Part shown: positions 1 through 64,000 of the stretch, in pieces
Position numbering within the stretch: position 1 is the first letter of the stretch
Layout: each line of letters begins with the position of its first letter
Assembly (NCBI RefSeq): GCF_003207795.1
Contig: NZ_NIRT01000001.1
Location: forward strand, 62,001 to 126,000
Source: Komagataeibacter nataicola
GTDB taxonomy: Bacteria > Pseudomonadota > Alphaproteobacteria > Acetobacterales > Acetobacteraceae
DNA length: 64,000 nt
Direction of reading: 5' to 3'
The notes under the pieces: model-generated
What the model was told of the DNA's origin: nothing
What the model saw: the letters and a program-made list of their open reading frames with translations, nothing else
Database searches by the model: none
Program-made: the position numbers and the translations under genes

Positions 1-1157
1 TCCTTCAGGCCCACGAAGGCGGCAATGTCGCCCGCGTGCACTTCAGACAGTTCCTCGCGCTTGTCAGCGTGCATCTGGTAGATGCGGCCGATACGCTCCT
101 TGTGGCCCTTGGTGGTGTTCAGAACCGTATCACCGGTCTTGAGCACGCCACGGTAAACACGCACGAAGGTCAGCGTGCCGTATTTGTCGTTGATGATCTT
201 GAAGGCGAGGCCAGCAAACTTGCCATCGGGGTCAACCGGGACGATCGGCAGCTTGTTCTCGTCAACTTCCTCGTCTTCCGGCGGCGCGATGCGGATGCCT
301 TCCACGTCGTTCGGCGCGGGCAGGAAGTCGATCACGGCGTCAAGCAGGGGCTGCACGCCCTTGTTCTTGAAGGCGGTGCCACACAGCACGGGGCGGAAGT
401 CACCGGCGATGGTGCCCTTCTTGATGCAGCGCTTGAGCGTTGCAACGTCCACGTCGCCCTTGTCGAAGTATTCTTCCATCGCGGCGTCATCAACGGACAG
501 CGCGGTGTCGAGCAGGTTCTGGCGGGCCTCTTCGGCCTTTTCCTTCAGGTCGGCGGGAATTTCCTCGTAGTGGAACTTCGCACCGAGCTCGCCGCCTTCC
601 CATACGATGGCGCGCATTTCGATCAGATCGACCACACCAACGAAGTTTTCTTCAGCACCGATGGGCAGCTGCAGCGGAATCGCCACGATGTCCAGCTTCT
701 CCTTCAGCGTGTCAAACGCGTTGTAGAAGTTGGCGCCCGTGCGGTCGAGCTTGTTGATGAAGATGATGCGCGGCACGTTGTACCGGTCAGCCAGACGCCA
801 GTTGGTCTCGGACTGCGGCTGCACGCCAGCGACGCCTTCGATGATGAAGATCGCGCCATCGAGCACGCGCAGCGAGCGGTTGACTTCGATGTTGAAGTCA
901 ATGTGGCCCGGGGTGTCGATGATGTTGATGCGGTGGCCTTCCCACTCACACGTCACGGCAGCCGAGGTGATCGTGATGCCACGCTCACGCTCCTGCGCCA
1001 TGTAGTCGGTGGTGGTGTTGCCTTCGTGCACCTCACCGATCTTGTGGGACACACCGGTGTAATACAGGATGCGCTCGGTGGTGGTGGTCTTGCCGGCATC
1101 AATGTGCGCGGTAATACCGATATTGCGAATCAGGGACAGATCAGACTTGGCGGACAC
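1..1157 (-). CDS. fusA: elongation factor G, N-terminal part (runs off the window)
   Basis: A translational GTPase that drives ribosome translocation in the cytoplasm. The visible part begins at a GTG codon with an upstream GGAGG at 1165-1169. It contains the P-loop AHIDAGKTT near residue 17, the switch I stretch [10 protein letters not shown], the G3 motif DTPGH and the G4 motif [10 protein letters not shown], followed by the start of domain II. About 385 codons are visible and the rest lies beyond base 1. The G domain departs from the commonest bacterial FusA wording ([14 protein letters not shown] instead of a MDWMEQEQERG-like switch [22 protein letters not shown] near G3). The gene is preceded by rpmB and not by rpsL-rpsG. 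It may therefore be a second EF-G paralogue. That it is an EF-G is secure; which paralogue is not. Confidence 0.93.
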
Positions 1158-1182
1158 GGGAGAACCTCCACAAGACAACACG

Positions 1183-1213
1183 GGCGCGAAGGGGAACCTT
1201 TCCCTTTCGCGCC
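1183..1213 (-). promoter_or_regulatory. palindrome in the fusA leader
   Basis: GGCGCGAAGGGGAA and TTTCCCTTTCGCGCC face each other with a two-base loop and end about 26 bases upstream of the fusA GTG start. The stem would form in the fusA 5' leader. It has no U tract, so it is either a leader structure or part of a weak termination region after rpmB. The function is inferred only. Confidence 0.45.
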
Positions 1214-1320
1214 TGCCGGAACCGTAAGCTGCTTCCGCCCTCAGTCTCTTTCAACCTGGACGACGCAGACCGGCACAGCGGAACAATGCGCCAGACATCA
1301 GTCAGGCTTTTTGACAGCAC

Positions 1321-1356
1321 CGGGCCGCTTCCCCACAACCGTGAAGAGGCGGCCCG
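1321..1356 (-). terminator. stem-loop just after rpmB
   Basis: CGGGCCGC and GCGGCCCG form an 8-bp GC stem seven bases after the rpmB stop codon. No T run follows on the minus strand, so it is a weak or factor-dependent terminator candidate rather than a classical intrinsic one. Confidence 0.35.
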
Positions 1357-1363
1357 GAATGTG

Positions 1364-1663
1364 TCAGGCCACGGCGGCCTTCTTTTCCTGAACGCGCAGG
1401 ATGCGGCGCTTCACCGTCATGGCTTCCGGCGTCAGCTTGCGGTTCGGGGTGGACAGCAGGAACGAGTCCAGCCCGCCATTGTGCTCGACCGTGCGCAGCC
1501 CGTTGGTGGTCATGCGCAGGGGAACGGCCGTACCGAGAATATCGGACAGCAGCGAGGTTTCCTGCAGGTTGGGCAGGAAGCGGCGGCGGGACTTGTTGTT
1601 GGCGTGGCTGACGTTGTTACCGGTCAGCACGCCCTTGCCTGTGATCTGGCAGCGGCGAGACAT
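1364..1663 (-). CDS. rpmB: 50S ribosomal protein L28
   Basis: A structural protein of the large ribosomal subunit, 99 residues, starting [11 protein letters not shown] and carrying the typical [14 protein letters not shown] stretch near residues 17-30 and the MTVKRR motif near the end. The ATG at 1663 is preceded by GAGGA, and it gives the usual length; the longer upstream extension is not family-like. Four cysteines for zinc are not present, so this is a C-minus form. It lies about 200 bases upstream of fusA on the same strand. Confidence 0.96.
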
Positions 1664-1796
1664 TTTATCATCCTCGGATATAACTTTGGCCGAGGCATAA
1701 ATGCCCGGCAAGGATCGTCTAGATTAGGCGCGGCTTATCGCCAAACCACCGCCATCCGTCAAGATGCATAAGCATGATTCGGCATATTTTGTATGC

Positions 1797-1827
1797 AAAA
1801 GGGCTGAAACGGCGCCGTTCCAGCCCT
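1797..1827 (-). terminator. intrinsic terminator of the small unknown gene
   Basis: GGGCTGGAACGG and CCGTTTCAGCCC pair around a short CG loop and are followed on the minus strand by TTTT. It sits just downstream of the stop codon at 1845. Confidence 0.8.
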
Positions 1828-1844
1828 TTCATGGCCTTCAGGCC

Positions 1845-2111
1845 TCAGCCAGCACCGCCTTCATGGTCGGGGTGCAGTTCGCCCGCCTGCACGCTGTGCA
1901 GCGCGTTTTCAAGCAGGCCCTGCATGGCCTCGCGCCCCATGGTGCGCGACAGCAGGCCCAGCGAGCCGCCAAGCAGGGCGGAGGCAATGGCCATGGGCGG
2001 CAGGTTCTCGCCCAGCATGTATTCGATGGCCTTGTCCACCACCGCGCCGCAATGGCTCAGTTCGGGGGGGATTCCGTCCCCTTCGGGGGGCGGGTTGGTC
2101 TTGTCCGTCAT
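1845..2111 (-). CDS. small conserved protein of unknown function (88 aa)
   Basis: I do not recognise a named family. The protein begins MTDKTNPPPEGDGIPPE, has a polar proline-rich N-terminus and then a predicted helical part (VDKAIEYMLGENLPPMAIASALLGG) with a glycine/leucine-rich stretch that may be amphipathic. The ATG at 2111 has AAGGAG upstream at good spacing; the longer reading frame to 2306 overlaps the ABC transporter end and lacks plausible content. It lies about 100 bases after the exporter gene and has its own terminator. It may be co-transcribed with the exporter. Confidence 0.7.
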   Translation of the reverse strand: MTDKTNPPPEGDGIPPELSHCGAVVDKAIEYMLGENLPPMAIASALLGGSLGLLSRTMGREAMQGLLENALHSVQAGELHPDHEGGAG

Positions 2112-2211
2112 GTCACGGCTCCTTTTCGCGTTATCCCTGATATGTACCGCCTTGCCGCCCCTGACCAGTGCGGGGCGGGCATGCAGGGGGTCACAAGCCC
2201 GCGCAGGGGCT

Positions 2212-4035
2212 TTATCCCCGCTCGGCATCCTCCTCCGCCTGGGCGGCCCACATGCCGGCATACAGGCCGCCACGCTCGAGCAGGGCGCGATGCGTGCCAC
2301 GCTCAAGGATCTGGCCGTGACCCATCACAAGAATTTCATCCACGTCCACGATGGTGGAGAGCCGGTGGGCGATGATGACCGTGGTGCGGTTGGCCGCCAC
2401 CGCGCGCAGGGCGGTCTGGATTTCGTGCTCGGTGCCGGTGTCGAGCGCGCTTGTCGCCTCATCGAGCAGCAGCACGCGCGGGTTCTTGAGAATGGTGCGG
2501 GCAATGGCCACGCGCTGCTTCTCGCCACCCGAGAGCTTGAGCCCCCGCTCGCCCACCCTCGTGGCGTAGCCTTCAGGCAGGCTCATGATGAAATCATGGA
2601 TGCAGGCCAGTCGCGCCGCCTGCTCCACCTCCGCCTGCGTGGCGCCAAGGCGGCCATAGGCGATGTTGTAGCCGATGGTGTCGTTGAACAGGATGGTATC
2701 CTGCGGCACCACACCAATGGCCCCGCGCAGGGCGGCCTGGGTGTAGTCGCGGATGTCATGCCCGTCGACCATGATGCGGCCCGCCGTCACGTCATAGAAG
2801 CGGAACAGCAGGCGGCTGATGGTGGACTTGCCCGCCCCCGTCGGCCCCACGATGGCCACCCGGTGGCCTGCGGGCACATGGAAGCTGATGCCGCGCAGGA
2901 TCTCGCGGTCGGGGTGGTAGCTGAAATGCACGTCCTCGAAGCGGATATCGGCGGCGGGCGCTTCATCAAGTCGCGCGGGCAGACCCAGGGCGCGGGCGGA
3001 ATCGGTAATGTCGGCGCGTTCATCCATCAGGCCGAACATGTGCTCAAGGTCGACGAGTGAATTGCGCAGCGAGGAATACACGCTGCCCAGAAAGTTGAGC
3101 GGCAGGTAAAGCTGCATGAGGTAGGTGTTGACCAGCACGAAGTGCCCCACCGTCATGCCGCCTGCCTCCACATCGCGCCCGGCCATGAGCATGACCGCGA
3201 TCAGGGCCACGGCAATGATCGCCGCCTGCCCGAAATTGAGTCCGTTGAGCGAGATCTGGGTGCGGATGGCCGCATGCTCGTAGCGGCGCTGGGCATCCTC
3301 GTAGCGCTGGCGCTCATGCTCCTCGTTGCCGAAATATTTTACGGTTTCGTAGTTGAGCAGGCTGTCGAGCGCCTTCCAGCTGGCCTCGCTGTTGATCTCG
3401 TTCATCTGGCGGCGCAGCCCGATGCGCCATGAGGTGAACTTGATGGTGAAGACCACATACGCCGCCACAGCCGCCAGCATCACCACCGCATAGCGCCAGT
3501 CGAACAGATGCCAGATCACGATGATGACCATCAGCGCCTCGATCAGCGTGGGCACCACGTTGAACACGCCCACGCGCAGCAGCGTCTCGATGGCTTCCGT
3601 GCCGCGCGCGATCGCCCGCGTCACCCCGCCGGACTGGCGGTTGAGGTGAAAGCGCAGCGAAAGCTGGTGCATGTGCGTAAAGCTCTGCATGGCCGCAATC
3701 CGGCTGATGCGGTAGCGCAGCGGGGCGAACAGGGCATCACGCAATTCGCCCAGGCCCGCCGCCGCCATGCGCAGCAGGCCATAGCCCACAATCAGCACGA
3801 GCGGCATCATGGCAACGCCGCCCGCATGGGGCTGGAGCGCATCGATTACGCGGCTATAGGCATAGGGCACGCCAATGGTGGCCACCTTGGCCGCGACAAG
3901 CAGCAGGCACACCCCCACCACGCGCAGGCGGGTGCGCAGGTCATGGCGGGGCCACAGATAGGGTAACAGGCCGCGCAGGGTGGCGGCGGCGGAGCGCTCG
4001 GGCCTATCGGGCCGGGCAGTAGGGGAAACAGCCAT
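2212..4035 (-). CDS. Atm1/HMT1-type ABC exporter (fused permease and ATPase)
   Basis: A half-transporter of 607 residues: a six-helix type I exporter membrane domain (about residues 30-330) and a C-terminal nucleotide-binding domain. NYETVKYFGNEEHE near residue 228 is the Atm1 family signature. The ATPase has Walker A GPTGAGKST near 397, LSGGEKQRVAIART near 501, Walker B VLLLDEATSALD near 521 and the H-loop IIAHRLSTI. Atm1 relatives export glutathione-linked sulfur or metal species across the inner membrane; the substrate here is inferred. The ATG at 4035 gives MAVSPTARP; an in-frame upstream start at 4107 is possible but adds an unlikely extension. The ribosome binding site is weak. Confidence 0.9.
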   Translation of the reverse strand: MAVSPTARPDRPERSAAATLRGLLPYLWPRHDLRTRLRVVGVCLLLVAAKVATIGVPYAYSRVIDALQPHAGGVAMMPLVLIVGYGLLRMAAAGLGELRDALFAPLRYRISRIAAMQSFTHMHQLSLRFHLNRQSGGVTRAIARGTEAIETLLRVGVFNVVPTLIEALMVIIVIWHLFDWRYAVVMLAAVAAYVVFTIKFTSWRIGLRRQMNEINSEASWKALDSLLNYETVKYFGNEEHERQRYEDAQRRYEHAAIRTQISLNGLNFGQAAIIAVALIAVMLMAGRDVEAGGMTVGHFVLVNTYLMQLYLPLNFLGSVYSSLRNSLVDLEHMFGLMDERADITDSARALGLPARLDEAPAADIRFEDVHFSYHPDREILRGISFHVPAGHRVAIVGPTGAGKSTISRLLFRFYDVTAGRIMVDGHDIRDYTQAALRGAIGVVPQDTILFNDTIGYNIAYGRLGATQAEVEQAARLACIHDFIMSLPEGYATRVGERGLKLSGGEKQRVAIARTILKNPRVLLLDEATSALDTGTEHEIQTALRAVAANRTTVIIAHRLSTIVDVDEILVMGHGQILERGTHRALLERGGLYAGMWAAQAEEDAERG

Positions 4036-4164
4036 AGCCACCGCATGTGGCACACGTCGCCTGTTTTGCAACCCATATTCCCATATGCTGGTGGCACAGG
4101 CTGGCATTGTCAGGCTGGGGGGCAGCCGTTATGCCACCCTCAACCCGAAGGACAGGGATGAAAC

Positions 4165-5016
4165 ATGTCACGCAGCCTTGAAGGTTTCTTTCGTCATATC
4201 GCCGCCTGCAACACGGCGGTGCTGCCCGGCGGGCGGCTGGAGTTCCGGCTGGGGCACGCCCCCGCGGGCTGGGTGCAGCCCGCCCTGCTGCCGGTGCTGC
4301 TCGAACACGGCATGACCCATGCGGGCAATACCGTAACCCTTGCCGACCCCGCACGGCTCGAAGCCATTGGCGAGGCCATGGCGCAGGCAGGCGTGTACCG
4401 CTCGCACCATGAACTGTTCGATGTGTGGACCGACATGGCCAAGCCCCCCGTGGCCCGCATCGACCGTGGCGCGCTGCCGCTGTTTGGCCTGATGGCGGCG
4501 GGCGTGCACCTCAACGGGCTGGTCAGGCTGCCCCACGGCCTGCATCTGTGGATCGCGCGGCGCTCCATGACCAAGCGGCTCGACCCCGGCAAGCTCGACC
4601 ACCTGGTGGCGGGCGGCATACCGGCAGGCCATACGGCAGCCGAAGCCCTGTTCAAGGAAGCGGCGGAGGAGGCCAGCCTGCCCGCAGATCTGGTGCAGCG
4701 TGCGCGCCCCACCGCCGATATCCGCTACGCGCTCGACCGCCCCGAAGGGCTGCGGCGCGACGTGCTGCACTGCTTCGAGCTGGAACTGCCGCCCGACTTC
4801 GTGCCTGCCCCCGCCGATGGGGAAGTGGAGGAATTCCGCCTGATCCCGATCGAGGAGGCCTATACGCTGGTGCGTGACACGGATGCGTTCAAGTTCAACG
4901 TCAACCTCGTGCTGATCGACCTGTTCCTGCGCACGGGGCTGATTGATGCCGCCAGCCCTGAAGGCCAGCGCCTGCGCGAAGGCCTGACCGGCTGGCACGC
5001 CCCCCGCTCCGCCTGA
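4165..5016 (+). CDS. Nudix hydrolase with N-terminal DUF4743 domain
   Basis: A 283-residue cytosolic hydrolase of the Tnr3/YJR142W and plant Nudix20/24 type, a group that includes enzymes cleaving damaged forms of thiamine diphosphate. Residues 1-115 match the DUF4743 layout; the Nudix box lies at about 150-172 (GGIPAG...ALFKEAAEEASL), with the catalytic EAAEEA kept, K in place of the usual R and S in place of the late G, as is common in this subfamily. Start ATG at 4165 follows an AGGGATGAAAC region. It is divergent from the ABC exporter and 26 bases upstream of the oligopeptidase B gene, so the two are probably co-transcribed. The substrate is not shown by the sequence. Confidence 0.85.
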   Translation: MSRSLEGFFRHIAACNTAVLPGGRLEFRLGHAPAGWVQPALLPVLLEHGMTHAGNTVTLADPARLEAIGEAMAQAGVYRSHHELFDVWTDMAKPPVARIDRGALPLFGLMAAGVHLNGLVRLPHGLHLWIARRSMTKRLDPGKLDHLVAGGIPAGHTAAEALFKEAAEEASLPADLVQRARPTADIRYALDRPEGLRRDVLHCFELELPPDFVPAPADGEVEEFRLIPIEEAYTLVRDTDAFKFNVNLVLIDLFLRTGLIDAASPEGQRLREGLTGWHAPRSA

Positions 5017-5042
5017 ACCCCCTGCGACCTTAGGACCATGCA

Positions 5043-7127
5043 ATGACCACGCCCCCCATTGCCCGCCAGATTCCCCACGCCATCACGCAGCTTGGCCGCA
5101 CCCGGCACGATGAATATGCGTGGATGAAGGACGATAACTGGCAGGAGGTGCTGCGCGACCCTTCCCTCCTGCGCGCCGACATTGCCGATCACCTGCGGGC
5201 GGAAAACGCCTATACGCAGTCTGTCCTGTCCGGCACGGAAGCGCTGCAGGAACATCTCGTGGCCGAGATGAAGGGCCGCATGCAGGCGGATGACACCTAC
5301 CCCCCCGCCCCGCACGGCCCCTATTGCTACCAGACCAGCTACACGGCGGGCGCGCAGTACCCGGTCTATAAACGCTACCTCACCGCCTCCCCCGCTGCCG
5401 AGGAAGTGCTGCTGGATGTGAATGAAGCGGCAGGAGGGCATGAATATTACGCCGTCGCTGCTGCCGCCCACAGCCCCGACCACACCCTGTTCGCCCATGC
5501 GGAGGACACGCAGGGCTCGGAAATCTACCGCATCCGCATCCGCAGGCTGAGCGGTGAGGCCACACCCCTGCCCCCGGTCGAGAACTGTAGCGGGGCGTTC
5601 GTCTTTTCGCCCGACAGCGCGTTCCTGTTCTGGGTCTGGCGCGACAGCCATGGCCGCCCGGCCCGCGTCTATCGCCGCCGCATTGGCGAGGACCACGACA
5701 CGCTGGTGTATGAAGAAGCCGATCCTGGCTTTTTCGTCGGCGTGGAGACCACGCGCTCGGGCGGGTGGATCATCATCTCCAGCGGCAATCATGATACCTC
5801 CGAGTCCTGGCTCATCCCCGGCCATGACCCGCAGGCCGCTCCCCGCTGCGCAAGCCCGCGTGAAACGGGCCTCATTTACGGGCTGTACCATCAGGGCACG
5901 GATTTCATCATCCTGACCAATGCCGATGGCGCGTATGACTTCAAGCTCATGACCACGCCTGACGCCACACCCGCGCGCGCCAGCTGGCGCGACCTCGTGG
6001 TCCATGAACCGGGCCGCTACATCACGGACTGCATGGTCTGGTCGGGCCACCTGGCCTGGCGCGAGCGGCGCGACGCCAACACGCGAATCATCATCCGCAG
6101 CGTGGACGGGGCGACAGAAGCCCTCGAACCCGATGAAGCCGCCTATGACCTGACGCTGGTGGGCGGATACGAATACGACACCACCGAACTGCGCTACATC
6201 TACCAGTCCCCCACCACCCCGCGCGCGTGGCATGCGCGTGACATGGTGAGCGGGGCCGAGACCCTGCTCAAGCAGCAGGAAGTGCCCTCGGGCCACGACC
6301 CGGCGCAGTACCGCTGCTGGCGGCTCATGGCCCACGCCCCTGATGGCGAGCAGGTGCCGGTTACGGTGCTGGGCCGCCACGACACGCCCATTGATGGTTC
6401 GGCTCCGCTGCTGCTCTATGGCTACGGCGCCTATGGCCACGCCATCGACCCGGTCTTTTCCACCCGCACGCTCAGCCTTGTCGATCGGGGCTGGTTCTAC
6501 GCCATCGCCCATGTGCGCGGCGGCTCGGAAAAAGGCTGGAACTGGTTCCTTGGCGGACGCGGGCGCAACAAGCCCAACACGTTCAGTGATTTCATCGCCT
6601 GTGCCGAAACCCTCGTGGCCGAAGGCTTTGGGGCCACGGGCCGCATCGTGGCCGATGGACGTTCCGCTGGCGGAATGGTAATGGGAGCCATCGCCAACAT
6701 GCGGCCCGACCTGTTTGCGGGCATCGTGGCCGTGGTGCCGTTTGTAGATGAACTCAACACCATGTCCGACGCATCCCTGCCACTGACACCGCCGGAATGG
6801 CCCGAATGGGGCAACCCTCTGGAAGATGCCCGGGCCTATGACCTGATCGCCAGCTACGCCGCCTATGAGCAGGTCGCCCCCCGCGCCTACCCCGCCATAC
6901 TGGCCATGGGCGGCCTGACCGACCCGCGCGTGACCTACTGGGAGCCCGCCAAATGGGTCGCCCGCCTGCGCGCGCATAACCGCTCGGCCCGGCCCGTCAT
7001 GCTGCGCACCAACATGGAGGCCGGGCATAGGGGGGCCACGGGGCGCTTTGACTCCCTCAAGGAAGCGGCCCTGATCCATACCTTCGCCCTGTGGGCGATT
7101 GAAACCGCGCCTGCCACGCAGGATTAA
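5043..7127 (+). CDS. ptrB: oligopeptidase B (S9A prolyl oligopeptidase family)
   Basis: A 694-residue serine peptidase that cuts short peptides after basic residues in the cytoplasm. The N-terminal half is the beta-propeller that limits substrate size; the C-terminal alpha/beta-hydrolase holds the triad Ser541 (GRSAGGMVMG), Asp627 (GGLTDPRVTYWEP) and His662 (EAGHRGATGRFD). No signal peptide is visible. Start ATG 5043 follows AGGACC; an overlapping out-of-frame ATG at 5038 is not used. Its length is close to the family norm of about 700. Confidence 0.95.
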   Translation: MTTPPIARQIPHAITQLGRTRHDEYAWMKDDNWQEVLRDPSLLRADIADHLRAENAYTQSVLSGTEALQEHLVAEMKGRMQADDTYPPAPHGPYCYQTSYTAGAQYPVYKRYLTASPAAEEVLLDVNEAAGGHEYYAVAAAAHSPDHTLFAHAEDTQGSEIYRIRIRRLSGEATPLPPVENCSGAFVFSPDSAFLFWVWRDSHGRPARVYRRRIGEDHDTLVYEEADPGFFVGVETTRSGGWIIISSGNHDTSESWLIPGHDPQAAPRCASPRETGLIYGLYHQGTDFIILTNADGAYDFKLMTTPDATPARASWRDLVVHEPGRYITDCMVWSGHLAWRERRDANTRIIIRSVDGATEALEPDEAAYDLTLVGGYEYDTTELRYIYQSPTTPRAWHARDMVSGAETLLKQQEVPSGHDPAQYRCWRLMAHAPDGEQVPVTVLGRHDTPIDGSAPLLLYGYGAYGHAIDPVFSTRTLSLVDRGWFYAIAHVRGGSEKGWNWFLGGRGRNKPNTFSDFIACAETLVAEGFGATGRIVADGRSAGGMVMGAIANMRPDLFAGIVAVVPFVDELNTMSDASLPLTPPEWPEWGNPLEDARAYDLIASYAAYEQVAPRAYPAILAMGGLTDPRVTYWEPAKWVARLRAHNRSARPVMLRTNMEAGHRGATGRFDSLKEAALIHTFALWAIETAPATQD

Positions 7128-7201
7128 TGTCTTTCCGCACACGGGCGCGTTAGCATAAGTAGCGCCATACAGCAGAGCCAGCATATCCCAGAGGAATGAG
7201 A

Positions 7202-8347
7202 ATGACGGATCCCCACAACGCGGATCAGGACGGCTTTCCCGCCCCCATGACGGGGCGTGAGGTCGATCCCTCCACGATGCGAACCTTCCGGTCATTCCGC
7301 GAGACCCAGCGCGCGCAACGCATCGCCCGCGCGGTGCTGGCGCTGTTTTTCGTGCTGCTGGGGCTTTATACGGTGCGCGGCTTCCTGCCCTCGCTGATAT
7401 GGGGCTGCGTGTTCGCCATCGCCTCCTGGCCGCTTTACGCGCGCGCGCGGCGGCGATGGAACGGGCGGGCACATAAAACGCTGCTGCCGCTGCTGTTTAC
7501 GCTGGCCATCGCCTTCATCTTCATCGGGCCGCTGGCACTGTTCGGGCTGGAGGCGGGGCGCGAAGCGGAAAGCGTGCTGCGCTTCCTCAACGAAGCACGC
7601 CATTCCGGCATTCCCGTGCCGGGATGGATCAGCAACCTGCCCTATGGGCAGCAGGCGATCACCGCCCTGTGGAACGAGCACCTGAAGAACCCGGCAGATG
7701 TTTCCACCCTGCTCGGCTCGATGAATATCGGGCAGAGCGTCAAGGTCACGCAGCAGCTTGGTTCGCAGGTGCTGCACCGGGTGCTGCTGTTCACCTTTGC
7801 CATCCTCACGCTGTTTTTCGTGCTCAAAGATGGCGATTCCGTCATCCGCCAGTCGCTCAACGTCTCGCGCCGCGCCTTTGGCAAGCGGGGCGAGCGGATC
7901 GCGTTGCAGATAATCGCTTCGGTGCATGGCTCGGTATCGGGGCTGGTGCTCGTCGGCATTGGCGAAGGCATGCTGATGGCCGTGGCCTATCTGGTCGCGG
8001 GCGCGCCGCATCCCTTCCTGTTCGGGGTGGTGACGGCCATCGCCGCGATGATTCCGTTCTGCGCGTTCATCGCCATCAGCGCCGTTGCCCTCACGCTGCT
8101 CATCAAGACCGGCGCCCTGTTTGGCGCCATGGCCATCATCCTGCTGGGCATGGCCGTGATCTTCCTGGCGGACCACCTCGTGCGCCCGGCCCTGATTGGC
8201 GGCTCGACGCAACTGCCCTTCCTGTGGGTGCTGGCGGGCATACTGGGTGGGGCGGAAAGCTGGAGCCTGCTGGGGCTGTTCATGGGGCCTGCCATCATGG
8301 CGGTGCTGCACATGCTATGGCTGAACTGGAGCCGGGCCCGCTACTGA
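7202..8347 (+). CDS. AI-2E family (PerM/UPF0118) membrane permease
   Basis: An inner-membrane protein of 381 residues with about seven to eight hydrophobic segments: two near residues 37-80, one near 98-118, one near 200, and a cluster at 235-375. The spacing and the long polar loop between helices 3 and 4 are those of AI-2E/PerM transporters; substrates in this family range from autoinducer-2 to ions and are not predictable. GAGGA sits directly against the ATG at 7196 but six bases before the ATG at 7202, so the second start is chosen. It ends an apparent three-gene plus-strand run with the Nudix and ptrB genes. Confidence 0.88.
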   Translation: MTDPHNADQDGFPAPMTGREVDPSTMRTFRSFRETQRAQRIARAVLALFFVLLGLYTVRGFLPSLIWGCVFAIASWPLYARARRRWNGRAHKTLLPLLFTLAIAFIFIGPLALFGLEAGREAESVLRFLNEARHSGIPVPGWISNLPYGQQAITALWNEHLKNPADVSTLLGSMNIGQSVKVTQQLGSQVLHRVLLFTFAILTLFFVLKDGDSVIRQSLNVSRRAFGKRGERIALQIIASVHGSVSGLVLVGIGEGMLMAVAYLVAGAPHPFLFGVVTAIAAMIPFCAFIAISAVALTLLIKTGALFGAMAIILLGMAVIFLADHLVRPALIGGSTQLPFLWVLAGILGGAESWSLLGLFMGPAIMAVLHMLWLNWSRARY

Positions 8348-8372
8348 CACGGGACAGGCTGGCGCCAGATAC

Positions 8373-8399
8373 AAAAAAAGCACCCTTTTCAGGATGCTT
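8373..8399 (-). terminator. terminator downstream of tRNA-Pro
   Basis: AAGCATCC and GGGTGCTT pair and are followed on the minus strand by a run of seven T. It ends the tRNA transcript and, because the other side is also partly T-rich, may also stop the AI-2E gene that converges on it. Confidence 0.75.
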
Positions 8400-8433
8400 T
8401 GCTTGCTTGGCATTCTTATCGCAGACAGGGATA

Positions 8434-8507
8434 TCGGGCAGGCGGGATTCGAACCCACGACCCCCAGTCCCCCAGACTGATGCGCTACCAGGCTGCGCTA
8501 CTGCCCG
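8434..8507 (-). tRNA. tRNA-Pro (anticodon GGG)
   Basis: The minus strand folds into a full cloverleaf: acceptor CGGGCAG/CTGCCCG, a D arm with GCGC stems around AGCCTGGTA, an anticodon stem TCAGT/ACTGG with loop CTGGGGG giving GGG, a five-base variable region, and a T arm with TTCGAAT. The discriminator is A and the CCA end is not encoded. Confidence 0.96.
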
Positions 8508-8592
8508 CCTGTCTGCGATGCGCAGGGTGTAGCAGCCGATAGGGGGGACTGCAACCCATGTAATGAACCAAAACGAAAAAAAATGCCCCGGA

Positions 8593-9321
8593 TCAGACCG
8601 GCACCATCTGCCGCAGGGCCTGCAGCTCAACAAGCACACCGCGCAGGCTGTCGCGCAGCACCGTATTTTCCGCCTGCAGGCGCTCAACCTCGATCATGAC
8701 AATCTGCTCAAGCGGCGGCTGCTCCGGCTCGTCAGCGGGCTCCTGCGCCGCCGTCTCCACCAAGTCTTCATTCGCCGGGGCAACATCCGCCCCGGTTGCG
8801 GCGGCTTCCACCGGCGCGGGCGCTTCAGCTTCAGGCACGGGCGGGGCCTCCGCGGGGGGCGCTTCGCAGGCCACCACGGTTTCCACCACTTCCTCGATCA
8901 CCGTCACCTGTATCCCGGCCGTTGCAGCCTCGGTAGCGGGCTCTGCTTCGAGCGGTGCATCCTGCGTCACAGGAGCCTGTGCCATGGGGGCCTGCGCCAC
9001 GGGTGATTCGGCGGGTGGGGTTACGACCTCACCTTCGGATTCGGGTGCGGCAAGGGTCTCCCGCGCCAGTTCGGCCTGCGCCTGCGCCACCGACAGCTTG
9101 CGCACATAAAGCAGGTCGGCAATCTCGCGCAGCACGGTTATGTCCTGCGGGCGGTAATAGCGCCGCCCCACCGGCCCGCGCAGCGGCTGCAACTGCGGAA
9201 AGCTCGCCTCCCACATGCGCATGACATGCTGCGCAAGGCCCAGCTCGCGCGCGACCTCATAGATCGGCAGGCAGTCCGTGCCTGGCTCGATCGTGCCGCC
9301 AGGAAAGTGCTCCGTGGTCAT
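8593..9321 (-). CDS. MerR-family transcriptional regulator with long acidic tail
   Basis: 242 residues. The N-terminal part (about 15-85) is a MerR winged-helix: [24 protein letters not shown]...GRRYYRPQD...[16 protein letters not shown]. It is followed by an unusually long proline, alanine and glutamate-rich low-complexity segment (about 90-210) and a short C-terminal helix ([14 protein letters not shown]...). There is no metal-binding cysteine set, so the effector is unknown. Its ATG overlaps the ihfA stop by four bases. In many alphaproteobacteria this merR follows ihfA directly, so the pair is an old arrangement. Confidence 0.9.
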
Positions 9322-9641
9322 TCATCGTCTCCTTCCGGCGGGGTCTGCCCGTCGGACTGTCCGTTGACATGGGCACGAAGCAACTGACTGGGGCGAAACA
9401 CCAGAACGGAGCGTGGCAGAATCGGCACTTCCACACCAGTTTTGGGGTTACGGCCCGTGCGCTGCCCCTTCTGCCGGACAGAGAACGTGCCAAAACCGCT
9501 TATTTTAAGGGTGTCGCCAGCCTCAAGGGTCCGTGCCATCCGCTCAAGGATATCTTCTAAAATATCGGCGGATTCATGGCGGGACAGGCCGACCTGATCA
9601 TATATGTGTTCTGCCAGAGTGGCGCGCGTGACGGTGCTCAT
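9318..9641 (-). CDS. ihfA: integration host factor subunit alpha
   Basis: A 107-residue DNA-bending protein of the HU/IHF family. [19 protein letters not shown] opens the dimerisation helices; [28 protein letters not shown] forms the core and the start of the minor-groove beta arm, and the tip carries [16 protein letters not shown]. It partners with IHF beta, encoded elsewhere. ATG 9641 is preferred to the one at 9647 by family alignment. It is coupled to merR by a four-base overlap. Confidence 0.96.
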
Positions 9642-9740
9642 GCGCAAACGTTATGCATGCGCGTGCGTATCGTCAATTGAATGTCGCAGGGCTACGGGCT
9701 GTTTGTTTCGTGACCGTTTCAATGTGGTACCGAAACGACA

Positions 9741-10712
9741 TTACAGCCGCGCCAGCGCCGAACCCCATGTCAGGCCGCCGCCCAGCGCTTCCATCAGCAC
9801 CAGATCGCCCTTGTTGATGCGCCCGTCACGCACGGCCTCGTTCAGGGCCAGCGGAATGGAGGCGGCAGAGGTATTGGCATGCCGGTCCACAGTCACCACC
9901 ACGCGCTCGGGCGGCAGGGCAAGCTTGCGGGCCACGCCATCAATAATGCGCAGGTTGGCCTGGTGCGGCACCAGCCAGTTCACATCCGAATGGGTCAGGC
10001 CATTGGCGGCCAGCGCCTCATCCACCGAGGAAGACAGCTTGCCCACCGCATGGCGGAACACTTCGCGCCCGTTCATGCGCAGGTGGGCGGGCTTGTCATG
10101 CAGGCCGGTTGCGCCATCGACAAAAAGCAGGTCGCCATAACGGCCATCGGAATGGAGGTGGGTGGACAGGATGCCCGCATCCCCTGCCGTATCGTCCGTG
10201 CTGGTCACGAACACCGCCCCTGCCCCATCGCCAAACAGCACGTAAGTGCCCCGGTCTGTTTTATCGAGAATGCGCGAATAGACTTCGCTGCCAATCACCA
10301 GCGCCGAACGCGCCTGCCCGCTGCGAATGAGCGAATCGGCCATGGACAGCGCATAAATGAAGCCCGAGCACGCGGCGGCAAGATCAAAGCCAAAGCCGCC
10401 TGTCATGCCCAGTTCGGCCTGCACCCGCACGGCGGTTGAGGGGAAAGCCTGGTCGGGCGTGCTGGTCGCGACAATGACGGCATCGACATCATCAGGCGTG
10501 GCGCCCGCATAGTCCAGTGCCTGCCGGGCGGCGTGCGCCGCCATGGAAACGGCGGTGTCACCCTCGCCCGCCATGTGGCGCTGGGCGATTCCCGTGCGGG
10601 CACGAATCCATTCATCCGATGTTTCGAGCCACGTGGCCAGTTCATCGTTGGTAACGATCCGCTCGGGCAGGTAACCGCCAAAACCGGACAGAAGCGAGCG
10701 TTTCGCCGTCAT
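9741..10712 (-). CDS. fabH: beta-ketoacyl-ACP synthase III
   Basis: It condenses acetyl-CoA with malonyl-ACP to start type II fatty acid synthesis. 323 residues with the catalytic triad Cys115 (AAACSGFIYAL), His250 (VPHQANLRI) and Asn280 (RHANTSAASIP), and the closing GGGLTWGSALARL. It lies downstream of plsX in the conserved lipid cluster, with an 89-base gap. Confidence 0.97.
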   Translation of the reverse strand: MTAKRSLLSGFGGYLPERIVTNDELATWLETSDEWIRARTGIAQRHMAGEGDTAVSMAAHAARQALDYAGATPDDVDAVIVATSTPDQAFPSTAVRVQAELGMTGGFGFDLAAACSGFIYALSMADSLIRSGQARSALVIGSEVYSRILDKTDRGTYVLFGDGAGAVFVTSTDDTAGDAGILSTHLHSDGRYGDLLFVDGATGLHDKPAHLRMNGREVFRHAVGKLSSSVDEALAANGLTHSDVNWLVPHQANLRIIDGVARKLALPPERVVVTVDRHANTSAASIPLALNEAVRDGRINKGDLVLMEALGGGLTWGSALARL

Positions 10713-10801
10713 GCCTGTTTTTCCACCACTATCATTTCATATGCACGGGCGGGCACAGGCAGGCCCCGCCTGCTGACCCCGCACCGGCTGTTATTGCCGC
10801 A

Positions 10802-11890
10802 TCAGGATGCAGGGACCGTCTGCGACGGGTCGGACGCCTTGACGGTGGTCAGGCTTTCCATGTGCCCGAGGCGCTCGCGGATGCTGTCGGTAAAGCGGTG
10901 GGTGACCATGTCCATCGCCACGTCAACCGCTGCGGCAAAGCCTTCAGCGTCCGTGCCACCATGCGATTTGACCACAACACCGTTCAGCCCAACGAACACC
11001 GCGCCATTATAGCGGCGCGGGTCGAGCCATTCTTTCATCCGCTCAAGCCCGGGGCGCACCAGCAGGTAGCCGATCCGGCCCAGCAGGCTGGAGGTGAAGA
11101 CCTGCCGCAGCAGCGTGAACGCCATTTTCAGCGCGCCCTCACCCGTTTTCAGCGCGACATTGCCGGTAAAGCCATCCGTCACCACCACATCGGTCGTGCC
11201 GGCAGTGATGTCGTGGCCTTCCACAAAGCCGTGAAACTGGGGGGCAAGCGAACTGTTGCGCAGCACTTCAGCCGCCTGGCGCAGGCGCTCGTCGCCCTTG
11301 AGCTCCTCGGAGCCGACATTGAGCAGCCCGATGCTGGGCGCGGGCAGCCCGAGCACCGCCTTGGCGAAGGCCTCACCCATGATGGCGAACTCGACCAGGT
11401 TGCGCCAGTCGCACGAGACGTTGGCGCCGAGGTCGAGCATGACCACGTCACCCCGCGTGGTGGGGCTGATGGCGGCCATGGCCGGGCGGGTAATGCCGGG
11501 AAGGGTTTTGACCACGATCTTGGCCAGCGCCAGCATCGCGCCGCTGTTGCCAGCGGAAACGACGCCCTGCGCCTCGCCCTGTGATACCGCATCCATGGCC
11601 AGCCGCATGGAGGAATCGCGCACACGCAGGGCTGCGGTGGGCTTCATGTCCATGGGAATGGCCGAACTGGCCGGACGGATTGTGCAGATTGCGGCCGCGC
11701 GCGGATGGCGGGCCAGAAGGCCGGACAACGTCGCCTCATCACCAACCAGAAGAATCCTGGCTGAAGGATGTCGGTCTGCCGCAATCGCCAGTCCGGCCAC
11801 TACAACTTCCGGACCACCATCCCCGCCCATGCCATCAATGGCAAGGGTGTAGGGCCCAGTCTCGGAAAAGGAGGAACCTGTCTCGCTCAT
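10802..11890 (-). CDS. plsX: phosphate acyltransferase PlsX
   Basis: A peripheral membrane enzyme that makes acyl-phosphate from acyl-ACP, the acyl donor for PlsY in phospholipid synthesis. 362 residues with the family hallmarks AIDGMGGD near residue 18, VVSAGNSGAMLALA near 110, DLGANVSCDWRNLVEFA near 155 and VVVTDGFTGNVALKTGEG near 235. It sits between rpmF and fabH, the typical order. The 12 extra N-terminal residues before YTLAIDGMGGD suggest the true start could be slightly internal, though no better codon is evident. Confidence 0.97.
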   Translation of the reverse strand: MSETGSSFSETGPYTLAIDGMGGDGGPEVVVAGLAIAADRHPSARILLVGDEATLSGLLARHPRAAAICTIRPASSAIPMDMKPTAALRVRDSSMRLAMDAVSQGEAQGVVSAGNSGAMLALAKIVVKTLPGITRPAMAAISPTTRGDVVMLDLGANVSCDWRNLVEFAIMGEAFAKAVLGLPAPSIGLLNVGSEELKGDERLRQAAEVLRNSSLAPQFHGFVEGHDITAGTTDVVVTDGFTGNVALKTGEGALKMAFTLLRQVFTSSLLGRIGYLLVRPGLERMKEWLDPRRYNGAVFVGLNGVVVKSHGGTDAEGFAAAVDVAMDMVTHRFTDSIRERLGHMESLTTVKASDPSQTVPAS

Positions 11891-12056
11891 GCTCGTCTTG
11901 TGCCGGGTAAGAAAGGAACGCGCAAGATCGGGGAATACACTTTGAAAAGATTACATTCCCCGCGCGACCCGGACAGGACGGCCCGAGGCCAGCCCGCCGA
12001 CGCGACCAAACCGGGCCGCGCCGTTACCGGGTAATGACGCCTGTGGCGTCGTGTTA

Positions 12057-12260
12057 TCAGGCGCGGACCGCCGTCTTCAGCGCCTTGCCGGCGGAAGCGA
12101 CTTCGCGGCCATCATAGTGCCCGCAGTGGCTGCAGACATGATGCGGGCGCTTGAGTTCGCCACAGTTAGAGCATTCCGCATGCGCCGGAACACTCAGCGC
12201 AGCGTGGCTGCGACGCATGCCACGACGGGACGGCGAGGTTTTTCTCTTGGGTACAGCCAT
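12057..12260 (-). CDS. rpmF: 50S ribosomal protein L32
   Basis: 67 residues, starting [22 protein letters not shown], with four cysteines in a zinc-ribbon pattern ([18 protein letters not shown], residues about 30-47). It lies between yceD and plsX, the widespread rpmF-plsX-fabH arrangement that links ribosome and membrane lipid synthesis. Confidence 0.97.
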
Positions 12261-12431
12261 GGGCCCGGGCCCCTCCGATCTGGATCACAACCGGCAGGCA
12301 CACCCTCGTGGCGATACACCGGTCAGTTATCAATAATTGAGGGGGGCGCTCTAGCAGACCATTTGCACTTGCACAAGGGATTATGTGCACGGCTCATGGC
12401 GAGACACCCCCGCTCGCGCCTCTCCTTTGCG

Positions 12432-12962
12432 TCAGTTCTGCTTTTTTTTCAACTCGGCCAGAGCGGAAAAAGGCTGCCTGCGCGTGGTTTCTTCCGGGGC
12501 GGCCTCATCCGTGCCCGCAAATTCGGCCGGAATCGCGCAGCCGGGCTTGTGCGGATAGGGGTCGAGCGCCAGCGAAACTTCTTCCGCCGCGAGTTCGCCA
12601 AGGTCGATGGTATCGCGCTCGTAGGGCACCTCATCGATCGAGAACGGATCGACCTCGTCGTCCTCCCGAAAACGCGCGGCAGGGATGCAGCGCACGGTGA
12701 ACGATTCCGCCATGACATCCTCGAACGGCTCGAGGCTGACCACGCATTCCTGCGTGACATGGGCGGTCAGCCAGCCCTCGGCGAGCACCTCCCCGTCCTG
12801 CCCCGGCTTGAGCCGGTAGCGGCATGACAGGTTGCGCAGGCCGGGAATGCCGAAGCGGCGGGCCAGCGCACGGCATTCGGCGTCCTTCGCCTCGATCACC
12901 GTTTCCATGCCCTGGACCGGGATGCGGCCCACGGCAAGCGGGCGGGAAAATTCTGCATCCAT
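12432..12962 (-). CDS. yceD: YceD/DUF177 family protein
   Basis: 176 residues. The family signature appears as a central LSCRYRLKP...GWLTAHVTQECVVSLEPFEDV strand-rich region and an acidic end (DDEVDPFSIDEVPYERDTIDLGELAAEEVSLALDPYPHKPGC). DUF177 proteins are nearly always next to rpmF, as here, and have been linked to 23S rRNA metabolism in plants and bacteria. AGGAG lies ten bases before the ATG. The last 15 residues are lysine-rich. Confidence 0.92.
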   Translation of the reverse strand: MDAEFSRPLAVGRIPVQGMETVIEAKDAECRALARRFGIPGLRNLSCRYRLKPGQDGEVLAEGWLTAHVTQECVVSLEPFEDVMAESFTVRCIPAARFREDDEVDPFSIDEVPYERDTIDLGELAAEEVSLALDPYPHKPGCAIPAEFAGTDEAAPEETTRRQPFSALAELKKKQN

Positions 12963-13146
12963 CTCGTCTTAACTCCTGCATGTGACCACGGGGGGCGCCC
13001 GTGTTGCGATGATGGTAAAAATATGGGGCTGGCGGGGTGTTTTTCCACCACCAGGGCGATCTGTGATTGACTTCATTTACCCGATGGGGCACCGGAAAGA
13101 CGAACCGCATATGCGCCCTGCCCTATTTCAGGATATTTTCCCGACC

Positions 13147-13716
13147 ATGAGGTCACCCAAGGACAACCTGCCCCGCTCCCGTTCATTACGCGTGTTTTCG
13201 TGCGCTGTCATCGGGGCGGGGATTGCGCTGTCCGGATGCAGCCTTTTCAAGCCAAGCACCATGCAGCGCGGCTCGCTTGTCGAGGCGGATGACTACAACA
13301 AGCTCAAGATAGGCGAGACCTCACGCTCGGACGTGATGGACGCCCTCGGTTCGCCCACCGGTCATGCCACGTTTGATGACAATACATGGCTCTACGTTTC
13401 CATGAAGCAGGTGCTCGCGCCCATCAGCTTTCCGCAGATCAAGAAGCAGGAAGTGGTGGTGCTGACCTTCGATCAGGATGGCGTGCTGCGCAACCTGCGC
13501 ACCCTGCACAAGGATGACGCCCGCTACGTAACCATGATGCCGGGCAAAACCCCCACGCCAGGCACCAAGATCAACATCATGCAGCAGATCCTGGGCAATG
13601 TGGGCCGCTACAACCCGCTCAGCCAGATGAGCAGCACCTATGGCGGCAGCACAGGCCCCATGAACAGCATGAACGGCGGCCCCGGCCATGGTGGCGCGGG
13701 CAATACCCTGCCCTGA
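13147..13716 (+). CDS. bamE: outer membrane assembly lipoprotein, BamE/SmpA-like
   Basis: A lipoprotein of about 189 residues. A signal peptide with the lipobox LSGC lies near residues 18-29. It is followed by the BamE fold: DYNKLKIGETSRSDVMDALGSPTGHATFDDNTWLYVS and a VVVLTFDQDGVLRNL strand. BamE supports BamA-BamD in inserting outer-membrane beta-barrels. The tail (about 150-189) is Gly/Ser/Met/Asn-rich and not part of the family. ATG 13147 gives a compact signal peptide; in-frame starts at 13111 and further upstream are possible. The gene is divergent from yceD, the usual alphaproteobacterial neighbour. Confidence 0.9.
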   Translation: MRSPKDNLPRSRSLRVFSCAVIGAGIALSGCSLFKPSTMQRGSLVEADDYNKLKIGETSRSDVMDALGSPTGHATFDDNTWLYVSMKQVLAPISFPQIKKQEVVVLTFDQDGVLRNLRTLHKDDARYVTMMPGKTPTPGTKINIMQQILGNVGRYNPLSQMSSTYGGSTGPMNSMNGGPGHGGAGNTLP

Positions 13717-13739
13717 CGCCACGGCCGCCCGGGCCACGC

Positions 13740-15137
13740 TCAGGCTGGCAGCTCGATCCTGACCCGCGCGCCGCCCAGCGGCCCGGCCTCCAGCCCGATA
13801 TGGCCGCCATGGGCGTGAATGATGTCACGCGCTATGGCCAGGCCAAGTCCCGTGCCCCCTTCCTTGCCGCTCTCAAAGGCGCGGAACACGCTCTCGCGCC
13901 GGGCTTCCTCCACCCCGCAGCCGTCATCATCGATATACACGAACACCTGCTTGCGCCCCCGCTCGGCTGAAAGCTCGATACGGGTAGCGTGATGCCGCGC
14001 GTTTTCCACCACGTTGTTCAGCACGCGGCGCAGGGCATTGCTGCGCCCGGTAATGCTCAGATCCGGCGGATTGACGAAGCCGATGCGCGCCCGCGCGCCC
14101 ACGCGGCGCAGGGCGGCAACGCTTTCCTCGAACAGGTCCTCCACCCGGATGACCGAGGGCGTTTCAGCCCCCTCCCCGCGCGCAAATGACAGATACCCCT
14201 CGATCATGTGCTCCATCTCCACGATATCGCCGATCATGTCGGCAATATCAGGCTGGAGATCCTCGGCCTGCACCATGCCGCTGCGCGGGAACATGGCCAG
14301 TGAAAGCCGCAGCCGGGTGAGCGGCGTGCGCAGGTCGTGCGAGACTCCGGCCAGCACGGTGGTGCGCTGCTCCACAAAGCGGTTGATGCGGTCACGCATG
14401 CGGTTGAAGGCAACGGAGGCCTTGCGGATTTCCTGCGCGCCTTCGGGCACGATGGGCACCGTATCGCGACCAAGGCCGAACAGTTCCGCCGCCCGTGCCA
14501 GCCTGCGGATGGCGCGGACCTGATTACGCATGAACAGCGCCGCGATAAGAAACAGCAGCAGCGCACTCCCTGAGGCCCATGCCACGAACAGCCACACCGG
14601 AGCCACATCCAGCCGCTTGCGCAACGCCACGACCTGCAACACGCCAATGGGTGTCTGCACCAGGATCACGACGCGGCGGTGGGCCTTTTTCCAGTCAACG
14701 AAGGTGGGCCAGCGCACGCTGGCCTGCAGGTCGCGCGCCAAGTCCTCGTCAATGGGGCCGAGCACGTGGTTCGAGCCGCGCCGCTGCAGGCTTTCCCCCT
14801 CGCGCAGGGTCATGACCAGCCCCGCCCGCCGGCCGACATCCTCAAGAATCCACTTGCGATCGGTATCGGAAGGATAGCGCTCGAGCATGTCCAGCGTCAT
14901 GGAAATGGTGGTGGCCATGTCATTGGACAGGCGGCGCGAAACGATCTGCAGGTAGTTGCCATAAAACAGCTCGAGCGAGATGGCCTGCGTGGCCAGCAGC
15001 GGGATGAACCCGATCAGCAGCATCCGCCCCAGCAGGGAGCGCGGCAGGATGCGGCGCGCCAGCCGCACCCGCCACCGCCGCCAGCCTGTGGAGGCTCCGG
15101 GCGCGTATTCAGCGCCGGATGCGGATTCCGTGCCCAT
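13740..15137 (-). CDS. EnvZ-like sensor histidine kinase
   Basis: A 465-residue inner-membrane kinase: TM1 about 39-59, a periplasmic domain to about 178, TM2 about 180-203, HAMP about 204-256, a HisKA helix with phosphorylated His267 (GVSHDLRTPLTRLRL), and an ATPase domain with N box NNVVENARHHA, G1 DDDGCGV and G2 GGTGLGLAIARDI. ATG 15137 follows GGAGAGG. Its likely partner is the OmpR-type regulator at 17383-18120, which has no kinase beside it. The pair would then be split by rpsU, def, coq9 and marR on opposite strands. The partnership is inferred. Confidence 0.92.
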   Translation of the reverse strand: MGTESASGAEYAPGASTGWRRWRVRLARRILPRSLLGRMLLIGFIPLLATQAISLELFYGNYLQIVSRRLSNDMATTISMTLDMLERYPSDTDRKWILEDVGRRAGLVMTLREGESLQRRGSNHVLGPIDEDLARDLQASVRWPTFVDWKKAHRRVVILVQTPIGVLQVVALRKRLDVAPVWLFVAWASGSALLLFLIAALFMRNQVRAIRRLARAAELFGLGRDTVPIVPEGAQEIRKASVAFNRMRDRINRFVEQRTTVLAGVSHDLRTPLTRLRLSLAMFPRSGMVQAEDLQPDIADMIGDIVEMEHMIEGYLSFARGEGAETPSVIRVEDLFEESVAALRRVGARARIGFVNPPDLSITGRSNALRRVLNNVVENARHHATRIELSAERGRKQVFVYIDDDGCGVEEARRESVFRAFESGKEGGTGLGLAIARDIIHAHGGHIGLEAGPLGGARVRIELPA

Positions 15138-15159
15138 GGCTTTACCTCTCCAGACGCAA

Positions 15160-15192
15160 AAAAAACCGGCTTCCTTGCAGAAGCCGGTTTTT
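15160..15192 (-). terminator. strong bidirectional terminator after rpsU
   Basis: AAAACCGGCTTC and GAAGCCGGTTTT pair around CTTGCA, with A and T runs on either side. It lies between the rpsU stop and the kinase start, so it should end rpsU transcription and insulate the kinase gene. Confidence 0.9.
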
Positions 15193-15227
15193 TGTGGGTC
15201 ATAACCCGTATTCCGATACGCGAAGGA

Positions 15228-15431
15228 TTAGAAGCCTTCACGCTCAAGGCGCTTGCGCTCCATCTTGCGGGCACGACGCACGGCCTCGGCTGCCTCGCGC
15301 GCCTTGCGCTCGGACGGCTTTTCATAGTGGCGACGCAGCTTCATTTCGCGAAAGATGCCTTCGCGCTGCATTTTCTTCTTGAGGGCCTTGAGGGCCTGAT
15401 CAACATTGTTGTCACGAACGAGAACCTGCAC
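15228..15431 (-). CDS. rpsU: 30S ribosomal protein S21
   Basis: 67 residues: [20 protein letters not shown] at the start, [18 protein letters not shown] in the middle and a basic helix at the end. The start is a GTG at 15431 with AGGAG 11 bases upstream; the family normally begins MQVLVRDN, and upstream reading adds unrelated residues. It is divergent from def-coq9; a COQ9 gene divergent from rpsU is the arrangement that named the 'rpsU-divergently transcribed' family. Confidence 0.95.
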
Positions 15432-15670
15432 TGGGTCGTCAACTCCTGATCTGCCATCCGGTATGGATGATCCATGAAACTGAAACTTGGGGAACGTCCG
15501 CCCGAGGCCATTCCCTTCGTGCGATTCCCAAACGGGCCGCACCTATATCACACTCGCGCCGCGCAACACAAATCATTCCCGCATATAAAGCCGCATGAAT
15601 TTTGGTGCTGCGCTTTGCGCGTCAACGCTGTCATATACATGTTCCCCGAAACAGGAAGGCCTTTCCCTGC

Positions 15671-16201
15671 ATGACGCTGCTCAAGATCGCCCGCATGGGC
15701 CATCCGGTGCTGCTGCAACCAACGCAGCCGGTGGCCGATACGCAGGCTCCCGCCATCCGCACGCTGGTGGCCGACATGATCGAGACGATGCTCGATGCAG
15801 GCGGCGCTGGACTCGCCGCGCCACAGGTGCATCACGGGCTGGCGCTGTTCGTCTATCATGTGCCGCTGGCCCGCAGCACGGGCGAGGATGACCCGCCGCG
15901 CCCGCCTTCGGTCCTGTTCAACCCCGTGCTCGAGCCGGTGGGAGATGAAATGGTGGACCGGCTGGAGGGCTGCCTGTCCATTCCCGGCCTGCGGGGCTGG
16001 GTGCCGCGCCATGCCCGCGTGGCCTATAAGGGGCTGGATGCGCACGGGCATGTGGTGCAGGGCGTTGCATCGGGCTTTCTGGCCAATGTATTGCAGCATG
16101 AATACGACCACCTGAACGGAATCCTCTATCCCATGCGCATGACCAGTCTTGGCCGCATGGGCTTTGACAGCGAAATGGCCCGTTATGGAGAGCGCCCATG
16201 A
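15671..16201 (+). CDS. def: peptide deformylase
   Basis: It removes the formyl group from nascent protein N-termini, using a metal ion. 176 residues with the three motifs: GAGLAAPQ at 45-52, EGCLS at 99-103 and HEYDH at 143-147, which bring the Cys and two His metal ligands and the catalytic Glu. A proline- and acid-rich insertion follows motif 1 (about 66-80). ATG 15671 is chosen by alignment. The stop overlaps the coq9 start by four bases. def genes usually sit with fmt; none is here, so this may be a second copy. Confidence 0.94.
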   Translation: MTLLKIARMGHPVLLQPTQPVADTQAPAIRTLVADMIETMLDAGGAGLAAPQVHHGLALFVYHVPLARSTGEDDPPRPPSVLFNPVLEPVGDEMVDRLEGCLSIPGLRGWVPRHARVAYKGLDAHGHVVQGVASGFLANVLQHEYDHLNGILYPMRMTSLGRMGFDSEMARYGERP

Positions 16202-16821
16202 ATCCTTCCGCCCTGGTCGCGCGCGCGGCCTCGTGCCTGCATCCGCCCGCGGTGCAGCATTCACATCAAGGTGATGCGCTGCTCCGCCGTTTCCTGTCCG
16301 ATTCGCGCGCGGGCAGCCATGCCTGGACGCCAGAACTGCTGCGGCAGTGCGCCGGGCCGGATTCGGACCTGCTCTTTCCCGGTGGCATGGCGGAGCTGGC
16401 CGAAGCCTGCTTCGACCTGATGGACCGTGACATGCTGGGCCACGCCCACACCTTTCGCAGCCGCAAGATCAGCCGCCGGGTGCGCGCGGCCATCCTGTTC
16501 CGGCTGGAACGCGCAGCTCCCCACCGCGCGGCCATAAGGCAGGCGCTGGCGGTGCTGCTGGTGCCCACCCATGCCCGCATCCTGGCCCATGTGCTGGGCC
16601 GCAGCGTCAATGCAATATGGGATGCGGCGGGCGATACTTCCACCGGCTTCACCTACATGACCAAGCGGCTGAGCCTGAGCGGGGTCTATGTCGCCACCCT
16701 GCTGTTCTGGCTCACGCGCGGGGGCAACCCGGCCTCGGTGGAGGAATTCCTTGACCGCAGGCTTGCCGAAATCGGGCGCATCACCCGCCTGCGCAACCGG
16801 CTGACCGGCCGCATCGCCTGA
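16198..16821 (+). CDS. coq9: COQ9 family protein (ubiquinone biosynthesis accessory)
   Basis: 207 residues. COQ9 proteins are lipid-binding, TetR-like helical folds that aid hydroxylation and deamination steps in ubiquinone synthesis. The family-specific C-terminal half is seen here: ILAHVLGRSVNAIWDAAGDTS, then FTYMTKRLSLSGVYVATLLFWL and an amphipathic end. It is coupled to def by a four-base overlap and divergent from rpsU, the expected context. Acetic acid bacteria depend on ubiquinone for their periplasmic dehydrogenases. Confidence 0.88.
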   Translation: MNPSALVARAASCLHPPAVQHSHQGDALLRRFLSDSRAGSHAWTPELLRQCAGPDSDLLFPGGMAELAEACFDLMDRDMLGHAHTFRSRKISRRVRAAILFRLERAAPHRAAIRQALAVLLVPTHARILAHVLGRSVNAIWDAAGDTSTGFTYMTKRLSLSGVYVATLLFWLTRGGNPASVEEFLDRRLAEIGRITRLRNRLTGRIA

Positions 16822-16837
16822 CGGTCACCCGCCTGCC

Positions 16838-17386
16838 ATGACCACCCCGCCCCGGCCACCTGCCGCGCGCCCCGCCCCTGTGGCGGGCGCGGGCGTGGAA
16901 CTTCTGTTCCTGCGTGATGAAGACATGCGCCAGGCGCAGGAACTGCTCCTGCTGGCCTGCCGCGCCTTTGGCAACGTGATCGACCCCGCCCTGCACGAAT
17001 ACGGGCTGGGCCACGCCCATTACCGCATCATGCAGACCGTGGCGCTGCAGCCCGGTATTGCCGTGGGTGCGTTGCTTGATGTGCTGGGCATTACCAAGCA
17101 GAGCATGAGCCGCACGCTGGGCGAACTGGTGGCGCACGGCCTGCTGCGCCACGAAACCACGCCACAGGACCGCAGGCGGCGCTGCCTGCACCTGAGCGCG
17201 CGTGGGGCGGAGATTGAAAACCGACTCTTTTCGCTGCAACGTGAAGTGCTGCTACGGGTGTACCGCAACGCGGGTGGCCGGGCGGTTGACGGTTTTCGCC
17301 GCGTGATGCGCGGCCTGATAGACGAATCGGCCATGCCCGGCGTATCCACCGATGCCTTTCACCCTCCTGACCGGAGTTCTTCATGA
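16838..17386 (+). CDS. MarR-family regulator, PetP-like
   Basis: 182 residues. A proline-rich N-terminus of about 20 residues precedes a MarR winged-helix domain: HYRIMQTVALQPGIAVGALLDVLGITKQSMSRTLGELVAHGLLRHETTPQDRRRRCLHLSARG. ITKQSMSRTL is the recognition helix and DRRRR the wing. It overlaps the OmpR-type regulator by four bases; that pair is the arrangement of petP-petR in Rhodobacter capsulatus. The target genes are unknown. Confidence 0.9.
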   Translation: MTTPPRPPAARPAPVAGAGVELLFLRDEDMRQAQELLLLACRAFGNVIDPALHEYGLGHAHYRIMQTVALQPGIAVGALLDVLGITKQSMSRTLGELVAHGLLRHETTPQDRRRRCLHLSARGAEIENRLFSLQREVLLRVYRNAGGRAVDGFRRVMRGLIDESAMPGVSTDAFHPPDRSSS

Positions 17387-18120
17387 TCCAGACGGCCTGC
17401 GATTCCGCCCTTCCCCGCGACAGCATGATCATGGATGCCCATGTCGTGGTGGTGGATGACGACCCCCGCCTGCGCCGCCTGCTGCACCGTTACCTCAGCG
17501 AGCAGGGCTTTCGGGTCAGCGCCGCGTGCTCGGCGCAGGAAGCGCGGCAGGTGCTCGGCTTCATGCAGCCCGATGCGCTGGTGCTCGACATTACCATGCC
17601 GGGGGAAAACGGGCTGGAACTGACCCGCGAACTGCGGCGTGACAACCTGAACTTCCCCATCCTGCTGCTCACCGCGCGCGGCGAGCCTGAAGACCGGATC
17701 ATCGGCCTTGAAGCCGGGGCCGATGACTATCTGGCCAAGCCGTTCGAACCGCGCGAGCTGCTGCTGCGGCTCAAGGCGCATCTGCGCCGCTTCGTGCCGC
17801 CCGCGCCGAGCAGCAACCTGCGCATCGTGCGGCTCGGCGATCTGGAATTCGACCCCGTGCGGGGATTGTTGTCGAATGCGGAGGGAATCGTGCACCTGAC
17901 GGGTGGCGAATCGGCGCTGCTCTCGGTGCTGGCCCGCCACCCCAACGAGATCCTGTCGCGCACCGCCATCGCCACCACGCTGGACATGGAAGAAATTGGC
18001 GAGCGCGCGGTGGATGTGCAGGTGACCCGCCTGCGCCGCCGCATCGAGCCTGACCCCAAGGAGCCACGCTTTTTGCAGACCGTGCGCGGCAAGGGCTACG
18101 TACTCAAGCCGGGGCTGTAA
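17383..18120 (+). CDS. OmpR/PhoB-type response regulator, PetR-like
   Basis: 245 residues. Receiver domain about 19-130 with the acidic cluster DDD near 25, phospho-acceptor Asp69 (ALVLDITMPGENG) and Lys119 (YLAKPFEP). DNA-binding winged-helix about 150-240, ending VDVQVTRLRRRIEPDPKEPRFLQTVRGKGYVL. It is translated in coupling with the MarR gene. The EnvZ-like kinase at 13740-15137 is the probable partner. A dispersed hairpin repeat begins about ten bases after the stop. Confidence 0.94.
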   Translation: MIQTACDSALPRDSMIMDAHVVVVDDDPRLRRLLHRYLSEQGFRVSAACSAQEARQVLGFMQPDALVLDITMPGENGLELTRELRRDNLNFPILLLTARGEPEDRIIGLEAGADDYLAKPFEPRELLLRLKAHLRRFVPPAPSSNLRIVRLGDLEFDPVRGLLSNAEGIVHLTGGESALLSVLARHPNEILSRTAIATTLDMEEIGERAVDVQVTRLRRRIEPDPKEPRFLQTVRGKGYVLKPGL

Positions 18121-18130
18121 AAAAGGTAAA

Positions 18131-18206
18131 CGTTTCTGGGTGCCGCTTTTTTTCAAAAAGGCTGCGTTCTCTGAAGCTTTTTGAAAAAAGCTTCACCAAA
18201 ACTTTC
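18131..18206 (+). repeat. dispersed hairpin repeat, copy A
   Basis: Element reading TTTCTGGGTGCCGC, then a TTTTT/AAAAAGGCTGC hairpin, then GAAGCTTTTT/AAAAAAGCTTC, ending CACCAAAACTTT. It lies between the convergent OmpR-type gene and leuB and could stop transcription from both sides. Confidence 0.85.
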
Positions 18207-18233
18207 ATCCGTTTTCCTTAATGCTACAGGCAC

Positions 18234-18268
18234 AAAAAAACCGGCATGAACACCATGCCGGTTTTTTT
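18234..18268 (-). terminator. leuB terminator
   Basis: AAACCGGCATG and CATGCCGGTTT pair around AACAC, with A and T runs on each side. It follows the leuB stop at 18287 and is symmetrical enough to work both ways. Confidence 0.9.
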
Positions 18269-18286
18269 ATCAATAAGGGGTGTGGA

Positions 18287-19405
18287 TCAGGCCGCCTTGT
18301 TCAGACGCGCCAGTTCTTCCACCACGGCGGCACCCATGCCTGCCGTGTTCACTTCCGTCCTGCCAGCGCTCATGATGTCGGGCGTGCGCAAGCCACGGTC
18401 CAGCACGTTGGAGACCGCCTGCTCGATCAGGGCGGCATCTTCCTGCATGTCGAACGAATAGCGCAGCAGCATGGCAAACGAGAGGATCTGCGCCAGCGGG
18501 TTGGCCTTGCCCTGCCCTGCAATGTCGGGCGCGCTGCCATGAATCGGCTCATACAACGCAGGCATGCGGCCATCCTCGCCCTTCGCCCCCAGCGTGGCCG
18601 AAGGCAGCATGCCCAGGCTGCCCGTCAGCATCGAGGCCAGGTCGGACAGCAGGTCACCAAACAGGTTGCCGGTCACGATCACATCAAACTGGCGCGGGTT
18701 ACGCACCAGCTGCATGGCGCAGTTATCCGCCAGCATGTGGGTCAGCTGCACATCGGGATATTCACGCGCGTGCAGGTCGGTCACGACCTCTTTCCACAAC
18801 AGGCCGCTTTCCATCACGTTGCATTTCTCGACCGAGCACACGCGGTTGTCGCGCTTGCGGGCGAGTTCAAATGCCACGCGGGCCACGCGCTCGATTTCCG
18901 GCGTGGTGTACACCTCGGTGTTGATGCCCCGGCGTGTGCCATCGGGCAGGGTCTCGATGCCGCGCGGGTTCCCGAAATAGATGCCGCCCACCGTCTCGCG
19001 CACGATCATGATATCGAGGCCACGCACCACGTCGGGCTTGAGCGTGCTGGCATCGGCCAGCGAGTCGAACACCTTGGCCGGGCGCAGGTTGGCGAACAGG
19101 CCAAGCTCCTGACGCAGTTTGAGAATCGCGATCTCGGGCCGACGGTCAAACCCGGCGGAAGCCCATTTCGGATCACCCACCGAGCCGAACAGCACCGCAT
19201 CCGCCGCCCGCGCCGCATCAATCACTTCCTGCGTAATCGGCTGGCCATGCACCGCAAGCGATGCGCCGCCCACAAGGTCGTCGCTCACATCAAAGCGGAT
19301 GCCGCGCGCCTGCGCCATCCAGTCCATGATGCGGCGGACTTCGTTCATGATTTCGGGGCCAATGCCATCGCCAGGCAGGATCAGGAGCTTCTTGGGTGCG
19401 GACAT
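18287..19405 (-). CDS. leuB: 3-isopropylmalate dehydrogenase
   Basis: It oxidises and decarboxylates 3-isopropylmalate in leucine synthesis with NAD. 372 residues: [12 protein letters not shown] near 7, the substrate-binding LRPAKVF and [12 protein letters not shown] stretches, [12 protein letters not shown] and the C-terminal [21 protein letters not shown] 19405 gives MSAPKK and is preceded by GGGAAAC. It follows leuD closely on the same strand, completing leuC-leuD-leuB. Confidence 0.97.
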
Positions 19406-19485
19406 GACGTTTCCCATCCGGTTAAATCGGTTTGTTAAATGCTCTTTGCCGTGCGGCTGCGGGCGGCACGAACCGCCCTGCCCGC

Positions 19486-20109
19486 TCAATCCAGCACGAT
19501 GCGCGGAATCCACGGCTGCGCCTGCGCGCGGCGCTCCTCAAAGATGGTGATTTCCTTCTCGTGCTGTAGCGTCTGGCCAATATCGTCCAGCCCTTCGAGC
19601 AGCAGCTTCTTGCGCAGCGGATCGACATTGAACGGCACCTCGGTGCCATCGGGCCGCACCACCACCTGCCGGGGCAGGTCGATGGTCAGGCGCGCATTGC
19701 CGCCCATGCGGGCATCTTCCATCAGCTGTTCGCACACATCATGCGGCAGAACGATGGGCAGGATGCCGTTCTTGAAGCAGTTGTTATGGAAAATATCGGC
19801 AAATGACGGCGCGATCACGCAGCGGATGCCAAAATCCAGCAGCGCCCAGGGCGCATGCTCGCGTGAGGAGCCGCAGCCGAGATTGTCATACGTAATCAGG
19901 ATCTCCGCCTTGCGGTAAGGCTCCTGATTCAGCACGAAATCCGGGTTTTCCGATCCGTCCGCGCGGTAGCGCATGCTGTCAAACGCATGCACGCCAAGGC
20001 CGGTGCGCTTGGTGGTCTTGAGAAAGCGCGCGGGGATGATCTTGTCGGTGTCGATGTTTTCTTCGGGCAGCGGGGCCGCCACGGCCGACAGAACAGTGAA
20101 TTTATCCAT
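19486..20109 (-). CDS. leuD: 3-isopropylmalate dehydratase small subunit
   Basis: 207 residues. Swivel-domain subunit of isopropylmalate isomerase, with [13 protein letters not shown] near 18, [15 protein letters not shown] near 75 and FKNGILPI near 108. It begins MDKFTV two bases after the leuC stop, so the two subunits are translationally linked. Confidence 0.96.
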
Positions 20110-20111
20110 TT

Positions 20112-21515
20112 TCAGATCAGCTCCCGCACATCGGTCAGGCATCCGGTCACGGCGGCGGCCGCCGCCATGGCGGGCGAAAGCAGGTGCGTGCGCCCGCCGG
20201 GGCCCTGCCTGCCCTCAAAATTACGATTGGACGTGGAGGCACAGCGCTGCCCCGGGGTCAGCCGGTCGGGATTCATGCCCAGGCACATGGAGCACCCGGC
20301 CTCGCGCCATTCAAACCCGGCTTCGAGAAAGACCTTGTCCAGCCCTTCCTCTTCCGCCTGCGCCTTCACGATGCCCGATCCGGGCACGATCATCGCCCGC
20401 ACGCCCGCTGCCACCTTGCGGCCCGCGGCAATGGCGGCGGCAGAGCGCAGGTCCTCGATGCGGCTGTTGGTGCACGAGCCGATGAACACGACATCAACCG
20501 GCGTGCCCGCAATCTTCTGGCCCGCTTTTAGCCCCATATAGTCCAGCATGCGCTGCATCTGCGCGCGCCTGCCGGCATCGGCCTCGGCTGCCGGGTCCGG
20601 CACGGTGCCGGTCACGGGGATGACCGTTTCTGGGCTCGTGCCCCAGGTCAGCACGGGGGTAATGTCCTCGGCGCGCATTTCGACCACGCGGTCGTAATGC
20701 GCGCCTTCATCGGCGGCCAGCGTCTTCCAGTAGGCCACGGCCTCGTCAAACGCCTCGCCCTTCGGCGCGAAGGGGCGGCCGCGCACGTATTCGAACGTGG
20801 TCTCGTCTGGCGCCACCAGCCCTGCACGGGCCCCGGCCTCGATCGACATGTTGCACAGCGTCATGCGGCCCGCCATGTCGAGCTCGCGGATGGCCGAGCC
20901 CGCGAATTCGATCACGTGCCCCGTGCCGCCCGCCGTGCCGATATGGCCGATGATGGCGAGCATGATGTCCTTGGCGGTAACACCGGGGCCAACCTGCCCC
21001 TCGACCACCACCTTCATGTTCTTCGCGGGCTTCTGCAGGATGGTCTGGGTCGCCATCACGTGCTCGACCTCGGACGTGCCGATGCCGAAAGCCAGAGCCC
21101 CCATCGCGCCGTGGGTGGAGGTATGGCTGTCGCCGCACACGATGGTCATGCCCGGCAGCGAGATGCCCTGCTCGGGGCCAACCACATGCACAATGCCCTG
21201 CCGCGCCGAGAGCAGCGGGAAATACGGCACCCCGAATTCCTTCACGTTGCGCTCGAGCGTTTCGATCTGGTTGCGGCTTTCCGCTTCCTCAATGGGCTGG
21301 GTGCGGTCGGATGTGGGCACGTTGTGGTCCACCACCGCAATCGTCGCATCCGGGTGGCGCAGGCGGCGACCGCTCAGGCGCAGGCCTTCAAACGCCTGCG
21401 GGCTCGTGACTTCATGCACGAGATGGCGGTCGATGTAGAGGATGGCCGTCCTGTCCGGAAGGGTTTCGACCACATGGCTGTCCCATATCTTGTCGAACAA
21501 TGTGCGCGGGGCCAT
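20112..21515 (-). CDS. leuC: 3-isopropylmalate dehydratase large subunit
   Basis: 467 residues. Aconitase-type subunit that holds the [4Fe-4S] cluster: [11 protein letters not shown] near 345 and [11 protein letters not shown] near 405 supply the three cysteines, and [26 protein letters not shown] near 130 is the substrate region. ATG 21515 has GGAGAGGAT upstream. Downstream of rplS on the same strand. Confidence 0.97.
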
Positions 21516-21603
21516 CTTGCTATCCTCTCCCGGACGGAAACAGGCCGCCATCACGCACAGACGATGCACGCGACAGGCAGCCAGAAAATCTTGCATGAAA
21601 CGG

Positions 21604-21641
21604 TTCGCCCGTTTCCACCATGGCGGCGGGAAACGGGCGAA
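21604..21641 (-). terminator. stem-loop after rplS
   Basis: TTCGCCCGTTTCC and GGAAACGGGCGAA form a long stem (with a GGC-rich loop) just after the rplS stop. The T run behind it is weak, so read-through into leuC is possible. Confidence 0.6.
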
Positions 21642-21652
21642 GGGTCAGTCTA

Positions 21653-22048
21653 TTACTCGGCTGCTGCGGTCGCGGCGGGTGCTGCCACTTCACGCTTGCG
21701 CTCGGCAATACGGGCGGACTTGCCGCGACGGCCACGCAGGTAATACAGCTTCGCGCGGCGGACCACGCCACGACGCACCACGACGATCTCGGCAATGGTG
21801 GGGGAATACAGCGGGAACACACGCTCCACGCCTTCACCGTTGGAAATCTTACGCACGGTGAAGTTGCTGTTCAGGCCCTTGTTGGAGCGGGCAATCACCA
21901 CGCCTTCGTAGTTCTGCACGCGCTTGCGGGTGCCTTCAACCACTTCCACACCAACGCGCACGGTGTCACCCGGCGCGAATTCGGGCACCGCGCGGATGGC
22001 GGTCAGGCGGGCGATCTCTTCCGCCTCGTACTTCTGGATAACGTTCAT
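21653..22048 (-). CDS. rplS: 50S ribosomal protein L19
   Basis: 131 residues starting [15 protein letters not shown], with [41 protein letters not shown] and [17 protein letters not shown]. The alanine-rich tail is common in this group. AGGACC lies upstream of the ATG. Last gene of the ffh-rpsP-rimM-trmD-rplS set. Confidence 0.97.
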
Positions 22049-22079
22049 GATCCGGTCCTCGTTCGATAGGATTTCATGT

Positions 22080-22826
22080 TCAGTTCAGCCGGTCCGCATC
22101 GGCACGGGGGCCTGCGATCCGGGGAGTGTCTTGACCCGTGCGGGCCTGATAGGCCGCCCACAGGTCCGGCCGACGCGCCTGCGTCACCGTCTCGGATGCC
22201 GCGTGCCGCCATTTGGCGATCGCGGCATGATGACCGGACAGCAGGACCTCGGGCACGTCGCGCCCGTCCCATTGCGCCGGCTTGGTATAAAGCGGATATT
22301 CAAGCAGGCCATCGGCAAAGCTTTCCTCAACCGCGCTCTCGCCCGATCCCATCACGCCCGGCAGCAGCCGCACGCAGGCATCAAGCAGCACCGTTGCCGC
22401 CACTTCCCCGCCCGAGAGGATATAATCCCCGATCGAGACCTGTTCAGCACCCGAGGCTTCGAGCACGCGCTCATCCACCCCTTCGTAGCGGCCACACAGC
22501 ACCACAACGCCCGGCCCCGCCGCGTAACGGCGGATATCGGCCTGCGCCAGCGGGCGACCGCGCGGCGTGGGATAGACCAGCGGGCGACCGGCACGCTCGA
22601 TACCGGCAATCGCCGCCGCCACCACGTCAGGCCGCATGACCATGCCCGCGCCACCGCCAAAGGGCGTGTCATCCACCACCCGGTGGCGCCCCAGCCCGTA
22701 GTCACGCATGTCGCGCGCCTCCATGGACCAGATGCCACGCTCGAGCGCGCGCCCGGCCAGTGACTGCCCCAGCGTACCGGGGAACATGGCGGGAAACAGC
22801 GTCAGCGCCGTTGCCTGCCACGTCAT
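22080..22826 (-). CDS. trmD: tRNA (guanine37-N1)-methyltransferase
   Basis: 248 residues. It methylates G37 of tRNAs to prevent frameshifting. [10 protein letters not shown] near 8, [18 protein letters not shown] near 51-68, [13 protein letters not shown] and [20 protein letters not shown] form the trefoil-knot SAM site. Overlaps rimM by four bases. Confidence 0.97.
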
Positions 22827-23374
22827 GGTGCATCATCCGTGTGGCCGGTGCCGGGAAAGCACTCGACCGGGACCTCGATCTCGTCAGGCAGGCAGACTTC
22901 AATCCAGCCTGCGCGCACATTCACCACCGGCACGCAGCCTTCGGTGAACGGCAGCAGGATGTTGCCCCCTGCCCCATCGATTTCAAGGCTGGTGCCCGCA
23001 CCATAGTCATGCACGGCCATCACGTGGCCGATCACCCTCCCGCTGCCCTGCTCGCGCACTTCCAGCCCGACCAGATCGGCGAAGTAGAATTCGTCCGCAT
23101 CGGGTTCGGGCAGGCTGGTGCGCGGCACGTACAGCTTGCGGTTGACCATCTGCTGGGCAGCCTCACGGCTGTCGATGGCATTGCCCGCCGCATCATGCAG
23201 CCGGGCAATGCCATTGCCATGCCATGCCAGCCGCCACGGGCGCCCCAGATCATCGACCAGGCCCTCATAGGTGGCCAGATCTTCCGCCACGGCGGTGTAG
23301 CTGTGCACGTGCACAAGCCCCCGCACCCCATGCGGACGACCCACCACACCCATCAGGACCTGATCGCGGTTCAT
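22823..23374 (-). CDS. rimM: 16S rRNA processing protein RimM
   Basis: 183 residues. Ribosome maturation factor for the 30S head, binding S19. [20 protein letters not shown] at the start is the RimM signature, and the C-terminal PRC-barrel has [11 protein letters not shown] and [14 protein letters not shown]. Between rpsP and trmD in the standard order. Confidence 0.95.
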
Positions 23375-23414
23375 GGGATGACTGCCTGCCTTTCCTGCCT
23401 GTCTATCGCGTCAG

Positions 23415-23759
23415 TTACGCTGCGGCTGCTTCGGCAGCGGCGGCGGCACGCTCCTGCGCGCGCTTCTTGGGCGCGGACTTCTTGGGCTGCTCGTTCCAGG
23501 TCGGCTTCGGCGCCAGGCCGGCATTGCCCAGGAAGCGGGCCACGCGGTCGGTCGGCAGCGCGCCGTTGGACAGCCAGTGCGTGATGCGCTCGGCAACCAG
23601 ACGCACGCGGTCAGCGTGGTCGGACGGCAGCATCGGGTTATAGGAACCCACGCGCTCGATGAAGCGGCCATCACGCGGAGAGCGGCTGTCAGCCACGACA
23701 ATGTGGTAGTAAGGGCGCTTCTTGGCGCCCGCGCGGGCGAGACGGATCTTGAGGCTCAT
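23415..23759 (-). CDS. rpsP: 30S ribosomal protein S16
   Basis: 114 residues: [42 protein letters not shown] is split here only by position; it is the S16 opening. The C-terminal 30 residues are a lysine/alanine-rich extension ([20 protein letters not shown]) typical of alphaproteobacteria. Confidence 0.97.
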
Positions 23760-23817
23760 TTAAGATTTCTCCAGACAGTAGAAAGACAAAAAGAAAAAAC
23801 GGGAACGACGCTCAGGC

Positions 23818-25212
23818 TCAGCCGAAAGGTGGCCGCCCGCCGCCGCCCGGGGGGCGACCCCCGTTTGGCATGAGTGCGGACAGACCCTGACGCATCAGTC
23901 CCTTCACGCCCAACTTGCTGAACCGCTTCATCATGGAGGCCATCGCGTCATACTGCTTGAGCAGACGGTTGATCTCCTGCACGGTCGTACCGGACCCGCT
24001 GGCGATGCGCTTCTTGCGCGAGGCCTTGATGATGGAGGGCGTGCGCCGCTCCTTGCGGGTCATGGATGAGATGATGGCCTGATGGCGCTTGAGCACGGAG
24101 GTATCAAGCTCCTTGTCGCCCAGCGCGTCCTTCAGCTTGCCCATGCCCGGCAACATGCCCAGAATGCCGGAGATGGACCCCATCTTGTTGATCTGGCGGA
24201 TCTGGGCGGCGTAATCATCCAGATCGAACTTGCCCTGCATCATCTTGAGGGCGAGCTTCTCGCTCTCCTCATGATCAAGGGTATCGGCAGCCTTTTCCAC
24301 CAGGCCGGCAATGTCGCCAAGGCCGAGGATGCGGCCAGCAACACGCTCGGGGTGAAATTCCTCGAGCGCGTCAAGCTTCTCGCCCGAGCCGGTCAGCTTG
24401 ATCGGCGCGCCGGTAATCGCACGCATGGACAGGGCGGCGCCACCACGGGCATCGCCATCCATACGGGTCATGACCACGCCGGTCACACCCACGGCCTCAT
24501 TGAACGCCTTGGCGGTATTGACCGCGTCCTGCCCGGTCATGGCATCGACGACAAGCAGCGTTTCCGCAGGATCAGTCGCGGCACGAATGGTGCGGACCTC
24601 ATCCATCAGCGCTTCATCAATGGACAGGCGGCCCGCGGTATCGAGGATGACGATGTCATACCCCTCGCGCCGGCCCGTATCCATGGCGCGCTCGGCAATC
24701 TGCACCGGCGTCTGGCCCGCGATGATGGGCAGCGAAGTCACACCCGCGCGCTCGGCAAGCTGGGCGAGCTGCAACTGGGCTGCGGGGCGCTGGGTATCGA
24801 GGCTGGCGAGCAGCACCTTCTTGCGCTCGCGCTGGGCGAGACGGCGGGCGATCTTGCCCGATGTAGTGGTCTTGCCCGAGCCCTGCAGGCCGACCATCAG
24901 GATCGGCACCGGCGGGGCGGCATTCAGGTTGAGGGGAACGGCACCGGCACCGCCAAGCGCATCGATCAGCGCGTCATTGACGATCTTGGCAACGGCCTGA
25001 CCGGGGGAGATGCTGTCGAGCACCTCGTGGCCCACGGCGCGTTCACGCACCTTGTTGACGAAATCCTTGACGACAGGCAGCGCCACGTCGGCGTCCAGCA
25101 TGGCCAGACGCACTTCGCGCATTGCTTCCGTAACATCTGCTTCCGACAGGGCCCCGCGCTTGGCGAGGCCATCGAACACACCGGAAAGCTTGCCTGACAG
25201 CGTCTCGAACAA
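23818..25212 (-). CDS. ffh: signal recognition particle protein Ffh
   Basis: 464 residues. The GTPase that targets nascent membrane proteins to FtsY. NG domain with MVGLQGSGKTTTSGKIARRL near 105, DTQRPAA near 138, DTAGR near 190 and TRMDGDARGGAALS near 248; the methionine-rich M domain (about 325-440) has MLPGMGKLK and SGTTVQEINRLLKQY for 4.5S RNA binding. The last 20 residues are Gly/Pro/Arg-rich. First gene of the ffh-rpsP-rimM-trmD-rplS run. Confidence 0.98.
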   Translation of the reverse strand: MFETLSGKLSGVFDGLAKRGALSEADVTEAMREVRLAMLDADVALPVVKDFVNKVRERAVGHEVLDSISPGQAVAKIVNDALIDALGGAGAVPLNLNAAPPVPILMVGLQGSGKTTTSGKIARRLAQRERKKVLLASLDTQRPAAQLQLAQLAERAGVTSLPIIAGQTPVQIAERAMDTGRREGYDIVILDTAGRLSIDEALMDEVRTIRAATDPAETLLVVDAMTGQDAVNTAKAFNEAVGVTGVVMTRMDGDARGGAALSMRAITGAPIKLTGSGEKLDALEEFHPERVAGRILGLGDIAGLVEKAADTLDHEESEKLALKMMQGKFDLDDYAAQIRQINKMGSISGILGMLPGMGKLKDALGDKELDTSVLKRHQAIISSMTRKERRTPSIIKASRKKRIASGSGTTVQEINRLLKQYDAMASMMKRFSKLGVKGLMRQGLSALMPNGGRPPGGGGRPPFG

Positions 25213-25332
25213 CGTATTTCCCCAAAAGAAGACGCGCCACTGCGCGAACCCTCGCGAAGTGACGTGCCTGATTAGTCGGGCGGATGTATCGCGCCCCGCC
25301 CCTGCGTGTCAAGCATTGCGGGCGCTCCGCAA

Positions 25333-25369
25333 CAAAAAACGGCTGCCTGGCACGAAGCCGGGCAGCCGC
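25333..25369 (-). terminator. intrinsic terminator of the LTXXQ protein gene
   Basis: CGGCTGCC and GGCAGCCG pair around a 12-base loop, followed on the minus strand by TTTTTTG. It follows the stop codon at 25409. Confidence 0.88.
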
Positions 25370-25408
25370 TTATGGTCCGCTTACCTGCGCGGGGCAGGCA
25401 GGGCGGTC

Positions 25409-25945
25409 TTACTTCTTCGCGTCGTCCGGCGACTGCGGCGGCGCGGTCAGCGCGCGCAGCTGCTCGTGCAGGCTGTCGATCTTGTCCTGCGTCGTGTGGA
25501 TCTGGTTCAGCTGGTCGGCTGTCAGAATATCGTGGATGCGGATGGCCGTCTGCAGGCGGGCGGCTTCATGGCGCTGGTGAATGGCCGTGATCTGCTGCTG
25601 CAGGCCGACGATCTGGGATTCATCAACCTTGCCCGGCGCCACCAGCAGGTTCTGGATCTGCTTGTGCAGCCCGTGCTCCTGCTCCATGTCGGCGCGGAAA
25701 TCGGGGTGGCTGTCCTTCAGGATCGCCTGCAGCTTCTTGTGCTGGGCCGAGGTCAGCTGCACGTTGCCAAGGAACGGCATGCCATAGCCACCGCCACCCG
25801 GGCCGCCCATCGGGCCAGCCATCATGCCACAGCCACCACCCGGCGGCGGGGGTGCACCGTGATGATGCCTGGCGAAAGCCTGACCGGAAAGGCCGGTTGC
25901 CATACCACCAACGATCGTGGCAGCGAGAATCAGTTTCTTCATCAT
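25409..25945 (-). CDS. periplasmic LTXXQ/Spy-like protein
   Basis: 178 residues. A signal peptide (MMKKLILAATIVGGMATGLSGQAFA, cut near 25) is followed by a His/Pro/Gly/Met-rich segment (about 26-55), then a helical domain with the motif LTSAQHKKLQAIL near 65 and a second LTADQLNQI near 140. This is the CpxP/Spy pattern of periplasmic stress or metal-binding chaperones. The ATG at 25945 or 25942 gives the signal peptide; AGGAG is 14 bases upstream, a longish distance. The histidine/methionine-rich segment may bind copper or nickel; this is inferred. Confidence 0.8.
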   Translation of the reverse strand: MMKKLILAATIVGGMATGLSGQAFARHHHGAPPPPGGGCGMMAGPMGGPGGGGYGMPFLGNVQLTSAQHKKLQAILKDSHPDFRADMEQEHGLHKQIQNLLVAPGKVDESQIVGLQQQITAIHQRHEAARLQTAIRIHDILTADQLNQIHTTQDKIDSLHEQLRALTAPPQSPDDAKK

Positions 25946-26092
25946 GGGAACCAAGTCTACTCCTGTTATAACCTGCTTCATACCCTGCATGCAGCGCTCG
26001 GCTGATACAAGGCCTGTAAACGCAACGCTACATCACCCCATCCGGTTCAATAGGGGCAAACTTGCTACAAAATGTAAGGTCAGCCCGCGCGC

Positions 26093-26878
26093 CTAGCCAA
26101 AACGCCCGGTAATGTAGTCCTGCGTGCGCTTTTCACGGGGCGTGGTGAACATGCGGTCGGCGCTGTCCACCTCCACAACCTCGCCCATATAGAAAAACGC
26201 CACCTGGTCGGCGCAGCGCGCGGCCTGCTGCAGGTTGTGGGTTACGATGGCGATGGTGAAATCGGCCTTCAGTTCATCGAGCAGTTCCTCGATCCGCGCG
26301 GTCGAGACCGGGTCGAGCGCGCTGGTCGGCTCATCGAGCAGCACCACCTCGGGGCGTGTGGCGATGGTTCGCGCAATGCACAGGCGCTGCTGCTGCCCGC
26401 CTGAAAGCGCCGCCGCCGAATCGCGCAGCCGGTCGCGCACCTCGGGCCACAGCGCCACGCGCCTGAGCACGTCTTCCACCCGCGCCTCCATCGCCGCGCG
26501 GTCGAGCCGCTCATGCAGGCGCACGCCAAAGGCGATGTTGTCATAGATCGACATGGGGAATGGCGTGGGCTTCTGGAACACCATGCCCACGCGCGAGCGC
26601 AGCACGTTGAGGTTCACCTTCGGGCCGATGATGTTGCAGCCATCAAAGATCACCTCGCCCGTGGCGCGCTGGCCGGGATAGAGGTCGTACATGCGGTTGA
26701 GCACGCGCAGAAGCGTGGACTTGCCGCAGCCCGAAGGCCCGATCATGCCCGTAACCTGCCCCTGCGGGAAGTCGATGGAGATATTCTTGAGCGCATGGTG
26801 CGCGCCGTAATAGAAATCGAGGTTCCGCACCGAGATGGCTGCGGGCGCAGCGTCATTTTGCGCGACTGTCATATTCAT
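26093..26878 (-). CDS. pstB: phosphate ABC transporter ATPase
   Basis: 261 residues. [17 protein letters not shown] is the Walker A near 47, [19 protein letters not shown] the PstB-typical Q-loop region, [14 protein letters not shown] the signature near 157 and [13 protein letters not shown] Walker B. It overlaps pstA by four bases. It energises phosphate uptake at the inner membrane. No phoU follows. Confidence 0.97.
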
Positions 26879-27783
26879 TTCCTGTTACGTCCCAGCCCCA
26901 GCCGCACGGTTATGTTGATCATCAGGATGCCCGCCGTAATCAGCAGCGCGCCGGTCCAGGCCAGTGCGGTCCAGTCCGCATAGGCGGCACCCGCATACTG
27001 GTAGATGGTGACCGGCAGGCTGGCCATGGGTTTGCCGGGGGCTACCGACCAGTTCATGTTGCCCAGCGAGGTGAACAGAAGCGGCGCCGTCTCGCCCGAT
27101 ACGCGGGCCAGCGCCAGCAGGATGCCCGTCGCCACCCCCTCGCGCGCGGCGCGCAGGCACACGAACAGGATCATCCGCCACCGTGGCGCGCCCAGCGCAA
27201 TCGCCGCCTCGCGCATGGCCAGCGGCACGAGGCGCAGCATGTCCTCGGTGGTGCGCACCACCACCGGCACCACCAGCATGGACAGCGCCAGCGCGCCCGC
27301 CAGCCCCGAAAAATGCCCGCTCGGCACCACCACGATCATGTAGATGAACAGCCCCACCAGAATGGACGGGGCCGACAGCAGCAGGTCCGATACGAAGCGG
27401 ACAAAATTGATCAGCTTTCCGTCAGTAGCCGTGAACTCGGCAAGATAGATGCCCACCAGCAGTCCCACGGGGGCCCCGATCAGCACGGCAAGCCCGGTCT
27501 GGATCAGGCTGCCCACGATGGCGTTGGCCAGCCCCCCCGCCTGCCCCGGCGGCAGGGTCACATGCACGAACGTGACCCAGCGCAGGCCGCCCACCCCGTT
27601 ACGCACCAGCACGAACAGGATGGAAAACAGCATGAGCAGCACCAGCACTGTCGCCGCCCAGCACAGGGCGGTGGCCACGCGGTCAACCATGCGGCGGCGG
27701 ATGGCGGATACGCTGTTGCCCTGCCAGCGCGCACCGACGCAGGGCGCTGCCTGCACGGTAGGGGTGGTGGTGTGCGTGGTCAT
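26875..27783 (-). CDS. pstA: phosphate ABC transporter permease PstA
   Basis: 302 residues with six hydrophobic helices (about 38-62, 88-118, 140-160, 165-190, 215-235, 270-292) and the EAA-like loop [19 protein letters not shown]. The ATG at 27783 follows the pstC stop by one base. PstA and PstC form the inner-membrane channel. Confidence 0.96.
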
Positions 27784-27784
27784 G

Positions 27785-28747
27785 TCAGCGGCCTGCCGCT
27801 TTGGTGCGCAGCAGCAGCCGCGAACAGACCAGCGTGCCAAGGGAGATGAGCATGAGCAGGAACCCAGCCGCCATGAGGGAGGAAAATTTGAGGCTGCCCA
27901 CAGCGCTTTCGGGGAATTCGAGGGCGATGAGCGAGGCAATGGTGTTGCCCGGCGAGAACAGCGACCAGCCGATATGGTTGGCGTTGCCGATAACGAAGGT
28001 GATGGCCATCGTCTCGCCTAACGCACGGCCCAGCCCCAGCATCACGCCACCCACCACCGAGGAGCGTGACCATGGCAGGATGATGCGGCGCACCACCTCC
28101 CACCGGGTCATGCCCAGCCCGTAGGCGCTTTCCTTCAGCACGGCGGGGATGGACAGGAACACATCGCGCATCACGGCACAGATGAAGGGCGTAATCATGA
28201 CCGCGAGGATCATGCCGCCGGTCAGGAAGCCGGTGCCATATGGCGCGCCACGGAACAGCGTGCCGATGCCCGGCACCCGGCCCAGCGTGTGGCTGGCCAG
28301 CGGCTCGACATAATGCGCCATGAACGGCACCAGCACCGCAAAGCCCCACATGCCGAAGATGATGGACGGCACGGCGGCCAGAAGCTGGATGAGGGTTCCG
28401 ATCACGCCCGCGATCCGCGCCGAGGCGATCTCGGTCAGCCACACCGCGATGCCGAAGGCCAGCGGCACGGCAAGCAGAATGGCCAGCAGCGCGGTGATGA
28501 CCGTGCCGAACATGGGGGCGGCTGCCCCGAAATGCTGGGTGACGGGATTCCATGCCTTGTCAAACACGAATCCCGGCCCGAATCTGGCAAATGCGCCGCG
28601 CGCGCCCCAGGCCATGACGGCAACCATGCCGCCCAGCCCCAGCAGGATCAGGGCCGCGCTAAAGCGGACAATGGCGGCGAATACGGCATCCCCGTTTCCC
28701 TTTGCCGCCCCGGTCAGGGCCGAAGGGGATGTTGCAGACCGCTCCAT
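27785..28747 (-). CDS. pstC: phosphate ABC transporter permease PstC
   Basis: 320 residues with six to seven membrane helices and the EAA loop LKESAYGLGMTRWEVVRRIILPW near 200. GGAGG precedes ATG 28747 at good spacing. pstC-pstA-pstB run in order, but neither pstS upstream nor phoU downstream is present: the preceding gene is a nucleoside-hydrolase homologue. Confidence 0.95.
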   Translation of the reverse strand: MERSATSPSALTGAAKGNGDAVFAAIVRFSAALILLGLGGMVAVMAWGARGAFARFGPGFVFDKAWNPVTQHFGAAAPMFGTVITALLAILLAVPLAFGIAVWLTEIASARIAGVIGTLIQLLAAVPSIIFGMWGFAVLVPFMAHYVEPLASHTLGRVPGIGTLFRGAPYGTGFLTGGMILAVMITPFICAVMRDVFLSIPAVLKESAYGLGMTRWEVVRRIILPWSRSSVVGGVMLGLGRALGETMAITFVIGNANHIGWSLFSPGNTIASLIALEFPESAVGSLKFSSLMAAGFLLMLISLGTLVCSRLLLRTKAAGR

Positions 28748-28929
28748 ACAGAAGACCTCCGTGCCGCCACACGCATCAAAGTTCTCAACATTCGCGCCCG
28801 CAGGCACACCGGAATGCCGGGACCAATACTGGACCGGATGGCGGTTCTGCAACCGTCATGATCGCCCAATGGCGAAGTTTGCGCCAGATCGTTGTATTTT
28901 TGTGCAATTCCGCCGGCATATGCCCCGCG

Positions 28930-29835
28930 TTATTTCACCGCGGCCAGCAGCAGGTCACGCAGCACGCCCCGCGCCGCGTCAACCGACATGCGCTCGAGCA
29001 CAAGCGCATTGGGCTGCCCGCCTGAAAGCCGGGAAAGCTGGATGACAGTCATGCCACGGGTAAACGTGCCACAGCATTCCACAGCCACATGGGCCAGATG
29101 GCCGCTGAACAGGGTGGGGGCCACCAGCGCCAGCAGGGGGGCGGCAGCGGCCAGCGCCAGATCCACCCCGTTGCCGCCGCCGCGGCCCATGCGGGCGGCG
29201 ACCAGATCGGCATGCACCCGCCCCGCGACCGAGGCCGGGTCACGGCCCATGGCGGCAAGCTGCTCCATCCACACCGCATCGGCCACGAAGCGGGACGTGC
29301 AGTCGAGCGGCACAAGGGTGACCGGCACGCCCATCCCCAGCACAATGGACGCGGCCTCGGGGTCGGTTGCGATATTGTGTTCGGCTACCGTCGTCGCATT
29401 GCCCGGCACGTGAAAGGCGCCGCCCGCCATGACCACGCCATGCAGATGCGCCGCCAGATCGGGGGCCTGCACCATGGCAAGCGCCAGCGTGCCCAGCGGG
29501 CCGCTACAGCATACCGTCACGCTATCGGCCGGGCAGGCGCGTATGGCCTGCACCATCTGCGCCGCCCCCAGCCCGTCATGGCCCGCAGGCAGGCTGCGCC
29601 CCACGTTATGGAGCGGCACCATCGGGCCGGGCACGCCTGCATAAACGCCCACATCCGCCAGGCCGTGCTGATCGAGCATGTCGCGCGCATGGGCCATGGC
29701 GACCCCGACCTCCGTGCCCGCACCACTGAACAGCACGCCCACCACGCGCACATGCGCGGAAAGCTGAAGAGCGGCCAGCAGGGTTGCCGCGGCCTGCGCG
29801 CCGGGTGTCAGATCAAGAATGATGGGGCGTGTCAT
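28930..29835 (-). CDS. nucleoside hydrolase-like protein with altered metal site
   Basis: 301 residues of the inosine-uridine nucleoside hydrolase fold. It keeps the middle and late family features (SGPLGTLALAM, GAFHVPGNATTVAEHNIATDPEAA near 145-170, LVPLDCTSRFV, TRGMTVI and the final VDAARGVL), yet the N-terminal calcium motif, normally DTDPGxDDA, reads DLTPGAQAA at residues 8-16, with the two paired Asp replaced by Gln/Ala. The usual TVxGN loop also reads LFSGAGT. Without these aspartates classical N-ribosyl hydrolysis is unlikely. It may bind a ligand or use a different site. The ATG at 29835 is chosen for AGG spacing. A dispersed repeat separates it from the ABC permease. Confidence 0.8.
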   Translation of the reverse strand: MTRPIILDLTPGAQAAATLLAALQLSAHVRVVGVLFSGAGTEVGVAMAHARDMLDQHGLADVGVYAGVPGPMVPLHNVGRSLPAGHDGLGAAQMVQAIRACPADSVTVCCSGPLGTLALAMVQAPDLAAHLHGVVMAGGAFHVPGNATTVAEHNIATDPEAASIVLGMGVPVTLVPLDCTSRFVADAVWMEQLAAMGRDPASVAGRVHADLVAARMGRGGGNGVDLALAAAAPLLALVAPTLFSGHLAHVAVECCGTFTRGMTVIQLSRLSGGQPNALVLERMSVDAARGVLRDLLLAAVK

Positions 29836-29950
29836 GGGCATCCTGTCCTGCATGGGTTGCGCGGTGTGGGGATGGTGGTGGCCTGTTACAACAGTTCCGT
29901 CAACCATGGCCTGCCGGGTGAGGTAAAAAGCTGGCGCGGCAGACATAGAG

Positions 29951-30029
29951 AAGTTTTTGGTGAAGCGTTTTCCCGGAAAGCTTCAAAGAACACCGTCTTT
30001 TTTGAAAAAAGGCGGCATCCAAAAACTTT
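29951..30029 (-). repeat. dispersed hairpin repeat, copy B (inverted orientation)
   Basis: Opposite orientation to copy A: it opens AAGTTTTTGGTGAAGCG, holds a GAAGC/GCTTC-like hairpin and a CCGTCTTTTTT/AAAAAAGGCGG hairpin and closes CATCCAAAAACTTT. The 11-base ends AAGTTTTTGG and CCAAAAACTT are perfect inverted repeats. Between the permease and nucleoside hydrolase genes. Confidence 0.88.
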
Positions 30030-30041
30030 CAGAACGATATA

Positions 30042-30824
30042 TCAATCAATATCCGCATGGGGCGGTTGCCAGTACAGCGCACGCGCCAGAAGCCTGTCCA
30101 CTCCCCACCACAGCAGCACGGTCATGACTGCCAGCACGGCAAGGGCTGCAAACATGAGGTCGGTCTGGAAGCGGGTATTTGCCGTCTGCATCAGAAAACC
30201 AAGGCCGGAGGATGCGCCCACCCATTCCCCCACCACTGCGCCTATGGGCGCAATGGCCGTGGCCATGCGCACGCCTGTGGCAAAGGCGGGCATGGCGGCG
30301 GGCAGGCGTATATGCACCAGCACGCGCCAGCGCGTGGCCCCCATGGTGCGGGCCAGATCCATCCACCCCGCCTCGGTCTGGCGCAGGCCATCGCCAAGTG
30401 CTGATGTGACGGGAAAGAAAATGACCAGCACCGCCATCACCACCTTGGACGCCATGCCGAATCCGAACCACAGCACCAGCAGCGGCGCGAGCGCGAAAAC
30501 CGGCACGGCCTGGCTGAGCAGCACCATCGGCATGACCCATCGCCGCAGGGGCGCCCATAACGCCATGGCGATGGCAAGCGCGCTGCCTGCCCCGACGCCG
30601 ATGCCAAGGCCAAGCAGCGTCTCCTCCAGCGTGGTCACGGCCGCAGGTTCAAGCTGGGCGCGACCCGACCACAATGCCCGCGCCACGGCATCGGGCGCAG
30701 GCAGCATATAGGGCGGCACATGCCCCCACCGTGCCAGCGCACCCCACAGCGCCACCAGCCCGGCGCAGGTCAGCACCGGGCGCAACACCGCCATGCCGCG
30801 ACGGGAGAAAACGGGTCGTGTCAT
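30042..30824 (-). CDS. thiX: ABC transporter permease, ThiX/HMP-type
   Basis: 260 residues with six hydrophobic helices (TauC/SsuC/ThiX class). The EAA loop is WMDLARTMGATRWRVLVHIRLPAAMPAF near 150. GEWVGASSGLGFLMQTA near 198 is typical of ThiX/SsuC. ATG 30824 has AGGTGGGGG upstream; an in-frame ATG at 30887 is an alternative. The partner ATPase is upstream (31041-31766). No substrate-binding protein is beside it. The thiamine-precursor (hydroxymethylpyrimidine) assignment is by resemblance and is not certain; taurine or sulfonate types are close relatives. Confidence 0.72.
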   Translation of the reverse strand: MTRPVFSRRGMAVLRPVLTCAGLVALWGALARWGHVPPYMLPAPDAVARALWSGRAQLEPAAVTTLEETLLGLGIGVGAGSALAIAMALWAPLRRWVMPMVLLSQAVPVFALAPLLVLWFGFGMASKVVMAVLVIFFPVTSALGDGLRQTEAGWMDLARTMGATRWRVLVHIRLPAAMPAFATGVRMATAIAPIGAVVGEWVGASSGLGFLMQTANTRFQTDLMFAALAVLAVMTVLLWWGVDRLLARALYWQPPHADID

Positions 30825-31040
30825 CGCCCCCACCTGCGCCGCCCGCATGGTGGCGCGTGCCGCCTCGATGCACCAGCCACAGGGCATGGCAACCCCACGG
30901 TGCGATGGGAGATGGTTCCTGTCATGACCCCTGCCCTCACTACAGATGCGGTCGCATGACAGGTGAGGGAGCGCATCATTGCGCCTCCCCCCGCAGCCGG
31001 TGCGACTGCACCCATGCCACCGTCATATGGATGGAGCATG

Positions 31041-31766
31041 TCATTGCATCATCCGCCGCAGCAGGCTGGCCTGCGCGCTCAGCACCGCCGGGGCGTCGAC
31101 CGGGCGCGGCGCGGCCCCCTCGGGCACGGCCAGGCTGGTAATGGTGGCGGGGTTGCCTGCCATGAGCAGCATGGCATCGGCCAGGCGGCAGGCCTCGAGC
31201 GGGTCATGGGTAATCAGCACCACGGTGCGGGCGGCCAGCATGCGCCCGGCCAGATCCTGCATGCGGGCACGCGTTATGCTGTCGAGCGCGGAAAAGGGTT
31301 CATCCATCAGTACCACGGGGCGATTTTCATACAGCACCCGCGCCAGGGCCGCGCGCTGGCGCATGCCGCCAGACAAGGCAGCAGGCAACGCGGCCGCCTG
31401 ATCGGCCAGCCCCACGCAGCCCAGCAGGTGGCGCGCGCGGTCAAGATCGGGCCGCTCGCCACGCAGGCGCGCACCCAGTGTTACGTTATCGAGCACACTG
31501 GCCCAGGGCAGCAGCAGGTCCTGCTGGCCCATCCACGCCACCCTCCCCGCAAGGGGCAGGTCGTCATCGGCCGTAATGCGCCCGTAATCCGGCGCCGCCA
31601 GCCCACCGATCATGCGTAGCAGCGAGGTCTTGCCCACCCCGCTTGCGCCAAGCAGCACGGTCATGTGCCCGGCGGCAACAAGCAGGTCCAGCCCGCGGAA
31701 CAGCGGGGCGTTGCCAAAGTCCAGCCCGACGCCTTCAAGCCGGATACCGGGGGGCGGCGGTGTCAT
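31041..31766 (-). CDS. thiZ: ABC transporter ATP-binding protein, ThiZ-like
   Basis: 241 residues. Walker [10 protein letters not shown] near 40, Q-loop [16 protein letters not shown], signature [15 protein letters not shown] near 130 and Walker [17 protein letters not shown] near 152. The 'QQDLLLPW' wording with a short ATPase is characteristic of the ThiZ/HMP class. It overlaps rnhA by four bases, and the permease follows after a 216-base gap (152 to the alternative start). No substrate-binding ThiY is near. Confidence 0.78.
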
Positions 31767-32263
31767 TTTTTACGTTTGGGGTAGGCGATGCCCAGCGCGT
31801 CACGCGCGGCGGTGGCCATCTGGTCCACGCGCTCGTTATTCACGTCGCCCGAATGGCCGCGCACCCATTTCCATTCGATCTCGTGTTTTGCGCTGATATC
31901 GAGCAGCCGCCGCCACAGATCCATGTTGGCCACCGGGTCGCCCGCCGCATTGCGCCACTTGCGCCGCACCCAGCCGGTGCTCCAGCGGGTTATGCCATTA
32001 CGCACATATTCACTATCGGTATGCAGCACCACGCGGCAGGGGCGCTTGAGGGCCTCGAGCGCTTCCGCTGCGGCGGTGAGTTCCATGCGGTTGTTGGTTG
32101 TCTCCGCCTCGCCGCCCGAAAGCTCGCGCTCCTGCCCGCGAAAGCACAAAAGCGCCCCCCAGCCACCGGGGCCGGGATTGGGCTTGCAGCCGCCATCGGT
32201 CCAGATTTCCACCAGATCGGTCGCGTTCTGCGCCACGGCGGCCGGGGCTGCGTCTTCACTCAT
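31763..32263 (-). CDS. rnhA: ribonuclease HI
   Basis: 166 residues. It removes RNA from RNA-DNA hybrids. The catalytic residues are Asp23 ([12 protein letters not shown]), Glu61 (NNRMELTA), Asp83 (HTDSEYV) and Asp147 (NERVDQMA), with His137 in the flexible GHSGD loop. An N-terminal extension of about 17 residues precedes the core. Overlaps thrB and thiZ by four bases each; ispH-thrB-rnhA is a widespread alphaproteobacterial order. Confidence 0.97.
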
Positions 32264-33231
32264 GCGGGGAATTCCTTACCCAGATGGGCGGCAAAGAATT
32301 CCATGCGCGCCAGATAATCAAGCGGGTTTTTGCGCGTGACCAGCGCATCGGGCGGGGTGTTGATCCAGTCATACAGCCGTGTGAGCGTAAAGCGGATGGC
32401 CGCCCCCGTGGCCAGCGTGGTCAGGGCCGCGTCCTCCGCCTCTTCCAGCGGGCGCACATGGCGGTAGGCCGCGATCATGGCTGCCGCCCGCGCGGGCACG
32501 AAACGGTGCGCGGCGTCAAAACACCAGGCATTGATGGTGATGGCCAGGTCGTAGGCATACCAGTCGGTGCAGGCAAAATAGAAATCGATGATGCCTGAAA
32601 GCGCGCCGTCACGGAAAAATACGTTATCGGGGAACAGGTCGGCATGGATCTGCCCACGCGGCAGGGTGGGGTTGTTGTCCGTGCCCGGCCATGCGGGCAG
32701 CACGCGGGCGAGAGTCGCCCCGATGTCACGCGCAAGACCAGGGCGCAGTTCATCGCCGCGTGCGCGGCAGGCATCAAGCAGCCCGGTCCAGGCCTGCGGC
32801 CCCATGGAGTTGGGGCGCTCGGTAACAAACCCCTCACCAAGCAGGTGCAGCCGGGCCATGGCGGTGCCCACCTGCGCACACATATCCACATCCACCGCCG
32901 CAGCCCCCCTGCCGGGCAGGAAGGTGGTGATGGCGGCGGGCCTGCCGCACAGCGCGCGCAGCGTGCGGCCCTGCCGGTCGGCCACCGGCAGCGGGCAGGA
33001 CAGCCCACGTGCGGCCAGGTACTGCATCAGCCCGAGGAACCAGGGCAGTTCCTCGGGGTTCACCCGGCGCTCGTACAGCGTCAGGATGAAGGTGGCCTCG
33101 GTGGTCTTCAGCAGGAAATTGCTGTTTTCCACCCCTTCCGCAATGCCGTGGCAGGCTATGGGCCTGCCGATGTCATAGCCTTCGAGAAACGCAGCCAGCG
33201 CATCTTCCGGCACTTCGGTATAGACTGCCAT
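32260..33231 (-). CDS. thrB: homoserine kinase (ThrB2 type)
   Basis: 323 residues. It phosphorylates homoserine on the way to threonine. The aminoglycoside-phosphotransferase-like fold shows [15 protein letters not shown] near 30, [12 protein letters not shown] near 196 (catalytic HxDxxxxN) and [19 protein letters not shown] near 212. Located between ispH and rnhA. Confidence 0.93.
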
Positions 33232-33244
33232 GTGACGGTACGGT

Positions 33245-34243
33245 TCAGCCCAGCGGTGCCGGCAGGCGGAAGGCCACGTTTTCTTCCTTCACGGTAATTT
33301 CCTCGATCTCGAGCGTGAAGCGCTTGGCCAGCGCCGCCACCATTTCCTGCACCAGCGATTCCGGGGCGGAGGCGCCAGCGGTGATGCCCAGCGTGGACAC
33401 GCCATCAAGCGCCGACCAGTCCAGCGCGTTCAGGCGCGGCACCAGCAGGGCGCGCGGCGCGCCGGAACGCTCGGCCACCTCGCGCAGGCGCTGCGAGTTC
33501 GATGAGTTGGGCGAGCCGATCACGATCACCAGGTCGCAGCCCGGCGCGATCGCCTTGACCGCTTCCTGCCGGTTGGTGGTGGCGTAGCAGATATCCTCGC
33601 GCCGGGGGCCTTCGATCAGCGGGAAGCGGTCACGCAGGATGTCCACGATTTCCGCCGTGTCATCAACCGAGAGCGTGGTCTGGGTGATGAAGGCCAGCCG
33701 CGAGGGATCGGCGGGCTGGACGGTGCGGGCTTCCTCGGCATCGTTGATGAGGGTGACAGCACCCACGGGCAACTGGCCCATGGTGCCCACCACTTCGGGG
33801 TGACCGGCGTGGCCGATCATCAGGATATGGCGGCTTTCCGGCCCGCCATCGGCGAAGTGGCGCTCGGCCTCACGGTGCACTTTCGACACCAGCGGGCAGG
33901 TCGCATCGAGGTAGAGCAGGTTGCGGCGCATGGCCTCGGCCGGCACGGTCTTGGGCACGCCATGGGCCGAGAACACGACCTGGCCATCGGCGGGCACTTC
34001 ATCGAGTTCCTCGACAAAGATAGCGCCCTGCGCCTCGAGGGCCTCGACCACGGTGCGGTTATGCACGATCTCGTGGCGGACATAGACCGGCGCGCCATAA
34101 CGGCGGATCGCTTCCTCCACCACGCGGATGGCACGATCGACACCGGCGCAGAAGCCGCGCGGCCCTGCGAGCAGCACCTTGAGCACGCGGGGCGGGGCAT
34201 CAGCGGCGGTATTATCGGGCGTATGAATCATCTGGTCGGGCAT
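33245..34243 (-). CDS. ispH: 4-hydroxy-3-methylbut-2-enyl diphosphate reductase
   Basis: 332 residues. The last step of the MEP isoprenoid pathway, making IPP and DMAPP with an iron-sulfur cluster. Cysteines in [13 protein letters not shown] (about 32), [11 protein letters not shown] (about 115) and the [15 protein letters not shown]-type stretch (about 213), with [11 protein letters not shown] for substrate binding near 238. ATG 34243 has GGGGAACACC upstream. The pathway also feeds hopanoids, relevant to HpnR elsewhere in the window. Confidence 0.96.
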
Positions 34244-34494
34244 GGTGTTCCCCAAACATCCGGCGGGCGGTATAGGATACGGGCCGCGATCTGCTACAGT
34301 TGCGGCGCCGGCATCCCGAGCGATGGACCCGGCCCTACGCAAACCACGGCAATGGCGCAAGCCATTTTCCCGTTCATCCTAACGTATTCTGCCATGCCTG
34401 TCCTCCCCCCTCGCCCTGCCGCCCGCACATCCCGCCCCGCGCCATGCCCGCGCCGTGGGGCTTCATCCACACCTGACCTAGCCGGAACGCCCGC

Positions 34495-35073
34495 ATGATC
34501 CCTGCCCCTGTGTCGCCGCGCCTGTGGCGCAATGCCCTGAAAATCTGCACGGTCGCGGGCCTGTCCCTGCTGGGCGCGTGCGAGGGCGAATCCGATTCGA
34601 TCGATTTCGCTCCGGCCTGCCCGGTGGTGGAAATTCCGGGCGAGGCAGCGGATTACTACCAGTACACCGGCAATGACCACGACGTGACCCACCTCGTGGC
34701 GCGCGCCAGCCTCACACGCGTGGTCGGCGCGTGCGAGCAAGGCCAGCAGCGCACCGTCATGACCAACATGAAGATCGGCCTGCATGTCGAACGTGGGCCG
34801 GCCTCGGGCGTCAATTTCGTCAACATCCCGTATTTCGTGGCCGTGGTGTTCAATGGCGAGATCAAGAGCAAGAAGGAATTCGTGGCCCATGTCTCGTTTG
34901 ATGACGGGCGCATGCAGGACCTGACCCACACCCGCAACATTCCCATCACGCTGCCGGTGTCGCGCCATATCCACAGTGACCAGTACCATATCGAGATCGG
35001 CTTCCAGCTCACCAAGGCGCAGCTTGACTTCAACCGCGCTCACCTTGTCATGCCCACCTTCCACAAGATGTAA
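34495..35073 (+). CDS. conserved lipoprotein of unknown function
   Basis: 192 residues. A signal peptide with lipobox LLGAC (Cys near 29) leads into a mature domain rich in beta-strands: VVEIPGEAADYYQYTG, TRVVGACEQG, NMKIGLHVERGPA, VNIPYFVAVVFNGE, HVSFDDG and EIGFQLTKAQLDFNR. I recognise no named domain; proteins like it occur in Acetobacteraceae. It lies directly before the OPT transporter with a four-base gap, so a shared transcript is likely. Confidence 0.75.
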   Translation: MIPAPVSPRLWRNALKICTVAGLSLLGACEGESDSIDFAPACPVVEIPGEAADYYQYTGNDHDVTHLVARASLTRVVGACEQGQQRTVMTNMKIGLHVERGPASGVNFVNIPYFVAVVFNGEIKSKKEFVAHVSFDDGRMQDLTHTRNIPITLPVSRHIHSDQYHIEIGFQLTKAQLDFNRAHLVMPTFHKM

Positions 35074-35077
35074 GGCC

Positions 35078-37018
35078 GTGCCCGAGCACGCAGCAGACAT
35101 GAAAGAACTGACCTGGCGCGGGGTGGTGATCGGCGCGCTGATTACCGTCGTCTTCACTGCGTCCAATGTCTATCTTGGCCTACGGGTGGGGCTGACGGTG
35201 GCTACCTCCATCCCCGCCGCCGTCATTTCCATGGCGGTACTGCGCGCGCTTGGTGGCGGCACGATCCTCGAGAACAACCTTGTCCAGACCCAGGCCTCGG
35301 CGGCGGGCACGCTGTCATGCGTGTTTGCAAGCCTGCCCGCGCTGGTCATGGCCGGGTTCTGGCAACGCTTTCCCTTTTTGCAGACAGCCGTGCTCACGGC
35401 GGCGGGCGGCATGACGGGCGTGCTGTTCACCATCCCTCTGCGCCGGGTCATGCTGGCTGACCCCGCCCTGCCCTTCCCCGAAGGGGTGGCCGCGGCCGAG
35501 ATCCTGCGCGCGGGCAACCATGGCGAAAGCCCCGGCGGCCTGCGCGCGCTGGTGCACGGCGGCATCCTTGCGGGGTGCTTCACCTTCGCCTCGGCGGGGC
35601 TGCGGCTGCTGGGCGATGGGGTTACGGCCTCCCTCACCTATGGGCTTTCGGCCTTCCGGTTCTCGCTCGGCTTTTCGCCAGCGCTGCTCGGCGCGGGTTA
35701 TCTCGTGGGGCTGGAAGGGGGGCTGGCCATGCTGCTTGGCGCGCTGCTGACATGGGAAGTCGCCATTCCCGTCATGGCGCACATGCTGCCACACCCGCCG
35801 GAGCTGCCTGCCGGTGATTTCGCCACGCAGATCTGGAAGGACAAGGCGCGCTTCATCGGCGTGGGGCTGATTGGCGTCGCCGCCATCTGGACCGTGCTGC
35901 GCATGGGCCGCCCGCTGCTGGGCAGCATGCGCGGACTGCTGGTGCGCCCGCCCGCCATGGCGGCACGGCCTGCACGCACCGATACCGACCTCTCGCCCCG
36001 CGCCATGCTGGCCATCGCAGGCCTTGTGGTCGTGACGATTGGCGGCATGTTCGTGGCCTTTTCCGCCTCCGTCGGGCTGGCATCGGCGCTGGTGGCGGCC
36101 CTGGCCGGGCTGGCATGCTGCCTGGGGCTGGGGCTGTTCGTGGCGGCGGCGTGCGGCTACATGGCAGGGCTGGTGGGGTCATCCTCCTCGCCGCTGTCCG
36201 GCGTCATCATCCTTGCGGCGATGTGTCTGGCCTGCGTGTTCGTGGCGCTGCGCGCGGTGGGGCTGTTTGCGGGCGCGGAGGGGCAGCATTTTGCCATCGG
36301 GTTCTGCCTGTATGCGCTGACCGCCATCACCGCTTCCGCCGCCATTGCCAATGACAACCTGCAAGACCTAAAAACCGGCCGCATGGTGCATGCCACGCCG
36401 TGGCGGCAGGAAATCGCCCTGCTGATCGGCTGCGTGACCGGGGCCATGGTGATTCCGCCCGTACTGAACGTGCTTTACCAGACCTATGGCTTTGTGGGCG
36501 CCATGCCGCATGCGGGCATGGACCCCACGCAGGCGCTGGCCGCCCCGCAGCCTGCCCTCCTGCTCATGATTACCTCGGGCATTTTCCTGCATCAGCTTGA
36601 CTGGAGCATGCTGGGGCTGGGGATGGCCACGGGCTGCGGACTGATTGCGCTGGATGGCGTTCTGCGCCGCAGCGGGCGCGGCGCACTGCCGCCACTGGCC
36701 GTGGGCATTGGCATCTACCTGCCCATGAGCATTTCCATGACGCTGGCCGTGGGCGCCCTGCTCGGCCATGTCATGGCGCGGCTGACAAAGGGGGCGGGCC
36801 GCCATCAGGGCACCATGGTCGCCTCGGGCCTGATCGTGGGCGAGAGCCTGACCGGGGTGGTGCTGGCCTGCCTGTCTGCCGCCAGCGGGCGTGACGCGCC
36901 GCTTTCGCTGCTGCCCGCAGGCGTGGGCGGCCTGCTGCCCCAGCTTGCGGGGCTTGTGGCCTTCGGCGCCTTATGCCTGTGGTTTGCCCGCGCACAACGG
37001 GGAGGCACGGGCGGATAA
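35078..37018 (+). CDS. OPT family oligopeptide transporter
   Basis: 646 residues with about 14-16 hydrophobic helices. The start has the family wording ELTWRGVVIGALITVVFTASNVYLGLRVGLTVATSIPAAVISMAVL, and GSSSSPLSGVIILAA sits near 367, a conserved OPT stretch. OPT carriers move oligopeptides, or metal-chelate conjugates, into the cell with protons. A GTG at 35078 follows the lipoprotein stop closely; an ATG at 35099 is the alternative. An M3 peptidase gene lies 51 bases downstream, which suggests import followed by cleavage. Confidence 0.88.
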   Translation: MPEHAADMKELTWRGVVIGALITVVFTASNVYLGLRVGLTVATSIPAAVISMAVLRALGGGTILENNLVQTQASAAGTLSCVFASLPALVMAGFWQRFPFLQTAVLTAAGGMTGVLFTIPLRRVMLADPALPFPEGVAAAEILRAGNHGESPGGLRALVHGGILAGCFTFASAGLRLLGDGVTASLTYGLSAFRFSLGFSPALLGAGYLVGLEGGLAMLLGALLTWEVAIPVMAHMLPHPPELPAGDFATQIWKDKARFIGVGLIGVAAIWTVLRMGRPLLGSMRGLLVRPPAMAARPARTDTDLSPRAMLAIAGLVVVTIGGMFVAFSASVGLASALVAALAGLACCLGLGLFVAAACGYMAGLVGSSSSPLSGVIILAAMCLACVFVALRAVGLFAGAEGQHFAIGFCLYALTAITASAAIANDNLQDLKTGRMVHATPWRQEIALLIGCVTGAMVIPPVLNVLYQTYGFVGAMPHAGMDPTQALAAPQPALLLMITSGIFLHQLDWSMLGLGMATGCGLIALDGVLRRSGRGALPPLAVGIGIYLPMSISMTLAVGALLGHVMARLTKGAGRHQGTMVASGLIVGESLTGVVLACLSAASGRDAPLSLLPAGVGGLLPQLAGLVAFGALCLWFARAQRGGTGG

Positions 37019-37069
37019 GCGGATCAGGGGGCATGGACGCAGGCCCGCTTTCCATGGCACCCTGCCTGC

Positions 37070-38743
37070 ATGGCCCGCCCTTTTGACAGTCTCGCCTTCC
37101 CCCGCCCCGCGCGTGATGCGCTGGCCCTGCGCTTCGGCCAGGTCTCGACCCTGCTCGATCAGGGCCGCGTGGCCGATGCCGCCTGCCTGTTCGATACGAT
37201 CCGCCGCGATTATGAAAGCTGGTCCGCCCTGGTTGACCTGCGCTTCGCACAGGACACCACCAGCCCGACGGCCAAGGCCGACCGTGACTACGCCGATGGG
37301 CTGGGCCCGTATGTCACCGCGCATGAAGTCACCCTCAAGCGCAGGCTGCTCGAATACCCCGACCCCACGGCGGTGGCCCAGGTCGTAACCCCGCACACGC
37401 TGGAACTGTGGCGCACGGACATCACCACCTTCGACCCCCGCATTGCCGATGCGCTGGAAGAAGAAGCCCGCCTGAGTGGTGAATACACCGCCCTGCTGGC
37501 CAGCGCGCGGGTGGAAATCGGTGGCCAGCAGGTCAACCTGTCCGGTCTCGCGCCCTATGCCGAGAGCACCGACCGGGCCGTGCGCCAGCAGGCCGAACAT
37601 CTGCGCTGGGCGTTCTTCGCCAAAAATGCACCCCGGCTCGACACCCTGTTTGATGACATGGTGCACCTGCGCCACGGCATGGCGCGCACGCTGGGTTATG
37701 ACAGCTACATTCCGCTGGCCTACCGCCGCATGCGGCGCGTGGATTACGGGCCTGCCGATGTGGCGCGCTTTCGTGATGACGTGCAGGCCCATGTCGTGCC
37801 GCTGGTGCATGACATCGTGCAAAAACGCGCCGCCACCATGGGGTGGGAGGTGCTGTATTCATGGGATGAACCGCTGATCGACCCGCTGGGCAACCCACGC
37901 CCCGCAGGCGGTCATGACCTGCTGATGGCGCGCGCGCAGACCATGTTCGAGCGCATGGGCGGTGATCTCGGCTCCTTCTTCGCCCAGATGCGCGAGAACG
38001 GCTATCTCGACCTCATCAACCGGCCCGGCAAGGCAGGTGGCGGGTTCTGCACGTCCTTCCCCACGGTGGGCATGCCGTTCATCTTCGCCAACTTCAATGG
38101 CACGCAGCACGACATCAACGTGTTTACGCACGAGATGGGCCATGCCTACCAGAACTGGAAAAGCCGCAACCTGCCCGCCATCGACCTGCTGTGGCCGACC
38201 ATGGACGCCGCCGAGATCAACTCGATGGCGCTGGAATTCCTTACCTGGCCGCATATCGACCTGATGGTCGAACCCGGACAGGGCGAGCGCTACCGGCGCA
38301 TGCACCTCATTTCGTCGCTCGCCTTCCTGCCCTATGGCGTGTGTGTCGATCATTTTCAGCACGAGGTCTATGCCCGCCCCGACATGACCCCCGCCGAGCG
38401 CCACGGCGTATGGCGCGAGCTTGAGCAGCGCTACCTGCCCTGGCGCGACTATGGCGGCCTGCCCCACCCCACCATGGGGGGAAGGTGGCAGGCGCAGGGG
38501 CATATCTACCGCTCGCCGTTCTATTACATCGATTATGCGCTCGCCCTGTGCTGCGCCATGCAGTTCTGGATTCGCAGCCACGACGATGCGCCGGGCGCGT
38601 TGAAAGCCTATGTCGACCTGTGCGCACAGGGGGGCGCGCAACCCTTTACCCGGCTCGTGCGTTCGGCCGGGCTTCAGTCCCCCTTCCAGCCCGGCACGCT
38701 GGCCGATGTGGTGCGCACCGCGCGCGCCCTGCTGGATGACTGA
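37070..38743 (+). CDS. M3 family oligoendopeptidase (PepF-like)
   Basis: 557 residues. Cytosolic zinc metallopeptidase with the motif His354-Glu355-Met-Gly-His358 (FTHEMGHAYQ) and the third ligand region INSMALEFLTWP about 26 residues later. The surrounding helical scaffold (VVTPHTLELWRTDI..., MARTLGYDSYIPLAYRR) fits oligoendopeptidase F. No signal peptide is visible. Paired with the OPT transporter, it probably trims imported peptides. Confidence 0.92.
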   Translation: MARPFDSLAFPRPARDALALRFGQVSTLLDQGRVADAACLFDTIRRDYESWSALVDLRFAQDTTSPTAKADRDYADGLGPYVTAHEVTLKRRLLEYPDPTAVAQVVTPHTLELWRTDITTFDPRIADALEEEARLSGEYTALLASARVEIGGQQVNLSGLAPYAESTDRAVRQQAEHLRWAFFAKNAPRLDTLFDDMVHLRHGMARTLGYDSYIPLAYRRMRRVDYGPADVARFRDDVQAHVVPLVHDIVQKRAATMGWEVLYSWDEPLIDPLGNPRPAGGHDLLMARAQTMFERMGGDLGSFFAQMRENGYLDLINRPGKAGGGFCTSFPTVGMPFIFANFNGTQHDINVFTHEMGHAYQNWKSRNLPAIDLLWPTMDAAEINSMALEFLTWPHIDLMVEPGQGERYRRMHLISSLAFLPYGVCVDHFQHEVYARPDMTPAERHGVWRELEQRYLPWRDYGGLPHPTMGGRWQAQGHIYRSPFYYIDYALALCCAMQFWIRSHDDAPGALKAYVDLCAQGGAQPFTRLVRSAGLQSPFQPGTLADVVRTARALLDD

Positions 38744-38751
38744 AACCGGGG

Positions 38752-38833
38752 AAGCGTTTTCCGGGTGCCGCCTTTTTTGAACAGTTGGCGTTTCGTGAAA
38801 CTTTTTGGAAAAAAGCTTCATCCAAAATTTTTG
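38752..38833 (+). repeat. dispersed hairpin repeat, copy C (diverged)
   Basis: Runs AAGCGTTTTCCGGGTGCCGCC, TTTTTTGAAC..., then GAAACTTTTT/GAAAAAAGCTTC and closes CATCCAAAATTTTTG. The first hairpin is decayed (AGTTGGC in place of AAAGGC). It begins nine bases after the M3 peptidase stop. Confidence 0.75.
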
Positions 38834-38881
38834 TTTTTTATAAATTATTTACACGCACGCGCTCTTGCCTGAGGGGAATGC

Positions 38882-39181
38882 ATGCCCACCCACACGCCCA
38901 CGGTTACCCACACCCTGTACAAGACGCTGGCCGTGATTGGGCTGACGGCGCTGTTCATGCTCAGCCTGCGCCTGAGCACCACCGTGGCCGGTCTGGTCGA
39001 CCGCATTGCGGGCACCGATCTGTGGCTGTCGGTCTATCGTCTTGCAGGCGCCACCGATGAGACCGAACAGGAACGGCTGATCGTGATGGCGGTGGCCCTT
39101 GTGTGCTGCCTGCTCGCCATCGGGGTGGTGGAAATTGCCGACCGGCTGCTCACGCGCCGTCGCGTTGCCAGAAAAAAGTAA
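38882..39181 (+). CDS. small membrane protein of unknown function
   Basis: 99 residues with two hydrophobic helices (about 15-38 and 66-88) and a polar loop between them (RIAGTDLWLSVYRLAGATDETEQER); the C-terminus is strongly basic (RRRVARKK). I do not recognise a family. The first ATG at 38882 is used. Its last 32 bases overlap the end of the convergent methyltransferase gene. Confidence 0.65.
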   Translation: MPTHTPTVTHTLYKTLAVIGLTALFMLSLRLSTTVAGLVDRIAGTDLWLSVYRLAGATDETEQERLIVMAVALVCCLLAIGVVEIADRLLTRRRVARKK

Positions 39182-40106
39182 GCTCATGCTTGTTGTGCCA
39201 CAGATGCAGCACGCGCCCGCCGGGAATGGCGGCAAAGGCCTCGGCCGTATCGTGATCGGTCTCGCCCTGGAATTTGATGGTCATGACAATCCGCGCAGCC
39301 CTGCCTGAGGCAATCCACCGCTGCGCCAGCGCGAGCAGGCGGGCGGGATAGGCGATGATATCGGAAAACAGCCAGTCCACCGGCGCGCAGGCCGCCGGGT
39401 CCAGCCCGAAGGCGCTTTCATAGCGGCATGTCACGTTGGGCAGGGCTGCCACGCTCTCGGCCAGCGGCGCGCGGTCAATGGCCGTAACATGCGCGCCCTG
39501 GCTGGCCGCAACCCATGTCCACCCGCCGGGGCACGCTCCGAGGTCGATGCAGGTCTCGCCTGCCACGGGCCACCGGCCGAGGCGAAACAGCGCCTCCCAT
39601 AACTTGAGATAGGCGCGTGAAGGCGGGTCGGTGCGGTTCTCGACAAAAGCCACCTCGCCATTGATGAACGGCGAGGACTTGGTGGGCGAGAGCAGCAGCT
39701 GGTCCGGGGCCAGCAGCGTCCAGCCGCCCAGATGGGCATCAGGTGGCGAGGACGGAAAACTCACGGGCTTCGGCCGCACCGGTGGCAGGGCATCCGTAAT
39801 CAGGGCGCTGCGACGATGGAGTGTGGGCGCGTAACCGGCCCAGTTGCGCTGCATGCCGCGCATGATCCGCGCCGCACCCTTGATGGAGGGCACCGGGTGC
39901 AGTTCGGGCGCATTCCATATGTCAATCGCCCACAGGCTGGCCACGGGCGGCAGGGCCGACAGCGCCAGCCGCCCATGCCAGCATAATGCTCCCGCCCCCC
40001 TGCGCGCCAGTTCCTGCTCCAGAACCGCCTCAAACCCGGGTGCGGCCAGATAGGCGCTGCGCACGGGCCATGCGGGCAGCGTGTGCGTTTCGGGCTGGGC
40101 GTTCAT
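39150..40106 (-). CDS. RlmM-like SAM-dependent RNA methyltransferase
   Basis: 318 residues. An N-terminal region (about 1-150) with AYLAAPGFEAVLEQELARR resembles the THUMP-like part of RlmM; the C-terminal FtsJ-fold has the SAM motif CIDLGACPGGWTWVAA near 205, a VDWLFSDIIAYPARLL aspartate motif and IVMTIKFQG with the catalytic Lys. RlmM of gammaproteobacteria methylates C2498 of 23S rRNA; the target here is inferred. ATG 40106 overlaps the DUF423 stop by four bases. Confidence 0.82.
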   Translation of the reverse strand: MNAQPETHTLPAWPVRSAYLAAPGFEAVLEQELARRGAGALCWHGRLALSALPPVASLWAIDIWNAPELHPVPSIKGAARIMRGMQRNWAGYAPTLHRRSALITDALPPVRPKPVSFPSSPPDAHLGGWTLLAPDQLLLSPTKSSPFINGEVAFVENRTDPPSRAYLKLWEALFRLGRWPVAGETCIDLGACPGGWTWVAASQGAHVTAIDRAPLAESVAALPNVTCRYESAFGLDPAACAPVDWLFSDIIAYPARLLALAQRWIASGRAARIVMTIKFQGETDHDTAEAFAAIPGGRVLHLWHNKHELTFFWQRDGA

Positions 40107-40480
40107 GCGCGCATGACCCCCACCGCCAGCAAAAGCCATGCCCCCATGAGGAGACTGCCCCCCGTTGGCGCCACCGGGCCGGGATGGATGCCCCAGAACG
40201 CTGTCAGCGCCACGCCCACGCTGAACAGGACGGTGCCCACCGCCATGAGGCAGCCGGACAGAGAAATGAGTGCGCGGCATCCCTGCTGGATCATCAACAC
40301 TGCAATGCCGATCATGGCCAGCGCGTGCCACATCTGCATCTGTATGGCCTGCCGGGCCATGTCACGCCCGCCCTCGGCAAAGAAACGGTCGGGCAGATGG
40401 GCGGTCAGCGCTCCGCCCATGACGGCGGAGAACGCGGCCAGCGCCGCAAAACACAACAGGAACCGGACAACAGTAGGCAT
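40103..40480 (-). CDS. DUF423 family small membrane protein
   Basis: 125 residues and four hydrophobic helices (about 7-28, 48-66, 70-92, 100-122). The opening FLLCFAALAAFSAVMGGALTAHLP and FWGIHPGPVAPTGGSLLMGAW are the DUF423/YgdD pattern. Its function is not established. Coupled to the RlmM-like gene. Confidence 0.88.
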   Translation of the reverse strand: MPTVVRFLLCFAALAAFSAVMGGALTAHLPDRFFAEGGRDMARQAIQMQMWHALAMIGIAVLMIQQGCRALISLSGCLMAVGTVLFSVGVALTAFWGIHPGPVAPTGGSLLMGAWLLLAVGVMRA

Positions 40481-40790
40481 TCAGGATATCCGCAAAACAG
40501 GGTGACGATCCGCACATGAAGCGGGCGGGCACACCCTACTCCCGGCATGGGCGCATCGTATAGGCCAGCCCGACGTGAGGCAGGCCGCAGGCCAGCAGAC
40601 CAGATGACTGCGCGCTGCATGCGCCGGTTCGTGACGTAGGAAAGTTTTCCTTCCTCCTGCCCCATCATGTCTGCCTGCCCCAATAGGCCACTATTGTGCT
40701 CCACCGGCTTTGTATGGCGGCCCAAAACTGATAAACCGGGGGAGCGTTCAGTAAAACCGCCTGAATTTTACACGTTGGGAAGATGAAAGC
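40481..40790. other. divergent intergenic region, no gene seen
   Basis: 310 bases between the divergent DUF423 and DUF4142 genes. It should hold both promoters. The only repeat-like item is the near palindrome AGGAAAGTTTTCCT near 40638. The reading frames across it have no recognisable content. Confidence 0.5.
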
Positions 40791-41360
40791 ATGAAAAATT
40801 ACGCCGTCTGGTTTCTTTGCGCGTCTGTCAGCCTTCTTCCCGTAGCAGGCCTTGCGGCCCGTCCTGCAACGCCGCCTGCCGCCCCCCCTGCGGCAGCGCC
40901 TGCGCCGAGCCTGCCGCCGCTTACGGAATCCGATTCCACCTTTTCTGAAAACGTGTCGGCCCTGAACGCATTCGAGATCACCATCTCCAAAATGGCCACG
41001 ACAGAGGCCAGACGGCGGAAGGTGCAGGAATTCGCCACGCGGTCGGTCAAGCTGCACACCGCCAACGAGACCGCTCTCTCCGCAATCGCCCTCAAGCACG
41101 GCCTGACCCTGCACAAGGAAATGAGCCCGGACGAGGAAGATGTGGCAGCCCAGCTCAAGACTGAAACCGGCGCCAAGTTCGAGCGCGATTACCTCGACCT
41201 GCAGGCGCAGGCTGCGAGCGATGCGCTGGCCATGTTCCAGAACGAGGCGGAGTCTGCCTCTGACCCCGAACTCAAGACCTATGCCTCCACCACGGCGGAC
41301 ACGCTGCAGACCCTGCTCAACGATTCCCTGAAGCTGGGCGCTGCCAAGCCTTCACGCTGA
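40791..41360 (+). CDS. DUF4142 periplasmic protein
   Basis: 189 residues. A signal peptide (MKNYAVWFLCASVSLLPVAGLAA) and an Ala/Pro linker (24-40) precede the helical ferritin-like domain (FSENVSALNAFEITISKMATTEARRRKVQEFATRSVKLHT...). DUF4142 proteins are exported and often stress-induced in alphaproteobacteria; the role is unclear. A dispersed repeat follows the stop. Confidence 0.88.
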   Translation: MKNYAVWFLCASVSLLPVAGLAARPATPPAAPPAAAPAPSLPPLTESDSTFSENVSALNAFEITISKMATTEARRRKVQEFATRSVKLHTANETALSAIALKHGLTLHKEMSPDEEDVAAQLKTETGAKFERDYLDLQAQAASDALAMFQNEAESASDPELKTYASTTADTLQTLLNDSLKLGAAKPSR

Positions 41361-41389
41361 AGACTGGCGCCACGATTACTGATAAGAGT

Positions 41390-41467
41390 GTCTGGTTGCC
41401 GCCTTTTTTTTTTCAAGAAGGCAGTGTTTTCTGAAGCTTTTTGAAAAAAGCTTCACCAAAAACTTTT
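41390..41467 (+). repeat. dispersed hairpin repeat, copy D
   Basis: Runs GTCTGGTTGCCGCC, a TTTTTTTTT/AAGAAGGC hairpin, then GAAGCTTTTT/AAAAAAGCTTC and closes CACCAAAAACTTTT. About 30 bases after the DUF4142 stop. The first hairpin is slightly decayed. Confidence 0.85.
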
Positions 41468-41509
41468 TTTAATGATAGAGTATTCCTGATCTGGACCAGA
41501 AAAAAAAAT

Positions 41510-41625
41510 AAAAGATGTGAGATTTTACTTTAACAAATATAATTATATTAAGATTTATATTTTTTATTAATGTATTTTTTTTAATAATTATTACATATCG
41601 ATTGTTCTTTTTTCTTATGGCAGGC
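41510..41625. other. AT-rich stretch upstream of the adenosyltransferase
   Basis: About 115 bases of almost pure A and T (TTATATTAAGATTTATATT, TTAATAATTATTACATATCG) in a GC-rich genome. No gene is visible. It probably holds the promoter of the adenosyltransferase gene and could be a curved or AT-rich protein-binding region. Confidence 0.6.
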
Positions 41626-41635
41626 AGATAAATCC

Positions 41636-42208
41636 ATGAGCATTCGCATCGACCGGGTCGTGACCCGTGGCGGCGACACCGGACAGACCGCACTGGGCAA
41701 TGGCACGCGTGTGGCCAAGGACTCGATGCGTATCGAGGCCCTTGGCGCCCTTGATGAAGCCAATGCCGTGATCGGGCTGCTGCGCGCGACCCTGCCCGCG
41801 GGCCGGAACGCCCGTTTCATTGCCTGGCTGCAGGGGGTTCTGTTCGATATTGGCGGCGTGGTGTGCATGCCCGGCAACCCGCCCCGCGCGCTAGCGCAGG
41901 GTGCCGTGGCGGTCAAGGCCATGGAAGATGAGGTGGAGCACCTGCGCGCGCATATTCCACCGCTGGGCAGCTTTGTCCTGCCCGGCGGCACGATGGCCGC
42001 AGCCCATGCCCATCTGGCGCGCACCGTCGTGCGCCGGGCGGAGCGACGGCTGGCCACGCTGGCGCGCTGCGAAGACATTGGCCCCGATATTCCCGCCTGC
42101 ATGAACCGCCTGTCCGATTACCTGTTCGTGCTCGGGCGTCACCTCAATGATAACGGGGCCGGTGACCTGACATGGACCCCGGCCTCCCCGCCACCCATGG
42201 CTGAATGA
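41636..42208 (+). CDS. cob(I)alamin adenosyltransferase, PduO type
   Basis: 190 residues. It forms adenosylcobalamin from cob(I)alamin and ATP. The motifs TRGGDTGQTALGNGTRVAKDS near 10-30, RIEALGALDEANAVIGLL near 32 and NRLSDYLFVLGRHLN near 160 are those of the PduO/MMAB class. Start ATG 41636 follows AGGCAGATAAATCC. AT-rich upstream DNA. Confidence 0.95.
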   Translation: MSIRIDRVVTRGGDTGQTALGNGTRVAKDSMRIEALGALDEANAVIGLLRATLPAGRNARFIAWLQGVLFDIGGVVCMPGNPPRALAQGAVAVKAMEDEVEHLRAHIPPLGSFVLPGGTMAAAHAHLARTVVRRAERRLATLARCEDIGPDIPACMNRLSDYLFVLGRHLNDNGAGDLTWTPASPPPMAE

Positions 42209-42214
42209 GGGCTT

Positions 42215-42790
42215 TCAGTCCGGCAGGCGGGCGAGATGCTGGCAGGCCTGCTCGGCTAGATGAGCCTGCGAGGCGTTGACATCGAGCGTCATGACCACCT
42301 CATGGTGCATGTCGGGTTCTTCCAGCGTGGCGAACTGGCTGTCGAGCATGCCAACCGGCATGAAATGCCCCGTGCGCTGGCGCAGGCGCGGGGCAATGTC
42401 TTCCTGGCTGCCCTTGAGGTAGATAAAGCAGACCTCCGCATGGCCATTGCCAATCCGGTCGCGGTAGGCGCGGCGCAACGATGAACAGGTCACGATGCCG
42501 CACTGCCCCTGCTCACGCCAGGCCTGGATCTCGGCGGCAATACGGTCGAGCCAGGGGGCGCGATCAGCGTCAGTCAGGGGAATGCCGTTGCTCATGCGCG
42601 CAATATTGGCGGGCGGATGCAGGTCGTCGCCTTCAATGACAGGCCAGCCCAGGCGCTCAGCCATAAGCTGGGCCACGGTGCTCTTGCCACACCCTGATAC
42701 CCCCATGACCACCAGCACGCGCGGGCGCGCCGCCTGCGCGAGCCTGCGCGAGAGAGAGACCGCAACGGCATTTTGCCCATTGTCACACAT
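42215..42790 (-). CDS. gntK: gluconokinase (GntK type)
   Basis: 191 residues. It phosphorylates gluconate to 6-phosphogluconate for the pentose phosphate pathway. Walker A GVSGCGKST at about 30-38, then EGDDLHPPANIARMSNGIPLTDADRAPWL, CSSLRRAYRDRIG, FIYLKGSQEDIAPRLRQRTGHFMPVGMLDSQFATLE. Convergent with the adenosyltransferase, ending six bases away. A 33-bp palindrome lies 100 bases upstream. Important for acetic acid bacteria, which make gluconate outside the cell. Confidence 0.96.
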   Translation of the reverse strand: MCDNGQNAVAVSLSRRLAQAARPRVLVVMGVSGCGKSTVAQLMAERLGWPVIEGDDLHPPANIARMSNGIPLTDADRAPWLDRIAAEIQAWREQGQCGIVTCSSLRRAYRDRIGNGHAEVCFIYLKGSQEDIAPRLRQRTGHFMPVGMLDSQFATLEEPDMHHEVVMTLDVNASQAHLAEQACQHLARLPD

Positions 42791-43193
42791 ATTGTATCCT
42801 GCCGGATATTACGGAAAAGACGTTATCGCGCGTTATCTGGCCCAACTATCCCTCAAAACGCAAGTGACCGCTGCCATGCAGGAACACCAATACAGCAAAT
42901 TTCATTATGAAATATGCTGTATTTTTACTCAAATATGAAAAAATATTTTCAATTTATATTCTTATTTCTTTTTAATTTTCTTGAGTTTTGTTAAAAATAT
43001 TATGACATAATAATTACGTCATTCATTATTATATTTATCTTCATACCTCTTGCGCAGGCTGCCACGAAGGCGTTATATACTCGATCAATCACTTAAAAAC
43101 AGACACCATCGGCATCCCGGTCAGAGGAATATTTTCCTAAGTATGGCCCATTTAACATCTCGCATGGTGCATTGAGTTATCGAGAGTTCTGCT
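42791..43193. other. 403-base divergent intergenic region with AT-rich core
   Basis: Between gntK (leftward) and the coiled-coil gene (rightward). It holds a 33-bp palindrome at 42890-42922, then about 190 bases of strongly AT-rich DNA (42905-43095) with several TATAAT-like strings. A 19-codon hydrophobic frame begins at 42935 but lacks a ribosome binding site. No other gene is visible. Confidence 0.6.
42890..42922. promoter_or_regulatory. 33-bp near-perfect palindrome upstream of gntK
   Basis: Arms ATACAGCA and TGCTGTAT enclose ATTTCAT and ATGAAAT around a central T; only one symmetrical pair besides the centre fails to match. TTTTT follows on the plus strand. It may be an operator for a dimeric repressor controlling gntK and the divergent gene, or a weak stem-loop. 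Confidence 0.6.
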
Positions 43194-43844
43194 GTGTCAT
43201 CTTATAACGATTTTCTTTCCTTTCCGAAGGAAGAAGACCAGAGCCCCCAACGCGACGAAGTCAATGAAACCGCCTTCCGCCAGGCGCTCGAGCGCCTTGG
43301 CAAGGGCAAGCCGCGCGGCCCCGGCGCGCCCAAGGCACCGCAGGCCAAGGCGCGCCCCGTGCGTCAGGCTGACCCCACCCAGCGCCGCCGCAAATTCGTG
43401 CAGGATGGTGATGTGCGTGTCGAACATCATTCACTGACCACCGGCCGCGCCTCGCCGCGTGTGCTGCATGCCCAGCCCGAGGACCGGGGCGAGGCGGAGC
43501 AGCTGCGCCACAAGATCCAGTTCGAGCAGAAGCTGCGCGAGGAGGCCGAGCTCCGCCTTTCGGAAGCGCAGGCGCAGATCCGCTCCCTGACCACCCGCAT
43601 TGGCCATGCCGATGTCATCGCCGCCGAGAACAAGACAAAACTCGCTGAACGCGACGCTGAAATACTGAGCCTGCGCGCCGAAATTTATGCCGCGCGTGAA
43701 GAAGCCGACCGCCTGCGCGATGAAGCCAGCCGGCACAGGGCCAGAAACCGCGCGGCGGAAAACCGGATCGTGCCAGCCAGCCCTCCCCCGACGGGCGACG
43801 ACGCGACTGACCCCAATGAGCCCGAACCCGTAAAATGGTGGTGA
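43194..43844 (+). CDS. coiled-coil protein of unknown function
   Basis: 216 residues. A charged, Pro/Arg/Lys-rich N-terminal part (1-105) precedes a long coiled coil of about 85 residues (AEQLRHKIQFEQKLREEAEL...RDAEILSLRAEIYAAREEADRLRDE) and an acidic tail ending EPEPVKWW. The GTG at 43194 follows CGAGAG. No family is recognised; similar proteins occur in Acetobacteraceae. It is followed after 18 bases by a small membrane protein, so the two may work together. Confidence 0.72.
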   Translation: MSSYNDFLSFPKEEDQSPQRDEVNETAFRQALERLGKGKPRGPGAPKAPQAKARPVRQADPTQRRRKFVQDGDVRVEHHSLTTGRASPRVLHAQPEDRGEAEQLRHKIQFEQKLREEAELRLSEAQAQIRSLTTRIGHADVIAAENKTKLAERDAEILSLRAEIYAAREEADRLRDEASRHRARNRAAENRIVPASPPPTGDDATDPNEPEPVKWW

Positions 43845-43862
43845 CGCCAGCCGCGAGCCACC

Positions 43863-44351
43863 GTGCCCATGGAACCCGCTGAACCACCTCGCAACCCGGC
43901 GGCCCGGCAGAGACAGGTCGGACTGATCATTGTCGCCACCTGTACCAGCATGAGCCTCGCCATCATGGTGCTGCTGCCGCTGGTCAGTGGGTTGATCAAC
44001 CTGTTGCGCGATATACTCGGCGTGCTGATCCTGCCCTTTTCCTTCATGTTCGGGCTGGGCGGCAGCCCGCAGGAGCAGTCACCCACCCTCCTGCGCCTGC
44101 TGTCGGATATGGGGTTGCAGACGCAGTTGCACCCATTGCGGCTTGGCGGGGCGGCGGTGCTGGAACTTGTGGCGGTCTTCCTGTTTGTCATTGCCGAGCG
44201 CCTCGGCGGGCGCACCGGTTATGTGGGCGCCTGCGCAGCCTCGGCGGGGGCGATCGTGCTTTCGGGCCTGCCACTGGCCACCCCGCTCCTGCCCGCCATC
44301 CTGACCGAGGGGGTTTTCCTGCTCAACCCGCCCTCGCCCGATCCGGACTGA
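43863..44351 (+). CDS. small membrane protein of unknown function
   Basis: 162 residues with three to four hydrophobic helices (about 20-45, 47-66, 98-113, 121-148), one of which could be amphipathic. No family is recognised. A GTG at 43863 and an ATG at 43869 are both possible starts. It lies just after the coiled-coil gene; a hairpin repeat follows. Confidence 0.65.
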   Translation: MPMEPAEPPRNPAARQRQVGLIIVATCTSMSLAIMVLLPLVSGLINLLRDILGVLILPFSFMFGLGGSPQEQSPTLLRLLSDMGLQTQLHPLRLGGAAVLELVAVFLFVIAERLGGRTGYVGACAASAGAIVLSGLPLATPLLPAILTEGVFLLNPPSPDPD

Positions 44352-44357
44352 CATTAC

Positions 44358-44408
44358 GCTTCAGAAACTGCCGCCTTTCCTGAAAAAAGGCGGCGGCTGA
44401 ACCTTTTG
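44358..44408 (-). repeat. dispersed hairpin repeat, copy E (partial)
   Basis: GCTTCAGAAACTGCCGCCTTT and AAAAAAGGCGGC form one hairpin of the family; the second hairpin and one end are missing. It lies between convergent genes (43863-44351 and 44421-45647) and probably ends both. Confidence 0.7.
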
Positions 44409-44420
44409 GCCGGTCTGCTG

Positions 44421-45647
44421 TCAGGACAGCCCATCAACAAACCGCGCAAGCCGCGTGCAGCATTCCGTAAGGATGTCATCGCTCGTTGCATAGGACAGGC
44501 GCAGGTAAGGCCCCTGCCCGAAGGCCGAGCCATGTACCACGGCCACATGCTGCTCGGCCAGCAGCGCGATGGCGAAATCCTCGTCCGTGCCGAGCATCCT
44601 GCCGCCTGCAGTCCTGCGTCCGATGCAGCCCGCAATGCCGGGATAGGCATAGAACGCCCCGTGCGGCATGGCGCAGGTCAGGCCGGGAATGGCGCGCAGG
44701 GTTGACACCACCATCTCGCGCCGGCGGGCATAGACCGCGCACATCTGCGCGATAATGTCGGGCGGTCCGTCAAGCGCGGCAGCGGCAGCGGCCTGGCTGA
44801 TGGAACAGATACCTGAAGTCGAGCTGCCCTGTATGGCGGTCATGGCGCGGATGAGCGGCGTGGGTCCACCCACGTAACCTACCCGCCAGCCGGTCATGGC
44901 ATAGGCTTTCGACACGCCGTTCAGGGTCAGGATACGGCCCTTGAGGTCGGGAGCAACGGCGGCAAGCGAGGCATGGCGCTGCCCGTCATAGAGCAGGTGC
45001 TCGTATATCTCGTCGGAGAGCACATGCACATGCGGGTGGCGGCGCAGCACCTCGGCCACGGCCGCGAGATCCGCCTGCCCCATGGTGCCGCCCGTGGGGT
45101 TGTTGGGAAAGTTGAGGACCAGCCATTTGGTGCGTGGCGTGATCGCCGCCTCCAGCGCCTCGGGCCGGAGGCGGAAATCATCGGCCTCATGGCAGTCGGC
45201 ATAAACCGGCGTACCGCCAAACATCTCGACAATCAGCGGGTAGCTGACCCAGTACGGGCGCGGAATGACCACTTCATCCCCCGGCTGCACGGTAGCCATG
45301 AACGCATTGAAGATGACCTGCTTGCCCCCGTTCGAGACCATGATCTCGCCCGGGGCGTAGTCTAGGGCGTTCTCGCGTGCGAATTTGCGCGCGATCGCGG
45401 CCTTGAGTGCGGGCGTGCCATCAACGGGGGGGTATTTGGTCTGGCCGTCAAGGGCTGCGCGATGCGCCGCCTCGATCACGGCGGGGGGCGTTGCGAAGTC
45501 AGGCTCGCCCAGTGCAAGCGAGAGCACTTTCTCCCCCTTCGCGCGCAGTTCACGCGCGCGCTGCGCCATGGCGATGGTGGCGGGCACGCTCAGGCGCTCC
45601 ATCCGCTGCGCGAACAGCGGATGGGCCAGCCCCTCATTCCTGTTCAT
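44421..45647 (-). CDS. class I aminotransferase (aspartate type), copy 1
   Basis: 408 residues. PLP-dependent, fold type I. NFPNNPTGG near 180, LSDEIYEHLLYD near 212 and the PLP lysine in [17 protein letters not shown] near 240. It has about 40-50% visible similarity to the gene 12 bases upstream (45659-46861); the two are tandem duplicates. Substrate is probably aspartate or an aromatic amino acid; it cannot be told from the sequence. Confidence 0.9.
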   Translation of the reverse strand: MNRNEGLAHPLFAQRMERLSVPATIAMAQRARELRAKGEKVLSLALGEPDFATPPAVIEAAHRAALDGQTKYPPVDGTPALKAAIARKFARENALDYAPGEIMVSNGGKQVIFNAFMATVQPGDEVVIPRPYWVSYPLIVEMFGGTPVYADCHEADDFRLRPEALEAAITPRTKWLVLNFPNNPTGGTMGQADLAAVAEVLRRHPHVHVLSDEIYEHLLYDGQRHASLAAVAPDLKGRILTLNGVSKAYAMTGWRVGYVGGPTPLIRAMTAIQGSSTSGICSISQAAAAAALDGPPDIIAQMCAVYARRREMVVSTLRAIPGLTCAMPHGAFYAYPGIAGCIGRRTAGGRMLGTDEDFAIALLAEQHVAVVHGSAFGQGPYLRLSYATSDDILTECCTRLARFVDGLS

Positions 45648-45658
45648 GGCAACACTCC

Positions 45659-46876
<1,218 letters not shown>

Positions 46877-46894
46877 TCAAGAGTTGGAACAATA

Positions 46895-46915
46895 TTCCCG
46901 GCCTGCTGCCGGGAA
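46895..46915 (-). terminator. short hairpin after gluQ
   Basis: TTCCCGGC and GCCGGGAA pair around AGCAG. It follows the gluQ stop on the minus strand, with TATTGTT after it. Confidence 0.6.
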
Positions 46916-46929
46916 ACGGGGAGGCCAGC

Positions 46930-47808
46930 CTAAAGCGAAGCCGTGCCGGAGGAAACAGCAGATATGCCATTTCCCCGCTCCGCCGCCGCACAGACCTGCC
47001 GCGGCGTCATGCCCGCCACGCGCATGGAGCGGATGGAGGGCGCGCCATCGCGCTTGGCCAGCCGCCTGCCATCGGCGTCACATAGCAGCGCATGGTGGCT
47101 GTAGCGCGGCGCGGGCCAGCCCATGATGTGCTGCAACAGCCGGTGCAGGCCGGTTGCGGGCCGCAGGTCCGCCCCGCGCGTGACAAGGGTGATGCCCTGC
47201 AGGGCATCATCATGGGTGACACATAAATGATAGGAGGCGGGCACATCGCGCCGCGCCAGCACCACATCGCCAAACGCCGCCGCATTGGCGGGCTGCGGGC
47301 CTTCGCCCAGTTCATGCCATGTCAGCACATCCGCTCCCGGCCATTGCAGGGCGCGCGCCATGTCCAGCCGCAGGGCGTGAGGCGCGCCCGCCGCGAGTTT
47401 TTCTGCCCGCAGGGCCGGGTCCATGTGGCGGCAGGTGCCGGGATAGACCACGGCGCCATCGGGCGCATGATGGGGCGCGCCTGCAGCCTCGGCAATATCG
47501 CGCCGGGTGCAGAAGCAGGGATAGAGCAGGCCATGCGCCGCCAGCCGGTCGAGCGCGGTGCGATACGCGGCCATGTGCTGTGACTGGCGGCGCACCGGCT
47601 GCGGCCATGACAGCCCGAGCCAGGCGAGGTCGGCATACAGATCGGCAATGAATTCAGGCCGGCACCGCGTGGTGTCGATATCCTCCACCCGCAGGATGAA
47701 GCGCCCCCCCGACTCCATGGCCGCGCGCCAGGCGTGCAGCACCGAGGCCACATGCCCCAGATGCAGGTGCCCCGTGGGGCTGGGCGCAAAACGGGTAATT
47801 TCAGCCAT
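46930..47808 (-). CDS. gluQ: glutamyl-Q tRNA(Asp) synthetase
   Basis: 292 residues. A truncated glutamyl-tRNA synthetase that attaches glutamate to the queuosine base of tRNA(Asp). The catalytic motifs are FAPSPTGHLHLGH near 6 and RLAKRDGA near 246; zinc cysteines appear in YPCFCTRRDI and YPGTCRHM. The anticodon-binding domain is absent, as expected. ATG 47808. Confidence 0.94.
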   Translation of the reverse strand: MAEITRFAPSPTGHLHLGHVASVLHAWRAAMESGGRFILRVEDIDTTRCRPEFIADLYADLAWLGLSWPQPVRRQSQHMAAYRTALDRLAAHGLLYPCFCTRRDIAEAAGAPHHAPDGAVVYPGTCRHMDPALRAEKLAAGAPHALRLDMARALQWPGADVLTWHELGEGPQPANAAAFGDVVLARRDVPASYHLCVTHDDALQGITLVTRGADLRPATGLHRLLQHIMGWPAPRYSHHALLCDADGRRLAKRDGAPSIRSMRVAGMTPRQVCAAAERGNGISAVSSGTASL

Positions 47809-48031
47809 TATCAAGTCAAATCAGGGGCATGGCGAAAAATTGCGCCACCACCCTGCCCTGCTGCGTTGATGGTTCAACCCCTGTGGCCGCGCGGGCATGG
47901 GGTTGCCACGCCATGCGGGGTCTGCAATAGATTCGACAGTTACCTGACGACGACGCACATCCATAAGGCGTTCGCTTCGGAACAGAGTACGCCTGAACTT
48001 TGTGCGGCGGCATTCGGAAAGGAATGCGTCC

Positions 48032-48592
48032 GTGCCCTGTGACAGTCAATACCTGCCAGCTCTCGTCCTGAATGCCGATTTCAGGCCGCTCTCCTATTTT
48101 CCACTTTCGCTGTGGTCATGGCAGGATGCCATCCGCGCCGTGTGGCTCGACCGCGTATCGGTGCTGAGCGAATATGATACGGTCGTCCATTCCCCCACCC
48201 AGAGCCTGCGCCTGCCCAGCGTGATTGCGCTGAAAGACTATATCCCCACCGCCCGCAAGCCCGCCTTCACGCGGTTCAATGTCTTCCTGCGCGACAATTT
48301 TTCCTGCCAGTACTGCAACACCCGCTTCCCCACGCAGGAACTGACATTCGACCACGTCATTCCCCGCAGCAAGGGTGGCCGCACCAGTTGGGAGAACGTG
48401 GTGACCGCCTGCAGCCCGTGCAACCTGATCAAAGGCTCCTACATGCCGCACCAGATCCGCATGTATCCCGCCCGCACGCCCGCGCGGCCCTCGAGCCGCA
48501 GGTTGCAGGAAAATGGCCGCGCCTTCCCCCCCAATTACCTGCACGAAAGCTGGCGCGACTATCTGTACTGGGATACCGAACTCGAAAACTGA
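48032..48592 (+). CDS. HNH endonuclease-fold protein
   Basis: 186 residues. HNH domain about 82-135 with two zinc pairs (SCQYCNT and ACSPCN), FDHVIPRSKGG as the metal-binding and catalytic part, and a WENVVTAC link. A conserved N-terminal domain (LPALVLNADFRPLSYFPLSLWSWQDAI) marks the widespread, uncharacterised housekeeping HNH family. GTG 48032 has AAGGA at eight bases; the in-frame GTG at 48002 is less likely. It stands alone in its context, so a restriction or defence role is not indicated. Confidence 0.88.
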   Translation: MPCDSQYLPALVLNADFRPLSYFPLSLWSWQDAIRAVWLDRVSVLSEYDTVVHSPTQSLRLPSVIALKDYIPTARKPAFTRFNVFLRDNFSCQYCNTRFPTQELTFDHVIPRSKGGRTSWENVVTACSPCNLIKGSYMPHQIRMYPARTPARPSSRRLQENGRAFPPNYLHESWRDYLYWDTELEN

Positions 48593-48684
48593 AGCCCCCG
48601 CCCCGGCGGGCAATGAACCGCCCCGGGGCGGAACGCGGGCGTTACGCATCAGGGCGGCCAGGGTTCCCCTACCGGGCGGACACG

Positions 48685-48999
48685 CTATTTTGTGTAGCTG
48701 TAGCCGTATTCATCGGCCATCTTCTGCAGGTCGGGTGCGCCACGCAGGTTGAGCGGCAGCGGCTGGGCCTTCTTCTTCTTGGAACCGAAGATGAAGTTGT
48801 GGTCGCTCATGCGCTGGCAGGTATTCGCCGCGATGGGGAAGCTGAGCTGCATGGTTGTGCCCAGCTGCTCGCGCAGGCATTTTACATCACTCTCGAACGG
48901 CTTGCGCCCGATTTCGGCCGTGCAGCCACCAAGCACCACCAGCCCACATGCCAGCAGCCCGAGGCGGGCGGGCAGTTTTTCCACAATCTTCAGCTTCAT
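48685..48999 (-). CDS. small lipoprotein of unknown function
   Basis: 104 residues. Signal peptide with lipobox VLGGC (Cys near 26), then a soluble part with a Cys pair (VKCLREQ and NTCQRMSDHNFIF), a KKKK stretch and the end DEYGYSYTK. No family is recognised. ATG 48999 gives the signal peptide; the longer frame upstream is not plausible. Convergent with the HNH gene. Confidence 0.7.
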   Translation of the reverse strand: MKLKIVEKLPARLGLLACGLVVLGGCTAEIGRKPFESDVKCLREQLGTTMQLSFPIAANTCQRMSDHNFIFGSKKKKAQPLPLNLRGAPDLQKMADEYGYSYTK

Positions 49000-49384
49000 T
49001 TCGACCCCGTCGCTTAAGCGCTGGCAACACTGCCACGAAAGCGCTGCCCGCGATAGAGGAACAAGACGCACGACACGCGGTGCCGCGTGGGCAATGCATA
49101 GGTGCCCTACCTGCAATGCCGGGCATGAACTCAAAGCATGCCTGCCAAGAAAATATGATGAAGCCGGACGGTGTTATCATCTGAATGCATAGGTGATATT
49201 ACCGTGATCTTGGTGACAGGCGGGCCTTATATTGCCACCCTCTGTCATTATTCTGATTTTTTTTAAATCATGTGTGATATATAAAAATTACAAATACAGC
49301 ACCGGACCGGCTGTAAATTTGTTACCAGATTGCGTATGGCTGTCGCGCGTTGTCACCGTCCCCATCGATGCCTGAGGTAAAAGA
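49000..49384. other. 385-base intergenic region before hpnR
   Basis: Between the lipoprotein gene (leftward) and hpnR (rightward). The half near hpnR is AT-rich (49230-49325; GATTTTTTTTAAATC, GATATATAAAAATTAC) and presumably carries the hpnR promoter. No gene seen. Confidence 0.5.
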
Positions 49385-50929
49385 ATGAGATTACTGGCCG
49401 TTCATCCAAGCTCGCTCATGTACACGAAGGTCTTCCTGCGTCTTGAACCGCTGGGGCTTGAACTGGTTGCCGGTGCCGCGCGCAACAAGGGGCATGACGT
49501 GCAGATCATCGACCTGCAGGTCGAGAAGCACCCCGATTACTGGCAGCGCATCGAGGAATTCCGCCCGCATGCCATCTGCTTCTCGGGCAATTACCTGGCC
49601 AATGTTCCCGAGATCATTGACCTGTGCAAGGAAACGCGCAAGCGCCTGCCCAACGTGTTCCTGTTCATTGGCGGGCATTCCATCTCGTTTATCGCACGTG
49701 ACGTGCTGGCCCTGTCCGATGGCGCCATCAACTGCGTGCTCAAGGGCGAGGGCGATGCCACCGTCGGCCTGCTGCTCGAGGCATGGGAGCAGGGCAAGGA
49801 TCTGACCACCGTGCCCGGCGTGGTGACCATGGATGGCGATGGCCCGCCGCCCATCTTCATCGAATCGCTTGATGAGGTGCGCCCCGCGCGCGACCTGCTG
49901 CGCCACCGCCGCAAATACTTCATCGGAACACTCGACCCCGCCGCCTCAATCGAGTTCGCGCGTGGCTGCCCGTGGGACTGCACCTTCTGTAGCGCCTGGA
50001 CCTTCTATGGCCGCTCCTACCGCACGGCGAGCGCCAAGGTGATTGGCGAAGAACTGCAGGAGATCAAGGAGCCCGGCATCTTCATCGTCGATGACGTAGC
50101 CTTCGTGCATGCCGAGCACGGCATGGCCATCGCCGACGAGATCAAGCGCCGCAACATCCAGAAAGAATACTACCTCGAAACGCGCGCCGACGTGCTGATG
50201 CGCAACAAGGAAGTGTTCGCGGTCTGGAAAGAGATCGGGCTGAGCTACATCTTCATCGGGCTTGAGGCGGTCGATGCCGAAGGGCTGAAGCGCTTCCGCA
50301 AGCGCGTGTCGATGGACCGCAACTTCGAGGCGCTGGAATATGCCCGCTCGCTCGACCTGATCGTGGCCATCAACCTGATTGCCGATCCGTCATGGGACCG
50401 CGAGCGCTTCGAGGTCATTCGCCAGTGGTGCCTCGAGATTCCGGATATCGTGAACATCTCGGTCACGACCCCCTACCCCGGCACCGAAATCTGGGAAAGC
50501 GAGTCCCGCAAGCTGACCACGCGCGACTATCGCCTGTTCGACATCCAGCACGCGGTCATGCCCACCACGCTGCCCCTGCGCGAGTTCTATGAGGAACTCG
50601 TCAAGACCCAGCAGATCCTGAACAACAAGCATCTGGGCTGGAGTGCGATCAAGGACACGCTGGGCATTGCCCTGCGCCTGGCCCTGCGCGGGCAGACCAA
50701 CTTCCTGACCATGATCTGGAAGTTCAACTCGGTGTTCAATCCCGAGCTGCAGATGGCCGACCATGCGCAGAAGCCCGAATATGAAATGCCGCTCAAGCCG
50801 CAGGGCTCGGACCAGAAGATCGACCGCAAGACGCTGTATGTGCACGGTCCCGCTGGCCGCAAGTCGCGCAAGATCGATGATGATACCGAAAAGTTCGTTG
50901 ATGAAACCCGCATGAGCACGGTTGACTGA
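49385..50929 (+). CDS. hpnR: hopanoid C-3 methylase, radical SAM/B12 enzyme
   Basis: 514 residues. An N-terminal cobalamin-binding domain (about 1-150; LVAGAARNKGHDVQIIDLQ) precedes a radical SAM domain with the cluster cysteines Cys195, Cys199, Cys202 in EFARGCPWDCTFCSAWTFYGRSYR. That wording is typical of HpnR rather than HpnP. HpnR puts a methyl group on C-3 of the hopanoid A ring, a feature of acetic acid bacteria and some methanotrophs. The C-terminus (about 440-514) is charged and family-specific. A terminator follows. Confidence 0.9.
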   Translation: MRLLAVHPSSLMYTKVFLRLEPLGLELVAGAARNKGHDVQIIDLQVEKHPDYWQRIEEFRPHAICFSGNYLANVPEIIDLCKETRKRLPNVFLFIGGHSISFIARDVLALSDGAINCVLKGEGDATVGLLLEAWEQGKDLTTVPGVVTMDGDGPPPIFIESLDEVRPARDLLRHRRKYFIGTLDPAASIEFARGCPWDCTFCSAWTFYGRSYRTASAKVIGEELQEIKEPGIFIVDDVAFVHAEHGMAIADEIKRRNIQKEYYLETRADVLMRNKEVFAVWKEIGLSYIFIGLEAVDAEGLKRFRKRVSMDRNFEALEYARSLDLIVAINLIADPSWDRERFEVIRQWCLEIPDIVNISVTTPYPGTEIWESESRKLTTRDYRLFDIQHAVMPTTLPLREFYEELVKTQQILNNKHLGWSAIKDTLGIALRLALRGQTNFLTMIWKFNSVFNPELQMADHAQKPEYEMPLKPQGSDQKIDRKTLYVHGPAGRKSRKIDDDTEKFVDETRMSTVD

Positions 50930-50956
50930 CGCCTGCGTCGATCATCCCGTCAAGCA

Positions 50957-50987
50957 AGGGCCGGTTGCGCAAGCACCGGCCCTTTTT
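50957..50987 (+). terminator. hpnR terminator
   Basis: AAGGGCCGGT and ACCGGCCCTT pair around TGCGCAAGC, followed by TTT. It lies 28 bases after the hpnR stop. Confidence 0.92.
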
Positions 50988-51166
50988 GTATGCCCAGCTG
51001 CATGATGCCGCGGCTGCCCGAAAAGCTATCCGGGGAAATACCAGCGATCTTTAGGGAATGCCTTGGAGAAATCTGATATTAGATAGAATCAAATGAACTG
51101 CTCTAACCTGTTGTTTTCATAGCATCTTCACGTAATTAGGTGCTTTCACCCAATCACGATCTGTTC

Positions 51167-51211
51167 TAAAGAACACCGCCTTTTTGAAAAAAGGTGGCGC
51201 TCATAACTTTT
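51167..51211 (-). repeat. dispersed hairpin repeat, copy F (partial)
   Basis: AAAGAACACCGCC and AAAAAAGGTGGC form the first hairpin of the family in inverted orientation; the second hairpin is gone and the end reads CATAACTTTTAT. Confidence 0.65.
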
Positions 51212-51443
51212 ATCCTTTTTTATCAACGCGCTATTTCCAAGCCGCCGCGCGGGCCGTGAGTGACACAGGCAATTTTCCGCTCCATGCTACTCCATGAACA
51301 CGCCAGGATCCTGATCGTATCCTGTCTGGACATGGAATAAGCACGTTTCTATTTTTATTATGAGTGATAATATTATTAATGACAACGACCACGCAAAAGG
51401 CTGCCTGCCTGAATCTGTAAGGGCACTCCAAAAGTGCTTTTAA

Positions 51444-51557
51444 AAATTAAGAACAGTTTTTGGGTGTCGCCTTTCGAAGCTTTTCGAAAAAGCTTCACCA
51501 AAAACTTTTATAATTTCAAAGTGTTATTAAGACTGCCTTTTCAAACAGTCTCTGAAC
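51444..51557 (+). repeat. left direct repeat with hairpin element copy G (deleted form)
   Basis: AATTAAGAACAGTTTTTGGG opens it; the first hairpin has lost its second arm (GTCGCCTTTCGAAGC), the second (GAAGCTTTTC/GAAAAAGCTTC) and the closing CACCAAAAACTTTTATAAT remain. It extends to TTTTCAAACAGTCTCTGAAC. The same outline recurs at 52391-52527. Confidence 0.75.
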
Positions 51558-51559
51558 CA

Positions 51560-51928
51560 TCATGCGGGAAATAAAATTTCGCCATCCGTTGCGCTGACAT
51601 CAAAAAAACCGATCTGGTGCCGGATTGCCAACTCACGCGTCAGGGCATACGCCTCCTCGGCCACCGACCATGCAAACGCTGCGTAGATCATGTGCGGCGT
51701 AGTTGATGAATAATCAGTCATATAAGAACCGGCATCATCTGATGCCTCGAGTTCTACGCTGTCCATATCCGGGAATGTGCGGCACATATCCCCGTACCAT
51801 GCGTTCAGCGCCGGGGTTGTCGCACTGCCGTCACCCGCGTCTTTCATCTGCTGGCGATACCAGGCAAGGAATTCCGTCCTGTCACGCGGGGCAGCAGCGG
51901 GATCAAAAACCATAAGGTCGTAACTCAA
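51560..51928 (-). CDS. conserved protein of unknown function (122 aa)
   Basis: Starts SYDLMVFDPAAAPRDRTEFLAWYRQQMKD and has the WYGDMCRTFPDMDSVEL, MTDYSSTTPHMIYAAFAWSVAEEAYALTRELAIRH and FFDVSATDGEILFP stretches. The wording, seen in uncharacterised proteins with a MSYDLMVFDP start, is known to me as a widespread small family without an assigned function; some members neighbour toxin-immunity genes, which is not shown here. The start is TTG at 51928, nine bases after GGAGG. Its stop lies next to the left direct repeat. Confidence 0.7.
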   Translation of the reverse strand: MSYDLMVFDPAAAPRDRTEFLAWYRQQMKDAGDGSATTPALNAWYGDMCRTFPDMDSVELEASDDAGSYMTDYSSTTPHMIYAAFAWSVAEEAYALTRELAIRHQIGFFDVSATDGEILFPA

Positions 51929-52150
51929 AACGTCCGGCCTCCATTTTCATGCCACCTCAATATATACAATATATCCCATAATCAGGGCGATGCTTTTATC
52001 AAACCTGCGGCAATCCGGATTTCGTCCCATGCCACGGAGGCTACCCTTGCGGAAGAGGTCATGGCGCAGCCCCCTTTTCCGTTGTAATGATTCGACTGAA
52101 CAACCCAACGCAGCCACTGCGGGCGTGCGACAGCAGAAGGTAGCCAGACC

Positions 52151-52360
52151 ATGGAAACACTGACACTGAACATACAGGGCATGACCTGTGATGGCTGCGC
52201 CTCAAAGGTACAGCAGGCCCTCCAGAAAGTGGATGGCGTCTCGATGGTTGAGGTCTCGCTCGAACAGGGCAAGGCCTTCGTTACCTATGATGCCCGTTCC
52301 ACCAACCTCGAAGACCTGTATGCCGCCGTGGACGACGCAGGGTTTGATGCGGGTTACTGA
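52151..52360 (+). CDS. copZ: heavy-metal-associated domain protein (CopZ-like)
   Basis: 69 residues, one HMA fold with the metal-binding motif GMTCDGCASKV at about 10-20. It carries Cu(I) to partners such as copper ATPases. AGAAGG lies ten bases before the ATG. No copper ATPase or CueR gene is nearby, so the partner is elsewhere. It is the last gene in the segment between the two direct repeats. Confidence 0.85.
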   Translation: METLTLNIQGMTCDGCASKVQQALQKVDGVSMVEVSLEQGKAFVTYDARSTNLEDLYAAVDDAGFDAGY

Positions 52361-52390
52361 GGAATTGTTTGAAAACAAATCACTGATAAA

Positions 52391-52527
52391 AAATAAGAAA
52401 AGTTTTTTGGGTGTCGCCTTTTTTCAAAAAGGCGGCGTCTTCTGACGCTTTTGAGGAAAAAGCTTCACCAAAAACTTTTATAATTTCAGGATATTATGGA
52501 GCCTGACTTTTCAAACAGCCTCTGAAC
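52391..52527 (+). repeat. right direct repeat with hairpin element copy H
   Basis: AAATAAGAAAAGTTTTTTGG opens it; a GTCGCCTTTTTT/AAAAAGGCGGC hairpin, then GACGCTTTTG/GAAAAAGCTTC, closing CACCAAAAACTTTTATAATT, and a tail ending TTTCAAACAGCCTCTGAACG. The outline matches 51444-51557 in the same orientation. Confidence 0.82.
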
Positions 52528-52540
52528 GCCAGAATAGCCT

Positions 52541-52590
52541 ACGCGCCGCCTTTTTTGTAAAAGGCGGCGGCTTTGAAAGCTTTCTTCCGT
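52541..52590 (-). repeat. dispersed hairpin repeat, copy I (partial), likely sufE terminator
   Basis: GCGCCGCCTTTTTT and AAAAGGCGGCG pair; the element is cut short. It lies directly after the sufE stop at 52592 and would end its transcript. Confidence 0.65.
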
Positions 52591-52591
52591 T

Positions 52592-53035
52592 TCAGGCTGG
52601 CAGGGCTGCGGCTGCCTTGCGTATGGCCTGTGCCATGGCCTCCACCCCGTTGCCCCGATTGGTGGAGAGCGCCTGCACCAGCCCCAGTTCACGCAGGAAG
52701 GCCGGGTCCGTATCCAGTATCTCCTGCCTGCTGCGGCCGGAATAGACCCGCAGCAACAGCGCCACCAGTCCCGACACGATGGCCGCATCCGATGCGCCCG
52801 CAAGGTAGAGTGCGCCATCACGCGGCTGCACCTCCATCCAGACCTGGCTCTGACAGCCGGGCACGCGATGGGCATCATCCTGCCACGCGGGGGGGAAAGG
52901 CGGCAGCTTGCGCCCGAGTTCGATAATGTACTGGTAGCGCTGCATCCAGTCATCAAACAGGGCCAGTTCCTCGCCAATTTCGGCAATGGCGTCAGCGGCG
53001 GTATCGTCCTCGGGCTTTACAAACGGGTCAGTCAT
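52592..53035 (-). CDS. sufE: SufE-family sulfur acceptor
   Basis: 147 residues. It takes sulfur from the SufS cysteine desulfurase for iron-sulfur cluster assembly. The conserved site is Cys61 in HRVPGCQSQVWM, with WMQRYQYIIELGRKLPPFP before it and the LGLVQALSTNRGNGVEAM stretch at the end. ATG 53035 has GGAAAG upstream; longer frames to 53098 are unlikely. No other suf gene is near. Confidence 0.92.
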   Translation of the reverse strand: MTDPFVKPEDDTAADAIAEIGEELALFDDWMQRYQYIIELGRKLPPFPPAWQDDAHRVPGCQSQVWMEVQPRDGALYLAGASDAAIVSGLVALLLRVYSGRSRQEILDTDPAFLRELGLVQALSTNRGNGVEAMAQAIRKAAAALPA

Positions 53036-53123
53036 CATCTTTCCAGCGGTGGTGGCCATCAAATCGGTCAGAATGCAAAAGGCCGCGCCCTGCGGCACGG
53101 CCCCCTGCGGGTCGGGTCATGCC

Positions 53124-54437
53124 CTACAGGATAAAGCGGCTCAGATCACCCTTGCGGGCCAGAGGAGCAACCTTGGCCTGCACGTCGGCGGCCTCGATCA
53201 GCACAGCCTCGCCCTTGCGGTCGGCAGCGGTAAAGGACACATCTTCGAGCAGGCGCTCGAGCACGGTGGCCAGACGCCGCGCGCCGATATTCTCGACCCG
53301 TTCGTTAATATCCGCCGCCAGTTCCGCCAGCGCCTCAATCGCCCCATCGCTAAATGACAGTTTCACATCCTCCGTGCCCAGCAGCGCGACATACTGCTTG
53401 AGCAGTGAATGCTCCGGCTCGGTCAGGATACGGCGCAGATCCTCACGCGTGAGCGAGGCGAGTTCCACCCGGATGGGCAACCGCCCCTGCAGTTCGGGCA
53501 GCAGGTCGGACGGCTTGGCGATGTGGAATGCGCCAGATGCAATGAACAGGATATGATCCGTGCGCACCGGGCCGTATTTGGTCGAGACGGTGGTCCCCTC
53601 GATCAGCGGCAGCAGGTCGCGCTGCACGCCCTCACGCGAGACATCGCCGCCCCGCGCGCCCCCTTCCGAGGCACGGGCGCAGACCTTGTCGATCTCGTCG
53701 AGGAAAACAATGCCATGATCCTGCGCATGGGCCACGGCCTCGCGCGTCAGGGCCTCGGTATCGAGCATCCGGTCCGCTTCCTGCCGGATCAGGGCAGTAC
53801 GGGCGGCAGCCACCGTCATGCGCTTTTGCTGCGGCACGCGGTTCATGAAACCCTTCATCATGTCCGAGAAGTTGATGACGGTGCCCGGCGTCATGTTCGG
53901 CATGTCGGACTGGGTCGGGTTGCCGCCCTCGGCAATCGAGATCTCGACTTCCTTGTGCTCAAGCTCGCCCGCGCGCAGCATGCGGCGGAACTTGTTGCGC
54001 GTCTCGGCGGATGCGCCCTCCCCCACCAGCGCATCAAGCAGAAGCTTCTCGGCGGCTTCCGCGGCGTTGGCCTCGACATCCCTGCGCCGCAGGTCGCGCA
54101 GCATGTTGATCGACACCTCGATCAGGTCGCGGATGATGCTCTCCACATCGCGGCCGACGTAGCCCACTTCGGTGAATTTGGTGGCCTCGACCTTCAGGAA
54201 AGGCGCCTGCGCAAGCCTGGCGAGGCGGCGGGCGATCTCGGTCTTGCCGCAGCCGGTCGGCCCGATCATGAGGATGTTCTTGGGCACCACTTCCTCGCGC
54301 AGCGCATCAGGCAGCTGGGCGCGGCGCCAGCGGTTGCGCAGCGCAATGGCCACGGCGCGCTTGGCATCGCCCTGCCCGATGATGAAGCGGTCGAGCTCGG
54401 AGACGATCTCACGCGGGGTATGATTGGGTATTTCCAT
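53124..54437 (-). CDS. hslU: HslU ATPase subunit of the HslUV protease
   Basis: 437 residues. AAA+ unfoldase of the ClpYQ protease. Walker [18 protein letters not shown] near 55, the GYVGRDVES pore loop near 90, Walker [13 protein letters not shown] near 244, and the C-terminal RFIL that docks into HslV. It overlaps the hslV stop by one base and so is translationally coupled. Confidence 0.97.
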
Positions 54438-55030
54438 CAGGCTGCCCCTTCATGCACATCCGCGCCCAGTGTCTCCACAATGACGGAATGGTTGGTATAG
54501 ACACAGATGTCACCGGCAATCTTCATCGACCGGCGGGCAATATCCTCAGCTTCCAGCCCGTCAATGCCCAGCAGGGCACGCGCGGCCGAGAGCGCGTAAT
54601 TGCCACCCGAGCCAATGGCGATGATGCCATCCTCAGGTTCCAGCACGTCGCCATTGCCCGTAAGCGTGAAGGAACGCTCGGCATCGGCTACGGCCATCAT
54701 CGCTTCCAGCCGGCGCAGGTAGCGGTCGGTGCGCCAGTCCTTGGCCAGTTCCACGCAGGCGCGCTCAAGCTGGTTGGGGTAGCGCTCGAGCTTGTTTTCC
54801 AGTCGCTCCAGCAGCGTAAAGGCATCGGCCGTGGCGCCTGCGAAACCTGCCAGGATCTGCCCCGTCGGCCCGATGCGGCGCACCTTGCGGGCATTGCCCT
54901 TGATCACGGTGGCCCCCAGCGTCACCTGCCCGTCGCCCGCCATGGCAACACGGCCGCCCCGGCGCACACACAGAATGGTCGTACCATGCCACCCGACCGG
55001 GTCATGGGATGAGGAATGATGATCTTGCAT
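54437..55030 (-). CDS. hslV: HslV peptidase subunit of the HslUV protease
   Basis: 197 residues. Proteasome-like threonine protease. The catalytic Thr17 lies after a 16-residue propeptide ([14 protein letters not shown]), with GDGQVTLG and Lys at the active site near 46 and the late [17 protein letters not shown] 55030 gives [10 protein letters not shown]. hslV-hslU order is typical. Confidence 0.97.
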
Positions 55031-55094
55031 GTTGATACAGATAAAACCTTCCTGCGCCAGCACAAGGGGCAACGCGCCGGGCGCGCGCCGCATT

Positions 55095-57068
55095 TCAGTC
55101 AGACGGGCGCTGCATGATCCGGTCGATATGGGCGGCAAGATCCGCCTGCGTGAAGGGCTTGTGCATGACATTGGCGCTGCCCGCGGGCAGCGCGCCCGCG
55201 CTGGCATAGCCGGTCAGGTACAGCACGCGCAGGCCGGGGCGCAGGGCCTGAAGATGATGCACCGTCTCGAGGCCGCCCATGCCCGGCATCATCACGTCCA
55301 TGATAACGAGGTCGATCGGCCCGAGCCCTTCCTTCATGGCCTGCACCGCCGCCGTGCCGGAGGAATATTCGCACACCTCATGCCCCCGCGCGCGCAAAAA
55401 GCCCACTGTAACCGCGCGCACGCCCGGCTCGTCATCCACCACCATCACATGCAGCGCGCGGGCGCTACTCCCGCCTGCCTTCGCCTGCGGCAGCCGCGCA
55501 GGCAGGCTCCGCTCGCCCACGCCGCCCCCGCCCTGCACCGGCAGGCACAGATCTACGCGCGTGCCCTCGCCCGGCTGGCTGCGCACCTGCACCTCGCCGC
55601 CCACATGGCGGATGAAACCGTAGATCATGGACAGGCCCAGCCCCGTGCCACGCCCCATATCCTTGGTGGTGAAGAACGGCTCAAACACGCGCGCCAGCGT
55701 ATCGGGCGACATGCCGACCCCCTGGTCGGTGACCGAAACCATCACGTAATTACCCGGCACGAGGTTGGTGCCCGCCACGATCTCCTTCACCTGCTTGAGT
55801 GCCGTTGAGACCACGATCATGCCGCCGCCCGGCATGGCATCGACTGCGTTGATGCACAGGTTGAGCACGGCGAGTTCAAGCTGGCCCGCATCGGTGCACA
55901 CGGGTGGCAACGCCCCGTCAGAGGCGGCGGTATCGACCACGATGGAACAGGGCTGCCCATTGGCCCCTTTGCCCTGACGCGACACCACGGTCTGCGCCAG
56001 GAGGTCCTTCATGCCGTGCAGCAGGGCATTCACATCCACCGGCTCGAGGCTCAGGTCACGCGGGCGGCTGAAATTGAGCAGCCTGCGCGTGAGTGATGCG
56101 CCACGCTGGGCGGCAGCGGCGGCATTGTCGAGCAGGCGGGCCATCGGCCCTTCCTCCGGCCCCATGTCACGCACCAGTTCAAGCGAGCCGAGCACGGCGG
56201 TAAGCAGGTTGTTGAAGTCGTGCGCAATGCCGCCCGCCAGCGTGCCAAGCGCCTGCATCTTTTCCGCCTGGCGCAGGCGGGCCGCCATTTCCTGCTGGCG
56301 GGTGATGTCGCGGTTGATGACGACCGAGCCCGCCGAGCCATCGCCTAACGCACCAAGCACCACGCGCGTGATCTCGCGCCACCGCCCCTGCGCCGCACCC
56401 CGGATATGGGCGGGCAGCTCCAGCGCTTCCTCGTCGCGCCCCTCCGCCCGCAGGCGCGCGCTCGCCGCGCGGACGATGGGCAGGAGGTCAGCATCACACA
56501 GCTCCTCCTCCGTGCGGCCAAGGCAGGCATTGATGTCGCGGCCATAGAAATCGGCGGCCTGCTGGTTGATGCGGATGAAGCGTCCCTGCGCATCCTTGAA
56601 GCCAAGGCCCGAGCGCAGGTTGTCGAGCAACCCGTGCAGCAGCATGCGCTCGGTGCGCAGTTCCCGCTCGAGGCGGTGGTAATCCGCCGCCTGCACGATC
56701 ATGGCGCGCAGGGCGTCGGGGTCCCATGGCTTGTGGGAATAAAACGAGATGCGCCCCTGGTTGAGCGCTGCCGCCACCGCGCCGATATCGGCATAGCCGG
56801 TAAGCAGTATGGCCTGGGCGTCGCTATGGGCGCGGGCACGGGCCAGCATCACATCGCCGCCCATCTCGGGCATGCGCTGGTCAGACACGATCACGTCCAC
56901 GTCGTTGCGGGTGGAGAGGATCTCCAGCGCCTCGGTGGGCGATGTGGTGGACAGGACGGTAAACGTGTCTTCCAGCAGATCGGTCAGGGCAACGAGAATT
57001 TCCGCCTCGTCATCCACCAGCAGGACAACGGGGCGCACCTGCGCGGCGGGATCTGTATTTATGGGCAT
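55095..57068 (-). CDS. hybrid histidine kinase REC-PAS-HK-REC
   Basis: 657 residues, no membrane helices. An N-terminal receiver (about 12-130) with Asp63 ([14 protein letters not shown]) and a KPWDPD stretch, a PAS domain (about 145-257), the kinase core with His283 ([22 protein letters not shown]) and an ATPase ([32 protein letters not shown]), and a C-terminal receiver with Asp591 ([12 protein letters not shown]) and HKPF. GGGAGAGACC is before ATG 57068. It is the last gene of the chemosensory operon. The first receiver, with the KPW wording, resembles those of RpfG-like or HoxJ-like proteins. It probably sends the signal on; no DNA-binding partner is next to it. Confidence 0.92.
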
Positions 57069-57100
57069 GGTCTCTCCCTGCACGCGGACTGACAGCATGG

Positions 57101-58963
57101 CTAGGCCATGCGCTCGGATGATGTGGCGACCGGTGGCGGGCTTTCGCTCCCCTGCCCCGGATGCCACGGTATGGAAATGGTGAAGCGCGCACCGCCCTCC
57201 GGCGCCCGCCCGACCGACAGGCTGCCCTGGTGCGCCTGCACCACGCTATAGGCAATGGCCAGCCCCAGCCCCGTGCCCGCCCCCACCGGCTTTGTGGTGA
57301 AGAACGGCTCGAAAATGCGCTCCTGCACATCAGGTGCGATGCCGGGGCCGTTATCGGTAATGACAAAGACGTAACTGTCAGGCCCGCTGTCATTATGGGC
57401 GAGGTAGGTGTGGATATCGATCTCGCCCACCGCTATGCCGCCCTGACCAGACATATCATCATGCTGGGCGGCAAGAATTGCGTCCGCCGCATTGCTGATA
57501 ATATTCATGATGACCTGATTGAGCAGCGCCGCCTGGCAGTACAGCCGGTCAGGCGCCTCATAATGCCGCCTGACCGCAATGCCGCTGCCCAGCTTCTGGG
57601 TCAGCAGCGCCATGACCGTTTCCAGCGCCTCGGGCACGTCGATGATCTGGAACAGCCCTTCATCGAGCCGCGAGAATTTGCGCAGGTTCAGCACAAGGTT
57701 CTGGATCCGCCGCAGCCCCATGTTCATCGACCCCACCCGGTCGCGGCACTTGGTCAGGATCGCCCCGCGCTGTTCGTGATCGGGGTCGGTGGTCGTGGTT
57801 TCCATGGCCGCGAGCCGGTCAAGCCCGCGCGCCACCGTATCCTTGTGCGCCAGGATGAAGGCCAGCGGATTGTTGATCTCGTGCGCGATGCCCGCCACCA
57901 GTTCACCTAAGGAGGCCATCTTGGCGGTCTGCACCAGCTTGCCCTGGGTTTCGATCAGCTTGCGGTTGGCATCGGCCAGTTCGCGGTTGGCCTGCTCCAG
58001 CGCTTCGGCCAGCGAGGCCTTCGACGCAATGGCCGCCGCCTCCGCGCGCGCGCTTTTCACCGCGATCTCGCGCGCCTGCCGCTCCACCTCGATGCGGCGC
58101 ACGTCATCCTGCAACAGCTTGCGCCGCACCAGCACGCGAATGCGCAGCGCCAGCGCCGCAGGCCCCACATCACGCGAGACGAGATCATCAATCCCCGCCT
58201 CGAACACGCGGGCCGAGAACTCCTTCGCATCGGGCCGGGGGGCGCCATCCACGCCAAGTATGCGCGGCGGCACGTTGCCCGAGAGCAGGTCCTCCTGCCG
58301 CCATTCATCAAGCTTGCGGCATACTTCCAGTCCGTCGAACTCACGGCAGGCAAGGTCGATCACCACGCAGTCCGGCATGTGCTCGGGGTCGTGCAGGAGT
58401 GCGGGCACGAGCCGGGAGGGATCATGCCACAAGGTGACGATATGCCCGTCGCGCCGCAGTTGGTCGAGCAGTTCGGGCACGGCGCGCCTGTGTTCGGGCT
58501 CGGGGGCAATGACCATGATGCGCGCCCGGCGGAACACGCGCTGCGGCACAGGCGAGGGCGCATGCGCGGCGTGCTCGCGCAACAGCGCGCGGATGCGAAA
58601 GACGATCAGCGCCGGGTCGGAGGATTTGGGGATATACGCATCCGCCCCGCTTTCCAGCCCCTCGCGCTCGAGCCCCGGCTCGATCCCCTCGGTCAGGATC
58701 AGCACCGGTATGGTGCGCGTGACCGCGTTCATGCGCAGCTGGCGGGCCAGCTGGCCGCCATTCATGCCCGGCAGGTGATAATCGGCAATCACCAGCCCCG
58801 GCAGCCGGACATCAAGCGTATCGAGCGCCTCCTCCCCGCTGGCCACGCGATGGACGTGAAAGCCATGGCTTTCCAGCATGCGGCGGATGCGCAGGGCCTG
58901 CGTGTCCGAATCCTCCACCAGCAGCAGGGTGTCGGCAATGTCTTCGCGGTCGGTCAGCACCAT
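57101..58963 (-). CDS. histidine kinase with two N-terminal receivers (CheS3-like)
   Basis: 620 residues, cytosolic. Receiver 1 (about 10-130) is intact: Glu-Asp near 17, Asp61 (LVIADYHLPGMNG) and Lys113. Receiver 2 (about 147-282) keeps Asp203 (CVVIDLACREFDG) but has lost the paired acids (IAPEPE) and the lysine (SR in its place). A coiled coil (about 283-345) links to the kinase with His361 (LVAGIAHEINNPLAFIL), N box NIISNAADAI and GAGTGLGLAIAYSV. It sits nine bases after cheB. The layout matches CheS3 of Rhodospirillum centenum, a kinase whose receivers are targets of CheA3. That it is phosphorylated by the local CheA is inferred. Confidence 0.9.
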   Translation of the reverse strand: MVLTDREDIADTLLLVEDSDTQALRIRRMLESHGFHVHRVASGEEALDTLDVRLPGLVIADYHLPGMNGGQLARQLRMNAVTRTIPVLILTEGIEPGLEREGLESGADAYIPKSSDPALIVFRIRALLREHAAHAPSPVPQRVFRRARIMVIAPEPEHRRAVPELLDQLRRDGHIVTLWHDPSRLVPALLHDPEHMPDCVVIDLACREFDGLEVCRKLDEWRQEDLLSGNVPPRILGVDGAPRPDAKEFSARVFEAGIDDLVSRDVGPAALALRIRVLVRRKLLQDDVRRIEVERQAREIAVKSARAEAAAIASKASLAEALEQANRELADANRKLIETQGKLVQTAKMASLGELVAGIAHEINNPLAFILAHKDTVARGLDRLAAMETTTTDPDHEQRGAILTKCRDRVGSMNMGLRRIQNLVLNLRKFSRLDEGLFQIIDVPEALETVMALLTQKLGSGIAVRRHYEAPDRLYCQAALLNQVIMNIISNAADAILAAQHDDMSGQGGIAVGEIDIHTYLAHNDSGPDSYVFVITDNGPGIAPDVQERIFEPFFTTKPVGAGTGLGLAIAYSVVQAHQGSLSVGRAPEGGARFTISIPWHPGQGSESPPPVATSSERMA

Positions 58964-58972
58964 GGGGTCGTC

Positions 58973-60073
58973 TTATCCAGCCAGGGGGTCTTGGGAGGGA
59001 ACCGGGCCGCCCGCCATGGCCCGGAGGATATGAGGGGAGATTTCATGCACCGGCAGGCTGATGCACGCCGCCCCCGCGCGCTCGGCAGCGCCGGGCATGC
59101 CGTGAATGACGGCGGTGCTGCGGTCCTCCACCACCGTGTAGCCGCCGCGCGCACGGATGCGGCCCAGCCCTTCCACGCCATCCTCGCCCATGCCGGTCAG
59201 CAGCACGCCAAGCCCGTCGGCGCCAAAAACCTTTGCCACCGAGGAAAACAGCACGTCGGCCGAGGGCCGCTGCCCCTGCACCGGGGCCGCGTCATGCAGC
59301 AGCACCTCGCCGCGCGTGCCCACCGTCATGTGCCGGTCGCCCGGCGCCACCAGCACGCGGCCGCGCTCGAGTGGCATGCCATGCTGCGCAAGCGTGACCG
59401 GCAGCGCCACCTGCTGGTCAAGCCACCGGGCGAACCCTTCCATGAAGCTTTGGCCCATATGCTGCACCAGCACCACCGGCAGCGCGAAATCAGGCGGCAG
59501 GTCGCCCAGCACGCGGGCAAAGGCGGTTGGTCCCCCGGTAGAGGCGGCCATGGCCACGATGCGGGGGTGAATGGCAAGCGGGTGCGACCACATGCCCTTG
59601 TGGCGAAATGGTTCCGCCTGCATCAGCCGCCGCCGGATGACCGGCACCTGGCTCATGATGTAAAGCTGGGTGGCAATGCCCTGCGCCACGGCGGCACCCG
59701 CGCTGCCCGTAAGGCCCTGCGGCTTCTCGATGACGGTCAGCGCGCCCGAGCGCAGCGCATTCATCGAGACATGCGTCGCCTGCCCGCCCAGCGTGTCGCT
59801 CACGATCACGATGGGGGTGGGAAAATGCGCCATGATCTGCCGCGTGGCCTCAAGCCCGTCCATGCCCGGCAGGCAGATATCCATCGAGATCACGTCCGGC
59901 CGCAGGCGCGGCACGAGGCGCAGGGCTTCCTCCGCCGTTTCCACCGCTTCGGCCAGTTCAAGGCGCGGGTCATCGGCCACCACGCGCATGAGCAGGTGGC
60001 GCAGTACCGCCGAATCCTCCACGATCAGCACGCGCCTTGGCGGCTGGGCGGGCTGGGGCGTGATCACGTTCAC
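58973..60073 (-). CDS. cheB: chemotaxis methylesterase CheB
   Basis: 366 residues. A receiver (about 13-125) with Asp65 (VISMDICLPGMDG) and an effector methylesterase domain (about 170-355) with the triad Ser178 (AASTGGPTAF), His205 (VQHMGQSF) and Asp298 (LLTGMGEDGVEG). It removes methyl groups from MCP glutamates once phosphorylated. Overlaps cheA by four bases. No CheR is in the window, though one must exist for adaptation. Confidence 0.96.
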   Translation of the reverse strand: MNVITPQPAQPPRRVLIVEDSAVLRHLLMRVVADDPRLELAEAVETAEEALRLVPRLRPDVISMDICLPGMDGLEATRQIMAHFPTPIVIVSDTLGGQATHVSMNALRSGALTVIEKPQGLTGSAGAAVAQGIATQLYIMSQVPVIRRRLMQAEPFRHKGMWSHPLAIHPRIVAMAASTGGPTAFARVLGDLPPDFALPVVLVQHMGQSFMEGFARWLDQQVALPVTLAQHGMPLERGRVLVAPGDRHMTVGTRGEVLLHDAAPVQGQRPSADVLFSSVAKVFGADGLGVLLTGMGEDGVEGLGRIRARGGYTVVEDRSTAVIHGMPGAAERAGAACISLPVHEISPHILRAMAGGPVPSQDPLAG

Positions 60074-62172
60074 AAAAGTCCCCTTATGGTATCGATCAGT
60101 TCGCCCTGATCGAAGCGCTGCTTGGTCAGATAGGCCCGTGCGCCACCTTCCATGCCGCGACGGATATCCTCGCCATCATCACGCGAGGTCATGAGCACGA
60201 CGGGAATATGGGCCAGATGCGCATCTCCCTGCATGGCCGCAAGCAGGGTCAGGCCATCCATGCGCGGCATTTCCACATCCGTCACCACCACATCCACATG
60301 CCGCGAGGACTGCTGGAGCATGGCCAGCGCCTCCTCCCCGTCCACCGCAAGGCACACGTCATAACCGTGAGACTGAAGGATCGTTTTCTGCAATGTCCGG
60401 GTCGTGATCGAATCATCGACCACCATGACCAGCGGCGCGTGGCGCACGGGCACCACGGGGGCGGCGCTATCCACGTCGCTGAAATGCGCGCGCCCGCCAT
60501 TGCCGCGCTCGCGCCACCGCGCAAACAGCCGGTCGGGGCTGAGCACGAACACCGGCTGGTCCTCGCGCGGCCAGGCTATGCCAGGCACGAGTTCGCTATC
60601 CAGCCCCACGGCGGTGGCGTCCGATACCAGGAGCGTGCGCACATCGACCATGCGCTCGACGGCAAAGCCGCAGCGCACGCCATCAACCTCCATCACCACC
60701 ACGCTCACCGCGCCATCGCGCACCGGCAGCGGGGCGTTTTCATCACCCACGAAGGCCCGCAGCGGGGCGAGCGGTACCAGTTCCTCCTCGCGCTGTTCGG
60801 GGGCTACGCCCGTGCCATCGGGCGGATGGGGCACCACGGCGAACGGCATGCCGCCCAGCATGCGGATCTCGTTACGCCGCACGCGCAGCAGGTGGCGGAT
60901 CACCCGGCCGGGCAGGCCGAGCGCCTGGCCCGCGTTTTCAACCAGCAGCACGGTGCGCTGGCGCTGCGAGACCGGCACGGTCAGGATGACGGTGGTGCCC
61001 GCGGGCTGGCGCTGCTCCATGCGCACGCTGCCGTGCAGTGCGCGCGCCGCCTCCGCCACGACCGAAAGCCCCACCCCGCGCCCGGCCAGGCTGTCTGCCT
61101 TGCCACGGGTGGAAAAACCCGGCTCGAACACGCGCGCGAGCAACTGCCGCGCATCAAGCGGGGCATCGGCATGGACCAGCCCCTGCCCTGCCGCACGGGC
61201 GGCGATGGCCCGCAGGTCGGGGCCGCGCCCGTCATCGCTTACGGCCACCTGCAGCCGCACCCCGGTCATGGTCACGGCGATGGTGATGTTGAGGCATTCC
61301 GACTTGCCTGCCGCCAGCCGCTCGGCGCGGGTTTCATGCCCGTGCACGATGGCATTGCGCACGAGGTGAATGACCGGGTCGCGCAAGGCCTGCATCACGC
61401 GGCGCTCGGTCTGCACCTCCATGCCGGTCATGTGCACCTCAACGCCCGCCTCCGGCCCGCCATGCTCGCGCGCGATACGCCGGGCCATGGCGGCCAGCGA
61501 GCCGAACACGCTCTCGGCGGGCACAAGGGTTACGGCATGCACTTCCTCGCCCAGGCGCAGCAGGGCGCGGTCGATCTGGCCAGCCATGAGTTCACGCTCG
61601 CGCCCTACCCCCATCAGCCGGCGCGTCATGCGCGCGAATTCGGCCACCGGGTCGGCGAGCATGCGCTCGGGCGCGTGCATGACGGCCCGCGCATCACCAA
61701 GCAGGTCCATCACCTGCGCCCACAGCCGCTCATGCCGATCGGCCACGGCCATGAGATCATGCACGGCGGAGGCCAGCGCATCGAGCCGGGCCACGGGCAC
61801 CTGCACATAGGCCGGGTTTTCAACCTGTGCTGCCCCCTCATCGGGTGCGGCAGGCGCATCCGCGGGGGGGGCGGTCATGAGCAGGTCGATCTCGTCAAGC
61901 GTATCGGCAATGGCGGCAAGATCGGCGGGGTCGGGCAGCGCACGGGCCGAGAGCAGTGCGGAGAGGCGGTTCTCCAGCGCGTGGGCGACCCCCTCCACAA
62001 CCGGCAGTTCAACCGCGCGCGCCGCGCCTTTCAGCGAATGGACACGACGGAAAATTTCCGCAAGGCCCTGCGCGTCCGGACAGCCCGCCGCCACGATGGC
62101 GCGGATGGCCCGCAGGTGGTCACGGTATTCGGCATCGAATACCGCCAGCAATTCATCCCTCAGGTTATCCAC
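60070..62172 (-). CDS. cheA: hybrid chemotaxis kinase CheA with C-terminal receiver
   Basis: About 700 residues: Hpt with His45 (RVHSLKGAARAVEL), a region without a recognisable P2 (CheY-binding) domain, a P3/P4 dimer and ATPase core (LVRNAIVHGHETRAERLAAGKSE, SDDGRGPDLRAI, FSTRGKADSLAGRGVGLSVV), a P5 CheW-like domain and a C-terminal receiver with Asp632 (VVTDVEMPRMDG) and Lys684. The GTG at 62172 follows the MCP stop after 10 bases; earlier in-frame starts overlap the MCP gene. The receiver tail and the missing P2 are typical of Wsp/Frz/Che3-type CheA rather than flagellar CheA. Confidence 0.94.
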   Translation of the reverse strand: MDNLRDELLAVFDAEYRDHLRAIRAIVAAGCPDAQGLAEIFRRVHSLKGAARAVELPVVEGVAHALENRLSALLSARALPDPADLAAIADTLDEIDLLMTAPPADAPAAPDEGAAQVENPAYVQVPVARLDALASAVHDLMAVADRHERLWAQVMDLLGDARAVMHAPERMLADPVAEFARMTRRLMGVGRERELMAGQIDRALLRLGEEVHAVTLVPAESVFGSLAAMARRIAREHGGPEAGVEVHMTGMEVQTERRVMQALRDPVIHLVRNAIVHGHETRAERLAAGKSECLNITIAVTMTGVRLQVAVSDDGRGPDLRAIAARAAGQGLVHADAPLDARQLLARVFEPGFSTRGKADSLAGRGVGLSVVAEAARALHGSVRMEQRQPAGTTVILTVPVSQRQRTVLLVENAGQALGLPGRVIRHLLRVRRNEIRMLGGMPFAVVPHPPDGTGVAPEQREEELVPLAPLRAFVGDENAPLPVRDGAVSVVVMEVDGVRCGFAVERMVDVRTLLVSDATAVGLDSELVPGIAWPREDQPVFVLSPDRLFARWRERGNGGRAHFSDVDSAAPVVPVRHAPLVMVVDDSITTRTLQKTILQSHGYDVCLAVDGEEALAMLQQSSRHVDVVVTDVEMPRMDGLTLLAAMQGDAHLAHIPVVLMTSRDDGEDIRRGMEGGARAYLTKQRFDQGELIDTIRGLL

Positions 62173-62182
62173 GGGCCAACCG

Positions 62183-63865
62183 TCAGGTCCGGTAACGCGC
62201 GGAAATGGTGAGCAGCTGCTTGGACAGCTTGCCAAGGTTGCTGGCCGAGACCTCGAGGTTGCGCGTGCCGCCCGATGTCTGCTGGCTGGCCTGACGGATG
62301 CTCTGCAGCGCGGTCATGACCTGCTCGATGCCGATCTGCTGCTGGTTGGTTGACGCCACGATCTGCTGGAAGGCGTTCACGCCCTCCTGGATGCCGCCGG
62401 TCATGCGCTCGATGGTGCGGTAGGCGATGTCGGTGCGTTCCTTGCCGGCCGAGACGCGCTTGACCGCCTCCTCCGTCAGCATGACCGAAGTGTTGATGCC
62501 GCGCTGGATGTCGCCCAGTATGGCGCGCACGTTCTGGGTGGCGTCACGCGACTGGTCGGCAAGGATCTTCATCTCGGCGGCCACAACGGCGAACGAGCGG
62601 CCATGCTCGCCTGCCGCCGCCGCCTCGATCGCGGCATTGAGCGCCAGCAGGTGCGAACGCTCCGACAGGTCATTGACCGATGCGATGATCTCGCTGATCG
62701 CCTCGGTGCGCTCGGACAGGGCCACGATGTTCGAGGCCACGGCCTCGGCGCCGTCATGGGTGTGGGCCATGGCGCGCGCGGTTTCCTCCACCGCTTCAAG
62801 CCCGCTGGCCGAGCTGTGCACGATCACCTCCGCTGATGAAATCACCTCACGCGCGCGCTTGCTGATCTGCGCACCGGAATGGGTGATCTCGTCCACCGTG
62901 GCCGCCGTTTCCTGGACTGCGGCAAACTGCTCTTCAACACTTGCGGCCTGCTGCTGGGTGGAGGCGCGGATCTCGGCCACCGCCGCATCGAGGTTCTGCG
63001 TCACCTCGCCGCTCTGGCGCGCGATTTCGCGCAGGCCGTCGATCATGCGGTTGAGGCCCGCTGCAAGGCGGGCGACTTCATCGCGCTCCTCGCCCATGCC
63101 ACCCACCTTGGCCCGCGTGGCGAGATCGCCCTGCCCCACGCGTTCCATCACGTGCATGATCGACGAGATCGGCTCCATGATCGAGCGCCGCGTCCAGAAG
63201 GTCACGATCAGCGCCACCACCACGGCGACCACCATGCCAATGGCCAGCGAGCGGCGGCTGTAGTCATAGGAGGCAGCCCCCTGGGTTTCGGCCACCTGCA
63301 CCCCGTGGTCGAGCAGCGAGGCGGCGCGGCCCACGAGCAGGTCTATCGACTGCTCGCGGCTGTCTATGCGCGAGGCCTGTTCGCGCACGCTGGGGTCATT
63401 GCCCGCGCGGATGGCCTGGAACAGGAGCCCCGCGCCACGTGTATCCATCTGGAACTGGCTGGAAATGTCGCGCAGCTGGCTGGCCACGGTATTGAACATC
63501 TCGCGCTGGTCGTTGCTGCGCGCAAGGCGCCCGCCTTCCTCAGCACGGGAAAGCACGCCCGCGAGCAGGCTGTCAGCCTCGCGGGCCTTTTCATCCCAGC
63601 TTGCAATGGCATCCTCGAGCACGGCGGGAGCGGTCTCGAAATCATGGGCATAGTAATGCGCCAGGATGGCGAGCCTGCGGGCGACGAGGTCGTTCTCATT
63701 GGCGCGGATATGGGTCAGTTCACGATAGACCGAGAGGTCGCGCGTGACGATGATGGTCATCTCGTCGCGCACCTCGCGGATCTGCCCCAGCGCATAGATG
63801 CCCAGCGAGACCATGAGCAGGACACCGACCATGAAACCGAACAGCAGGCGATTGGCGATAGTCAC
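62183..63865 (-). CDS. methyl-accepting chemotaxis protein
   Basis: 560 residues. TM1 about 7-27, a periplasmic four-helix-type sensor to about 205, TM2 about 207-226, HAMP about 227-285 and a cytoplasmic coiled coil with the hairpin tip SERSHLLALNAAIEAAAAGEHGRSFAVVAAEMKILADQS near 430. The tip departs from the motility-MCP wording (ShLLALNAAIEAAaAGE, EMK in place of EVR), as in non-flagellar systems. It starts with GTG at 63865, six bases after the cheW stop. The ligand is unknown. Confidence 0.95.
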   Translation of the reverse strand: MTIANRLLFGFMVGVLLMVSLGIYALGQIREVRDEMTIIVTRDLSVYRELTHIRANENDLVARRLAILAHYYAHDFETAPAVLEDAIASWDEKAREADSLLAGVLSRAEEGGRLARSNDQREMFNTVASQLRDISSQFQMDTRGAGLLFQAIRAGNDPSVREQASRIDSREQSIDLLVGRAASLLDHGVQVAETQGAASYDYSRRSLAIGMVVAVVVALIVTFWTRRSIMEPISSIMHVMERVGQGDLATRAKVGGMGEERDEVARLAAGLNRMIDGLREIARQSGEVTQNLDAAVAEIRASTQQQAASVEEQFAAVQETAATVDEITHSGAQISKRAREVISSAEVIVHSSASGLEAVEETARAMAHTHDGAEAVASNIVALSERTEAISEIIASVNDLSERSHLLALNAAIEAAAAGEHGRSFAVVAAEMKILADQSRDATQNVRAILGDIQRGINTSVMLTEEAVKRVSAGKERTDIAYRTIERMTGGIQEGVNAFQQIVASTNQQQIGIEQVMTALQSIRQASQQTSGGTRNLEVSASNLGKLSKQLLTISARYRT

Positions 63866-63871
63866 GGGACT

Positions 63872-64000
63872 TCACACTCCGACATAACGGGAAGAAAACA
63901 GGCGCGCGGGATCAATGACCGTCATGCTGCGCCCATCGGCCAGCCTGGCCTGCGGAAAACCCGAGGGCGTAAGCGGAATGGGCGTTGCGGTAATGTCCAC
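63872..64000 (-). CDS. cheW: CheW-like protein, C-terminal end (runs off the window)
   Basis: 42 codons are visible, ending QARLADGRSMTVIDPARLFSSRYVGV, which fits the last strands of a CheW domain. It is followed closely by the MCP gene. The rest, including any CheR, lies beyond base 64000. Confidence 0.7.
   Translation of the reverse strand: MDITATPIPLTPSGFPQARLADGRSMTVIDPARLFSSRYVGV

Follow-up and report, generated by a model that had tools for sequence, protein, structure and literature searches.

A receiver and pseudo-receiver pair on a histidine kinase of Acetobacteraceae, and the association of its first receiver with a neighbouring Che operon

The window analysed here, a stretch of 64,000 nucleotides of Komagataeibacter nataicola, carries among chemotaxis-type genes a gene for a histidine kinase with two unequal receivers at its N-terminus. 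What does a kinase do with two receivers when only the first has the residues of a phosphate acceptor, which protein would feed it, and where would its own phosphate go? The open reading frame given in the original prediction is real and covers exactly 57101-58963, with its ATG at 58963 and its TAG at 57103-57101; it lies on the minus strand, a detail absent from that prediction. The gene and its parts are as follows:

57101-58963, minus strand: kinase gene (620 aa), encoding receiver 1, pseudo-receiver 2, signalling helix, HisKA and HATPase in this order
58595-58924, minus strand: receiver 1, residues 14-123 (Pfam Response_reg, E = 5e-25)
58781-58783, minus strand: codon of D61, the predicted phospho-acceptor for CheA
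58118-58525, minus strand: receiver 2, residues 147-282, a pseudo-receiver (AF2 model and profile match to PleD)
58355-58357, minus strand: codon of D203, in the acceptor place of receiver 2, a domain without acid pair or Lys
57914-58117, minus strand: signalling helix, residues 283-350, extending the last helix of receiver 2 towards HisKA
57656-57910, minus strand: HisKA, residues 352-436, with His361 within HEINN (Pfam, 25.9 bits for a cut-off of 26.9)
57164-57529, minus strand: HATPase_c, residues 479-600 (Pfam)

From the full protein, Pfam recovered receiver 1 and the HATPase, placed HisKA just below its cut-off and missed receiver 2. The surrounding genes are the following:

55095-57068, minus strand: HK2, a second kinase with REC-PAS-HisKA-HATPase-REC, directly after the kinase gene (Pfam)
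56676-57029, minus strand: N-terminal receiver of HK2, intact, a candidate phosphotransfer target of the kinase
58973-60073, minus strand: cheB, ending 9 bases ahead of the kinase gene
60070-62235, minus strand: cheA, with Hpt, HATPase, CheW and a C-terminal receiver (Pfam)
62183-63865, minus strand: mcp, with HAMP and MCP signalling domain (Pfam)
L127:9872-12446, past the window end: cheW, cheR and cheW, the remaining genes of the operon

These genes look like one operon, in the order cheW-cheR-cheW-mcp-cheA(REC)-cheB-kinase-HK2. For HK2, our guess is a start at the ATG at 57068, with GGAGAG just upstream, the listed GTG at 57167 overlapping the kinase gene. In its gene content, cheW-cheR-cheW-mcp-cheA(REC)-cheB, the cluster corresponds to an alternative-function (Wsp/Che3-like) chemosensory system, for which a non-motility output would be expected; no TPR model was matched in CheR. 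The mechanical list of open reading frames also holds long plus-strand open frames antisense to the kinase gene and to cheB (window positions 57161-57910 and 58379-60109).

A letter-by-letter check found the catalytic set of receiver 1 complete (E17, D18, D61, T91 and K113), and the acid pair, Asp61 and Lys113 that had been predicted there are therefore confirmed. From 397 Acetobacteraceae genomes of 102 genera, we retrieved orthologues of the kinase (E ≤ 1e-60) in 129 genomes and 26 genera, and examined all 129 loci with their flanks. A CheA of the window type (E ≤ 1e-40) was found in 73 of the 397 genomes, and 71 of these 73 also bear the kinase. Two genomes without a CheA match at this threshold (G293 and G348) were also scored as Che+, since cheB adjoins the kinase gene in both, and G348 has a piece of cheA as well. 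The 129 orthologues are divided into 73 Che+ and 56 Che-, one of the latter (G126) being a broken kinase gene. A Che operon without the kinase is rare (2 out of 73, both weak matches with 33-34% identity), and the kinase and HK2 without Che are frequent (56 out of 129).

The full catalytic set of receiver 1 is kept in 72 of the 73 Che+ orthologues versus 2 of the 56 Che- ones. In the 73rd Che+ genome (G300, L157:3513-5350), the kinase is split into two open reading frames between receivers 1 and 2, and the frame with receiver 1 still carries the catalytic residues. Of the 56 Che- genomes, which belong to 13 genera, 2 retain D18, 18 retain D61 and 31 retain K113, and 23 different broken sets were counted. 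The two Che- genomes with a full set (G022 and G079), in which no CheA of the window type was detected, would reflect either a recent loss of Che or another donor. In G021, the Che operon is on a different contig and receiver 1 is intact, which indicates that function, not linkage, counts.

We then counted changes on a tree of the kinase core and the HK2 core, with receiver columns excluded (127 rows, after a broken gene, L122, and a locus at a contig end, L205, were dropped). This is a kinase tree and not a species tree, obtained by a quick method, with some long branches and without direction of change. The split L157 was excluded from the Che+ site counts; the remaining 71 Che+ and 55 Che- tips were counted apart, with shared inner branches falling in both counts. 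The five catalytic sites of receiver 1 show 0 Fitch changes in the Che+ tips (length 15.5) versus 40 in the Che- tips (length 17.2). For the same five sites of the N-terminal receiver of HK2, 2 changes were found with Che and 1 without, the latter belonging to a broken HK2 (G307). From Che+ to Che-, the mean number of Fitch changes per site goes from 4.8 to 9.0 in receiver 1, from 7.2 to 6.9 in HisKA/HATPase, from 5.7 to 5.4 in the N-terminal receiver of HK2 and from 11.4 to 7.6 in receiver 2. Receiver 1 is the sole domain among these four that relaxes when Che is absent.

Helix 1 of a receiver is the usual docking face for its phospho-donor. In helix 1 of receiver 1, residues S19, T21, Q22 and A23 do not change in the presence of Che, and change 14, 22, 16 and 14 times, respectively, in its absence; this is the pattern that a docking face for CheA would be expected to leave in the sequences. 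G106 and D108 of receiver 1 are unchanged in both the Che+ and the Che- sets, and a decayed receiver 1 therefore still seems to be structural.

The Che state switches only 3 times on the kinase/HK2 tree, once on the longest branch (G013), so that the formal independence of these observations is small: the three independent Che+/Che- pairs agree in direction, with P = 0.25, the best value attainable. In Acetobacter oeni and in three genomes of genus g31, all Che-less, remnants of CheB are found directly ahead of the kinase gene:

L009:8824-9921, L176:8443-9396, L177:5402-6313 and L181:8404-9339: decayed CheB remnants, in which the AASTGG stretch of the window CheB is not conserved

We take this AASTGG stretch to hold the catalytic Ser. 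The persistence of a decayed CheB ahead of the kinase gene indicates that Che was lost rather than never gained in A. oeni and g31. In another genome (L144, G048), mcp and cheA are present with no cheB match beside the kinase gene, and receiver 1 is intact; this Che system is apparently without its adaptation enzyme at the locus. Most or all of the cluster was also found in a replicon of Methylobacterium bullatum, on a plasmid of Pseudoroseomonas cervicalis and in G434, a genome from another family (L249, L251 and L252), which suggests horizontal transfer. On a Polyangiaceae contig (L010:1122-4306), a version of the kinase with a single receiver precedes an HK2-like gene (36% identity), and the two-kinase pair would thus be older or wider than the family.

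Receiver 2 presents D203 at the acceptor place. I152-A153-P154-E155-P156-E157 occupies the place of the acid pair, with A153 and P154 aligned to the pair, G237 is aligned to the Thr position, and S263-R264 stands where the Lys belongs. The reading of D203, of IAPEPE for the acid pair and of SR for the lysine in the original prediction was therefore right to the letter. Both sequence and model argue that this domain is a genuine receiver by descent. The segment alone matches Response_reg with E = 2.5e-5 (24.8 bits, for a cut-off of 30.2), 48 orthologous segments were scanned and 32 of them hit the same model at E ≤ 0.01, and structure prediction of residues 147-282 (AF2) gives a (beta-alpha)5 receiver fold with a mean pLDDT of 90.8. 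The alignment behind the models comprised 48 of the 129 orthologues, and G173, D198, R222 and G257 are invariant in the 48 sequences aligned. The unequal receiver pattern is beyond chance, being constrained in the orthologues.

According to the available part of PMC12632262, a pseudo-receiver is a receiver in which at least one of five active-site residues is missing. The window protein is without the acid pair, the Thr and the Lys, and the Lys is missing from all 129 orthologues, none of which has a Lys anywhere in 261-267. D203 is found in 70 of the 129 and two acids at the place of the pair in 30, and the two features never occur together (0 out of 129). An acid pair situated elsewhere in receiver 2 would have told against the predicted degeneracy, and the aligned place holds no such pair with D203 in any orthologue. 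With no complete site in 129 sequences and with varied residues in its place, receiver 2 is not newly broken in the window kinase; from these sequences, we consider it a pseudo-receiver in all 129, decayed in various ways. In line with descent from a receiver, a Niveispirillum plasmid encodes a distant relative (L250) in which a similar receiver pair is joined to another kinase core, and both sites read intact.

It could be argued that D203 retains a weak chemistry and is still a substrate of some kinase, and that both receivers are inputs: D203 persists in 70 orthologues, E155 and E157 are near it in the window protein, and 3 of the 129 combine D203 with one acid, at position 154. However, the Lys and the combination of two acids with D203 are absent throughout, and the acceptor in the 30 two-acid orthologues is Asn (19), Gly (3), Ala (3), Arg (3) or Thr (2). 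Moreover, Fitch counts give at least 8 changes of site 203 in the Che+ tips and 5 in the Che- tips. A second phosphorylated input is thus highly improbable. The claim that only receiver 1 accepts phosphate from CheA is, on the contrary, strongly supported by this comparison of sequences, given the fate of receiver 1 with and without Che and a pseudo-receiver 2 in every orthologue.

If receiver 2 takes no phosphate, to what does it correspond? Searched against PDB, its profile finds PleD first (E = 6e-22), the next protein being at 8e-13. With both receivers as the query, phmmer gives one continuous alignment with PleD 4-279 (E = 6e-17); PleD ranks second in this search, after a protein with a single receiver whose match is limited to receiver 1. 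The full-length model, predicted as a monomer (pLDDT 84.7, pTM 0.56), superposes on both receivers of PleD (2wb4_B, Z 28.6, 268 residues, 3.1 A). PleD occupies the top five rows of this structure comparison, the next row having Z 20.9, and the model fits activated PleD (Z 28.6 and 28.2) better than 1w25 (Z 25.0). Receiver 2 alone is less specific: PleD 147-282 (second receiver) has Z 16.5 with VIA-align, tied with other receivers, and KdpE and BqsR rank above PleD with Foldseek. In sequence and in the predicted model, the packing of the receiver pair matches the receiver/pseudo-receiver stem of PleD: over 268 residues, the two stems agree in size, in fold and in how the domains are placed relative to each other. 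The outputs differ: that of PleD is a GGDEF diguanylate cyclase, whereas here HisKA-HATPase would be reached via a coiled coil. In PleD, phosphorylation of the receiver alters its contacts with the pseudo-receiver, as reported in the available part of PMC12632262.

A pseudo-receiver may also bind a small molecule. ShkA is another histidine kinase with a pseudo-receiver, which binds c-di-GMP (PMC7010744, as far as its available text goes), and receiver 2 could in the same manner be a ligand sensor (e.g. for c-di-GMP) gating the kinase independently of CheA. Indeed, receiver 2 does not relax in Che-less genomes, where its mean of Fitch changes falls, which implies a role of its own; four of its residues are also invariant in the 48 sequences aligned. 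However, PleD, in which the pseudo-receiver works by contact with the receiver, comes first in the profile search and in the comparison of the receiver pair, and is among the best for receiver 2 alone. Furthermore, the ShkA pseudo-receiver lies past the catalytic domain and ahead of a true receiver in that description, whereas receiver 2 lies ahead of HisKA. We therefore regard a ligand sensor as unlikely, and a PleD-like stem is the reading kept here.

The link between stem and kinase core would be the signalling helix. A long coiled coil had been predicted at this place; the model does give a helix from about 268 to 388 that runs on from the last helix of receiver 2, with low confidence near 339-368 (pLDDT block means of 57-66). 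The spacing between R274 and H361 is 87 residues in 76 orthologues, 80 in 39, 76 in 5 and 73 in 9 (n = 129). It is 0, 7 or 14 residues shorter than the longest in 124 of the 129 and 11 residues shorter in 5, all of genus g54, while the other stretches measured (113-151 and 203-264) have many lengths among the orthologues. Shifts by heptads or by 11 are what a paired coiled coil demands. In receiver-controlled kinases, helix lengths prefer multiples of seven (PMC13269768, available part). The further suggestion that receiver 2 tunes the kinase is plausible to this extent: the pair matches the PleD stem, and the last helix of receiver 2 heads towards the kinase core in the model.

The kinase has the layout of the LvrB type, i.e. 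a receiver, a signalling helix extending its last helix, HisKA and HATPase, with no C-terminal receiver, as this type is presented in the available part of PMC13269768; the steps of seven in 124 of 129 orthologues are also in line with it. LvrB has one receiver, fed by LvrA, whereas the window kinase has a pseudo-receiver inserted after its receiver and would be fed by a CheA. From sequence and model, we consider the window kinase a receiver-controlled histidine kinase in which a PleD-like stem replaces the single receiver of LvrB. In the open-licence literature, we found no description of a PleD-like stem on a receiver-controlled histidine kinase, and none of an Acetobacteraceae kinase of the window type.

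The original prediction compared the kinase with CheS3, and this holds for the circuit and fails for the family. CheS3 of the Rhodospirillum centenum Che3 cascade also has two N-terminal receivers, of which only the first works, and belongs to a che cluster with a receiver-bearing CheA (PMC3868531, here and below for the part available). CheS3 has a PAS domain and an HWE kinase core, whereas the window kinase has HisKA and no PAS: no Pfam PAS match was obtained at E ≤ 0.001, the model showing a helix there, and no HWE model matched at E ≤ 0.001, HisKA and HATPase_c being the matching ones. The acceptor place of the second receiver is Ala191 in CheS3, whereas D203 is kept here. The target of CheS3 is the stand-alone CheY3, whereas the window kinase has HK2 next door and no CheY; from the first cheW to hslV, the minus-strand genes leave no room for a single-domain CheY3. 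The window kinase is thus CheS3-like in circuit and not in family, CheS3 being known here by its description and not by its sequence. To our knowledge, the way in which CheA signals to a second kinase in a non-motility Che system has been described only for CheS3.

In which direction would CheA act? His361, Glu362 and Asn365 are present in all 129 orthologues, including the 56 Che-less ones. As this kinase core is kept where receiver 1 is dead, the kinase must work without a phosphorylated receiver 1. This speaks for a kinase that is on by default and is modulated or braked by CheA. In the CheS3 system, CheA3 phosphorylates the first receiver and thereby lowers the kinase output (PMC3868531). 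LvrB is activated by phosphorylation of its receiver, which makes the sign of control by CheA uncertain here. As described in PMC13269768, once the receiver of LvrB is phosphorylated, the coiled coil forms and the catalytic domains are freed, and the window kinase could likewise be activated by CheA, with the decayed receivers of Che-less genomes locked in the active state. The better fit of the model to activated PleD goes in this direction. However, CheS3 is the closest circuit, and its kinase is switched off when the first receiver is phosphorylated. Moreover, a lock in the active state would be needed repeatedly, since the 56 Che-less genomes, all with the His361-Glu362-Asn365 triad intact, come from 13 genera and show 23 different broken sets. 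We hold activation by CheA to be less likely, and modulation of a default-on kinase is the preferred reading.

The phosphate of His361 is likely to go to the N-terminal receiver of HK2, to judge from conservation and adjacency. HK2 adjoins the kinase gene in 128 of the 129 loci, and at the 129th (L205) the contig ends. DDD[T/S]K is found in the N-terminal receiver of 127 of the 128 HK2 orthologues, with Che or without, the exception being the broken frame of G307. Best matched to CckA in NCBIfam, HK2 reaches 328.8 of 1000 bits, far below the cut-off, and is not considered a CckA orthologue. The C-terminal receiver of HK2 is missing in 23 of 128 orthologues, one of which is a broken gene. It is missing in genera g33, g54, g57, g71 and g14, where the N-terminal receiver is intact.

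Where the C-terminal receiver is missing, phosphate should leave the kinase pair. The recipient of the kinase could then be a free response regulator elsewhere in the genome, with HK2 as a parallel kinase. For this relay target, we searched the receivers of four small Che-less genomes and the HATPase proteins of two of them. An orphan OmpR-type regulator stood out, present in 371 of the 397 genomes. However, only 129 genomes have the kinase; a regulator so common in kinase-less genomes gives no link and was rejected, whereas the N-terminal receiver of HK2 is both intact and adjacent nearly throughout. A free regulator as the recipient is, in our opinion, not very likely, and HK2 remains the preferred target. 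In G032 (L269:1251-2005), a CtrA-like regulator (NCBIfam RespRegCtrARhodob, below its cut-off) has its receiver and DNA-binding parts in different frames; the receiver seems to be without the acceptor Asp, and this could be a sequencing error.

These results can be assembled into a mechanism that we consider probable as a whole. The input would be a PleD-type stem, made of the true receiver 1, the pseudo-receiver 2 and a long helix into HisKA. When the Che operon is present, CheA would transfer phosphate to D61 of receiver 1, and phosphorylated D61 would alter the packing of receiver 1 on receiver 2 and on the dimer partner. Receiver 2 would take no phosphate and, through its last helix, would convert this change into a coiled coil of different register or pairing, thereby resetting the kinase. 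The most likely recipient of the phosphate of His361 would then be the N-terminal receiver of the adjoining HK2. In this scheme, the kinase and HK2 make up a conserved core, to which the Che operon is an accessory input. At rest, the kinase is probably active with receiver 1 unphosphorylated, and CheA would modulate it, probably as a brake. The comparison itself shows that the chemistry of receiver 1 follows the presence of Che, that receiver 2 is a pseudo-receiver throughout, that the predicted stem matches PleD and that the helix length is quantised; from this we infer the phosphotransfers, the direction in which CheA controls the kinase and HK2 as the target.

In this kinase family, an input has come and gone; comparing its members amounts to a natural experiment, which points to the receiver fed by CheA and even to its docking helix. 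It joins two themes that have been separate, the pseudo-receiver stem of PleD and the receiver-controlled kinases, and it provides sites that can be tested: D61, T21/Q22/A23, the length of the helix in steps of seven and the N-terminal receiver of HK2. More tentatively, the PleD stem may be a portable device that converts phosphorylation of an Asp into a pairing of the coiled coil, for histidine kinases as well as cyclases. Che would then be a removable brake on a default-on two-kinase relay, from the kinase to the N-terminal receiver of HK2, in Acetobacteraceae, and its loss would let the active site and the docking helix of receiver 1 decay while the relay goes on.
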